Below are positions 1 through 45,011 of a DNA stretch of 45,011 bases, one piece after another. Under the pieces are notes generated by a model. That model searched no databases and was not told where the DNA came from. It saw only the letters and a list, made by a program, of their open reading frames with translations. The DNA is from Bacteroidia bacterium (GTDB taxonomy: Bacteria; Bacteroidota; Bacteroidia; M30B66). Position 1 is the first letter of the stretch, and every line of letters starts with the position of its first letter. The DNA is taken from NCBI GenBank assembly GCA_018401705.1, contig JAGYKL010000027.1, forward strand, positions 1 to 45,011. Reading direction: 5' to 3'. A program made the position numbers and the translations under genes.

Positions 1-618
1 CAAGCCGTTGAAGGAATCGTGAATGGTATCTTCTTTAACCAAGGCCATGTTTGCTGCGCCGGCTCAAGATTGTTTGTCCAAGAAGGTGTGGCTGATATTG
101 TTATTAGAAAGTTAAAAGACCGAATGGAAACTCTGCAAGTTGGAGACCCAATGGATAAAAACACCGATATAGGTGCGATAAATTCAAGTGAACAACTCAA
201 AAAAATAAACGAATACCTTAAGATTGGAGTAAATGAAGGTGCCGAAATGCATCAGAGTTCATGCAAAATCCCATCCAAAGGATTCTTCTGCAAGCCTACA
301 CTCTTTCTACACACTTCACAAAGTCACCGTGTAGTGCAAGAAGAAATATTCGGACCTGTTCTGGCTGTGCAAACCTTCAGAACTGTAGATGAAGTAATTG
401 AAAAAGCCAACAATACTCCATTTGGTTTAAGTGCAGGTGTGTGGACAGATAAAGGCTCCAAGATTTTCTCCTTAACAACTAAAATGAAAGCCGGAGTTGT
501 TTGGGCAAACACCTATAACAAATTTGACCCGGCTTCGCCTTTCGGCGGATATAAGGAAAGTGGTTTTGGACGAGAGGGCGGCCTACACGGTTTGCTTCCT
601 TATCTTGAACTTAATTAA
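1..618 (+). CDS. Aldehyde dehydrogenase, C-terminal part (cut by window start)
   Basis: The reading frame is open from base 1, so the N-terminal coenzyme-binding part lies outside the window and only about 205 residues of the catalytic and C-terminal region are visible. The NAD(P)-dependent aldehyde dehydrogenase active-site motif FNQGHVCCAGSR is seen with the nucleophilic Cys at codon 18 (bases 52-54), followed by the conserved EEIFGPVL segment and a C-terminal SPFGGYKESGFGREGG block. These are hallmark ALDH superfamily motifs. The substrate cannot be read from the sequence. The gene directly downstream (24 bp gap) is an ALDH-like protein without a catalytic domain, which suggests the two work together as in the ALDH16 family. 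The ALDH assignment is firm; the ALDH16 grouping is inference. Confidence 0.93.
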   Translation, partial: QAVEGIVNGIFFNQGHVCCAGSRLFVQEGVADIVIRKLKDRMETLQVGDPMDKNTDIGAINSSEQLKKINEYLKIGVNEGAEMHQSSCKIPSKGFFCKPTLFLHTSQSHRVVQEEIFGPVLAVQTFRTVDEVIEKANNTPFGLSAGVWTDKGSKIFSLTTKMKAGVVWANTYNKFDPASPFGGYKESGFGREGGLHGLLPYLELN

Positions 619-642
619 TAACAAGATTAAAGATCCCCATTT

Positions 643-1587
643 ATGGCAACTATAAAAACAAGCCCTAAGCCAGCTGCGAGAGCCAATAAAACGGCCGATG
701 TTCAAGCAAATGGAAATGGAAGTGCCAAAACAGAACGTATTGGAGTGCTAAAGACCTATAAGATTTTCATTAACGGTCAATTTCCGAGAACAGAATCGGG
801 TAGATACTATGCCTTAAAACTAAAAGACGGTAGTACCGTTAATATGTGCCTTAGCTCCAGAAAGGATGTTCGAAATTCTGTTCTTGCTGCAAGAAATGCT
901 CAAGAAAAATGGGCTGAAAAAACCGCATATAACCGCAGCCAAATTATTTACAGAATCGCTGAAATGCTAGAGACTCGTTCTGCTCAATTCATTGCAGAAC
1001 TAATCTCTCAAGGAAGTTCAGCAGCAGCAGCAAAAACAGAAGTAGAAACGGCTGTTGACAGACTCATCTATTACGCTGGTTGGTGCGATAAATACAATCA
1101 AATATTTAGTACGGTAAACCCTGTAAGTAGCTCACATTTTAATTTTTCAAGCACCGAACCTGTTGGAGTTGTTGGTATTATAGCTCCCGAAAATTCCGGT
1201 TTACTTGGATTAGTTTCGATTATTGCTCCTGTAATTGCTTCTGGAAATACAGCAGTTGTTTTAGCTTCTGAAAGCAAACCTCTATGCTCAATTACTCTGG
1301 CAGAAGTAATTCACGCTTCTGATGTGCCTGCTGCAGTTGTGAATATTCTTACAGGCAAACGTTCTGAATTAGCAGCTCAATTCTCAACACATATGGATAT
1401 TAATGCCGTGTATGTGAATACAAGTGATGCAACACTAAAAAAGCAAGTAGAAATTGATTCAGCTTTAAACGTAAAAAGGTCAAGATTTGAAACTGAAATT
1501 AACTGGCTAGATGATTCAGCACAGTCGCCTTATAGAATTATGGACTTCCTTGAAGTAAAAACAACTTGGCATCCAATTGGTGTTTAA
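643..1587 (+). CDS. Non-catalytic ALDH-like protein (ALDH16-type companion)
   Basis: The 314-residue product has the N-terminal coenzyme-binding fold of aldehyde dehydrogenases: a beta-strand entry around KTYKIFINGQFPRTESG (about 37-53), the AARNAQEKWAEKT helix, and the strand-helix region EPVGVVGIIAPENSGLLGL near residue 180. It stops where the catalytic domain should begin. No catalytic Cys motif, no EIFGP motif and no general-base Glu motif are present. A low-complexity Ala/Lys-rich leader (residues 1-30) precedes the fold. It starts 24 bp after the complete-type ALDH and is probably co-transcribed. In the ALDH16 family a catalytic ALDH is fused to a vestigial second ALDH domain; here the same layout appears as two genes. 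A structural or oligomerisation role is inferred. Confidence 0.82.
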   Translation: MATIKTSPKPAARANKTADVQANGNGSAKTERIGVLKTYKIFINGQFPRTESGRYYALKLKDGSTVNMCLSSRKDVRNSVLAARNAQEKWAEKTAYNRSQIIYRIAEMLETRSAQFIAELISQGSSAAAAKTEVETAVDRLIYYAGWCDKYNQIFSTVNPVSSSHFNFSSTEPVGVVGIIAPENSGLLGLVSIIAPVIASGNTAVVLASESKPLCSITLAEVIHASDVPAAVVNILTGKRSELAAQFSTHMDINAVYVNTSDATLKKQVEIDSALNVKRSRFETEINWLDDSAQSPYRIMDFLEVKTTWHPIGV

Positions 1588-1603
1588 TTATGAGACTTCA
1601 ATA

Positions 1604-1634
1604 AAAAAGCCCGAATCATTGATTCGGGCTTTTT
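1604..1634. terminator. Bidirectional intrinsic terminator
   Basis: A 9-bp perfect stem GCCCGAATC/GATTCGGGC (1609-1617 and 1621-1629) with a 3-nt loop is flanked by five A residues on the left and five T residues on the right, so it can terminate both strands. It sits exactly between two converging genes that end at 1587 and 1641. Confidence 0.93.
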
Positions 1635-1640
1635 GTTTTA

Positions 1641-3272
1641 TCAATCTTCCTGAAGGAAAGGATATCTGTAATCAGTAGGTGGAACAAAGGTTTCCTTGAT
1701 TGTTCTTGGAGAAACCCACCTCAACAAATTAATCATTGAACCGGCTTTATCGTTAGTTCCCGATCCGCGAGCACCACCAAATGGCTGTTGACCAACAACT
1801 GCGCCTGTTGGCTTATCGTTGATGTAAAAATTACCGGCTGCATTTCTTAAGGCATAAGTAGCCTGCTCTACAGCATATCTGTCAGAAGCTATTATTGAAC
1901 CGGTTAAGGCATAATTTGAAGTTCCATCTACCAGACTCAGAATATCTGAAAATGTATCATCAGGATAAACATAAATGGTTACTACCGGACCAAAAAGCTC
2001 CTCACACATGGTAACATATTTAGGGTCTTTCACAACGATTACTGTTGGCGCAATAAAATATCCTTCCGATTTATCGTAAGTGCCTCCTGCTATAATTTCA
2101 GCTTCTGAATCAGTTTTAGCATGATTAATATAAGAAGCTAACTTATCAAATGACTTCTCATCAATAACCGCATTTATGAAGTTAGAGAAATCATCAACTG
2201 GACCAATCTTAAAGCTTGCAATATCTTTTACAAGGTGCTCTTTAACTTCTGGCCACAGAGAAGAAGGAATATAACATCTTGAAGCAGCAGAGCATTTCTG
2301 CCCTTGATATTCAAATGCACCTCTTGAAATTGCTGTTGCTACAACATCTGCAGCTGCGCTGGGATGAGCAACAATAAAATCTTTACCGCCCGTTTCTCCC
2401 ACAATGCGTGGATATGTTCTGTATTTGTGGATGTTCTCTCCTATGGTTTTCCAGATATTCTGGAAGACTCCAGTTGACCCAGTAAAGTGGATTCCTGCGA
2501 AATCAGGGTGATTGAATATCACTTCACCTGCGGTTGGACCGCTTACAAATACAAGATTTATAACTCCATCAGGAACACCTGCCTCACGGAAGATTTTCAT
2601 GAGAACATGCGCCGAATATATCTGTGTATCAGCTGGCTTCCAAACTATCACATTACCCATCATAGCTGCAGAAGTAGGTAAATTTCCCGCGATAGCGGTA
2701 AAATTAAAAGGTGTTAATGCGAATACAAACCCTTCTAATGGCCTCTGCTCAAGCCTGTTCCAAATTCCTGGTGAAGACTCTGGTTGTTGAGCATAAATCT
2801 GAGCCATGTACTGCACATTAAATCTTAAGAAATCTATGATTTCGCAAGCTGAATCAATTTCGGCTTGATAGGCATTTTTCGATTGCCCCAGCATTGTTGC
2901 AGCATTCAACTCAGCACGGTAAGGTCCGGCAATTAAATCGGCAGCTTTAAGAAAAATAGCAGCCCTTTGCTCCCAAGCCATTTTCTCCCAATTCTCCTTA
3001 GCTGCCAGAGCTGCATTAATCGCATCCTTAACATGGCCAGCATTTCCTCGGGAAAAACTTCCTAAAATATGCTTGATTTTATGTGGTTGCTTAAGACTAA
3101 TCTTTTCCTCGGTGAAAACCTCCTTTCCGCCAATAAACATAGGAATGTCGCGCTTTTCAGACTGCATCTCCTGCAACTTGGCTTTTAGCTCTATTCGCTC
3201 CGCACTGCCCGGGGCGTAATTCTTAACAGGCTCGTTTACAGCCTTGGGTAAATTGAAAAAACCTTTAATCAT
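1641..3272 (-). CDS. pruA: L-glutamate gamma-semialdehyde (1-pyrroline-5-carboxylate) dehydrogenase
   Basis: This enzyme oxidises glutamate semialdehyde/P5C to glutamate with NAD+, the second step of proline catabolism, in the cytoplasm. The 543-residue product has the ALDH general-base motif GETGGKDF, the nucleophile motif EYQGQKCSAASR, the CEELFGPVV segment and a C-terminal QQPFGGARGSGTNDKAG block typical of P5CDH. The reading frame stays open upstream to 3383, but the extra 37 codons are not family-like, so the ATG at 3272 (MIKGFFNLPKAVNEPVKNYAPGS) is chosen; it gives the length usual for Bacteroidota PruA. No proline dehydrogenase domain is fused and no putA/prodh gene is next to it. It converges on the ALDH pair through the shared terminator. 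A weak TAAATTGC box lies just upstream of the chosen ATG. Confidence 0.93.
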   Translation of the reverse strand: MIKGFFNLPKAVNEPVKNYAPGSAERIELKAKLQEMQSEKRDIPMFIGGKEVFTEEKISLKQPHKIKHILGSFSRGNAGHVKDAINAALAAKENWEKMAWEQRAAIFLKAADLIAGPYRAELNAATMLGQSKNAYQAEIDSACEIIDFLRFNVQYMAQIYAQQPESSPGIWNRLEQRPLEGFVFALTPFNFTAIAGNLPTSAAMMGNVIVWKPADTQIYSAHVLMKIFREAGVPDGVINLVFVSGPTAGEVIFNHPDFAGIHFTGSTGVFQNIWKTIGENIHKYRTYPRIVGETGGKDFIVAHPSAAADVVATAISRGAFEYQGQKCSAASRCYIPSSLWPEVKEHLVKDIASFKIGPVDDFSNFINAVIDEKSFDKLASYINHAKTDSEAEIIAGGTYDKSEGYFIAPTVIVVKDPKYVTMCEELFGPVVTIYVYPDDTFSDILSLVDGTSNYALTGSIIASDRYAVEQATYALRNAAGNFYINDKPTGAVVGQQPFGGARGSGTNDKAGSMINLLRWVSPRTIKETFVPPTDYRYPFLQED

Positions 3273-3386
3273 GGGAATAATTTTGCCGCAATTTAGGCAT
3301 TCCAATTTTTTTATAATGTAATTTACTTCCTTGTTAACACAATCTCTTTTAACTAACTTAGCAGCATCAGCAGATACCAGCATTTT

Positions 3387-3608
3387 ATGATTCAGGAAAT
3401 CTTACATCTTTTTGAGAAACAGGCCTTTGGAGTTTGTACCTGGATGGGAGAAAAATTAAGAATGAAATCATCTCAGATAAGACTATTCTTCATTTATGCT
3501 TCATTTCTCACATTAGGTTCCCCCATAATTGTATATCTGCATATGGCATTCATCCTTAAAATTAAGGAATATATTCAGAGTAGCAGAACGCGCTTGTGGG
3601 ACCTCTGA
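3387..3608 (+). CDS. PspC-domain small membrane protein
   Basis: The 73-residue protein matches the PspC domain: an N-terminal amphipathic segment AFGVCTWMGEKLRMKSSQIR followed by one strongly hydrophobic helix (about residues 32-56) and a short charged tail. In other bacteria PspC domains belong to envelope-stress sensing, but stand-alone copies in Bacteroidota have no established role. Its last 13 bp overlap the start of the potassium channel gene in another frame, so translation of the two is probably coupled. No other psp gene is visible. Family assignment is fairly confident; function is open. Confidence 0.8.
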   Translation: MIQEILHLFEKQAFGVCTWMGEKLRMKSSQIRLFFIYASFLTLGSPIIVYLHMAFILKIKEYIQSSRTRLWDL

Positions 3609-4639
3609 AATTAATCTCCGTATTAAGGCACGCTGATTTCCGCTCAGTTAGAATAGCATTTCTACTGATTATTTTGGTTATTTCCACAGGTACTGTGGGA
3701 TACATGCTCATTGAAAAATTTAAGCTTCTTGAAGCTTTTTACATGACCATGATTACCATTGGAACAGTAGGTTTTATGGAAGTACATCCCCTGAGCGATC
3801 AAGGAAGGATTTTCACATCTATCCTAATTCTTTTAAGTTTCGGTACATTTGCCTACGGCCTTTCAGCAATCACTTCAGCCATTGTTGAAGGTCAATTAGC
3901 AGCATATTTTTCGGGTTATAAAGTGAAAACAGAAATCAGTCACCTCAACAACCACGTTATCGTTTGTGGTTACGGTAGAAATGGTAAACAAGCCTGCAAG
4001 CAACTTAAAAGCAGAGGCCTTAACTTTGTTGTTATTGAACGTGACGAGAAAGTATGCGAAACCATTCGTGAAGAAGGTAATACCCTTTACATTCATGGAG
4101 ACGCTACCGACGATAAAATATTGGAATCAGCCAGAATACTTAACGCAAAGGCTCTGATATCTACCCTTGATAAAGACACAAACAACCTTTTCGTTGTTCT
4201 TTCGGCGAGAAACCTCAACAAAGATTTACATATCATCTCCAGAGCAAGTGAAGAAGGAAGTGATAAAAAGCTATATATCGCTGGTGCCAACAACGTAATT
4301 ATGCCTGATAAGATTGGCGGAGCTCACATGGCGGCATTGGTTTCCAGACCAGACATTCTTGAATTTCTTGATGTTCTGTCGTCAAACGAAAATGTTTCAG
4401 AAGCACACCTTGAAGAAATATTGAAGCTTAACTTCAAATCTGAGTTCAGAAGCAAAACTATTGCCGATTTGTGTATACATGAAAAGACTGGAGTAACAAT
4501 AATAGGAATACGTGAACCCTCTGGGCATTGTATAATTAACCCAGCCCAATCAACTGTGCTAAGCCCCGAAATGAAAATATTTGTTCTTGGCAGCAATTCG
4601 CAAATCGATACATTCAAAAAAGAATATTTACAATCATGA
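3596..4639 (+). CDS. Two-TM potassium channel with RCK/TrkA-N and TrkA-C domains
   Basis: The 347-residue protein has a first transmembrane helix (about 19-38), a pore loop, a second helix (about 72-95), a Rossmann RCK domain starting at HVIVCGYGRNGK (about 120-131) that should bind nucleotide, and a C-terminal TrkA-C-like domain. It is a predicted ligand-gated K+ channel of the inner membrane. The start is a GTG at 3596; the next Met would remove the first membrane helix, so the GTG is preferred. The selectivity filter reads TVGFM (residues 57-61) where the textbook sequence is TVGYG, so the last filter glycine is a methionine. The gene overlaps the PspC gene by 13 bp and the next gene by 4 bp (ATGA), so the three form one transcription unit. 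Confidence 0.9.
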   Translation: MGPLKLISVLRHADFRSVRIAFLLIILVISTGTVGYMLIEKFKLLEAFYMTMITIGTVGFMEVHPLSDQGRIFTSILILLSFGTFAYGLSAITSAIVEGQLAAYFSGYKVKTEISHLNNHVIVCGYGRNGKQACKQLKSRGLNFVVIERDEKVCETIREEGNTLYIHGDATDDKILESARILNAKALISTLDKDTNNLFVVLSARNLNKDLHIISRASEEGSDKKLYIAGANNVIMPDKIGGAHMAALVSRPDILEFLDVLSSNENVSEAHLEEILKLNFKSEFRSKTIADLCIHEKTGVTIIGIREPSGHCIINPAQSTVLSPEMKIFVLGSNSQIDTFKKEYLQS

Positions 4640-5547
4640 AACGTCTGCTGGTAACAGGAAGTAACGGACTACTTGGTCAGAAAATAATTTATCGCTTGCT
4701 CGAACTCAATGAGTTCGAAATTCATGCTGCAGCACGTGGCGACAATCGCCTTATTGAAACAAAAGGTTATCACTACCACAGTTTAGATATTGGAAACCAA
4801 AATGAAGTTGATACTATTATCGACACTGTTAAGCCTGATGTAGTTATTCATACCGCAGCAATGACAAATGTGGATGCCTGTGAAACAGACAAAGCTGGTT
4901 GCCTTATAAATAATGTGAATGCTGTTGAGTACATCGTAAAAGCTTGTAACAGAAATAATGTTCACCTTGTGCATGTTTCAACAGATTTCATCTTCGATGG
5001 AGAAGATGGTCCGTATGATGAAGAAGCAAAACCAAACCCAGTTTCATACTACGGTTGGTCCAAAATGGAAGCTGAACGCATTGTGATGGAACAATCTCAA
5101 AGCTGGGCCATTCTTAGAACAATTCTGGTTTTTGGAGTAGTAGATCACATGAGTCGCTCTAATGTAGTGCTCTGGGCCAAAGGAGCTCTAGAAAAAGGTA
5201 GTGAAATGAATGTGGTTGACGATCAATATAGAATGCCAACCCTTGCCGAAGACCTCGCCGAAGGATGCATTCTTGCCGCAAGACAGCATGCTACAGGCAT
5301 TTACAATATCTGTGGCAAAGACTATATGAGTGTTTTTGAACTTGTTGAGCGTGTGGCCGATTTCTATGGTTTACCTAAAGACAAAATCAAGAAAGTTTCG
5401 TCTTCTACATTAAATCAGCCAGCTATGCGACCTCCTAAAACCGGCTTTATTCTCACGAAATCTATAAATACACTTGGTTATAACCCACATAGTTTCGAAG
5501 AAGGATTAGCCATTCTTGATGAGCAATTGAAAAAACATCAGGCTTAA
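4636..5547 (+). CDS. RmlD-like SDR family sugar-nucleotide reductase
   Basis: This is a 303-residue extended short-chain dehydrogenase of the dTDP-4-dehydrorhamnose reductase (RmlD) superfamily. The N-terminal NAD(P)-binding motif GSNGLLGQK, the AAMTNVDACE segment and the catalytic YxxxK (YYGWSK, near residue 136) are all present, with STDFIFDGEDGPYDEE between them as is typical of RmlD-like proteins. No other rhamnose-pathway genes (rmlA/B/C) are nearby, so the true substrate is unknown and it may act outside rhamnose synthesis. The start ATG overlaps the channel stop as ATGA. It is the last gene of the three-gene unit. Family assignment is strong, substrate is not. Confidence 0.87.
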   Translation: MKRLLVTGSNGLLGQKIIYRLLELNEFEIHAAARGDNRLIETKGYHYHSLDIGNQNEVDTIIDTVKPDVVIHTAAMTNVDACETDKAGCLINNVNAVEYIVKACNRNNVHLVHVSTDFIFDGEDGPYDEEAKPNPVSYYGWSKMEAERIVMEQSQSWAILRTILVFGVVDHMSRSNVVLWAKGALEKGSEMNVVDDQYRMPTLAEDLAEGCILAARQHATGIYNICGKDYMSVFELVERVADFYGLPKDKIKKVSSSTLNQPAMRPPKTGFILTKSINTLGYNPHSFEEGLAILDEQLKKHQA

Positions 5548-5684
5548 CTTTCTTATCTGCAAAAGAATTGAATTTATAGCCAAATAAGAAAGCTCAACAC
5601 AGCAAAAAAGAAAAGCATCAGGGTTTAGCTCAATAGATTGTTAAGCTACACAAACCAATATGCTTTAATAGAAGCTCCGGTTAT

Positions 5685-7274
5685 TTATGATTTGTCAACC
5701 TTATTAGCTTTAATTGCTGAAAGATATCTCTTAAGCTCTGCTCGAACTTTCGGAAATAAAATAAAGCATCCTATAATGTTTGGTACTGCCATGGCAAAGA
5801 TCATGGCATCTGAGAAGTCTATTACCGGACCTAAACTGATAGCTGCTCCCACAATGATAAATAAGCAAAACATGACTTTGTAGGAAATATCGGCAATTTT
5901 GTTTCTTCCAAAAAGATACATCCAGCTTTGCAGACCATAATATGACCATGAAAGCATAGTTGAAAAGGCAAAAAGTATAACAGCTATGGTTAAAATGTAT
6001 GGGAAGAAGGAAAGCACAGATCCGAAAGCAGCCGAAGTAGCTTCAACACCGTCTGGCGACTTAACCCCGTATTCCATGATAGAGCCATCTCCGTTTGTGA
6101 TGATAATCACAAGCGCAGTCATAGTGCACACAACAACTGTATCAATAAATGGCTCAAGTAATGCAACCAAACCTTCTGAGGCAGGGAAGTTCGTTTTTAC
6201 AGCAGAGTGAGCAATTGCTGCAGACCCAACTCCTGCTTCATTTGAAAAAGCAGCACGCTGGAAACCAATAATTAGCACTCCAACAAGTCCACCTTTAATA
6301 CCTTCTGCTGAAAAAGCGCCAGAAAAAATCTGAGAAAACGCACTTGGAATGTCGCTGAAATGCATGATTAAAACTATAAGAGAGGCAAAAACATACATTC
6401 CTACCATAAAAGGAACTACTCTCTCTGTTACAGAACCAATTCGCTTAATTCCTCCAATGATTACCATTGCAACTAAAATTGCTAAGATTAACCCGAAAAT
6501 TGCACCTGCACTCGGGTGTGTTATACCTAACATATTATTAAACTGAGCTGCTGCTTGGTTGGCTTGAAACATATTGCCACCTCCTATTGACCCACCTACA
6601 CACATAACTGCAAATATCCCTGCAAGGATCTTTCCTAAAGTTCCTGCCTTCATTTCTTTTAGTCCTTTGCTTAAATAGTACATTGGCCCACCGTAAACGG
6701 TGCCATCCTCACCTACATCTCTATATTTTACACCTAGAGTACATTCTACAAATTTCGATGACATTCCTAGTAAGCCTGCAATAATCATCCAAAAAGTAGC
6801 ACCAGGTCCTCCAAGTGATATTGCAACTGCAACACCAGCTATATTTCCTAGTCCTACAGTGCCAGAAAGTGCTGCTGTTAAGGCTTGGAAATGTGTAACT
6901 TCTCCATCGCTTTCTACTTTGATTGTGCCAACAATGTCACCATCAACGGTACTAACCATAGCTTTATCAACCTTTCCATGTCTGTCAATATTGTCGAACT
7001 TGCCCTTAACAATACTAATCGCTGTTGAGAAATTTCTGAGGTTTACAAAGTTGAAAGCAATTGTAAAGAAAGCAGCAGCTACTAAAAGCATGATAACTAC
7101 AATTGGGACATCAATGCCAGCGATATTTACAGGATAGAAGATGACTCCTCCCCAGGCGTCTGCAATTGGTTTAAATTTTTCATTAATAGTTTCATCGATA
7201 CCTTTCCCATAACCTATAAACGGCACGACCATTAGGATTAAGAATGTAATTAATCTTCGCAATCTCAATTTCAT
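5685..7274 (-). CDS. Sodium:alanine/glycine symporter family (AGCS) transporter
   Basis: This polytopic inner-membrane protein of 529 residues belongs to the AGCS family, which imports alanine or glycine with Na+. The family signature is clear: GLGNIAGVAVAISLGGPGA followed by FWMIIAGLLGMSSKFVECTLG, plus NEAGVGSAAIAHSA in the C-terminal half. It begins with an extra hydrophobic segment (MKLRLRRLITFLILMVVPFIGYG), which looks like a cleavable or additional N-terminal helix ahead of the usual AGCS start. The frame remains open to a TTG at 7313, but the ATG at 7274 is preferred. It stands alone, convergent with the RmlD-like gene. Exact substrate is not determinable. Confidence 0.92.
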   Translation of the reverse strand: MKLRLRRLITFLILMVVPFIGYGKGIDETINEKFKPIADAWGGVIFYPVNIAGIDVPIVVIMLLVAAAFFTIAFNFVNLRNFSTAISIVKGKFDNIDRHGKVDKAMVSTVDGDIVGTIKVESDGEVTHFQALTAALSGTVGLGNIAGVAVAISLGGPGATFWMIIAGLLGMSSKFVECTLGVKYRDVGEDGTVYGGPMYYLSKGLKEMKAGTLGKILAGIFAVMCVGGSIGGGNMFQANQAAAQFNNMLGITHPSAGAIFGLILAILVAMVIIGGIKRIGSVTERVVPFMVGMYVFASLIVLIMHFSDIPSAFSQIFSGAFSAEGIKGGLVGVLIIGFQRAAFSNEAGVGSAAIAHSAVKTNFPASEGLVALLEPFIDTVVVCTMTALVIIITNGDGSIMEYGVKSPDGVEATSAAFGSVLSFFPYILTIAVILFAFSTMLSWSYYGLQSWMYLFGRNKIADISYKVMFCLFIIVGAAISLGPVIDFSDAMIFAMAVPNIIGCFILFPKVRAELKRYLSAIKANKVDKS

Positions 7275-7596
7275 ATGTTGTTTATTTGATTTGTATTCAA
7301 AATTGCCTCGCAAGCATTTTTACCAAACAATTTAGATTCATTAATTTATAATGCCTTCGGTTGAAATTTCAAACAGCATAGACCTAAAAACTTGGAAATG
7401 TATTATTAATTATTGACAATCTAAAGAGCAGTCCTTATAGTGTAAAGGCGAAGATATAGGAAAAAGCTCATCTCTAAACCAAGCCCTAATCATATGTCAA
7501 AAAATCGATTAGCATCTGTAAACAATCATTTTAAACGGATATAAACGTTTATAATAACTTGTAAAACAAAGCATTCCCGAAATTTAGACACTCATT
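7275..7596. other. Intergenic region between divergent genes, with 14-bp palindrome
   Basis: This AT-rich 322-bp stretch separates the minus-strand symporter from the plus-strand HhH gene and must hold both promoters. No convincing coding frame is seen. A perfect 14-bp palindrome TATAAACGTTTATA lies at 7540-7553, about 45 bp before the HhH start, followed by TAACTTG, an imperfect match to the Bacteroidota -7 box. The palindrome could be an operator; nothing else stands out. Confidence 0.5.
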
Positions 7597-8480
7597 ATGA
7601 AAGAGTTTCTAGATTTATCGCCGTCTGAAAAAAGAGGATTAACCATCTTGATCATTCTTATTTGCTTGGTTCAAATAGCAAGGGTAATTATTCCCAAACC
7701 CAATGCAAATGCAGCAATTGTCTCTCAATCTGAACTAGCTCTCGTTGAAGAATGGGAAAAGCAGCTTAAAGCACCAATTAAGGAAAACACCAACACCAAA
7801 AATGCTCGAAAAAGCCAACTCAAAATTCCCGAAACTGCATTTGACCCCAATGCATATGCTGCTCAGGATTGGCAAAATCTCGGATTTACAGAAAAGCAAA
7901 CTTCTGCGATTCTCAATTACAAGCGAGCAATTGGAGGTTTCAAAACCCAAAAAGATGTCGAGAAAATCTTTTGTATGCCAAAAGAATTCTTCGTTAATCT
8001 CAAACCTTTGATTTTGCTTCCTGAAAAAATTCAGAAGACTACTTTAAAAAAAGCGGAAAAAACAAAAGTTATCCAAACACCTCTTAATATTGAGTTAAAT
8101 TCTGCAGATTCACTAAGTATTCTGCAACTAAAAGGTATCGGTCCTTATTGGACAAAAAGAATTCTCAAATTCAGAAATCAATGGGAGGCTTCTATAAAAA
8201 AGAACAACTCCTCGAGATGAAAGGCTTTCAGGATAGTGTTTTTCAAAAAATCAAAGACCTTATATATGTCGATACTTCACTTATTCAAAAAATACCAATC
8301 AACAGCATTTCATTCGAAGAGTTTAAGAAACATCCTCTTGCTTGGTACGGCGTGGGAAAATCCATCGTAAATTACCGCGATCAACATGGAGCATTTCAAT
8401 CTATCGAGGATTTAAAAAAGATTTATTCACTTAAACCTCAACAAGTTGAAGCACTCTCCCGTTATATTGAGTATAAATGA
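7597..8480 (+). pseudogene. ComEA-like helix-hairpin-helix protein interrupted by a -1 frameshift
   Basis: Two overlapping frames (7597-8220 and 8148-8480) together make one protein of about 294 residues. It has a short cytoplasmic start, a membrane helix (about 14-32), a linker, then three helix-hairpin-helix units, each ending in a GGF/GAF block: AILNYKRAIGGF, KGIGPYWTKRILKFRNQ then GGFYKKEQLLE, and YGVGKSIVNYRDQHGAF. The second unit breaks exactly at 8181/8182: the expected residues N-Q-L-G-G-F are recovered if one T is added after CAA (8179-8181), which moves reading from frame 1 to frame 3. As written, frame 1 ends at a TGA at 8218-8220 after a non-family tail. HhH pairs of this type bind DNA non-specifically, as in the competence protein ComEA. 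The downstream apt start overlaps the true stop as ATGA. It may be a real mutation or a sequencing error. Confidence 0.85.
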
Positions 8481-9016
8481 ACTTATCAGACAAAGTAAAA
8501 ACTACCATTCGTGATGTTGCAGATTTCCCTAAGCCGGGAATATTATTTAAAGACATCACTCCGATTCTTGAAGATTCTCAGTTATGTGCTGAGATTACTG
8601 CAGAACTGGCAAAACCCTACGAAAATCAAAAACCGGATGCGATTGTTGGAGTTGAAAGCCGGGGCTTTCTATTTGGAATGCTGCTAGCTCAGCATTTTAA
8701 TATCCCATTCATTCCCGTTAGAAAAGCTGGTAAGCTTCCATATGAAACAATAAGCTATTCTTATGATCTTGAGTACGGTTCAGCAACTGTTGAAATGCAT
8801 GTTGATTCTGTGAAACCGCATTGGAATGTGATGGTTCATGACGATCTTCTCGCCACTGGAGGAACCGCTGCTGCTGCTGCTGAGCTAATTCAAAAACAAG
8901 GAGCTAAGGTCTGTGGTTTTACGTTTGTAGTTGAACTATCATTCCTCAACGGTAAAAAAGTACTAGAGAAATATAATAGTAGAACCGACAGCCTCGTCGC
9001 TTATGACGGTGATTAA
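8477..9016 (+). CDS. apt: Adenine phosphoribosyltransferase
   Basis: Apt makes AMP from adenine and PRPP in purine salvage in the cytoplasm. The 179-residue protein carries the family start IRDVADFPKPGILFKDITP, the VGVESRGFLFG segment and the PRPP-binding loop VHDDLLATGGTA (about 119-131). Length is normal for the family. The ATG overlaps the preceding stop by 4 bp, and the next gene starts inside its last codons (14-bp overlap), so apt sits in the middle of a coupled three-gene string whose other members have no known link to purines. Confidence 0.96.
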   Translation: MNLSDKVKTTIRDVADFPKPGILFKDITPILEDSQLCAEITAELAKPYENQKPDAIVGVESRGFLFGMLLAQHFNIPFIPVRKAGKLPYETISYSYDLEYGSATVEMHVDSVKPHWNVMVHDDLLATGGTAAAAAELIQKQGAKVCGFTFVVELSFLNGKKVLEKYNSRTDSLVAYDGD

Positions 9017-11183
9017 AAACATACTAATTGCATTATTATTCCCTGCATTTATGCAGGCTCAGAATGCTATGTCCTTTGGCTTTAGGCAAGTCAACAATGT
9101 ACCTATTTTGCCATTGAACCAAAACAATCCATTCGAGTTTGGCTGGGCTGGAGGATTGAACGCGCCTCAGTTTCAGGAACTGGATATCAACAATGATAAC
9201 CTTCTGGATTTGATTGTATTTGATCGTACCGGAGATAAACTTCTAACTTTTAGAAAGAATCCTGGGACTTTCAATTATACGTATGAACCTGAATGGGAAA
9301 GCCTCTTCCCTCCTATTAAAAACTGGCTTATTATTCGCGATTTCAATTCTGATGGCAAGCCTGATCTTTTTGTTTCAGTGGGCAATGGAATCGGTATTTA
9401 TAAAAATATTTCCCCTTCCGGGGGATTGCCTGAATTTGAGTTATTCACTGAATTGCTCCTTTCAAATTATGGAAATGGCGATTTTAATCTTTACGTTGGT
9501 CCAACTGCTCTTCCAGCTATTGACGACATCGACGGCGACGGAGACCTAGACATTCTTACCTTCTATATTTTAGGAACCTGTGTGGAATATCATAAGAACC
9601 TATCTATAGAAACTCAAGGAAACACAGATACATTGATTTACGCTCTTGAAACTTCTAATTGGGGTAATTTTACAGAAAGCGATATTGATAACAGTATAAA
9701 TCTTAACGACTCTTGTGGAGGCCGTTCATCCACCAGACATTCATCTGGTTCTTCTTTTCTTCTTCATGATTTCGACCATGATTCCGACAAAGACCTCTTT
9801 TTGGGACACATCTCATATCCGGAACTTCTGGTTCTTGTTAACGAACCTCAGAGTTCAGTAGATAAAATTATAAGTTACCCTGAATCATACCCCGATTATT
9901 CGGCACTTTCTGTACCTATTTTCCCCGGAGCATTTCTTGTTCATGCAGATGATGACCAACTGCCCGACTTAGTTGTTGCTCCAAATACAGACGTAAATTC
10001 TCTAAATACCGGAGCTTTAGCAAATGTATTCATTAGCCCTGACAATGATTTCGACTTTACTTCTGCTCCTACACCTTTTATTAGTGATCGAATTCTAGAT
10101 TTTGGCAGAGGTGCTTATCCCGTATTCTCAGACATCGATCAAGATGGGGATCAGGATATCATCGTTGGCAATTTTGGCATTTTCATTCCAAATGAAGACC
10201 CGGTTCTTGATGGCAACTACATTGCCTCTCTTGCATATCTTGAAAATACTGGCTCTGCAACAATGCCCTCATATCAAGTTAAAACATTAGATTTAGGAGG
10301 ACTTTATTCTCAAGAATATCGCCACTTGGCTCCAGCCGCTGCCGACCTCAATGGCGATTCCTACCCTGACCTTATCGTTGGTGATTTACAAGGAAACCTC
10401 ATCTACCTCACCCAAAATCCTACAAATCAAACTTTTACCGTTTCAAACAATCAAATAGCGGCCTCGCTTACTTATGCTACTCCTACACTAAAAGACCTTA
10501 ACAATGATAATAAGCCCGACTTATTAGTCGGAGGAAGATCTGGACGATTCCAATACTTTCAAAACACCGGAACTTTAACAAACCCTCAATTCACATTAGC
10601 TACATCAAATTTTGATGACTTAGAAACTATTCAGGAAGGCATTAGCAACTTCGGTTACAGCTGCCCTGCATTTATCAATCATAATGATTCAACCTTTCTA
10701 TTTTCTGGTAGTGAATCAGGTCGTTTGTTTTCTTGGCTTGTAGATCCTCAAGGTGCAAACAGCTCAATCACCCCTCTGGATTCGAACTTACAGTTCATCA
10801 ATGTTGGAATCTGGACAGCCCCTGCATTAGCAGACCTAAATGGCGATAATTTCCCTGAAATGGTTTTAGGTAACCGTCGAGGTGGCTTAAATCTATTCAT
10901 AGGAGATTTGCCACTTTCTTCTCAGTCCAATTTAGATACTTCCGTAGAAATGCTCTCAGCTTACCCCAATCCTGGCAATAATTTCATTCAACTTGAATAT
11001 CCAAAAGACATTTTCCCCAAATCAGTTTCCTTAATTGATATTACTGGCAGAACGGTATTCACTTCAAGCTTAAATAATAACCTGCTGCATTTAAATAGCA
11101 GCATTCTTTCGGGAATTTACTTTATCCAGTTAACAGATAAACAAAACAAAAGCTATTTCACTAAGTGGGTAAAACTCAATTGA
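9003..11183 (+). CDS. Secreted FG-GAP/VCBS repeat protein with type IX sorting domain
   Basis: The 726-residue protein begins with a signal peptide (MTVIKNILIALLFPAFMQAQ) and contains about eight Asp/Asn-rich calcium-loop repeats of FG-GAP type, for example DINNDNLLDLIVF, DFNSDGKPDLFV, DIDGDGDLDILTF, DIDQDGDQDIIVGNFG, DLNGDSYPDLIVGD, DLNNDNKPDLLVGG and DLNGDNFPEMVLGN. Such repeats form beta-propellers that bind Ca2+ and often mediate adhesion. The last 78 residues, from about 649, form a Por-type C-terminal sorting domain: AYPNPGNNFIQLEY, then a DITGRTVF strand, LSGIYFIQL and a final basic KWVKLN. This predicts export by the type IX system and release or attachment at the cell surface. It overlaps apt by 14 bp and converges, 1 bp apart, on yebC. 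Ligand unknown. Confidence 0.88.
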   Translation: MTVIKNILIALLFPAFMQAQNAMSFGFRQVNNVPILPLNQNNPFEFGWAGGLNAPQFQELDINNDNLLDLIVFDRTGDKLLTFRKNPGTFNYTYEPEWESLFPPIKNWLIIRDFNSDGKPDLFVSVGNGIGIYKNISPSGGLPEFELFTELLLSNYGNGDFNLYVGPTALPAIDDIDGDGDLDILTFYILGTCVEYHKNLSIETQGNTDTLIYALETSNWGNFTESDIDNSINLNDSCGGRSSTRHSSGSSFLLHDFDHDSDKDLFLGHISYPELLVLVNEPQSSVDKIISYPESYPDYSALSVPIFPGAFLVHADDDQLPDLVVAPNTDVNSLNTGALANVFISPDNDFDFTSAPTPFISDRILDFGRGAYPVFSDIDQDGDQDIIVGNFGIFIPNEDPVLDGNYIASLAYLENTGSATMPSYQVKTLDLGGLYSQEYRHLAPAAADLNGDSYPDLIVGDLQGNLIYLTQNPTNQTFTVSNNQIAASLTYATPTLKDLNNDNKPDLLVGGRSGRFQYFQNTGTLTNPQFTLATSNFDDLETIQEGISNFGYSCPAFINHNDSTFLFSGSESGRLFSWLVDPQGANSSITPLDSNLQFINVGIWTAPALADLNGDNFPEMVLGNRRGGLNLFIGDLPLSSQSNLDTSVEMLSAYPNPGNNFIQLEYPKDIFPKSVSLIDITGRTVFTSSLNNNLLHLNSSILSGIYFIQLTDKQNKSYFTKWVKLN

Positions 11184-11184
11184 T

Positions 11185-11892
11185 TTACTTCATGTTTGTA
11201 AAAACTTGCTGAACGTCATCGTCGTCTTCAAGTTTCTCAACTAGTGTGTTAATCTCTTCTTCTTGCTCAGGACTTAGCTCAACAGTTGAATTTGGCAATC
11301 TTATTAACTCCGAGCTGATAATGTTTAGTTTTCTATTTTCCAGCTCTTGCTGCATAGTGCCAAACTCAGTAAATGGAGTGTATATGTATACCCTGCCTTC
11401 CTCTTCAAAAATCTCCTCCAAACCAAAATCTATTAAATCCAATTCCAGTTCTTCAATATCAAGACCTTCGGCGTCTAAGGTAAAAACAGCCTTTCTATCA
11501 AAAATAAATGCTAGTGAGCCAGTCTTGCCTAATGCTCCATTTGCGCGATTAAAATGCATCCTAACATTGGCAACAGTTCTGGTAGTATTATCTGTAGATG
11601 TTTCAATCAGAACAGCAACTCCGTGTGGACCGTAACCTTCGTAAACAACTTCATCAAGATCTTTGGCATCTTTTGCAGATGCTCGCTTGATTGCTGACTC
11701 AATATTGTCTTTTGGCATATTCAATGCCTTGCAGTTTTGAATTACAACCCTAAGCATTGGGTTTGTATCGGGGTCGGGACCGCCTTGCTTAACAGCCATA
11801 GATAACTGCTTGCCCATTTTAACAAAATCCTTGGCCATTTTACTCCAACGCTTTTCTTTTCTTGCGCGGCGAAATTCGAATGCTCTTCCCAT
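11185..11892 (-). CDS. yebC: YebC/PmpR/TACO1-family protein
   Basis: The 235-residue protein belongs to the YebC family, known as DNA-binding regulators in some bacteria and more recently linked to translation of difficult peptide stretches. It has the Bacteroidota form of the N-terminus (MGRAFEFRRARKEKRWSKMA), the KQGGPDPDTNP and LNMPKDNIESAIKRAS segments, and YEGYGPHGVAVLIE around residue 85, all characteristic. Length is normal. It lies 63 bp downstream of tRNA-Pro on the same strand and may be read from the same promoter. The link of a prolyl tRNA to a YebC protein is suggestive, given the reported role of YebC in proline-rich translation, but may be chance. Confidence 0.93.
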   Translation of the reverse strand: MGRAFEFRRARKEKRWSKMAKDFVKMGKQLSMAVKQGGPDPDTNPMLRVVIQNCKALNMPKDNIESAIKRASAKDAKDLDEVVYEGYGPHGVAVLIETSTDNTTRTVANVRMHFNRANGALGKTGSLAFIFDRKAVFTLDAEGLDIEELELDLIDFGLEEIFEEEGRVYIYTPFTEFGTMQQELENRKLNIISSELIRLPNSTVELSPEQEEEINTLVEKLEDDDDVQQVFTNMK

Positions 11893-11920
11893 ATGCTTTA
11901 ATTTATAACTATTTCAATCA

Positions 11921-11934
11921 ACCAAAGCTTTGGT
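11921..11934. other. 14-bp perfect palindrome between tRNA-Pro and yebC
   Basis: ACCAAAGCTTTGGT is a perfect inverted repeat in the 63-bp spacer, flanked by TTGA on one side and its partial copy on the other. It has no T-run, so it is not a normal terminator. It could be a processing site, operator or chance. Confidence 0.35.
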
Positions 11935-11955
11935 CAACCGAATCTGCATTTTCAG

Positions 11956-12029
11956 TCGGGATGGCGGGATTTGAACCCGCGACCCCTCGCCCCCCAGACG
12001 AGTACTCTACCAGGCTGAGCCACATCCCG
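11956..12029 (-). tRNA. tRNA-Pro (anticodon GGG)
   Basis: Read on the minus strand this gives a complete 74-nt cloverleaf without an encoded CCA: acceptor CGGGATG/CATCCCG with discriminator A, D-arm GCTC..GAGT, anticodon stem CTCGT/GCGAG closing the loop CTGGGGG, and T-arm GCGGGTTCGAATCCCGC. The anticodon at 11995-11993 is GGG, reading CCC and CCU proline codons. The promoter lies at 12042-12072. Confidence 0.97.
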
Positions 12030-12041
12030 AAAAAGCGGAAG

Positions 12042-12072
12042 CAAACGTACATAATTTTTCTTCTATCCCCAA
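12042..12072 (-). promoter_or_regulatory. Bacteroidota-type promoter of tRNA-Pro
   Basis: On the minus strand a TACGTTTG box (12042-12049) matches the TAnnTTTG -7 consensus, with TTG (12070-12072) 20 nt further upstream as -33 element. It ends 12 bp before the tRNA 5' end. Confidence 0.75.
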
Positions 12073-12138
12073 TCACAAAAGATACACCCATCGGGCTCTA
12101 TGCCATTTTTCGTAACTTGCAAACTTGTTCACAACAGT

Positions 12139-12603
12139 ATGAAAAAACTCGAAGAATGGCTGGATGAATATGGAGTGAGTCATAAAAACCCAACCAATAA
12201 ATTAATTCATTGGATTTGCGTTCCATCTATAGTATTAAGTATAGTTTTCCTGCTTAGCAGCATTCCAACTCCATCTATGATGGAGGAAATCAATTTGAAT
12301 TGGTCGCACGTTATTATAATGCTTGCACTTTTCTACTACATGTTTCTGTCTATAACTTTAGCATTAGGAATGCTACTAATTTTTTCTGCATTCTCTTTCA
12401 TCACGAAATTCGTAAGCGAATCTTCAAGTTATCCCAATTGGGGCATAGGTTTAACCATTTTTATTTTGGCTTGGCTCGGCCAATTCTACGGTCATAAAAT
12501 CGAAGGAAAAAAACCTTCTTTCCTTAAAGATGTTCAGTTCTTAATGATTGGTCCAATTTGGCTACTAAATTTTGTTTATAAACGCTTTGGCATTCCTACA
12601 TGA
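12139..12603 (+). CDS. Mpo1-like (DUF962) membrane protein
   Basis: The 154-residue product has four hydrophobic segments and the conserved polar motifs of the Mpo1/YGL010W family: WLDEYGVSHKNPTNKLIHW near the start and QFYGHKIEGKKPSFLKD near residue 117. Yeast Mpo1 is an Fe2+-dependent dioxygenase of 2-hydroxy fatty acids using conserved histidines; His residues are present in both blocks here. The frame is open from 12100, but the family N-terminus begins at the ATG at 12139 (MKKLEEWLDEYG). The stop overlaps the next ATG (ATGA), placing this gene first in a run of five plus-strand genes with the MbnP/MbnH-like set. A weak TAACTTGC box lies about 25 bp upstream. Confidence 0.83.
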   Translation: MKKLEEWLDEYGVSHKNPTNKLIHWICVPSIVLSIVFLLSSIPTPSMMEEINLNWSHVIIMLALFYYMFLSITLALGMLLIFSAFSFITKFVSESSSYPNWGIGLTIFILAWLGQFYGHKIEGKKPSFLKDVQFLMIGPIWLLNFVYKRFGIPT

Positions 12604-13367
12604 AACTTCTAAACTTCATAGTTGTATTATCGATTTTAGTCTTTTTTTCGGGATGCAAAAAAGATGAGCCGGTACCCCCACAAATTATCGACCCTTGTCA
12701 AGAAACGGAAGCTCAAGAGCTAAAGCTTGAATTTAAAATGACCTTCGGCGATTTGCAATTCAGAAAGAACTTTTCATATCAGCTTAACGACACTACATTC
12801 ATCAGCTTCAGAGAAGCGAGAATCTATTTCAGCAACATAGAACTCCAAAACTCCAGTGGACTTAACAAAGTCCCAAATGATGTAATTCTTATTGATGATG
12901 AATCTTTTAACTTCTCGTTAGGAAATATTGAGCCAGATTCATACACAGGCTTGCAACTGTCGATAGGAATTGACTCTGCTCGCAATCACTTGGATGCAAG
13001 CCAGTATCCTCCTGAAAATCCTCTCGCTCTTCAAATACCTTCAATGTATTGGGGCTGGAATCAGGGTTACATCTTCGCCCTGCTCGAAGGAAATTATTCA
13101 AGCGCTCTTATCTCACAATCTAATCCTGGAAGTCCCTGGTTTTTCCATATTGGCCTTGATGGCAATTTTCAACAAAGTGATATTAAGCAAATCGACTTTC
13201 AAATTAAAGCATGTCAGGACAATAAGCTAAAACTTAGCCTTGACATGGCTCAAATGTTTAATGACATTGACATCTTTACCGAAAATTCAGGCGTTACTAC
13301 CGACAATTTCGGACTTTCTTACAGAGTTGGTACTAACCTAATAAACTCAATTAACAATGAAAATTAA
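12600..13367 (+). CDS. MbnP-like lipoprotein 1 (putative copper-binding)
   Basis: The 255-residue protein has a lipoprotein signal with lipobox FFSGC (Cys19), then a beta-rich domain matching the MbnP family: KLEFKMTFGDLQF, the segment FREARIYFSNIEL, and the hallmark SMYWGWNQGYIFALLEG (Trp151 and Trp153) followed by WFFHIGLDG (Trp180, His183). MbnP proteins are periplasmic copper-binding partners of the diheme enzyme MbnH, which converts one conserved Trp to kynurenine. Two MbnH-like genes lie downstream in the same operon, which supports the call. It overlaps the preceding gene by 4 bp and the next by 11 bp. Copper binding here is inferred from family knowledge; no methanobactin genes are visible. 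Confidence 0.84.
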   Translation: MKLLNFIVVLSILVFFSGCKKDEPVPPQIIDPCQETEAQELKLEFKMTFGDLQFRKNFSYQLNDTTFISFREARIYFSNIELQNSSGLNKVPNDVILIDDESFNFSLGNIEPDSYTGLQLSIGIDSARNHLDASQYPPENPLALQIPSMYWGWNQGYIFALLEGNYSSALISQSNPGSPWFFHIGLDGNFQQSDIKQIDFQIKACQDNKLKLSLDMAQMFNDIDIFTENSGVTTDNFGLSYRVGTNLINSINNEN

Positions 13368-14148
13368 AGCAATAACCACCGGCTTTTTTGCTATTGTCGC
13401 TGCATGTATTTTACTTCTTACTTCTTGTGAGAAAGATCCTGTTATACCTCCTGTCCTCCCTGAAAATCCCAAAGGCAATCTCGAGATTAGATTCATGCCA
13501 ACAATGAATAATGTCCCTCTCGAGATTAACAGTTTATTTCAGGGTCCGAATGGTTTGAGAATGCTCGTCGAAACGTTCAAGGTTTACTTAAGCGATATTC
13601 AAGCTGAATCTCAGGGAAATGTTCTTGGTGAAAAAGATATTGATCTTGTTGACTTTAGTTTAAGTGATAAGTCAATAACATTTGAATGTGATCCAGGGAC
13701 AATTGATAAACTTAATTTCTCCGTTGGATTAAGCCCTCAGCAAAACGGCACAAATGATCCAGACTTCAATCCTGCTGCTTATGAAAACTCTCATCCCTTG
13801 AGTATTTACAATAACATGTATTGGAGTTGGGCATCTGGTTATATTTTCTTGAAAATTGAAGCTCGAATTGATACAAGCTCAACTCAAGATGTAAACCCTA
13901 ATTTCACATGTTTTTATCATTGTGGACTAGACACGTTGAAAAGAAATCACTCAATAAGCGGATTGAATGCTGAAATACAAAAAGGGAGTACAACTGTTGT
14001 TGAATTAGCTGTAGAATTCAATGATATTTTCAATAACAATGGTAATACCATTAACATGGTTGATGATTACTTCACCCACACTAGTGATAATATGGAATTA
14101 GCTAAACAGGTTATCGAAAACTTCGGAACAGCTATTAGAAAGCTATAA
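13357..14148 (+). CDS. MbnP-like lipoprotein 2 (putative copper-binding)
   Basis: This 263-residue lipoprotein (lipobox LLTSC, Cys24) is a diverged relative of the preceding gene. It keeps the order of MbnP motifs: LEIRFMPTMNNVPLE, VETFKVYLSDIQAES, SHPLSIYNNMYWSWASGY (Trp156 and Trp158) and FYHCGLD (His188). The tryptophan that precedes the His in lipoprotein 1 is Cys here (CFYHCG versus WFFHIG), so the binding site probably differs. The start ATG lies inside the preceding gene (11-bp overlap), and the next gene starts 4 bp after its stop. Adjacent paralogues suggest two different substrates or partners for the two diheme enzymes. Confidence 0.82.
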   Translation: MKIKAITTGFFAIVAACILLLTSCEKDPVIPPVLPENPKGNLEIRFMPTMNNVPLEINSLFQGPNGLRMLVETFKVYLSDIQAESQGNVLGEKDIDLVDFSLSDKSITFECDPGTIDKLNFSVGLSPQQNGTNDPDFNPAAYENSHPLSIYNNMYWSWASGYIFLKIEARIDTSSTQDVNPNFTCFYHCGLDTLKRNHSISGLNAEIQKGSTTVVELAVEFNDIFNNNGNTINMVDDYFTHTSDNMELAKQVIENFGTAIRKL

Positions 14149-14152
14149 TGCC

Positions 14153-15181
14153 ATGAAATATAGTCATTTGAATATCATTCTACTAATCGTAATCGCGATT
14201 AGTTCATGTTCAAAAGACCCTTCAATTCCTAACACAGATGTCATTCCGCTAGATATACCAAACGGCTTTCCTAATCCTATTATCCCTGAATACAATCAGG
14301 TTACAAAAGCAAAAATCAGACTCGGTAAAGCTTTATTCTATGAGAAAGGTCTTTCCCGAGACTCAAGTACTTCTTGTGCATCTTGCCATTTTCAATTTGC
14401 AGCATTTGCAGACCCAAACACGCTCTCAACTGGAATTGACGGACGATTAGGATTTAGAAACTCGCAAGCCCTTTTTAATCTGGCTTGGAAACCCGATTTC
14501 TTTAGAGATGGAGGTGTGCAATCTCTCGAACTTGTAACGTTAAACCCACTTCATTCAAGTTCTGAATTTGATTCTAACTCGGCCGACATGATTAGAAAAC
14601 TGAAGAACTCATCATATTATGTTCAGCTTTTTAGAGAAGCATTCAACGACACGGTTAGCCTTAGTAACACACTCTTTGCCTTAGCCACATTTCAAAGAAC
14701 TCTTATCAGTGGTAATTCACCTTATGATAGATACATTTTCAACGGAAATGAAGCTTCATTGAATGATGCTCAAAAACGAGGTATGAATCTTTTCTTTAGC
14801 AGCCGCACTAATTGTTCTACTTGCCACTCTGGATTCAACTTTACCAAAGAAGGCTATTTTGCAAACGGGCTATTTCCTGCATACCCCGATTCAGGAAGAC
14901 AAAGAATAACCTTGCTAGAAACCGACCGAAATAAATTCAGCGTACCTTCGCTTAGAAATATCGAATATACGGCTCCTTACATGCACAATGGCGAATATTC
15001 GTCTCTTGAAGAAGTTGTTGATATATATAACTCTGGAGGTTTTAACGTTATGAATAAAGACTCATTGATACGTCCTTTAGGCCTTACGGCCGATGAGAAA
15101 GCTGACCTGATTAGTTTTCTTAAGAGTCTAAGTGACGAAGAGTTTATTAGCAACCCTAATTTTCAACCAGAGAGCGAATAA
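14153..15181 (+). CDS. MauG/MbnH-like diheme cytochrome c peroxidase-family lipoprotein 1
   Basis: The 342-residue protein has a lipobox ISSC (Cys19) and two haem c motifs, CASCH (75-79) and CSTCH (221-225), with the di-haem peroxidase-family blocks RLGFRNSQALFNLAW, FRDGGVQSLE and YMHNGEYSSLEEVVDIYNSGG. In this superfamily, cytochrome c peroxidases reduce H2O2, while MauG and MbnH oxidise tryptophans on partner proteins. Position directly after two MbnP-like genes favours an MbnH-like role: making kynurenine on one of them. The usual FWDGR motif is altered to FFRDGG. Membrane-anchored in the periplasm by prediction. Confidence 0.85.
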   Translation: MKYSHLNIILLIVIAISSCSKDPSIPNTDVIPLDIPNGFPNPIIPEYNQVTKAKIRLGKALFYEKGLSRDSSTSCASCHFQFAAFADPNTLSTGIDGRLGFRNSQALFNLAWKPDFFRDGGVQSLELVTLNPLHSSSEFDSNSADMIRKLKNSSYYVQLFREAFNDTVSLSNTLFALATFQRTLISGNSPYDRYIFNGNEASLNDAQKRGMNLFFSSRTNCSTCHSGFNFTKEGYFANGLFPAYPDSGRQRITLLETDRNKFSVPSLRNIEYTAPYMHNGEYSSLEEVVDIYNSGGFNVMNKDSLIRPLGLTADEKADLISFLKSLSDEEFISNPNFQPESE

Positions 15182-15195
15182 TATGTTATAGTAAT

Positions 15196-16260
15196 ATGCA
15201 ATTGAATAAAATCCTCTTTTTATCTGCAGTTATTTTGTTTGCGACTTCCTGTCGGAAGGATGAAGTCCCTGGCCCTCCTGTAATTCCTTTCGTTACAACA
15301 CCATATGAATTGGAACGTCCTACCGGATTTCCTCAATTTAATACACCCGACGATAATCAATTAACTCAAGAAGGTGTTGCTTTAGGAAGACGATTGTTTT
15401 ACGACAAAATGCTTTCTGGCAATTTCACACAGTCATGTGCTTCATGCCATAATCAATCGCTTGCTTTTACCGATAATGGAACACAGTTTAGCACAGGAAT
15501 AAATGGAGATGTAGGTACTAGAAATGCTCAAGCCTTAATTAACATGGCTTTCAACCTTCATTTCTTTTGGGATGGTAGACAGCCAACACTAGAAAGCCAG
15601 ATTATTGAGCCTGTGCCAAATCCTATTGAAATGCACCTTCAATGGTCAGAAGCAGCTCAGAGACTTAATGCAAATTCTAACTATAAAGAGCTATTTAAAA
15701 AGGCCTTTAATGTTGATGTTATAGACTCAACTCATGTGGCAAAAGCAATTGCTCAGTTCATAAGAACTATGATTTCTGCCAACTCAAAATTGGATAAGAG
15801 ACTTAGAAACGAGATCGCATTAACTCCTTCAGAAACAAACGGCTTCGTGATTTTCAATACCGAAAAAGGAGATTGCTTCCATTGCCATAACATCGATGCG
15901 GGTAGATTGATGACTGATAATCAATTTCATAACAATGGACTAGATGCAGTATTTACAGACCTTGGAAGAGGAGCTATCACCGGAAATCCAGCTGACAATG
16001 GAAAGTTTCTCACTCCAACGTTACGTAACATCGCCCTAACTGCACCATACATGCACGATGGCAGATTCGCAACTTTGGAAGAAGTGGTAGAACACTATAA
16101 TTCTGGAGGAGTGCCTTCCGAAACTATTGACCCATTAATGAAACACGTTGGCACTGGACTTAACTTAACCAATCAAGAGAAAGCTGATTTAGTAGCCTTT
16201 CTGAGGACGATGACAGATGAGGAGTTCATATCAGATCCTCGCTTCAGCGACCCATTTTAA
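15196..16260 (+). CDS. MauG/MbnH-like diheme cytochrome c peroxidase-family lipoprotein 2
   Basis: This is a second 354-residue diheme lipoprotein (lipobox ATSC, Cys19) with haem motifs CASCH (81-85) and CFHCH (227-231), DVGTRNAQALINMAFN, a standard HFFWDGRQPTLESQ block and YMHDGRFATLEEVVEHYNSGG. It starts 14 bp after its paralogue. It is closer to canonical family members in the FWDGR motif than the first copy. Together with the two MbnP-like genes it makes a P-P-H-H arrangement. It could instead be a plain H2O2-reducing peroxidase; the sequence alone cannot separate these. It ends 1 bp from the converging barrel gene. Confidence 0.86.
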   Translation: MQLNKILFLSAVILFATSCRKDEVPGPPVIPFVTTPYELERPTGFPQFNTPDDNQLTQEGVALGRRLFYDKMLSGNFTQSCASCHNQSLAFTDNGTQFSTGINGDVGTRNAQALINMAFNLHFFWDGRQPTLESQIIEPVPNPIEMHLQWSEAAQRLNANSNYKELFKKAFNVDVIDSTHVAKAIAQFIRTMISANSKLDKRLRNEIALTPSETNGFVIFNTEKGDCFHCHNIDAGRLMTDNQFHNNGLDAVFTDLGRGAITGNPADNGKFLTPTLRNIALTAPYMHDGRFATLEEVVEHYNSGGVPSETIDPLMKHVGTGLNLTNQEKADLVAFLRTMTDEEFISDPRFSDPF

Positions 16261-16261
16261 A

Positions 16262-17956
16262 TCAGAACATATAACTAACTCCCCCTAGTGCCATGAAGCG
16301 CTGGGTTGGATAGTTTGAGAATCTCTTATATCTCACATTGAGAATATTGTTCAGTTTAAGGAACATACTCAAACGCTTAGTGTATCTGTATTCTGCACCA
16401 AGGTTTATATCTGCAACACCTTTCAACTCTTTTGCTACAGCAACCTCCAAACCACTAACATCGTCGGTTATGAAATCGCGGTAGAATTGCCTATTAAAAG
16501 TCAAAACAGCAAAATCAAGACTGATTTTCTCTTGCAAATTATATTTGGCTCCTAAAGACATTCTAAATGATGGTACATACCACGCTTTAAGCTCCTTATC
16601 TGTTCCATAACCAAGATAATCGGCTCTTGCAATTACTCTTAACTTCTCGTGATTCTGCCACGTAATTTCTCCATGCACTTCAAATAAAGAAGTATTGTCG
16701 TTTACATAAGTTAGTTTGTTCCAGTTGCCTTCGCTCGTATCATTCACAAAAAAGTATTGATTTTCAATTGCCGGAGTATATGAAACGCCTGCATTAAAAG
16801 CCAAAAACGAACTAAATGCTCCTCTTAAACCAGCATATAAACGAAATGGGTTCCAGGTATTTAGAGGTTGAATATCGCTTATTAACCAAGGATTCTGCTC
16901 AGTTAAAGTTCTGTATGAATAACGATGCAATCTGCTGTCGGTTCCAACATTAAGTATGAGAATGTCTTCAAAAAGGTGAAGATCAAAATCTACTTCTGGA
17001 GCTAATCTAAATCCATTTGAAGTATCAGAGCTTGCATACATCGTTAATGCAGCCCTCAAACGCCAGTTATTCTGCTTAAATAAGATTTGAGGTCTTAAAT
17101 TAAACAATGTAAAATTATCTTCCCAAACCGCATTCTGATTCTTGTAAACATCAAGCGCAGCTTTAATATTAAATGAATACAGTCTATAGAAAAACGAGAC
17201 ATCTCCCTTGGCATTGAAACGGTTCTCCTGAGCATCAAAAGCATCCATATAATTATGATAACCCAAATCAACTTTATACTTTGTTGCATGAGTATCAACG
17301 GGAAAATTATCAACCAACGAGGCATTCACCTCAACGAGTTGATACCTCTGTTTTATGTCGCCTCGCTCCAAACCATAATCTAACCAAAGTGAGGTGTCAA
17401 TTGGGTTTGTATTAAATCCGTAATAATGCACAACATCTCTTCTATAGTCAAGCCCTCCTCCAAAAACAACTTTCTTCTTGATTGACTTTCCAAAAACTGA
17501 AACTTCATTATTGCTAAATCCAGAGTAGCCAACATCCGCAATTTGACCAGAAGACGACAAGTGCTTCAATCTGACACCCGTTGATGAATATTTATTTCTC
17601 CCACTGCTGTAAAAAAGCTCACCATAAGGAGTTAAATATGAACCAAATCCGCCTTTTACATAGCCTTTGTATATCTTATCTAAGGGCTCTCCTTTAACTC
17701 TCGCCGCTTGAATCGGATCAACTTCAAATGCCGTTGAGACCTTTCGACTCTGCAACTCATACGAAATTGGGAACTTTGACAATGATGTGTCTGTTACCTC
17801 TGCTGTCTCAAAAATCTTTTCTGCATTAATCAAATTAGGATTAAAGTCACCTATTACTAACACTTCACTGTTCTTGCCCGGCTGTGCTAAAGCAGATTTC
17901 ATGTTTACAAGCAAACAGCAAATAACCGGAACTATAAAATTAAATAGCTTTTCCAT
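16262..17956 (-). CDS. Outer-membrane beta-barrel protein (TonB-receptor-like barrel without plug)
   Basis: The 564-residue protein has a signal peptide (cleavage after MKSALAQ, about residue 25), then alternating amphipathic strands rich in Tyr/Phe throughout, and a C-terminus YRYTKRLSMFLKLNNILNVR...YMF with the terminal Phe and the NILN segment typical of TonB-dependent receptor barrels. No plug domain or TonB box is evident: the N-terminal ~100 residues are too short. It lies 8 bp downstream of the large TPR gene and is surely in the same operon. It may form a pore or an assembly partner of the TPR protein. No substrate is predictable. Confidence 0.75.
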   Translation of the reverse strand: MEKLFNFIVPVICCLLVNMKSALAQPGKNSEVLVIGDFNPNLINAEKIFETAEVTDTSLSKFPISYELQSRKVSTAFEVDPIQAARVKGEPLDKIYKGYVKGGFGSYLTPYGELFYSSGRNKYSSTGVRLKHLSSSGQIADVGYSGFSNNEVSVFGKSIKKKVVFGGGLDYRRDVVHYYGFNTNPIDTSLWLDYGLERGDIKQRYQLVEVNASLVDNFPVDTHATKYKVDLGYHNYMDAFDAQENRFNAKGDVSFFYRLYSFNIKAALDVYKNQNAVWEDNFTLFNLRPQILFKQNNWRLRAALTMYASSDTSNGFRLAPEVDFDLHLFEDILILNVGTDSRLHRYSYRTLTEQNPWLISDIQPLNTWNPFRLYAGLRGAFSSFLAFNAGVSYTPAIENQYFFVNDTSEGNWNKLTYVNDNTSLFEVHGEITWQNHEKLRVIARADYLGYGTDKELKAWYVPSFRMSLGAKYNLQEKISLDFAVLTFNRQFYRDFITDDVSGLEVAVAKELKGVADINLGAEYRYTKRLSMFLKLNNILNVRYKRFSNYPTQRFMALGGVSYMF

Positions 17957-17964
17957 AATCTCTA

Positions 17965-20900
17965 TTATTGGTTATCGGGTGTTTCAAACAATTTATCCTG
18001 ATTTGGATCAGAATTCAAATCAATATTTTCCTGCTGTGCAGGTATTACAACTTCTTTAACTTCCCCTGCCTCGATATCTGCTAGCTTTTGAATAGCTAAG
18101 TCCCGAAGTTCAGGCCCTTCATGATTATCAATTACACTCTGAAGAGTCCTTTTTGCCTGAAAGACATTATCAAGTTTCACATAATTATCTGCCAATAGGA
18201 TAAAACCTCTTGCCAACCAGTAATCATAAGAAGGCATCTCATCAACTAAAGAAAAAACAGCCTTTTCACATTTATTATAATCACCATTTCTAAAGTGAAT
18301 CAAGGCAATTGAATACTGAGCCTCAGCTCCTATTTCACTTTTTAGCTTTTTAATTTTAGTAAACTCCTTCATAGCATCTGCATTTGCGCCTGCCACTAGA
18401 GAAGCTCTTCCTAAAATAAGCTGTGCTTCATTCACAAGTTGCTCGTCATTCTTATCCTCCTTCAGCACAGTTTGAGCATATTTTACCGCTTGATTGATAT
18501 CACCTGTTTTAACAGACAATTGCATGATGTTTTTGCGTGCCTCTTTTTCTTGCTCATCATTCTCAGCAATCTTTTCAAGCTCCATGAAATGATTCAATGA
18601 TTCGGTAAAATGGTTACTCTCTCTTTCAAACACACCTAAAACCAAATGAGACTGTGCAGTAAAAGTATTCTTGGGTCGCTTAAGCAACTCCCGATAATTT
18701 AGTGCCGCTTTTTCAACCTGGCGACCTTGCATATAACAATCGGCTTGATAACCCAAGGCCTGAGTCGAGAATAAACCTTGAGGAAAGTCTCTCAAATACA
18801 ATGTAAATTGTTGTAATGCCTTTTCGCAATCTTGCCTCAGATAGCTTGCTTCTGCCGCTTCCCAAGCAGTAGAATCAAACTCAGTACGAGACATCGTTTC
18901 CAGGCCTTTTTCTTGAGCCATCTCTTGATATGCAGAAACATTCCCTTGATCTACATAAATCTTTTTAATTCCCAACTGAGCTTCTTTGGCTTCTTCAGAG
19001 CCAGGGTATTTTTCAATTACTTCTGTATAAATCTTTAGAGCTTCATCGTCCTTTCTTTGGTTATACTTTATCAATCCCATTTGAACTCGCGCAGATGGCG
19101 CAAGTGGACTATCGCTATGATTAACTAAAATGCCCGAATACATTGCAAACGCCTCTTCATTTCTATCAAGCAACATATACACACGCGCAGCCTCATACTT
19201 TGCATCGTCAGCATACCGTGAACCTGGAATGTCTTTGATGAGTTTTGTTAGTACTTCCAGTTCCTTTTCAAATTTGCCCTGAACATATAATGTTAAAGCT
19301 TTTTGAAACATAGAATAATCAACCGAACTTAAACCTGTTTGTATAGCCTTGTCATAAAAATCAGTAGCCGCAGCATAGTTCTTTAGATAAAAATAACAAT
19401 CTGCGATTCTTACTTGAGCATCATTCAAAATTCTTGCATCGGTTGTGCCATTTACGCTTGAGTATTTTCTGAACCAGGTAGCAGCCTTCTCATAATTCCT
19501 AAGCTTATAATAAACATAGCCAAGGTTATAATTAACTCTATTAAACTGTTTCAGCTGAAAAGCAGAAAGAGAATAAATAAAGTCTTCGTAAGTCTTGGCA
19601 GCAAGTGTATACTCTGCACCTCTGTATTGAGCGTCTGCTTTCCAATATTTAGAATCAGCCTCTATGTCTTTATTTATTGGATAAAGTAATGATTTGTCAA
19701 AATGCTCAACAGCTGAAGTATAGTTTCTATCGTTAAGCAATTCCATAGCTCGGTAATATGCTACTCTTTGATAAGCTTGTTTTAAAGGCTCCGTAAGTTG
19801 CTTTATACGTTCTAGCGATTGCAATGCAATTCGATAATTCTTAGTAGTTAAATAGATATTCGAGAGAAACGAATATGCTTCGTCAAGCCTTTCGCTGCTA
19901 GGGTACTTATTAATATAATCTTGCAAAGCCCTAATAGCCTCATCATATGGATCATAACCTAATTCGTATGCTAATTTGGCATAATCGAACAAGGCTTGTT
20001 CCTTAAGCAATGTATCATAATCAGTCTTAGCTGCTTCTTTCCAAGCGTTTCTGGCAAATTTCTTATTATCCATTTGAAGCTGGCACCAGCCCAAATGATA
20101 CCATGCACTCTGCCCTAATGCATCCTGATCACCAACAGCAAATTGAAAGGCAATAATAGCTTCAGGCAACTTATTTACCTTAAAATATGCAAAACCAAGC
20201 TGATAATCATCAGAGCGGGTTCTTTGCTTTGGAGCTTTATCTCTATATATTTCCAGATAAGGTATTGCCTGTGAATATCTATCAGAATTATAATATGAAT
20301 CTCCTATAAGTCTTGCTATTTCAGGCCCGCGCTTGCTGTTTGAAGCTGAATCAAGTATAGGTTGAGCGTAGTCAATTACCTGATCAAACTTGCCTTGCAA
20401 ATAATAAATCTGAGAAATATAAAATGGAACAATTGAGCCGAAAGTCTCATCATTGCTTAGTGATAGAAATTCCTCTAGTGCAGCCTCGTAGTTCTTATCT
20501 TGATATTGAATATGAGCATAGTAATAAGAAGCTGTTGAAGCATAAGGGCTATCACCCGATTTTATTTCAGAAAAATCGACTAAGGCTTGCTTATAGTTCT
20601 CTGTTTTGAAATTACTGTAACCTCTTTTGAAATGAAATTCAGCTAAATCTTCTTCGCTTAATACTTTAGGGTCTACTTTATTAAACCATGCTTCGGCCTT
20701 AGAATATTTCTTTTCTCGAAAGAAGAAACGCCCTAGCTGAAACCAAGCTTGCTTCACTAAGGTGCTTTCCGGATGCCTGTAGATAAACTGAGTTAGCAGA
20801 ACTTCAGCATCTTTATTAAACAATTCAACAGCGCAGAGAGCTGAGTAGTACTCAGCAATTTTGCGCCTTTCACTATGCAAGCTTTGGCTCAATGCTGCCT

Positions 20901-21054
20901 GTTTAAAGGCATCCTGCGCAGCAGAATATTGCTTTTTATCGTATAAGTCAATGGCCGAACGCAATTGCCTGTCTTCGTCTCTTGGTAGAGATGATTGCTG
21001 GGCAAATAAATTCGAAACCACAAAAACCAGTAGTAGAATTAGGGATTTTCGCAT
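17965..21054 (-). CDS. Large periplasmic TPR-repeat protein
   Basis: The 1029-residue protein has a signal peptide (MRKSLILLLVFVVSNLFAQQ) and is built almost entirely from tetratricopeptide repeats, e.g. FHFKRGYSNFKTENYKQAL, WYHLGWCQLQMDNKKFA and NYNLGYVYYKLRNYEKAA, many with the W/LG/Y/A/P signature. TPR arrays are protein-binding scaffolds. The tail is charged and without a clear domain. An unusually good AAGGAG lies about 8 nt upstream of the ATG at 21054, notable because most genes here lack a Shine-Dalgarno sequence. The operon partner is the barrel protein, so a periplasmic or outer-membrane complex is inferred; similar TPR-barrel pairs occur in Bacteroidota without known function. Confidence 0.85.
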   Translation of the reverse strand: MRKSLILLLVFVVSNLFAQQSSLPRDEDRQLRSAIDLYDKKQYSAAQDAFKQAALSQSLHSERRKIAEYYSALCAVELFNKDAEVLLTQFIYRHPESTLVKQAWFQLGRFFFREKKYSKAEAWFNKVDPKVLSEEDLAEFHFKRGYSNFKTENYKQALVDFSEIKSGDSPYASTASYYYAHIQYQDKNYEAALEEFLSLSNDETFGSIVPFYISQIYYLQGKFDQVIDYAQPILDSASNSKRGPEIARLIGDSYYNSDRYSQAIPYLEIYRDKAPKQRTRSDDYQLGFAYFKVNKLPEAIIAFQFAVGDQDALGQSAWYHLGWCQLQMDNKKFARNAWKEAAKTDYDTLLKEQALFDYAKLAYELGYDPYDEAIRALQDYINKYPSSERLDEAYSFLSNIYLTTKNYRIALQSLERIKQLTEPLKQAYQRVAYYRAMELLNDRNYTSAVEHFDKSLLYPINKDIEADSKYWKADAQYRGAEYTLAAKTYEDFIYSLSAFQLKQFNRVNYNLGYVYYKLRNYEKAATWFRKYSSVNGTTDARILNDAQVRIADCYFYLKNYAAATDFYDKAIQTGLSSVDYSMFQKALTLYVQGKFEKELEVLTKLIKDIPGSRYADDAKYEAARVYMLLDRNEEAFAMYSGILVNHSDSPLAPSARVQMGLIKYNQRKDDEALKIYTEVIEKYPGSEEAKEAQLGIKKIYVDQGNVSAYQEMAQEKGLETMSRTEFDSTAWEAAEASYLRQDCEKALQQFTLYLRDFPQGLFSTQALGYQADCYMQGRQVEKAALNYRELLKRPKNTFTAQSHLVLGVFERESNHFTESLNHFMELEKIAENDEQEKEARKNIMQLSVKTGDINQAVKYAQTVLKEDKNDEQLVNEAQLILGRASLVAGANADAMKEFTKIKKLKSEIGAEAQYSIALIHFRNGDYNKCEKAVFSLVDEMPSYDYWLARGFILLADNYVKLDNVFQAKRTLQSVIDNHEGPELRDLAIQKLADIEAGEVKEVVIPAQQENIDLNSDPNQDKLFETPDNQ

Positions 21055-21161
21055 GTATACACTCCTTCAGGGTGTAAAAATAGACCGATGCATTGAGGGC
21101 TTAAGTGAATTCCTTATCAAATTATGAACGTTTGTATGTTGATGGTAATTGTGTCGAAACC

Positions 21162-21812
21162 TTATTTTATCGAACTTTTACCATGTGTCCTATTAGCCCA
21201 ATAGGTTCGAATTACTGGTATTGCTGTTATTAATATTAAAAGCAAAATAATATATCCTAGATTTTTCTCAGCATCGGGCCAAACATGTCCAAGATAATAC
21301 CCCAAACTTACCAGCGAACCCACCCAGGCAGCTGCTCCTAATATGTTCGCTAACATAAAACTTGAAAAGCGCATAGCTATCAAGCCTGCCACAATGGGAG
21401 CGAATGTTCTTATTACAGGTAAAAATCTACCCACAATCAAGGTTTTCATCCCATGTTTTTCATAATATGCTTCAGCAATCCTGATATGGCTTTTTCTGAA
21501 GAAGAACGTATCCTTGCGTGTATATAAAGATTGACCCGCTTTTTTACCAAAATAGTAGCCAAACATATTACCAACCACAGCAGTGAGAAATATTGAACTG
21601 ATAACTAGCTCAAATGAATGATTTAAAACTCCTGTCGCACAAAGCAATCCAGCTGCAAACATTAGAGAGTCTCCCGGTAAAAAGAATCCAAAAAACAATC
21701 CATTTTCAATAAACACAACTGCTAACAACAATATTAAACCGCCATATTCAATAATATGCCTTGGTTGAAACAAGGCGAAAAACTCAGAGATTGAATTCCA
21801 GATTTCAGTCAC
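21162..21812 (-). CDS. DedA-family membrane protein
   Basis: The 216-residue polytopic protein shows DedA family motifs: FIENGLFFGFFLPGDSLMF near residue 35, GNMFGYYFGKKAG around 80, and GRFLPVIRTFAPIVAG around 127 with the family's conserved arginines. DedA proteins are inner-membrane transporters, recently shown to flip undecaprenyl phosphate or phosphatidylethanolamine in some bacteria, and they affect envelope integrity. It lies 29 bp downstream of the metallophosphoesterase gene on the same strand, so the two may be co-transcribed. Specific lipid substrate not determinable. Confidence 0.93.
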   Translation of the reverse strand: MTEIWNSISEFFALFQPRHIIEYGGLILLLAVVFIENGLFFGFFLPGDSLMFAAGLLCATGVLNHSFELVISSIFLTAVVGNMFGYYFGKKAGQSLYTRKDTFFFRKSHIRIAEAYYEKHGMKTLIVGRFLPVIRTFAPIVAGLIAMRFSSFMLANILGAAAWVGSLVSLGYYLGHVWPDAEKNLGYIILLLILITAIPVIRTYWANRTHGKSSIK

Positions 21813-21841
21813 GATTTATCTAATGTGTGTAAAAGCTTTTC

Positions 21842-22951
21842 TCATTTGAGCAGCTTATAATTATACAATTGTTTTTGCCAATATTCACCTCTGTCAACTA
21901 TTCCAAATGCCCTCAAATATACTTTACCTGATTCATGAAATGTCAATCTAAAAAAACCAGATTGCAAATCATCCATAAAAAAAGCAGGAAACCTATATCT
22001 GTCTAGCTCCTGCGCATATGAACCAGAACCGCTTACAATATAAAAAACAGAATCTAACTGAAATGCTTGCATGGCTTGTTCATGAGCCGAACAATAAATT
22101 GTGCCAGGATATTTCTCTAAAATAGAACTAATTCGCTTTCTGAATCTTCTATAAGACGGGTGAACCAAATCTTGCCTAAAATATCGGTTCAAACCAAGCA
22201 ATCCAAAAATTTGAAGTGGTGTATATTCAATTAACCACCTAAGTGGTTGATTGGTATGAATATGCTTTCCATTGCTGTAAATTGGATGATGAGCAAGCAC
22301 AACCTGAGGTCTTCCACTTGAATTACCCACATTTAACAAACTATCTAAAGCAAAATAGCTGTAATTACGTTGAGAGATCTTACTTCGTCTTTTTCTCTTT
22401 AACTCTGGTTTAAATAATCCTTTGTGAAGAAACCATTGGGAGTCAATAAATATCAAATCTGATTCTCCTGCTTTTTCTGCTCTGAAAGGCCCCGGGTAGC
22501 CTGCTTCAGGCATAAAAACACCTGTCTTTCGGTTTTTTACAATACTATTCTTCGCAAACCAAATATTGGCAACTTCACTTTGTGCCTCAACGGCTTTAAG
22601 CCCCGACGATTTTCCGTGACTCCAATCTCTATCTCCAGGCAAAACAAAAAAAAGTCCTCTGAACCCTATAAATAATTCAAATTGAGAAATTAATTTTCTT
22701 AATGATAAATATGACTCTTTTGCCGAGTGGTGAGGATTCAATCCATCATCATACACATTATCACCTAACAAAATCACAGTAGCAGATGTATCATCAAAAC
22801 ACTCAAATGCAAGAAGTTGCATAGCTTCAGATGGAATAGTATCTGTTCCTGTATTCCCTATCAGGTAAATTGAACTTATAATTGGATCGCTTTGAGCAAA
22901 AAGGACTTGGCTCAAAAACAACGTTAGAATGTATAGAAAATTAATTTTCAC
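21842..22951 (-). CDS. Calcineurin-like metallophosphoesterase with altered metal ligands
   Basis: The product of about 369 residues starts with a signal peptide (KINFLYILTLFLSQVLFAQ) if the GTG at 22951 is used; the frame stays open to 23047, but that start would put 32 unrelated residues ahead of the signal and overlap the divergent gene. The calcineurin-like fold is seen in order: YLIGNTGTD (about 30-38), ILLGDNVYDDGL, VLPGDRDWSHG, VLAHHPIYSNG and YCSAHEQAM. Compared with the family consensus (GDxG, GDN, GNHD, H, GHxH) the first motif has Asn for Asp, the third has GDRD for GNHD, and the last has Gln for His. The protein may be a weak or inactive enzyme. Exported to the periplasm or surface by prediction. 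Confidence 0.8.
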   Translation of the reverse strand: MKINFLYILTLFLSQVLFAQSDPIISSIYLIGNTGTDTIPSEAMQLLAFECFDDTSATVILLGDNVYDDGLNPHHSAKESYLSLRKLISQFELFIGFRGLFFVLPGDRDWSHGKSSGLKAVEAQSEVANIWFAKNSIVKNRKTGVFMPEAGYPGPFRAEKAGESDLIFIDSQWFLHKGLFKPELKRKRRSKISQRNYSYFALDSLLNVGNSSGRPQVVLAHHPIYSNGKHIHTNQPLRWLIEYTPLQIFGLLGLNRYFRQDLVHPSYRRFRKRISSILEKYPGTIYCSAHEQAMQAFQLDSVFYIVSGSGSYAQELDRYRFPAFFMDDLQSGFFRLTFHESGKVYLRAFGIVDRGEYWQKQLYNYKLLK

Positions 22952-22955
22952 GTTC

Positions 22956-22963
22956 CAAATGTA
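22956..22963 (-). promoter_or_regulatory. Candidate -7 box for metallophosphoesterase
   Basis: On the minus strand TACATTTG fits TAnnTTTG and lies only 4 nt before the GTG start, which would give a leaderless transcript. No good -33 TTG is seen at the right distance. Confidence 0.35.
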
Positions 22964-23016
22964 TTGGAGATTTTGCTCCCTATTTCGATTAAATGCATAA
23001 ACAAGCAATGAAATTC

Positions 23017-23024
23017 TATTTTTG
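23017..23024 (+). promoter_or_regulatory. Candidate -7 box for EEP-family gene
   Basis: TATTTTTG matches TAnnTTTG, 13 nt before the ATG at 23038. The -33 TTG is not evident. Confidence 0.4.
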
Positions 23025-23037
23025 ACAGCGAAACAGC

Positions 23038-24177
23038 ATGGCGTCACATCGATTCGTAAGAAGAATTTTATACATCCTCAATTTGGGAGCTGCGGCTGCC
23101 CTAACTTTAGCTAAACTTGCTCTATATATAAGTCCAGAGCAATTTTGGATGCTTGCCTTTATGGGCCTTCTTTTTCCTTTTCTACTAATCATCAACCTAA
23201 CATTCTGTATTGCTTGGTTATTTATTTATCCGCGAAGAGCATTAATTTCTTTCGTTTTAATATTAATCTGTTTGCCTCAAGTTGGTGCATTTCTTCAATT
23301 AAGAATTCGTAATGATTCTGGTGGATTAAAAACGTCTGAAAGCCAATTGAAAATCCTTTCCTATAACGTTCGACTTTTCGATCTTTACAATTGGACAGAT
23401 AACAAAACAACGAGAAACAAAATTATTGATTTGGTTAAAACCGTTGATGCAGATATTATTTGCTTTCAAGAGTTTTTCCATGAAGATACAGGCGCTTTTA
23501 ATACCCTTGATACGCTTAAGCGAATTCAAAGAGCCAACAAAGTACATATTGCTCATACAGCCCATGTGAAAAAGGTAAATCATTGGGGCATTGCAACCTT
23601 CTCGGCTTACCCAATTGTTAATCGCGGAGAGTTAAAATTTAGAGACTCTACCGATAATATCTCAATTTATACCGACCTAAAAATAAAAGAGGATACTGTT
23701 AGAGTTTACAATTTGCACTTAGAATCGATTCGCTTTAGATCCGAAGACTATAAAGCTCTTGAAACTTTAACAGGAAAAAAGGATGACACCAAACTTGGGG
23801 GACCACAAAAGATAATTGGACGAATGCGCAAAGCGTATATCAGAAGAGCCCGTCAGACCGACATTATTCATAAACATATCTCAGAAAGTCCTTATCCTGT
23901 GATTGTTTGCGGAGACTTCAATGACCCTCCATCGTCATATTCATATCAACAAATCTCAAAAAAACTTGCTGATACTTTTAGGGATGCTGGCTCTGGTTTT
24001 GGTAACACTTACGTGGGATTGATACCTTTTCTGAGAATTGACTACATCATGCATTGCAAAGAATTCTACAATACAGTTTCTTTTGACGTAATCAACCAGA
24101 AGCTCTCAGACCATTACCCTCTCGTAACTCTATTGCAAAAAAACGAATTAGAAAAGCAGTCTGAAGATAAAGAATAA
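23038..24177 (+). CDS. Membrane-anchored endonuclease/exonuclease/phosphatase-family protein
   Basis: The 379-residue protein begins with about three hydrophobic helices (residues 8-90) followed by a full EEP domain: LKILSYNVRLF (Asn, metal site), ADIICFQEFF (Glu), YNLHLESIRF (His), VIVCGDFNDPPSS (Asp/Asn) and KLSDHYPLV (Asp-His catalytic pair). All catalytic positions of the Mg2+-dependent fold are present. Substrates in this superfamily range from nucleic acids to phospholipids and inositol phosphates; the N-terminal membrane anchor is common in Bacteroidota copies and would place the enzyme at the inner membrane. Its last 30 bp overlap the 3' end of the converging PiT gene. Confidence 0.88.
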   Translation: MASHRFVRRILYILNLGAAAALTLAKLALYISPEQFWMLAFMGLLFPFLLIINLTFCIAWLFIYPRRALISFVLILICLPQVGAFLQLRIRNDSGGLKTSESQLKILSYNVRLFDLYNWTDNKTTRNKIIDLVKTVDADIICFQEFFHEDTGAFNTLDTLKRIQRANKVHIAHTAHVKKVNHWGIATFSAYPIVNRGELKFRDSTDNISIYTDLKIKEDTVRVYNLHLESIRFRSEDYKALETLTGKKDDTKLGGPQKIIGRMRKAYIRRARQTDIIHKHISESPYPVIVCGDFNDPPSSYSYQQISKKLADTFRDAGSGFGNTYVGLIPFLRIDYIMHCKEFYNTVSFDVINQKLSDHYPLVTLLQKNELEKQSEDKE

Positions 24178-25554
24178 GCCTCCAGACAATATAACGGTTA
24201 CAGGCAGTGTTAACAACCAAGCTATGGCAATGTTTTTAATCGTACCTCCTTGCAAATTCTTTACACCATTTGATGATACCATACTTCCTGCCACACCTGA
24301 AGATAATACTTGAGTAGTACTTACTGGCAAGCCTGTTAAACTCGCAAGCCAAATTGTTCCTGCAGAGACAAACCCAGCACTTGCTCCTTGAGCATAGGTT
24401 AGATTCTCTTTTCCAATTTTTTCACCAATCGTCACAACTATTCGTTTCCAACCTATCATAGTGCCTAATCCAAGCGACAAAGAAATAATTAGAATAACCC
24501 AATTGGGAGCATATTCTGTGTAAGACTTCATTCTAGCAACAGAATCCTCAAGGGAATTTAATTCTGCTAAATTCATTGTTTTAAGTGCGCCATTCTTTTT
24601 CAATTGCTTGATATGATTACCAATAAAAAGGATGTCCTTTCTCAAATTCAGATTTTCTTCTTTTGGAAAAACTCCATCTTCTCTATGTTTATCAAAAATC
24701 TGAGTTATATCAAATAACTCTGCCTTAACTTGATTAGCAACGGCTCTATCTATAGGACTCATTTTCACTTCATCAAGTGAAATAATTTGAGTTAATGCCG
24801 ATCTAGCTGCGGGTTCAAGATCCTTGATGTCTTTGGAACTATCAATAGCAAAACTTAATGGAGCTATACTAATCAGAATTAACATAATTAATCCGACACC
24901 TTTCTGACCGTCATTTGAGCCATGTGTAAAGCTCAATCCTGCGCAACTTAAAATAAGCAATGATCTAATCCATGGTTTGGGAGGGGTGTCTCCTTCAGGG
25001 GCTTTAAACATTGCTTGATCCTTCACAAATCGTTTAAGCAAACTCATTGCGGCCATAGTTAATCCAAAGCCAAGCAAGGGAGATATCAACAAGGAAAGAC
25101 CAATACTAGATGCCTTATTCCAATTAACTCCCGATAAATCTCCATTGCCAGAAGTTAATGAAAAAACAATACCCACTCCTAAAATAGACCCGATCAAAGT
25201 GTGAGAACTTGAAGCTGGAATTCCTAGCCACCAGGTACCTAAATTCCAGATGATAGCAGAAAGCAATAGTGCCATGATGAGAGCAATATTCTGCCCCATC
25301 TCCTGATTCACAAGTGATTCAGGAGGAAGTAAATTAATTATTCCTATTGCTACAGCTATTCCTCCTGCAAATACACCAATTGAATTCATCACACCCGACA
25401 ATACGACAGATTGAATCGGCTTAAGTGATTTCGTATAAATTACAGTTGCAACAGCATTTGCAGTATCATGAAATCCATTAATAAACTCAAAAATGCATGC
25501 TGCTAAAATGCAAATCAAAAGAAGGACGGTCATGTCCGTTTCAAGTCCAAACAT
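24148..25554 (-). CDS. PiT-family inorganic phosphate transporter
   Basis: The 468-residue protein has both PiT signature repeats: EFINGFHDTANAVATVIYT near the N-terminus and THGSNDGQKGVGLIMLI in the second half, with PASSSHTLIGS and PVSTTQVLSSGVAGSM as the paired loops. PiT proteins co-transport metal-phosphate or phosphate with H+/Na+. A hydrophilic segment of roughly 115 residues separates the halves (about 240-350). No phoU-like gene accompanies it. It follows the divergent PiT-like gene by 66 bp on the same strand. Confidence 0.93.
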   Translation of the reverse strand: MFGLETDMTVLLLICILAACIFEFINGFHDTANAVATVIYTKSLKPIQSVVLSGVMNSIGVFAGGIAVAIGIINLLPPESLVNQEMGQNIALIMALLLSAIIWNLGTWWLGIPASSSHTLIGSILGVGIVFSLTSGNGDLSGVNWNKASSIGLSLLISPLLGFGLTMAAMSLLKRFVKDQAMFKAPEGDTPPKPWIRSLLILSCAGLSFTHGSNDGQKGVGLIMLILISIAPLSFAIDSSKDIKDLEPAARSALTQIISLDEVKMSPIDRAVANQVKAELFDITQIFDKHREDGVFPKEENLNLRKDILFIGNHIKQLKKNGALKTMNLAELNSLEDSVARMKSYTEYAPNWVILIISLSLGLGTMIGWKRIVVTIGEKIGKENLTYAQGASAGFVSAGTIWLASLTGLPVSTTQVLSSGVAGSMVSSNGVKNLQGGTIKNIAIAWLLTLPVTVILSGGLFFIFRLLF

Positions 25555-25620
25555 GATGCGAATCTAAATTAAATTCTTCCGAATCGCATAGATTCTAGAG
25601 CAATAAATCAAGAAAAAAAA

Positions 25621-26775
25621 TCAAAATCCCATGGTCGCTTTTAGCTCATCCGCCAGAATTGGATTTACCCCAATAGCTAGAAACGCAGAAATAATGAGAC
25701 CAATTAAAGCTAAGACCATATCTCTAGCAACTAATTTCAAGGCATGTCTTTTATGTATTCTCCCGCTTTTCTTTCGCATAATGGAAATTGCAATTTCCCG
25801 ACCTCCAATGATGCCAAGAAAGACCCAGGTTGTGCTTAAAGGAATTGTTGAAATAAAAAGTTTGTAAATCAACATAATCGCATAACTCAAATCTATTAAA
25901 GTCGCGGCCCGAACATCATCTATCCTCTTTTTTTCACTAACGATATGCTGAATTTTATCTCCTCTTTGAAACATCAATAGTCCCAAGCCTGCTACGATAA
26001 GACTTACGAAGACTATAAATTCACTAATAGAAAGCTGCCTTGGAAGATAAACAGCAATATTTGCAGCATCCTGCATTAACCAAACTCCCCAGAGAGTTCC
26101 GGTTGTTATCCACTGAGCAATAACCCAATTCCTTGAATGATTTCTTTTCTTAAAAAACCGGCTTATTAGATTATAACCTAAAACCCAAATCAGCATTGAA
26201 AGCAAGAATGCTATAAAGTATCCCGATAAACTTTTGGAAAATACATCAGTAATTCCTTTAGCTTGAATGGTGAAGCAACTCAGCAATAGAAACGTGGTTG
26301 ATACAGGCATCCGCAAACGAGTAAGAAGAAGCAGAACAAGAGGTGCAACAAGCTGAACAAATGAAAAACTCTCAGGCTGCGGGTACATCGAATTCTGAGG
26401 GAGATCTGGATATATTTCAGGGTTATAAATCCTGTGATAAGTTACATCACCATCAAAGTGAATAAAACTAAATGTAACAACTGCTATAAAAATTAATGCT
26501 ACAAAAGCCCATAAAACATACCAAGGCCTTTTTGAATTACTAACGATGAAAGTTCCAAGAGTTTGAATACTGTCATTAGCAACAGCAGCATATCCTGCAA
26601 AAATAAAACCCAACCACATCGCAACAGAATGAACTTGGTAAAACATGGCAGAAGCCATCAATCCTAACAAAAGTAAAACGAGAAAGGTTTTCTCTCTTAA
26701 GATTAGTCCAACGAAATAGTAGTTCTTAATTCCGAAACTCCCGCCTTTAGCTTGCTTTCCAGTCTGCACAGACAT
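25621..26775 (-). CDS. Divergent PiT-like membrane permease
   Basis: The 384-residue polytopic protein has no textbook PiT signature, but the paired layout is visible: GYAAVANDSIQTLGTF (compare GxND.AN.xGT) with a following RLRMPVSTTFLLLS in the first half, and LMQDAANIAVYLPR with IPLSTTWVFLGIIGGREIA in the second. The spacing and the duplicated PVSTT-type loops fit the PiT fold. It is directly upstream of a canonical PiT gene, 66 bp apart. The changed signature residues suggest a different anion or a regulatory subunit. The PiT relationship is my reading of motif layout, not an alignment. Confidence 0.72.
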   Translation of the reverse strand: MSVQTGKQAKGGSFGIKNYYFVGLILREKTFLVLLLLGLMASAMFYQVHSVAMWLGFIFAGYAAVANDSIQTLGTFIVSNSKRPWYVLWAFVALIFIAVVTFSFIHFDGDVTYHRIYNPEIYPDLPQNSMYPQPESFSFVQLVAPLVLLLLTRLRMPVSTTFLLLSCFTIQAKGITDVFSKSLSGYFIAFLLSMLIWVLGYNLISRFFKKRNHSRNWVIAQWITTGTLWGVWLMQDAANIAVYLPRQLSISEFIVFVSLIVAGLGLLMFQRGDKIQHIVSEKKRIDDVRAATLIDLSYAIMLIYKLFISTIPLSTTWVFLGIIGGREIAISIMRKKSGRIHKRHALKLVARDMVLALIGLIISAFLAIGVNPILADELKATMGF

Positions 26776-26792
26776 AACTGTTTAGTAATCTA

Positions 26793-26800
26793 CAAAACTA
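26793..26800 (-). promoter_or_regulatory. Candidate -7 box for PiT-like gene
   Basis: On the minus strand TAGTTTTG matches TAnnTTTG, 17 nt before the ATG at 26775. No TTG lies at the expected -33 position, so the match is partial. Confidence 0.4.
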
Positions 26801-26856
26801 TCTCTGCTATGTTGATATAAAGTGAGAGTAGAGTTAACTAAATGTTATGATTCCCT

Positions 26857-27738
26857 TTAAGCTCTGGGGTGAGCTTGCAAATAAGCTTTTTTGAGTTTCT
26901 CAATAGTATTATGAGTATAAACTTGGGTAGCGCTTAAATTAGCGTGGCCAAGAAGCTCCTTGATTGCATTTAAGTCAGCTCCTTTATTCAACATTTCTGT
27001 GGCAAAAGAATGTCTTAGAACATGGGGAGATTTCTTTTTTCGGGTGCTAACTATTGATAAATACCTATTCACAAGGCGATAAACATATACTGGATACAAT
27101 TCTTTTCCTGACTCAAAAATAAAAAGCATGTTACTTGATCCGGCAAAAGAACTCCTCAATTCTATATAGTTCCTCAAACTAATTTCAAGCTCGGTAAACA
27201 AGGGAATTATCCTTTGCTTATTCCTCTTTCCTGTAACTTTTAATTGGTGCATTGCTAAATTTACATCACCAATCCTTAAACCAAGGAGTTCTGATAATCG
27301 CATTCCAGTACCGTAAAACAATTCAATAATCAAATGATCTCTAACACCATCGAAATCTTCGGTAAATTCAGCTTTGTCTAATAGCAAATCTAGCTTCTCT
27401 GCCTCTATATACTCAGGTAATCTTTTTGAAACTTTTGGTGAAGTAATCTTCGACATTGGGTTTGTAAGAACTAATCCCGACTTAATTGAATAGCGAAAGA
27501 AGGACTTTAATGCTGTTATTTTCCTATTTACAGTGCGAGAAGTAATCCCTGATTCCATCATAGATACTAGCCAACTCCTAACAATACCTGAGTTAATTTC
27601 ATCAACTTTAGTAATTTCATACTGATTTTTTGAGAATTCGACAAACTGGACTAAATCGTTCTCGTAAGCAATAAGTGTATGCTTTGAATAACGCTTCTCA
27701 AATTTCAAGTAATCAATAAAACTTATAACTTCCTGCAT
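26857..27738 (-). CDS. xerC: Tyrosine recombinase XerC/XerA type
   Basis: The 293-residue tyrosine recombinase resolves chromosome dimers at dif in most bacteria. It has the SAM-like N-terminal core-binding domain (about 1-90) and the complete catalytic set: Arg147 (GTGMRLSE), Lys171 (TGKRNKQR), His239 and Arg242 (PHVLRHSF), His265 (LLGHANLS) and Tyr274 (VYTH). Length and motifs are those of housekeeping XerC, not of an integron or phage integrase, and no attachment sites or cargo are visible nearby. It lies downstream of rpsU, separated by a terminator. Confidence 0.92.
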   Translation of the reverse strand: MQEVISFIDYLKFEKRYSKHTLIAYENDLVQFVEFSKNQYEITKVDEINSGIVRSWLVSMMESGITSRTVNRKITALKSFFRYSIKSGLVLTNPMSKITSPKVSKRLPEYIEAEKLDLLLDKAEFTEDFDGVRDHLIIELFYGTGMRLSELLGLRIGDVNLAMHQLKVTGKRNKQRIIPLFTELEISLRNYIELRSSFAGSSNMLFIFESGKELYPVYVYRLVNRYLSIVSTRKKKSPHVLRHSFATEMLNKGADLNAIKELLGHANLSATQVYTHNTIEKLKKAYLQAHPRA

Positions 27739-27811
27739 AGTCTAAAAATAACAAGGAAAATAAGTAAACTGAAATATTCAACATAAAACAAACAACAGAA
27801 TTACAAACAAT

Positions 27812-27842
27812 AAAAAAGGGCTTGAATTAATCATTCAAGCCC
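27812..27842 (-). terminator. Intrinsic terminator after rpsU
   Basis: On the minus strand a perfect 10-bp stem GGGCTTGAAT/ATTCAAGCCC (27842-27833 and 27827-27818) with a 5-nt loop is followed by six T residues. It lies 24 bp past the rpsU stop. Confidence 0.92.
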
Positions 27843-27865
27843 TCAAGTATCTATAAGTAAACGAA

Positions 27866-28060
27866 TTAGGATTCCTGATTCTGTCTGAATTTATTGCTAT
27901 AAATAGCTTTCTTAATTTCTTCACGACGCTCAATAGAAGGTTTAGTAAACTTTTGACGGTTACGAAGAGAACGAATCAGACCGGTTTTTTCTACTTTACG
28001 CTTAAATTTCTTTAGCGCCTTTTCTATAGATTCACCTTCTTTAACAGGAATAATCAGCAT
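27866..28060 (-). CDS. rpsU: 30S ribosomal protein S21
   Basis: The 64-residue basic protein matches bS21: MLIIPVKEGESIEKALKKFK at the start, the central RSLRNRQKFTKPS and a Lys/Arg-rich C-terminal half. In Bacteroidota bS21 is part of the ribosomal site that sequesters the anti-Shine-Dalgarno end of 16S rRNA, which fits the scarcity of SD sequences in this window. It has its own strong promoter (28093-28120) and terminator, so it is a single-gene unit. Confidence 0.96.
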   Translation of the reverse strand: MLIIPVKEGESIEKALKKFKRKVEKTGLIRSLRNRQKFTKPSIERREEIKKAIYSNKFRQNQES

Positions 28061-28092
28061 GTTTTAATTTCTTTGTGTTGTTTTAAGGGATG

Positions 28093-28120
28093 CAAAGATA
28101 TGAAATTATTTATTTCGCAA
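28093..28120 (-). promoter_or_regulatory. Bacteroidota-type promoter of rpsU
   Basis: On the minus strand TTG (28118-28120), a 17-nt spacer and TATCTTTG (28093-28100) match the TTG/TAnnTTTG consensus. It lies 32 bp before the rpsU ATG. Confidence 0.85.
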
Positions 28121-28158
28121 TAGTTTTTTGTTATTTTCACAACGATAAATATTTCAGT

Positions 28159-28647
28159 ATGCCATCATTTGATATAGTTAGTAAAGTTGACCTTCAAACT
28201 TTAGACAATGCAGTTAATGCAGCCATCAAGGAAATTGTAACTAGATATGACTTCAAAGACTCTTCAACAGAACTGAATCTTGATAAAAAATCATTGATTA
28301 TTCATATTCTAACAGAAAACGACATGCGCCTTGAGGCTGTTGAAGATGTGATCAGAAAAAGACTAATTAAGCAACAAATTGACCCCAATTGCATGGATTT
28401 TGGCAAGGAGCATTATGCTTCAGGAAATAAAATCAAAAAAGATATCGCCATAAAGCAGGGAATAGATAAAGATTCATCACGCAAAATAATGGCTGAAATA
28501 AAATCTACCGGAATTAAAGTGCAAGCTCAAATTATGGATGATCAGCTACGAGTTAGTTCCAAAAAAATTGATGATCTTCAAAAGATTATTAGTGCGCTAA
28601 GAACCAAAGATTTGGGCATCCCAATTCAATTTACAAATATGAAGTAA
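28159..28647 (+). CDS. YajQ-family nucleotide-binding protein
   Basis: The 162-residue protein belongs to the YajQ family: MPSFDIVSKVDLQTLDNAVN at the start, RYDFKDSS, and KDIAIKQGIDKDSSRKIMAE in the second half, ending IPIQFTNMK. Some YajQ members bind cyclic di-GMP and regulate transcription; others are only known to bind nucleotides. The frame is open from 28090, but the family start is the ATG at 28159, giving the standard length. It is a single gene between divergent rpsU and the converging TPR gene. Confidence 0.94.
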   Translation: MPSFDIVSKVDLQTLDNAVNAAIKEIVTRYDFKDSSTELNLDKKSLIIHILTENDMRLEAVEDVIRKRLIKQQIDPNCMDFGKEHYASGNKIKKDIAIKQGIDKDSSRKIMAEIKSTGIKVQAQIMDDQLRVSSKKIDDLQKIISALRTKDLGIPIQFTNMK

Positions 28648-28691
28648 TCCTCAAGGAAATTCTCCTTGAATTGTAAAATAATTCTTCCTGT

Positions 28692-30281
28692 TTACTTACC
28701 CTTCATATCTTTAAGAGCATCAAGAGCTTGCTGATCTTTAGGATCTATAGCCCTTACTTTCTCCCAATTTATCCTAGCATTCTCATAATCCTTGGTTAAA
28801 TAATAATAGAAACCAAGATATTTATATGCCTCCATTAATTCTTTTTGATATTTAAGGGTATCTTCTTCTCCCTTTATGACAACCTCTTCATAAAATGGTT
28901 TTGCTAAACCTTCTTTGGTATCAGGGTCCAGGTTTGAGTTAGAACGAGCTCTCCATAAATAACCAACCAAAAGTTTAGGCTGTATTTCCGTTACTTTCAT
29001 GAAAGCTGTATCCGCTTTACCAAATTCTTGTAATTGATAATATGCTTGGCCCATTCTATAGTAATCATTTGTAGTAGCCTTCTGAAGTTCTGCTTTTCGC
29101 TGATACATGCCAATTGCTTGATCAAACTTCTTCATTTTTGAGAACAAAGCTGCTATATCGCTCAACAAGTCAGTTTCTGTTGAATCTTTTTCTATCGCTA
29201 TTTTCAATTTCTCAATGGCAAGAGAATCATTTCCTGTTTCAGACAATAACTTCCCGTAATAAGCATAGTCTGTAGGAAGAATCTTTTCTTCAGGTTGTCT
29301 GGAAAAGAAATTTTCAATGTACTTCAAACCATCTTCATAATTCTTTAGCTCATAAGAAGAGTATGCAGCTAACCTGTTTAACAAATTTCTTGTCGTATCG
29401 ATTTGCCAAATCGAATTAATTTCAGCAAGAGCCTCATTGTATTCTTTAGTAACGTATAAAAAAGAAGCATAGCGAATTCTTGCACCCGTATTACCTTTCG
29501 ACAGTTCCAAATATTTTTGATAATTCTCTTTTGCTTCTTGATATCGTTGCGCTTTAGCATAGAGCTCTCCTAATTCCCTGTAACCAGGAGCATATGAAGG
29601 GTCAATAGCAATAGCTTCCTGATAATATTCAAGAGCTCCTTTTGAACCATCTTTGCCTTGGTAATTCCTTGCTCTCATCCACAATTGCCCAAGACGCAAA
29701 GCTGCCTGAGGAGACTTAGGATCATATTCCTGAGCCTTTTCATAATACTTAATCGCACTTGAGCCATCATTATTTTCCAGAAAAGCATCGCCTGTTAATA
29801 TCTGTATTCTAGAACTACGAGCTTCTTTCTTTTCAGCTTCTTGAAGCAATTTAAATGCTCGTTCCAGATTCTTAGGTTCTGTGGCAATGTCCGATTCAGC
29901 AACTTTTACTAGAACATCTACATTTTTCCCTTTTCCCATTGCAAGAGCTTTGTCAAACTGAGCAGAGGCTTCTGTTAACTTACCGCTAGTTTTTAAAGCT
30001 TTGCCTAAACCAACAAAATTTAGTAAATTCTCAGGGTCATTCTTAATACCTAAATTAAATAAAGTCATTGCAGAATCAACTTCATCTGCTTTCAAGCAGT
30101 TTTCCCCATAATAATACCAGTAATCTCCTTTAACTGGAAACTTAGAAACAAGAGATTTAAATGCAGTGCTAGCTGCCTCATACTGCTCATTTAAAGTTAA
30201 TCGCCGTGCATCTTCAAGTGTTTGAGATTTTAATGCACTTGAAATAAAAATAATTAAAAGAGTTCCTATTAAGGATTTCAT
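28692..30281 (-). CDS. Periplasmic TPR-repeat protein of the TonB operon
   Basis: The 529-residue protein has a signal peptide (MKSLIGTLLIIFISSALKSQ) followed by at least ten TPR units, for example YYEKAQEYDPKSPQAALRLG, YYQEAIAIDPSYAPGYREL and YYLTKDYENARINWEKVRAI. It is the last gene of the exbB-exbD-exbD-tonB string, 33 bp after the PstS-like gene. TPR proteins are scaffolds; this one may organise the energy-transducing complex or a partner receptor. Exact role unknown. Confidence 0.86.
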   Translation of the reverse strand: MKSLIGTLLIIFISSALKSQTLEDARRLTLNEQYEAASTAFKSLVSKFPVKGDYWYYYGENCLKADEVDSAMTLFNLGIKNDPENLLNFVGLGKALKTSGKLTEASAQFDKALAMGKGKNVDVLVKVAESDIATEPKNLERAFKLLQEAEKKEARSSRIQILTGDAFLENNDGSSAIKYYEKAQEYDPKSPQAALRLGQLWMRARNYQGKDGSKGALEYYQEAIAIDPSYAPGYRELGELYAKAQRYQEAKENYQKYLELSKGNTGARIRYASFLYVTKEYNEALAEINSIWQIDTTRNLLNRLAAYSSYELKNYEDGLKYIENFFSRQPEEKILPTDYAYYGKLLSETGNDSLAIEKLKIAIEKDSTETDLLSDIAALFSKMKKFDQAIGMYQRKAELQKATTNDYYRMGQAYYQLQEFGKADTAFMKVTEIQPKLLVGYLWRARSNSNLDPDTKEGLAKPFYEEVVIKGEEDTLKYQKELMEAYKYLGFYYYLTKDYENARINWEKVRAIDPKDQQALDALKDMKGK

Positions 30282-30314
30282 AAGAAAAGGTATTGATTGA
30301 TTAATTATATAATT

Positions 30315-31256
30315 CTATTCACCAGTATTTACATTTACCAGTCTAACAACTCCATATGCTGGTACTAATCCAGCTTTTAAAATAATTCTCTGCCCCTTGT
30401 CACCTGCAACAAAAGACGCAAAGCCAGTGGCAAGTCTTGTGCCTATCTCACGATTTATAATGTACACATCACGTTTAAAGGGATAAGAGTTGTCTGCTAA
30501 ATACCCCTGATAAGGTTGGTGAAAACCCAGTGCGCCATTAGGGTCATTTTTAGAAGATACTCCCGCTAGTCTTACCCTAGACATAAAATCTCCACTTACA
30601 GAATCATCAGGGTCACTGATCCAATTAGAACCAATAATCCCGATTGAATTCTTATGCGATTCTACATATGCAACTACTTCTTCATTGCTATTCACTGCAG
30701 AACATATTTTAGGAAAGGTGTCAATCATAAATTGTTCCCTAACATAGCGTGCGTTTCCAGATTTAGGATGATCAAAAACTATTCTGACTTCAGTATCAGT
30801 TGACGAGCCATCAGGTGTTTTCCAAAATGTTTCATTTCCTGATAATAAATCCTTCAATTCATTGAATGAAAAATTACTGTCGGGACTTTCTTTATTAACT
30901 ATTATGGCAAGACCGTCTGAACAAATTTTAGTGGTTTTTGGTAAAATCCTATTCGCTTCAAGATAAGACTTCTCATCTGCAGTAAGCTCTCTACTAATTA
31001 CAATTGCCCTCAAAGAATCTTTCATTAACAAATCTACTACCTCACCTTCTGGCCCCTCTGTCAACTCCACTTTAGCATATTTGTAAAGCGATTCAAATGT
31101 GGCTATTTCAGTAGCAATTAACCGATGATATGAATCATCTGCACCAATTTTAATAGATCCCCGAGTTGTTGATTCTTGTGTTAAAGAATCAGAAGCTCCA
31201 CAAGAGCTAAAAACTAAAAGCACTATCAACGAAAAAAGAATTCCAGTAGTTCTCAT
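30315..31256 (-). CDS. PstS-like phosphate-binding-family lipoprotein
   Basis: The 313-residue lipoprotein (lipobox VFSSC, Cys19) has the PstS-type periplasmic binding fold: GSIKIGADDSYHRLIATEI near the start, RAIVISRELTADE, ICSDGLAIIVNKESPDS, FSFNELKDLLSGN, and a C-terminal FKRDVYIINRE. No pstC/A/B permease genes are nearby. It overlaps the small membrane gene by 4 bp and sits within the TonB operon, so it may serve TonB-dependent uptake rather than an ABC transporter. Phosphate specificity is inferred from the family only. Confidence 0.84.
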   Translation of the reverse strand: MRTTGILFSLIVLLVFSSCGASDSLTQESTTRGSIKIGADDSYHRLIATEIATFESLYKYAKVELTEGPEGEVVDLLMKDSLRAIVISRELTADEKSYLEANRILPKTTKICSDGLAIIVNKESPDSNFSFNELKDLLSGNETFWKTPDGSSTDTEVRIVFDHPKSGNARYVREQFMIDTFPKICSAVNSNEEVVAYVESHKNSIGIIGSNWISDPDDSVSGDFMSRVRLAGVSSKNDPNGALGFHQPYQGYLADNSYPFKRDVYIINREIGTRLATGFASFVAGDKGQRIILKAGLVPAYGVVRLVNVNTGE

Positions 31257-31513
31257 GATTTCTTAGTATTCCGATTGCCTAAAATATATCTTGTTCCTCT
31301 CAGAAGTCCATAGGCAAGTATTGCATATCCTGCCATTGCTCTATATTCTTTAGCAATTATGGTGAAGTAATCTGTAAAAATAAGCAATGAGCCTATGGCA
31401 AGGTAAACACCTACAACCACCAGGCCCATTACTCGCAAAAAGCGATTCAAACTAATTTTATCTAAGAGTGAACTTAATAGGGAGGTTAAATTGAACACGA
31501 ACAGACTTTCCAT
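31253..31513 (-). CDS. Small two-helix membrane protein in the TonB operon
   Basis: The 86-residue product has two hydrophobic helices (about 28-48 and 60-77) and a basic tail. The ATG at 31513 lies 56 bp inside the 3' end of tonB; TTG codons at 31450 and 31438 are possible later starts. Its end overlaps the PstS-like gene by 4 bp, so it is translationally coupled. No known family recognised. The position suggests a subunit or regulator of the transducing complex. Confidence 0.68.
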   Translation of the reverse strand: MESLFVFNLTSLLSSLLDKISLNRFLRVMGLVVVGVYLAIGSLLIFTDYFTIIAKEYRAMAGYAILAYGLLRGTRYILGNRNTKKS

Positions 31514-32249
31514 TCTGCTTACCTGGTTTCCAGCTAGGCATAGATTTAACTACGCGAATGGCCTCTTCATCACATCCTCCTCCAATACCTCGTAATTTCT
31601 TAACATCTGTAATCTTACCATCACCTTCAACAACGAAAGTAACATACACTGTTCCTGTAATACCATTCTCTCTAGCCATTGAAGGATACTTAATGTTCTT
31701 GCTTAAGTATTCAAACAATTTTTCCTCTCCTCCAAGAAATTCAGGCATTTGCTCTACAATAGTAAAGATTTGTGAAGGTGGCTCCTCAATAATTGCATTA
31801 CCGTCACCCTCATTGGGCAAATCAATAATATCAGTACCTTCTTGGGTCTTAGTGCTAACCTGAGCAGTGATTTCTTCCTGAGGAGGAGGAATATCCTCTT
31901 CTTTAATAGGTTCTTCAGTAACTACAGGAGGTGTAAACTTGATTGTTTCCTGAACTGGTGGTGGTGGATCTGGAGGTGGTGGTGGTGGTGGTGGTTCATT
32001 ATCATCTAATGGAGGTGGTTCAACTAAGGTAAGCTCTACATTAGTAACTGTTTCAACAGGCGCTAGCTCCTCTAAATAATCCATTATTGCCGGTATGCTA
32101 ACTCCTAGCAAAAACACAGAAATTGCAATAAAAAAAGCAGTATTCATGTGCTTATTATACCTCTTGCGGAGCTCGTATGCCCCGTATGCTTGATTCCGAT
32201 TTTCGAAAACGATTTCGTCAAACGGCTTGACTGTCAACTGATTTGCCAT
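31458..32249 (-). CDS. tonB: TonB energy transducer
   Basis: The 263-residue protein has a short cytoplasmic segment, one membrane helix (about 36-55), a proline-rich periplasmic linker (EPPPPPPPPDPPPP near residue 85) and a C-terminal TonB domain (about 170-263) ending NLPIKFTLR. It transmits proton-motive force from ExbB/ExbD to outer-membrane receptors. The Bacteroidota start FDEIVFENRNQAYGAYELRK is present. Genes upstream encode its ExbD and ExbB partners. Confidence 0.95.
   Translation of the reverse strand: MANQLTVKPFDEIVFENRNQAYGAYELRKRYNKHMNTAFFIAISVFLLGVSIPAIMDYLEELAPVETVTNVELTLVEPPPLDDNEPPPPPPPPDPPPPVQETIKFTPPVVTEEPIKEEDIPPPQEEITAQVSTKTQEGTDIIDLPNEGDGNAIIEEPPSQIFTIVEQMPEFLGGEEKLFEYLSKNIKYPSMARENGITGTVYVTFVVEGDGKITDVKKLRGIGGGCDEEAIRVVKSMPSWKPGKQNGKSVRVQFNLPIKFTLR
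31975..31995. repeat. Seven-copy GGT repeat in tonB
   Basis: Seven uninterrupted GGT triplets on the plus strand, read as CCA proline codons on the minus strand, within the proline-rich TonB linker. Triplet steps keep the frame, so length changes would only alter linker length. Confidence 0.85.
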
Positions 32250-32269
32250 TGTGTCTTTCGTTTGATTAA

Positions 32270-32923
32270 TTAAAACGTATTTGCATTTTGAACCATTTGG
32301 TTTTCAATATCATTAGTCTCTAATAGAGCATAACTTCCAATATTGCATATGGCCATTTCATCAAGTGCATCAACTACATTCTTATAATTTGATTCCTTAT
32401 CTGGTTTTATCAGAACAATCAAACTTGAAAGTTTATTCTCTTCGCGAAATGCTTTGAGTTTTTCCTTGTAGTCGGCTTCTTCCATCTTTCCTGTAGAAAC
32501 TTCCTTTTTCCAAATCTCAATTTGATTAAACATGTTATGCCTCTTATTATTCTCTGCAATAAGAAGCTTCCTTATACCATCTTGTGTATAATTGGTTTTG
32601 GTCAAGCTCGGGAGTGGCTTATTGGGATCAGGTACTCCAAAATACCAATACACGACATTATTATCTGTCAGAATAAGATTTAAAGTATGTTCTGCAGGCA
32701 CTTTATTCTTTTCCTCATCTGTGAGATCCTTATCTTTCACAGGCATATTTATTTCCATAGCCTGTGGTTTGTTAAAGGTAGTTGTTAAAATGAAGAATGT
32801 TAACAGGAGGAATCCAAGATCCACCATTGGAGTCATATCGATTCGGGTTGAAGACTTCTTAGCACGTTGCTTACCGTGTTTTTTCTTGCCTCCGCCGTCG
32901 TCGCCAGTATTTACATCTGCCAT
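32270..32923 (-). CDS. exbD: ExbD-family biopolymer transport protein 2
   Basis: The 217-residue protein has the ExbD topology: a basic start, one membrane helix TPMVDLGFLLLTFFILTTT with the essential Asp (about residue 35) for proton passage, and a long periplasmic domain. It works with ExbB and TonB. It lies 54 bp after the other exbD and 20 bp before tonB. It is longer than typical ~140-residue ExbD proteins because of an extended periplasmic segment containing KKEVSTGKMEEADYKEKL. Confidence 0.92.
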   Translation of the reverse strand: MADVNTGDDGGGKKKHGKQRAKKSSTRIDMTPMVDLGFLLLTFFILTTTFNKPQAMEINMPVKDKDLTDEEKNKVPAEHTLNLILTDNNVVYWYFGVPDPNKPLPSLTKTNYTQDGIRKLLIAENNKRHNMFNQIEIWKKEVSTGKMEEADYKEKLKAFREENKLSSLIVLIKPDKESNYKNVVDALDEMAICNIGSYALLETNDIENQMVQNANTF

Positions 32924-32977
32924 AATTTCTTAATTTATCAGTCCGTTATGTATAACGAAGAAAAAGGTTCAATTAGT

Positions 32978-33586
32978 TTATTCGCCTGGGCCAGATTCCA
33001 TATTTGTAATCAGGTTGAATTTGTTAACCTTCTTATCTTGAAGGATATCCATAACTCTCCTAATTGTTGGATATGAACTAACCTGATCGCCTTTGATGGC
33101 TACCCTGAATCGTGGAGCATTAATTCTTCCATAAAAAACCCAATCACATAATTCGCAAGAAAGTGAATCAATAGGTATTCCTGCTGATTTTTCCTGTAGT
33201 TTCTTTCTATCTGTACTTCCTGCACTTAAATACTCCTTCATTTCCTTCATTGGAACTCCAAATGAAGCCATGTTTGAGAATTCGACCAGCTGATCTTCTT
33301 CGAAAACAACACCGTATTTCTCTCCCATTTTTTCAAGCACTGTTCGTCTTGTTTCCTGACCGGTAATAGTGAAGAACACATGATCCTCTTTATCAACCAA
33401 AATCATCATGATATCCTTATCAGGAATTTTTAAGTCCGAAACAGAAGAAGGCATGTCGATGACTGCAGCCTCTTCAGCTCTGAATTGAGAAATCAACATG
33501 AAGAAGGTTACCAACAGAAAGGCCAAATCCACCATCGGTGTCATATCGATGGAAGGACTGTTTTTAGGCATTTTTATCTTAGGCAT
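32978..33586 (-). CDS. exbD: ExbD-family biopolymer transport protein 1
   Basis: The 202-residue ExbD homologue has SPSIDMTPMVDLAFLLVTFF near the start with the conserved Asp (residue 20) in the helix, and a periplasmic domain with a long insertion (about 75-150) ending APRFRVAIKGDQVSSYPTIR, then the family's C-terminal strand. Two different ExbD genes in one operon are common in Bacteroidota, probably forming a heteromeric ring with ExbB. It is 22 bp after exbB. Confidence 0.93.
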   Translation of the reverse strand: MPKIKMPKNSPSIDMTPMVDLAFLLVTFFMLISQFRAEEAAVIDMPSSVSDLKIPDKDIMMILVDKEDHVFFTITGQETRRTVLEKMGEKYGVVFEEDQLVEFSNMASFGVPMKEMKEYLSAGSTDRKKLQEKSAGIPIDSLSCELCDWVFYGRINAPRFRVAIKGDQVSSYPTIRRVMDILQDKKVNKFNLITNMESGPGE

Positions 33587-33608
33587 AACCTGTCGTCTAT
33601 GTTATTAA

Positions 33609-34424
33609 TTATTTAGTCTGAGATTCGAAAGTTGAAACTAGGCTATATCCAGATTCATCAATTTTGTAAGTAAGCTGATCTATCTGTGTAGTAAAATAGT
33701 TATACATAATGATTGCAATTGTCGAACCTGTAATTCCTAAAGCTGTATTGATAAGGGCTTCAGAAATTCCATTTGCAAGAGCAACTGCATCTGGAGCTCC
33801 TGCTTGTGCAAGTGCCGAGAATGCCTTAATCATCCCAAGTACAGTCCCGATTAGACCCACAAGGGTAGAAATAGATGCCATTGTAGAGATTATTACCAAA
33901 TTCTTGGAAAGCATTGGCAATTCAAGTGAAGTGGCTTCCTCAAGTTCTTTTTGCATAGCAATAACTTTTTGCTCCTTATCCATGCTATTATCATTCTGAA
34001 GTTGACTATATTTCTCCAAACCAGCTTTCATAACATTTGCTAAAGAACCTTTTTGCTTATCGCATTCTTTTGCAGCTGCATCAATTTGGTTATTTGAAAT
34101 CATATTCTGAAGATTTCTAACGAATACATTAATTTTTCCTTTCCCTTTAGCTTTAGATAAAGTCATAAATCGCTCTATAGAAAAAGCAATAATGATCACA
34201 ACAATTGACATAAGGATAGGTACAATAAAACCTCCCTTGTAAACAATTCCTAAAGTATTGCCAGGAAGAGGATGTCCTAAAACAGGATCTCCACCTTCAA
34301 AATTGGAAGGGCTTCCCATAATAAACATGTATACCAACACACACACTAGGATAGATGATAAGATTACGGTTGCAGCGAAAAATGCTCCGATACCACTGCC
34401 TTCAGACTTCTGCTTATTGCTCAT
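33609..34424 (-). CDS. exbB: ExbB/TolQ/MotA-family proton channel
   Basis: The 271-residue protein has three membrane segments: an N-terminal helix (about 12-34), one around residues 66-85, and a C-terminal pair containing the family block VGLIGTVLGMIKAFSAL and ALINTALGITGSTIAIIMYNY. It forms the pentameric proton channel that powers TonB. It is first in the minus-strand operon, read from the promoter at 34487-34515. Confidence 0.95.
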   Translation of the reverse strand: MSNKQKSEGSGIGAFFAATVILSSILVCVLVYMFIMGSPSNFEGGDPVLGHPLPGNTLGIVYKGGFIVPILMSIVVIIIAFSIERFMTLSKAKGKGKINVFVRNLQNMISNNQIDAAAKECDKQKGSLANVMKAGLEKYSQLQNDNSMDKEQKVIAMQKELEEATSLELPMLSKNLVIISTMASISTLVGLIGTVLGMIKAFSALAQAGAPDAVALANGISEALINTALGITGSTIAIIMYNYFTTQIDQLTYKIDESGYSLVSTFESQTK

Positions 34425-34486
34425 TTTTAAAGCGTTTTAAAAAATTAAGGGTTGTTTAAAGTTAATTATGTAAAATTGAATGTGGG

Positions 34487-34515
34487 CAAATATACCAAAA
34501 TTGGGTTTCAAACAA
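34487..34515 (-). promoter_or_regulatory. Promoter of the exbB-tonB operon
   Basis: On the minus strand TTG (34513-34515), an 18-nt spacer and TATATTTG (34487-34494) fit the Bacteroidota consensus. It lies 62 bp before the exbB ATG. Confidence 0.85.
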
Positions 34516-34618
34516 AGTCTACAAAAAAAGCCAATTATCGCTTAACACAGAAAACAAAATAATAATATTGTTTTAATACTGCATATACATAATATTAGGA
34601 TTACTTCAACTTTTGTAT

Positions 34619-34648
34619 TTGGCAAATGGAAAACTTATTTTACTTTTG
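34619..34648 (+). promoter_or_regulatory. Promoter of the rimP-nusA-infB operon
   Basis: TTG (34619-34621), a 19-nt spacer and TACTTTTG (34641-34648) are an exact match to the Bacteroidota consensus. It is divergent from the exbB promoter about 100 bp away. Confidence 0.87.
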
Positions 34649-34662
34649 CACCGGCTAAAACA

Positions 34663-34688
34663 AAAAGAGGGACAGTGTCCCTTTTTTT
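34663..34688 (+). terminator. Leader terminator/attenuator before rimP
   Basis: An A-run, stem AGGGAC/GTCCCT with loop AGT (34668-34682), then seven T residues. It lies about 15-40 bp downstream of the promoter -7 box and 18 bp before the rimP ATG. A strong intrinsic terminator in the leader of an operon that encodes NusA suggests attenuation; the mechanism is inference. Confidence 0.72.
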
Positions 34689-34706
34689 ATTAGTTTAAGG
34701 TAAAAT

Positions 34707-35177
34707 ATGATTAACAAGAATACATTGATCAATTTAGTAGAAGACTACCTAAAAGAGTCTGACAACTATTTAATTGATGTTTTAATAAGCAGTTCTAATA
34801 AAATTCGTGTTTTCATTGAGAACGATGAGCATGTTTCTATTAAAGATTGCATTGCCTTGAGTAGACATATTGAATCTAATTTAGATAGAGAAAAAGAAGA
34901 CTTTGAACTTGAGGTTTCATCTCCTGGTATTGATCAACCGTTTAAAAGCATTCGTCAATACCGAAAATACATAGGTAAAGCTGTTGAAATCTTGCTCAAT
35001 GACGGAGACAAGTTGAAAGGTGAATTAGCCGATTGCGATGAAGTAGAAGTTAGTTTTCTTTCCCAAATCAATAAAAAAGGAAACAAGAATTTAAAACAAA
35101 CTTTACATATAGATAATAAGCCAACAAAGATTTCTTTAAATGATATTAAAGAAACTAAGTTGATAATTGTCTTTTAA
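34707..35177 (+). CDS. rimP: Ribosome maturation factor RimP
   Basis: The 156-residue protein is needed for 30S subunit maturation. The N-terminal RimP domain is seen with FELEVSSPGIDQPFKSIRQY (about 71-90), the family's key block, and an SH3-like C-terminal half around KLKGELADCDEVEVSF. It is first in the canonical rimP-nusA-infB order, 16 bp before nusA. Confidence 0.94.
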   Translation: MINKNTLINLVEDYLKESDNYLIDVLISSSNKIRVFIENDEHVSIKDCIALSRHIESNLDREKEDFELEVSSPGIDQPFKSIRQYRKYIGKAVEILLNDGDKLKGELADCDEVEVSFLSQINKKGNKNLKQTLHIDNKPTKISLNDIKETKLIIVF

Positions 35178-35193
35178 TAATGGATATAACACA

Positions 35194-36429
35194 ATGGAAC
35201 ACGCAGCTTTAATTGAATCGTTTGCAGAATTCAAAGAATTCAAAAACATCGACAGAGTTACCATGATGGGAATTCTTGAAGATGTGTTCCGCAATATGAT
35301 CATTAAGAAGTACGGCTCTGATGAAAATTTTGACATAATTATCAATATTGATAAAGGTGATCTTGAAATTTTCCATAATAGAGAGATTGTTAATGATGGA
35401 GAGGTGGAAGACACTAATAGCCAAATAGCTTATTCAGAAGCAATTAAAATAGAACCTGACTTTGAAGTTGGTGAAGAAGTTTCTTCTGAAGTGAAGCTTA
35501 ATGATTTCGGGAGAAGAGCTGTACTTGCATTCAGGCAAAATCTAGTTGCCAGAATCTCCGAATTAGAAAAAGACGGTGTATACAGAAAGTACAAAGACCG
35601 TGTCGGTGAAATTGTTACGGGTGAGATTTATCAAGTTTGGAAAAAGGAAGTATTAATTTTGGATGAAGAAGGCAACGAACTTATTATTCCAAAGCAAGAG
35701 CAAATCCCAAGCGATTTTTTCAAAAAAGGAGAAAATACAAGGGCCGTTGTTTTGAGGGTAGATATGAAAAATAGCTCTCCACAGATTGTTCTTTCAAGGT
35801 CATCTCCAGTATTTCTTGAAAAATTATTTGAACAAGAGGTTCCTGAAGTTTTTGATGGATTAATTACAATTAAAAAAGTAGTTCGTGAACCTGGCGTAAG
35901 AGCAAAAGTTGCAGTGGAAAGCTACGATGACAGAATCGACCCAGTTGGGGCTTGTGTAGGAATGAAAGGTTCAAGGATTCATGGTATTGTAAGAGAATTA
36001 AGAAATGAAAATATAGATGTTATTAATTACACAAATAATACATCGTTATACATAACTAGAGCTCTAAGTCCTGCAAAAATTTCTTCAATTAAATTAAATG
36101 AAGAAAAAATGCGCGCAGATGTTTTCCTTAAACCTGATCAAGTCTCCTTGGCAATTGGTAAAGGAGGTTTGAATATTCGTCTTGCAAGTAAACTAACAGG
36201 TTACGAAATTGATGTATACCGTGATTCTGAAATGGATAGTGAAGATGTTGACTTAGATGAGTTTGCAGATGAAATCGATAGCTGGATTCTAGACGAATTA
36301 AAAAGCGTTGGTTGCGATACAGCCAAGAGCGTCTTGGAACTTCCTGTTGATGATTTAGTAAAAAGAACTGACCTTGAAGAAGAAACAATTAAAGAAGTGA
36401 TAAGAATTCTTAGGGCAGAATTTGAATAA
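35194..36429 (+). CDS. nusA: Transcription termination/antitermination factor NusA
   Basis: The 411-residue protein shows the NusA layout: N-terminal RNA-polymerase-binding domain (1-125), S1 domain with VGEIVTGEIYQVW (about 130), KH1 with GACVGMKGSRIHGIVREL (about 252) and KH2 with SLAIGKGGLNIRLASKLTG (about 320), then an acidic tail with a helix-hairpin-like end. The frame is open from a TTG at 35167 inside rimP, but ATG at 35194 (MEHAALIESF) is the natural start. NusA affects pausing and termination and could act on the leader terminator of its own operon. Confidence 0.95.
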   Translation: MEHAALIESFAEFKEFKNIDRVTMMGILEDVFRNMIIKKYGSDENFDIIINIDKGDLEIFHNREIVNDGEVEDTNSQIAYSEAIKIEPDFEVGEEVSSEVKLNDFGRRAVLAFRQNLVARISELEKDGVYRKYKDRVGEIVTGEIYQVWKKEVLILDEEGNELIIPKQEQIPSDFFKKGENTRAVVLRVDMKNSSPQIVLSRSSPVFLEKLFEQEVPEVFDGLITIKKVVREPGVRAKVAVESYDDRIDPVGACVGMKGSRIHGIVRELRNENIDVINYTNNTSLYITRALSPAKISSIKLNEEKMRADVFLKPDQVSLAIGKGGLNIRLASKLTGYEIDVYRDSEMDSEDVDLDEFADEIDSWILDELKSVGCDTAKSVLELPVDDLVKRTDLEEETIKEVIRILRAEFE

Positions 36430-36470
36430 AATGCCTATGAATCACTAAAAAAATAACATAACCCAGTTGA

Positions 36471-39428
36471 ATGTCTGAATCAACACAAAATAAAAGAATA
36501 AGTAAAGTTGCTACTGAACTCAATGTAGGAGTTCAGACTGTTATTGACTTTCTCACTGAAAAGGGCTTCGAAGATATTAGTCGAAACTCTAAGATCTCAG
36601 ATGAAATGTACGATAGCTTGCTTAATGAATTTGGCGACGAAAAGACTGTTAAGGAAGAATCTAAAAAAATCATCCAAAACAGATTAAAGAGAGAATCAAT
36701 TTCATTGGATGAAACTCAATCTTTAGTTCGCAATGAAGAGCCTGAGAATGAGCCAGAGGAAATTCTAATTAAAGGATTAGGATCCATTGGAAGCCCTGCC
36801 CCAGTAATTGAAGAAAATAAACCTTTTGAAGTTGAGGCTGAAATAAAAATCGAACCAGACGCTAAAATTGAGGTTGAGATTGAGGAGGAGAAAAAAGAAG
36901 TTACTACCACTCCTTCAGATATACATGAAGAAAAACCAGAGGTGGTATCTGAATCAATATCTGAAGAAAAGTCAACTGACTCTAAAGTAAAAGTTGTTGG
37001 AAAGATTGATTTGGATTCGTTCAAAAGACCTTCCAAATTAAAGAAAGACAGCCCAAAGAATAAAAAGACATCAGAAAACAAAGAAACTTTTGACAAGGTT
37101 GAGTTAGAAAAGCAAGAATCTAAATCTGGAATTTCTGATAAAGAAGAACCAAAAGCCACTATCACGCAGGATATACCAACTGATGAAACAACTGTAATAT
37201 CAAGTGATTCAAAGACATCTGAAACCAAGGAGGTCAAAGATTCAATTACATCTGAACCACCTGTAAATGAACCTCCTAAGGAGGCAGAATTATTTAGGGC
37301 TAAGCGTGATAAACTTGAGGGTGTAAAAATCCTTGGAAAAATTGAACTTGCTCCTGAGGCTCCAAAGAAACCAATAGCTTCTTCATCAGGAGCCGGCCTA
37401 GGTTCGAATGATCGAAAGAAAAAAAGAAAGAGGATTGTAGATTCTCCATCTGGAGGAGTAAACCAACAAGCGCCTCGTGAAAATAAGCCGAAGGGAAATA
37501 ATAGACCTGTTACTCCTGCTAAACCACAGCTAACAGAAGAAGATGTTCAAAAGCAGATAAAGGAAACTTTAGCAAGATTAAGTCAAGGAAAACAAAAATC
37601 TAAATCGGCCAAATACAAAAAACAGAGGAGAGAAGATTATAAAGCTGCTCAAGAAGAAGCAGCTATGGAAGGAGAAGATAAAATCATTAAAGTTACTGAA
37701 TTCGTTTCCGCCAATGAATTGGCGACAATGATGAACGTTCCAGTTAATGAAATCATCTCAACTTGTATGTCACTTGGTTTATTTGTTTCAATAAACCAGC
37801 GCCTAGATGCAGAAACATTAACTATAGTAGCCGACGAGTTTGGTTACAAGGTTGAATTCGTTTCTGTTGAGGTTCAGGAGGCTATCAAGGAAGAAGAAGA
37901 TACAGATGAAAATCTAAAATCCCGTCCACCAATTGTAACTGTTATGGGTCACGTAGATCATGGTAAAACCTCATTACTTGACTATGTGCGAAGCGCAAAT
38001 GTAATTGCGGGAGAAGCGGGCGGAATCACTCAACATATAGGTGCATATAATGTGACTATGGAGAATGGGAAGCAAATCACTTTCTTAGACACTCCCGGAC
38101 ACGAAGCTTTTACGGCTATGCGTGCTAGAGGTGCTCAAGTAACAGACGTAGCTATCATTGTAATTGCAGCTGACGATAGTGTTATGCCGCAGACAATTGA
38201 AGCTATAAACCATGCCCAAGCAGCTCAAGTACCTATTGTATTTGCCATAAATAAGATTGATAAGCCGGGAGCGAATCCAGACAAAATAAGGGAGCAGTTA
38301 GCCGCGATGAATATACTTGTTGAAGACTGGGGAGGTAAATATCAAGTGCAAGAGGTAGCTGCAAAACTTGGTAAGAATATAGATAAGTTACTTGAGAAAG
38401 TGTTGCTTGAAGCTGAATTACTTGAATTAAAAGCTAATCCGGAAAAGAGAGCAACAGGAACAGTGATAGAGTCTGAATTGGATAAAGGGAGAGGCTATGT
38501 AACAACCCTAATTGTTTTAGCTGGAACTCTAAAAGTTGGAGATGTAGTTCTTGCTGGTCCATACAGTGGTAAAGTAAAAGCTCTTTTCAATGAAAGAGGC
38601 GCCCCAATTAAAGAAGCTGGACCATCTATGTCTGCTCAAATATTAGGCCTTAGCGGTGCACCTTCTTCAGGCGATCGTTTCAATGTTATGAGCGATGAGC
38701 GCGAAGCACGTGATATTGCAAATAAGCGACAGCAATTACAGCGAGAACAAGGTATCAGAACTCAAAAGCATATAACTCTTGACGAAATTGGAAGACGGAT
38801 TGCAATTGGAGATTTCAAAGAACTTAATATCATTGTTAAAGGGGATGTTGACGGATCAGTTGAAGCCCTTTCTGATTCATTGCTGAAACTTTCAACTGAG
38901 AAGATTCAAGTTAATATTATACATAAGTCTGTTGGTCAGGTTACAGAAAGCGACGTTTTACTCGCATCGGCTTCTAATGCTATCATCGTTGGTTTCCAAG
39001 TTAGACCATCTGCATCTGCTAGGAAGCTAGCTGAAAATGAGCAAATAGACATGCGTTTCTATTCAATCATATATAAGGCTATTGAAGAGATAAAAGCTGC
39101 AATGGAAGGAATGCTAGCTCCTGAATTCGAGGAGAAAATTGTTTGTAACGTTGAAGTTCGAGACGTGTTTAAAATTACAAAAGTTGGAACTGTTGCAGGC
39201 TGTTATGTCTTAGACGGTAAAATAACTAGAAACACTAAAATCAGACTTATCAGAGATGGAATAGTTGTTTACTCTGGAGCTTTAGGTTCGCTTAAAAGAT
39301 TCAAAGATGATGTTAAAGAGGTTGCAACTGGTTACGAATGTGGTTTAAACATTCACAACTTTAATGATATTAAAGTTGGAGATATCATCGAAGGATATGA
39401 GAACGTTGAGATTAAAAGAAAACTTTAA
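36471..39428 (+). CDS. infB: Translation initiation factor IF-2
   Basis: The 985-residue protein starts with an IF2-N-like helical domain ([20 protein letters not shown], about 10-29), then a long charged Glu/Lys-rich linker (about 60-400), a second IF2-N domain (about 408-460), the GTPase with [11 protein letters not shown] (near 493), DTPGHEAF and NKIDKPG, then domains II-IV ending [17 protein letters not shown]. The linker is long, as is common in Bacteroidota IF-2. It ends directly against the converging SPOR gene, with no spacer. Confidence 0.96.
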
Positions 39429-39875
39429 TCAATTAATCAGGATGTGATCCTGAACGATAAAGCAGCCCGGATAATTCTTGCATATTAGTGCTTGATTCTT
39501 CCGGGCTTCTGCTTTAGTTCTATAATCGCCACACCTAACCTTAAAGTTAGGTTGTTGATACGAGAGATAAACCATAAGTTTTGGATAACTTGATTGAAGC
39601 TCTTCCACAAGCCTCTGTGCGCGCTCCTTCGCGTTATTCCCTCCATCAGAAAATACTTGAATCCGGTAGCCATCTAAACCCGGTTCTTTGTAATTCTCCT
39701 TTTTATAATCCTCAATTAGCATGCTTAGTCCAGAAGGCAATTTCCAAGAAATAATCCCTTCTAAATTAGCTATTGTTGTATCCTTTTGGATAGCTGGTTT
39801 TACAAATACCTCTTCTTGTGAAAAACAAATAGAGAAATAAAAAAAGTAAACTAGAACAGGCAATAGATTTTTCAT
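39429..39875 (-). CDS. SPOR-domain secreted protein
   Basis: The 148-residue product has a signal peptide (MKNLLPVLVYFFYFSICFSQ) and a C-terminal SPOR domain (about 70-148): GYRIQVFSDGGNNAKERAQ and FKVRCGDYRTKAEARKN. SPOR domains bind denuded septal peptidoglycan. The frame is open to a TTG at 39899, but ATG at 39875 puts the signal peptide at the start. A TACTTTTG box lies 21 bp upstream on the same strand. The stop abuts the infB stop. Confidence 0.88.
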   Translation of the reverse strand: MKNLLPVLVYFFYFSICFSQEEVFVKPAIQKDTTIANLEGIISWKLPSGLSMLIEDYKKENYKEPGLDGYRIQVFSDGGNNAKERAQRLVEELQSSYPKLMVYLSYQQPNFKVRCGDYRTKAEARKNQALICKNYPGCFIVQDHILIN

Positions 39876-39896
39876 TTGTCGATTAATACACAGGAG

Positions 39897-39904
39897 CAAA
39901 AGTA
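39897..39904 (-). promoter_or_regulatory. -7 box for SPOR gene
   Basis: TACTTTTG on the minus strand, 21 nt before the ATG; the nearest TTG (39927-39929) is 22 nt upstream, a little far. Confidence 0.55.
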
Positions 39905-40152
39905 ATCTTAAGATGTATTAAGATATCAAGTTTTATTTCGGTTTCAACTGTTTTGAAGTAAAATAAAACAAAATAATTCTACTAAAACAATGCTTGAATA
40001 ACTGATTATCTTAACATTACATTACAAAATAAGTTATGATAATTAACAGTGATCTTAGCTGAAAAATCACGCCAAAAGCCTAAGATATTATTTAGATTCA
40101 TTCTAAATTGTAAACAACTGCAAAAAAACTACTGATGGAAAAGCTTAACAGT

Positions 40153-40160
40153 TAAATTTG
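40153..40160 (+). promoter_or_regulatory. -7 box for the alternative complex III operon
   Basis: TAAATTTG matches TAnnTTTG, 43 bp before the actA ATG. The -33 region has CTG instead of TTG (40132-40134, 18-nt spacer). Confidence 0.55.
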
Positions 40161-40203
40161 CAGCCGTTAAAACAGATATAGGGAATATCCCAATTAAAGG
40201 TCT

Positions 40204-41469
40204 ATGCATCAATTTAACTTTCGTATCTCACTGGTTCTAACCATGTTAATCATGGTTTTCTTTGCTCCTACAGAAGGATTTTCTCAAGATGGAGCCAAAA
40301 TATTTAAGGGGAATTGTGCGTCTTGTCACAAACCTAGCACTCAAAAATTAATAGGTCCAGGGCTTCAAGGCATCAGAGACAGATGGCCTGATGAGGCAAA
40401 ATTGATTGCTTGGGTTAAGAATTCTCAGGAATTTCTCAAAACAGGAGACGCTTATGCTAATAAGCTATATGAACAATATGGCAAATCAATCATGCCTGCT
40501 TTCGCATTAAGCGATGAGGAAGTCATTGCTGTTATAGACTGGGCAAATAAAGGTGGAGACGCTCCTGCTCCAGCGGCAACAGCCGACCAAGCCAATACTG
40601 GAGGAGTTTCAACTGATTCAAATGCACAAGCAGATTCCGATTCATATTTTCTTGTTCTTATTGGAATAGCTGTTCTACTAATTATTCTAATATCTGTTCT
40701 TGGTTCAGTAAAAAGATCCTTGGAGACTCTAGTTAATGAGAAAAAAGGAATTATTGTTGAGCCGAAACCTGTGTTAAGCCCACTTCAGAAGTTTAAATAC
40801 TGGTCTTCACAAAATAAAAAAATTGTGGCTATTGCAAGTTTACTGCTTGTTTCTTGGGTATTAAAACTAGGATGGGATGGTTTAATGGGAGTAGGAGTAT
40901 ATCAAGGATATCAACCTGAACAGCCTATAAAATTTTCTCATGAACTACATGCCGGACAAAATCAAATTGCTTGTGTTTATTGTCATAGTGGAGTAGAAAA
41001 ATCTAAACATGCCAACATTCCTTCGGCTAACGTTTGTATGAATTGCCATGCTTACATCCAACAAGGTCCTAATTATGGAACTGAGGAGATTTCTAAAATA
41101 TATGCAGCACTTGATTATAATCCTGAAACGAGAGTTTATGGTAACAATCCTAAACCAATTCAATGGGTAAGAGTGCATAATTTGCCAGATCACGTGTACT
41201 TTAACCACAGTCAACACGTAACTGTTGGTAAAATTGAGTGTGCGCAATGTCACGGGCCAATTGATTCTATGGCGGTTGTTGAGCAATATTCACCATTAAC
41301 AATGGGATGGTGTATTAACTGTCACAGAGAAACAGAAGTGAAGTTTGAAGGAAACGATTATTACGAAGATTTACATAAGAAATTCATGGAAGATTCCGAC
41401 TATAAGAAAGGTGATGTTTTCACTGTTGAAAAAATAGGAGGTCTTGAATGTTCTAAATGCCATTATTGA
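40204..41469 (+). CDS. actA: Alternative complex III subunit ActA, hexaheme
   Basis: The 421-residue membrane-bound cytochrome c has a signal peptide, an N-terminal monoheme domain with GNCASCHKPS (about 36-45), two hydrophobic segments (about 150-170 and 203-225), then five more haem c motifs: CVYCH, CMNCH, CAQCH, CINCH and CSKCH. ActA proteins of alternative complex III carry five haems and relay electrons from quinol oxidation; here an extra cytochrome domain is joined at the N-terminus, giving six. actB follows after 36 bp. The complex replaces bc1 in Bacteroidota respiration. Confidence 0.9.
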   Translation: MHQFNFRISLVLTMLIMVFFAPTEGFSQDGAKIFKGNCASCHKPSTQKLIGPGLQGIRDRWPDEAKLIAWVKNSQEFLKTGDAYANKLYEQYGKSIMPAFALSDEEVIAVIDWANKGGDAPAPAATADQANTGGVSTDSNAQADSDSYFLVLIGIAVLLIILISVLGSVKRSLETLVNEKKGIIVEPKPVLSPLQKFKYWSSQNKKIVAIASLLLVSWVLKLGWDGLMGVGVYQGYQPEQPIKFSHELHAGQNQIACVYCHSGVEKSKHANIPSANVCMNCHAYIQQGPNYGTEEISKIYAALDYNPETRVYGNNPKPIQWVRVHNLPDHVYFNHSQHVTVGKIECAQCHGPIDSMAVVEQYSPLTMGWCINCHRETEVKFEGNDYYEDLHKKFMEDSDYKKGDVFTVEKIGGLECSKCHY

Positions 41470-41505
41470 TTTTACCCTTGCAATCATAACCCGGATTAAC
41501 GACGT

Positions 41506-44500
41506 ATGAGTACTACGAAGAAATACTGGAAAGGAATAGAAGAATTACAGGAAACCCCTGAATTTTTAAATCTTCAACAAAACGAGTTTGCTGAAGAACT
41601 TCCTGTAGACGAATTTTTAGGAGATGAAAATCTTGTCGACTCCAGCACAAACAGAAGAGACTTTCTAAAGTTCCTTGGTTTCAGTGTAACCGCAGCCTCT
41701 TTAGCAGCATGCGAAACTCCTGTAAGAAAGGCTATTCCTTACCTTAACAAGCCTGAAGAAATCACTCCTGGTGTTGCAAATTACTATGCATCTACCCATT
41801 GGGATGGGATGGATTTTGCAAGTATCCTTGTTAAAACAAGGGAAGGACGTCCAATAAAAGTAGATGGTAACGAGTTATGTCCAATTACTCAAGGCGGATC
41901 AAATGCTAGAGTTCAGGCATCAGTACTATCGCTTTATGATTCTTCAAGAATCGCAGGTCCTATGAAAGCTGGAGCCGAGATTTCTTGGGAGGCAGCGGAC
42001 AAGGAAATTATAGAAAAGCTTACTGCTGCTGCAAATCAAGGTAAAGGAATAAGAATTCTTACTTCAACAGTAATTTCACCTTCACTTAAAGCTGCGATAG
42101 AGAACTTTGCAACTGCTTATTCAACAACAAAAGTTGTAACTTATGATAGCTTCTCATACAAGGGAATTGCAGAAGCGAATAAAGCATATTTTGGAAAGGC
42201 TATCATTCCAACTTATTCGTTTGACAAAGCTGATTACATTGTAAGTATAGGGTGTGATTTTCTTGCAAATTGGCTTAGTCCAGTTGAACATGCAAGACAA
42301 TATGCAAGCACTAGAAGAGTTAGTGCGGAAAAAAAGACAATGTCACGCCATATTCAAATAGAATCTGTTCTTTCTGTTACAGGATCTAATGCAGATAAAA
42401 GGATTGCCGTTAAACCTTCTCAAATTGGTATAGCTGCTGTTAGTCTTTATAATAAGTTAACTGGAAGTTCCTTACCAACTAAAAGTTTAGATGGCAAGGA
42501 TGATTCTATAAGCAAAATTGCTAAGGAATTAAAAAATTATACAGGAAAAGCTTTGGTTGTCTGTGGTAGTAATGACCCTGAAATTCAGAAAATTGTTATC
42601 GCTATAAACCAATATTTGGGTTCATATTCAACTACTATTCATACCGATATCACTGATAACACTCACAAGGGTAATGAAGAAGAGGTGAACAGTCTTATTG
42701 AAGAAATGAATAGCGGAAATATTTCAGCTTTATTAATACATGGCTGCAACCCGGTATATTCTCTTCCATTTGGCGACAAATTCAAAGCTGCTTTGTCAAA
42801 AGTTGATTTAAGTGTTTCCTTTTCTGATAGAGCTGACGAGACTGCATCTGCTTGTTCTATTATTGCACCTGATAGTCACTTTCTAGAGTCCTGGTCTGAT
42901 GCTAATCCTAGAACTGGGTATTTTTCTTTGGGTCAACCAACTATCCAGCCTCTATTCAAAAGTAGACAAGTACTTTCTAGCTTGTTAAAATGGTCAGGTG
43001 CAGAATTAGATGCTCATGACTTCATTGCAAGCGTTTGGGAAAATACTGTTTATCCATCGACTTCATCTTTAAAATCATTCTCTGATTTTTGGCAAAAATC
43101 ATTGCATGACGGTGTTGTTATTATCAACTCTGCTCAGGAAGATATGAACGAAGTGTCTATTCCCGAAGCAGTTGACTTAAATAAAGCTGCTGGAATCATT
43201 TCTGCTGAAGCCGCAAAATCGACAGGAACTGAATTAGTTGTTTATACTAAAACAGGGATGGGGGATGGAAGCCAAGCTAACAACCCGTGGTTACAGGAGT
43301 TACCAGATCCTATTTCAAAAGTCACTTGGGATAATTATGTGATGATGAACCTGGATGAAATGATGGAGAAAGGTTTTAATACCATTTTAGGACAAGAACA
43401 AAAATCCGATACTGTTGAAGTTAAACTTGGGGACAAAGCTGTTGTTCTTCCAGTATTGGCTCAGCCAGGTATGCCTAAAGGAGTTATTGCTATTGCACTA
43501 GGATATGGTAGAACAGCGGCAGGTAAAACAGCTGATGGAGTTGGGGCTAATGTTGCAGGTTTTATACAATACAAGAATGGTTATTTTCATTATAATGTAT
43601 CAGGAGTAAGTGTTTCTGAAAGTAAAGGAAAGTATAGCTTAGCAGCAACTCAAACTCATCATACTATGATGGGCAGACAGATTGTTAAAGAAACAACATT
43701 AGAAGAATACAAAAAAGACGCTAAAGCAGGCAATGAAGATATTCTGTTTGCTACCAATCTTAAAACCATTGGCAAAGACGGAAAAGCAACTGCTAAAGAA
43801 CTAAACCTTTGGGATTCTTTCGAGAATAAGAATCATTTCTGGAATATGTCAATTGATCTCAATTCTTGCATCGGTTGTGGTGCATGTGTGATTGGTTGTT
43901 CATCAGAAAACAATGTACCAGTTGTAGGCAAAGACGAGGTTCGCAGAAGCCGTGAAATGCATTGGATGAGAATTGATCGATATTACTCATCTGATATGAA
44001 CGAAGAAGTTGCTGAATCAGAGGGCATTGGGGCTATTGACAAATTTTTAAAAATGGAGGTTCCGTCTTCAGATGATGTCGAAGTAGTATTCCAACCAGTA
44101 ATGTGTCAACATTGTAATCATGCGCCATGTGAAACTGTTTGTCCAGTACTTGCAACAACACACAGTTTGGAAGGCCTAAACCAAATGACTTACAATAGAT
44201 GCATCGGAACAAGATATTGTGCAAATAACTGCCCTTATAAAGTTCGTCGATTCAATTGGTTTAGGTACAATGAAAATGCTCAGTTCGACTTTAATATGTA
44301 CGAGGATTTGGGCAAAATGGTGTTAAATCCTGATGTAACTGTTCGTTCAAGAGGAGTTATGGAAAAATGTTCAATGTGCGTTCAGAGAATACAAGAAGGC
44401 AAATTGAAATCGAAGAAAAATGGAGAACGTCCAAAAGATGGTTCAATAAAGACTGCTTGCCAGCAGGCATGTCCAACGAATGCAATCACTTTTGGTGATT

Positions 44501-44634
44501 TTAATGATACAGAATCAGAAGTTCGTAAAGCATGGAATAATGAGAGAAAGTATCAACTTCTAGAGGAAGTAGGTACCCAACCTTCTGTTTTCTACCTAAC
44601 TAAAGTACGTAATAAAAACGCCGAAGAGGCTTAA
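41506..44634 (+). CDS. actB: Alternative complex III iron-sulfur subunit ActB
   Basis: The 1042-residue protein is a fusion of a molybdopterin-oxidoreductase-like domain (about 75-760) that in ActB does not hold the cofactor, and a C-terminal ferredoxin-like domain with four cysteine groups: CIGCGACVIGC, CQHCNHAPCETVCP, CIGTRYCANNCPYK and CSMCVQRI followed by CQQACPTN. ActB proteins bind three 4Fe-4S and one 3Fe-4S cluster. The N-terminus has a twin-arginine motif NRRDFLKFLGF (Arg50-Arg51) and lipobox SLAAC (Cys69), fitting Tat export and lipid anchoring. Confidence 0.95.
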   Translation: MSTTKKYWKGIEELQETPEFLNLQQNEFAEELPVDEFLGDENLVDSSTNRRDFLKFLGFSVTAASLAACETPVRKAIPYLNKPEEITPGVANYYASTHWDGMDFASILVKTREGRPIKVDGNELCPITQGGSNARVQASVLSLYDSSRIAGPMKAGAEISWEAADKEIIEKLTAAANQGKGIRILTSTVISPSLKAAIENFATAYSTTKVVTYDSFSYKGIAEANKAYFGKAIIPTYSFDKADYIVSIGCDFLANWLSPVEHARQYASTRRVSAEKKTMSRHIQIESVLSVTGSNADKRIAVKPSQIGIAAVSLYNKLTGSSLPTKSLDGKDDSISKIAKELKNYTGKALVVCGSNDPEIQKIVIAINQYLGSYSTTIHTDITDNTHKGNEEEVNSLIEEMNSGNISALLIHGCNPVYSLPFGDKFKAALSKVDLSVSFSDRADETASACSIIAPDSHFLESWSDANPRTGYFSLGQPTIQPLFKSRQVLSSLLKWSGAELDAHDFIASVWENTVYPSTSSLKSFSDFWQKSLHDGVVIINSAQEDMNEVSIPEAVDLNKAAGIISAEAAKSTGTELVVYTKTGMGDGSQANNPWLQELPDPISKVTWDNYVMMNLDEMMEKGFNTILGQEQKSDTVEVKLGDKAVVLPVLAQPGMPKGVIAIALGYGRTAAGKTADGVGANVAGFIQYKNGYFHYNVSGVSVSESKGKYSLAATQTHHTMMGRQIVKETTLEEYKKDAKAGNEDILFATNLKTIGKDGKATAKELNLWDSFENKNHFWNMSIDLNSCIGCGACVIGCSSENNVPVVGKDEVRRSREMHWMRIDRYYSSDMNEEVAESEGIGAIDKFLKMEVPSSDDVEVVFQPVMCQHCNHAPCETVCPVLATTHSLEGLNQMTYNRCIGTRYCANNCPYKVRRFNWFRYNENAQFDFNMYEDLGKMVLNPDVTVRSRGVMEKCSMCVQRIQEGKLKSKKNGERPKDGSIKTACQQACPTNAITFGDFNDTESEVRKAWNNERKYQLLEEVGTQPSVFYLTKVRNKNAEEA

Positions 44635-44661
44635 TCAAGAAAGCTTAGCAGAATTAAAGCT

Positions 44662-45011
44662 ATGGAACAAAATTCATCAGTTACAGTAAGGCAACCGCTA
44701 ATACTTGGCACAAAGACTTATCATCAGATTTCTGAAGATATTTCACGCCCAGTTGAAGGTAAGGCCAACAGGCTCTTTAAGATTGTATTTACTATTTCAG
44801 CATTACTTGCTCTTTGGGGTGTAGGCTGTTTCGCTTACACTATAGGAACTGGTATTGGAGTATGGGGCTTAAATAAAACTGTTGGTTGGGCTTGGGATAT
44901 TACCAACTTCGTTTGGTGGGTAGGTATTGGTCACGCTGGTACCCTTATATCTGCAATTCTATTGTTATTCAGACAAAGGTGGCGTATGTCAATCAACCGT
45001 TCAGCCGAAGC
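44662..45011 (+). CDS. actC: Alternative complex III membrane subunit ActC (NrfD/PsrC family), cut by window end
   Basis: About 116 codons are visible, starting MEQNSSVTVRQPLILGTKTY. A first membrane helix (about 40-60) is followed by GWAWDITNFVWWVGIGHAG, the quinone-site-region motif of NrfD/ActC proteins, and the start of a second helix. It begins 27 bp after actB. The rest of the eight- to ten-helix protein is beyond the window. Confidence 0.93.
   Translation, partial: MEQNSSVTVRQPLILGTKTYHQISEDISRPVEGKANRLFKIVFTISALLALWGVGCFAYTIGTGIGVWGLNKTVGWAWDITNFVWWVGIGHAGTLISAILLLFRQRWRMSINRSAE

Follow-up and report, generated by a model that had tools for sequence, protein, structure and literature searches.

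The window analysed here, a 45,011-nt stretch of a Bacteroidia genome, carries a rimP-nusA-infB operon behind a short leader in which a promoter is followed by a hairpin and a run of T residues. The features of the locus are:

33609-34424, minus strand: MotA/TolQ/ExbB-family gene (PF01618), the nearest upstream gene, divergent from rimP
34618-34621, plus strand: TTTG (read from the sequence), the -33 element of a Bacteroidota-type promoter, with a 19-nt spacer to the -7 box
34641-34648, plus strand: -7 element TACTTTTG, a perfect match to TAnnTTTG (read from the sequence)
34653-34656, plus strand: predicted transcription start, placed from the -7 box
34662-34688, plus strand: predicted intrinsic terminator, AAAAAGAGGGAC / loop AGT / GTCCCTTTTTTT (terminator scan, folding and orthologous hairpins)
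34682-34688, plus strand: seven-T tract (read from the sequence), in which a leader RNA of about 34 nt is predicted to end
34707-35177, plus strand: rimP, ribosome maturation factor (NF002531, above cut-off; PF02576, PF17384)
35197-36429, plus strand: nusA, the proposed sensor (TIGR01953, above cut-off; Pfam domains)
36471-39428, plus strand: infB, translation initiation factor IF-2 (TIGR00487, above cut-off)

The NusA_N, KH_5 and KH_NusA_C domains of the window's NusA exceed their Pfam cut-offs and its S1 domain falls slightly below (21.2 vs 22 bits). Because the MotA/ExbB-family neighbour is divergent, the hairpin is not the 3' terminator of the upstream gene. At the other end of the operon, a gene for a SPOR-domain protein (PF05036; 39429-39899, minus strand) is convergent with infB, and its ORF end abuts the infB stop codon.

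The stem arms of the hairpin (34662-34673 and 34677-34688) form 12 pairs in the terminator scan, around a core of GGGAC-AGT-GTCCC; its start lies 13 nt from the -7 box and its end 18 nt from the rimP ATG at 34707. Folding of the 73-nt leader gives -16.7 kcal/mol (z -3.56), a value that none of 200 shuffles equalled, and the part predicted to be released by termination (34653-34690) has a fold z-score of -3.94. The first-pass annotation had described a hairpin and seven T residues behind a promoter with rimP 18 bp further on, and reading of the sequence, the terminator scan and the fold z-scores confirm this arrangement. It had also spoken of a consensus promoter. The promoter stands but its type needed to be specified: the leader carries the Bacteroidota housekeeping pattern TTTG / about 19 nt / TAnnTTTG, the latter given as the -7 box in the relevant passage of PMC9723704, whereas a sigma-70 scan placed no site at 34612-34648 and found sigma-70 sites in no excess over shuffles (8 vs 11.5). 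From this promoter type, the RimP family and the top-scoring NusA matches with names, we assign the organism to Bacteroidota.

Comparison with related genomes had been suggested as a check on the proposal of an intrinsic terminator in the rimP leader. We applied a single strict rule: a stem of 5 or more pairs that include 3 or more G-C, a loop of 3-8 nt, 5 or more T among the 8 nt that follow and dG ≤ -7, all no farther than 160 nt from a computed start codon. In a class sample biased towards genomes with good scores against the queries, this predicted a terminator in 93 of 100 rimP leaders, 90 of which also have TAnnTTTG within 60 nt upstream, a result that supports the proposal; TAnnTTTG lies within 160 nt of rimP in 97 of these class-mates. 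Dinucleotide shuffles yielded a terminator in 1.6 per 100 and the terminator with promoter in 0.1 per 100. Control leaders from relatives of the same set contained no strict terminator (gyrA 0/30, secA 0/30); only 5 gyrA and 4 secA leaders hold TAnnTTTG, and the controls are therefore a better test of the hairpin than of the promoter-hairpin pair. We also examined 225 other ORF starts, taken from the window and the fetched loci; 3 had both promoter and terminator, and each of these is rimP read from an alternative start. A second set of named genomes (80 loci returned, 77 usable, with L223, L239 and L275 lacking a usable rimP ORF) gave a terminator in 69/77 and terminator plus promoter in 64/77. 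Outside the class but within the phylum, 30 of 37 leaders have the terminator and only 10 have TAnnTTTG within 60 nt.

Seven class leaders escaped the strict rule: in L044 the hairpin lies farther upstream, and inspection by eye of the remaining six reveals hairpins that have longer loops or contain a mismatch. A relaxed finder recovered 100/100 class leaders (250 nt searched), 37/37 from the phylum and 72/77 named leaders. It also matched many shuffles (43/200, 15/74 and 20/154, respectively), and the strict counts are preferred for that reason. Two loci, L030 and L036, were left out because their genomes are identical to those of L071 and L083. The first search for relatives matched 54 genomes and supplied leaders from 52; the loci of the other two (G025 and G051) were viewed later only, L326 having a promoter and hairpin at the rimP end and L328 none. 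The second search matched 214 genomes, from which leaders came from 30 returned loci and 58 picked by place with their leaders unseen. In a MAFFT alignment of the hairpins (A2) the 5' arms were out of register, and it was excluded from pair counts. The upstream neighbour was divergent in 16 of the 26 loci checked.

The anatomy of the leader is compact. Across 90 leaders the stem begins 5-30 nt past the -7 box (median 22.5), or roughly 0-25 nt into the RNA, which leaves no room for an aptamer or antiterminator, and it ends 8-68 nt before the start codon (median 16). No motif was shared between the -7 box and the stem in these 90 beyond A-rich 5-mers. For comparison, a search behind 439 ORF ends of the fetched loci supplied 35 ordinary 3' terminators. 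Median dG is -14.2 and -14.3 in two sets of leader hairpins and -14.6 in the ordinary terminators, with 6.4 and 6.1 vs 6.3 T in the following 8 nt. The stem letters separate the two groups. GGG occurs in the 5' arm of 88/92 class leaders vs 5/35 ordinary terminators, and GGGAC paired with GTCCC in 56/92 class and 39/69 named leader hairpins vs 0/35. The commonest class core is GGGGAC/GTCCCC; GGGAACG/CGTTCCC substitutes for it in several families and GGCACGC/GCGTGCC in L062, L075 and Flavobacterium enshiense (L259). Outside the class we found GTGGG/CCCAC stems and the inverse polarities AGTCCC/GGGACT and TCGCCC/GGGCGA. Pairing and T run persist in these predicted hairpins despite changed stem letters. 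The letters kept within the class exceed what termination needs, and a plain NusA model leaves them unexplained. One leader, from a Butyricimonas MAG (L220), has a strong GAGGGGGC/GCCCCCTC stem and no T run; this stem may have a second role or be a decayed terminator.

Operons in which rimP is missing bear directly on what the element accompanies. In seven genomes (G032, G053, G023, G214, G250, G163 and G033) infB comes immediately after nusA and no rimP precedes the pair; RimP_N scored above cut-off in none of the seven and was found in three known-rimP genomes searched alongside. An eighth locus, L239 from a possibly incomplete Cryomorphaceae single-cell genome, also has no rimP before nusA and was moved to this group from the named set. 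A promoter and a terminator-like hairpin precede nusA in six of the eight (L320-L324 and L239); the strict finder detected 4 of the first seven and the relaxed finder 6/8. By eye, L325 has a 4-pair GGGC/GCCC hairpin followed by six T. The 0.5-Mb genome G033 (L327) has nusA, no rimP match and no leader hairpin, and may have lost this control on genome reduction. Since the hairpin stands before nusA where rimP is absent, the element tracks nusA, as feedback termination by NusA predicts; RimP is accordingly disfavoured as the sensor and NusA fits. IF-2, which is always present too, may also be the sensor. Among three related rimP-less genomes from one family no two stems are alike, suggesting that selection retained the hairpin once rimP had gone and that it is not merely left over.

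We also looked for further copies of the element. A covariance model was built from 19 equal-length hairpins chosen for pairing, which makes the pairing in the model circular. It matched 1-15 places per genome in 50 of 60 genomes. Of these we inspected 29: 20 chosen by position (high-scoring matches away from rimP, one of which is from the window's own genome), and nine more from that genome (13 listed, minus three opposite-strand duplicates and one already fetched). Twenty-one sit 0-30 nt past a same-strand ORF end and only the window's own match has TAnnTTTG just upstream, so there is no sign of a regulon among the 29. The window's match ranks ninth in its own genome; the model therefore does not single out rimP. 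The pattern GGGGACN{3,8}GTCCC, which is strict enough to miss the window leader itself, occurs at 93 places in 46 of the 60 genomes, in the rimP leader in 30 genomes and exclusively there in 17. Its shorter form, GGGACN{3,8}GTCCC, has two places in the window's 3.74-Mb genome, one of them the rimP leader. The other (L319, C89:104293-104305) lies in what is presumably 23S rRNA, to judge by resemblance, and the match is possibly mimicry or coincidence. Elsewhere in this genome (L308, C23:103281-103322) a terminator-like GGGGAAAC/GTTTCCCC hairpin lies 13 nt past one ORF and 227 nt before the next, which we take to resemble ribosomal protein L16; this hairpin is possibly an internal terminator of a ribosomal protein operon. 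Against Rfam, the window gave tRNA alone at the gathering level, and all 23 matches at E ≤ 10 lay below the cut-offs. The gammaproteobacterial rimP leader RF01770 is alike in name and gene context but scores 13.2 bits in the window vs a gathering score of 47; it was above cut-off in 0/60 relatives (sub-threshold matches only).

This kind of control is already known from other bacteria, and the window element is not a product of chance. It is the 'rimP-leader' attenuator, which Naville and Gautheret (2010; PMC2965389) described in other bacteria and called the most ubiquitous of attenuators; in their account the stem reads GGGc(...)gCCC and the likely regulator is NusA. As in that description, the element lies in the 5' UTR of rimP-nusA-infB, has a hairpin followed by a T stretch (by sequence and fold) with a G-rich 5' arm and a C-rich 3' arm, and has the terminator as its sole conserved part, with no larger sensor or antiterminator and a terminator-gene gap of 18 nt (4-130 expected). 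The window's GGGAC/GTCCC retains the GGG and CCC of the signature and has A-T as the next pair, not C-G. The class stem GGGGAC/GTCCCC thus differs from GGGc/gCCC and is replaced in other lineages, and in Bacteroidota, unlike the rimP-leader of that account, a TTTG/TAnnTTTG promoter directly adjoins the terminator. The string 'Bacteroid' is absent from the main text of PMC2965389. Within the phylum, the relevant passage of a Flavobacterium psychrophilum transcriptome study (PMC9723704) names rimP as one of the genes whose 5' elements are structured and conserved and have no Rfam matches. That element, like ours, lies before rimP, and it is transcribed there; the passage names no terminator or mechanism and concerns other genera of one family. 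Among the matches listed, our literature searches showed no further report of rimP or nusA leaders in Bacteroidota. The near-universality of the element in the phylum, its promoter-abutting anatomy, the turnover of its stem and its presence in rimP-less operons appear to be new.

The closest functional parallels come from elsewhere. In Bacillus subtilis, according to the part of PMC12288461 that cites Mondal 2016, NusA autoregulates by stimulating intrinsic termination in its own leader; as in the window, an intrinsic terminator lies in the 5' leader of a NusA-encoding operon. Dependence on NusA was measured there and is proposed here, and the B. subtilis leader is about 180 nt long (as given in PMC2965389), whereas the window stem would begin about 8-10 nt into the RNA. 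In Streptococcus agalactiae, a member of another phylum, the section of PMC4448216 on the rimP-nusA leader maps a 3' end 31 nt past the start at a predicted intrinsic terminator and proposes NusA feedback; start and end are mapped in that species and predicted in the window. In Escherichia coli, the relevant text of PMC6511841 places terminators t1 and t2 upstream of rimP and says that NusA regulates its own operon, and in the K-12 genome (L145) we find GGGCTTTAGGCCC followed by seven T just before rimP. The metY-rimP leader of that species differs from ours in having tandem terminators, a tRNA gene and three promoters upstream.

Based upon these parallels and the domains of the window's NusA, we favour a model in which the hairpin functions as an intrinsic terminator through which NusA attenuates rimP-nusA-infB by negative feedback, and we consider this probable. 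RNA polymerase would start near 34654 and make the hairpin and U tract at once. Free NusA, when plentiful, would join the early elongation complex, slow it and favour folding of the hairpin. At high NusA most transcripts would then stop at a length of about 34 nt; a shortage of NusA would increase read-through and so allow the operon to be expressed. Terminator and NusA together would constitute the sensor, making an aptamer or antiterminator unnecessary. That transcripts terminate here and that NusA sets the efficiency we infer from sequence comparison. The suggestion of NusA feedback in the first-pass annotation is likewise strengthened by the six of eight rimP-less operons in which the element stays with nusA, as expected of a NusA-autoregulated attenuator, and by the B. 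subtilis and S. agalactiae parallels. Several observations weigh against the feedback model. Regulatory and NusA-dependent terminators are described, in the parts of PMC2965389 and PMC8060035 that deal with them, as less stable or as having broken U tracts, and the leader hairpins are no weaker than ordinary terminators by dG or U tract; a strong terminator might not require NusA. L327 retains nusA without the hairpin, and the promoter element close to the hairpin is kept in a minority of leaders outside the class. The hairpin could also outlast the loss of rimP because it came with the promoter.

An attenuator responding to another signal, such as RimP, IF-2, NusG, elongation speed linked to nucleotides or ppGpp, or an RNA-binding protein that reads GGGGAC/GUCCCC, strikes us as unlikely. 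It would account for stem letters conserved within the class beyond the needs of termination (GGGAC/GTCCC in 56/92 and 39/69, 0/35 in ordinary terminators), and infB follows nusA in the rimP-less cases too. A RimP signal is, however, hard to reconcile with an element retained in six of eight rimP-less operons, and a single universal sequence-reading protein with stems that are replaced elsewhere (GGGAACG/CGTTCCC, GGCACGC/GCGTGCC) and run CCC-first in several leaders outside the class. Less likely again is an unregulated throttle, in which the terminator stops a fixed share of transcripts and sets a low level of expression: the hairpins do equal ordinary terminators in strength, but a weaker promoter would suffice for that purpose, near-universal retention with stem turnover suggests regulatory use, and feedback is reported in the B. 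subtilis account (PMC12288461).

There is little to recommend a 5' hairpin for mRNA stability or translation with an incidental T run. The strong stem without a T run in L220 and the weak T runs of L021 and L028 would fit such a role, whereas 93 of 100 leaders have at least 5 T in the 8 nt past the stem and the start codon lies outside it. Hairpins with T runs are common 3' of genes, as the 21 of 29 inspected model matches just past an ORF end illustrate, and on that account we considered whether the element is an inverted repeat arisen by chance or serves to terminate an upstream gene. The divergent neighbour, in the window and in 16 of 26 loci, and the conservation of the element (1.6 per 100 in shuffles) refute this explanation, against which the promoter upstream of the hairpin also speaks, and we regard it as having a negligible chance of being right.

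Returning to the NusA feedback model, a broader formulation can be offered tentatively, and we think it rather less likely to be right than wrong: a sensorless attenuator kept phylum-wide, no more than a promoter-proximal terminator lying too near the start for an aptamer, would have the sole task of reporting NusA (termination) capacity, its stem swapped several times between lineages with function preserved while it stayed with nusA on the loss of rimP, and the fixed Bacteroidia GGGGAC/GUCCCC perhaps being read directly by the KH domains of NusA. Transcription attenuation and NusA function have been little studied in Bacteroidota, and a conserved terminator that begins only about 10 nt from the transcript start would provide the phylum with a minimal built-in reporter of NusA-dependent termination. 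The natural loss of rimP separates two candidate regulators in favour of NusA and bears on what the rimP-leader senses, a question since 2010. With so many variants of the stem occurring in nature, sequence-specific and purely structural recognition could be tested directly against each other.

Finally, 11 of the 60 named loci scanned carry a same-strand tRNA-Gln (TTG) gene upstream of rimP or nusA: L215 (1895-1968), L219 (1893-1964), L224 (1837-1908), L227, L239, L250, L253, L255, L256, L259 and L262. In L215, L219 and L224 it is within 160 nt of rimP and directly upstream of the hairpin, an arrangement that recalls metY before rimP in E. coli, and in L219 it lies between the promoter and the hairpin.
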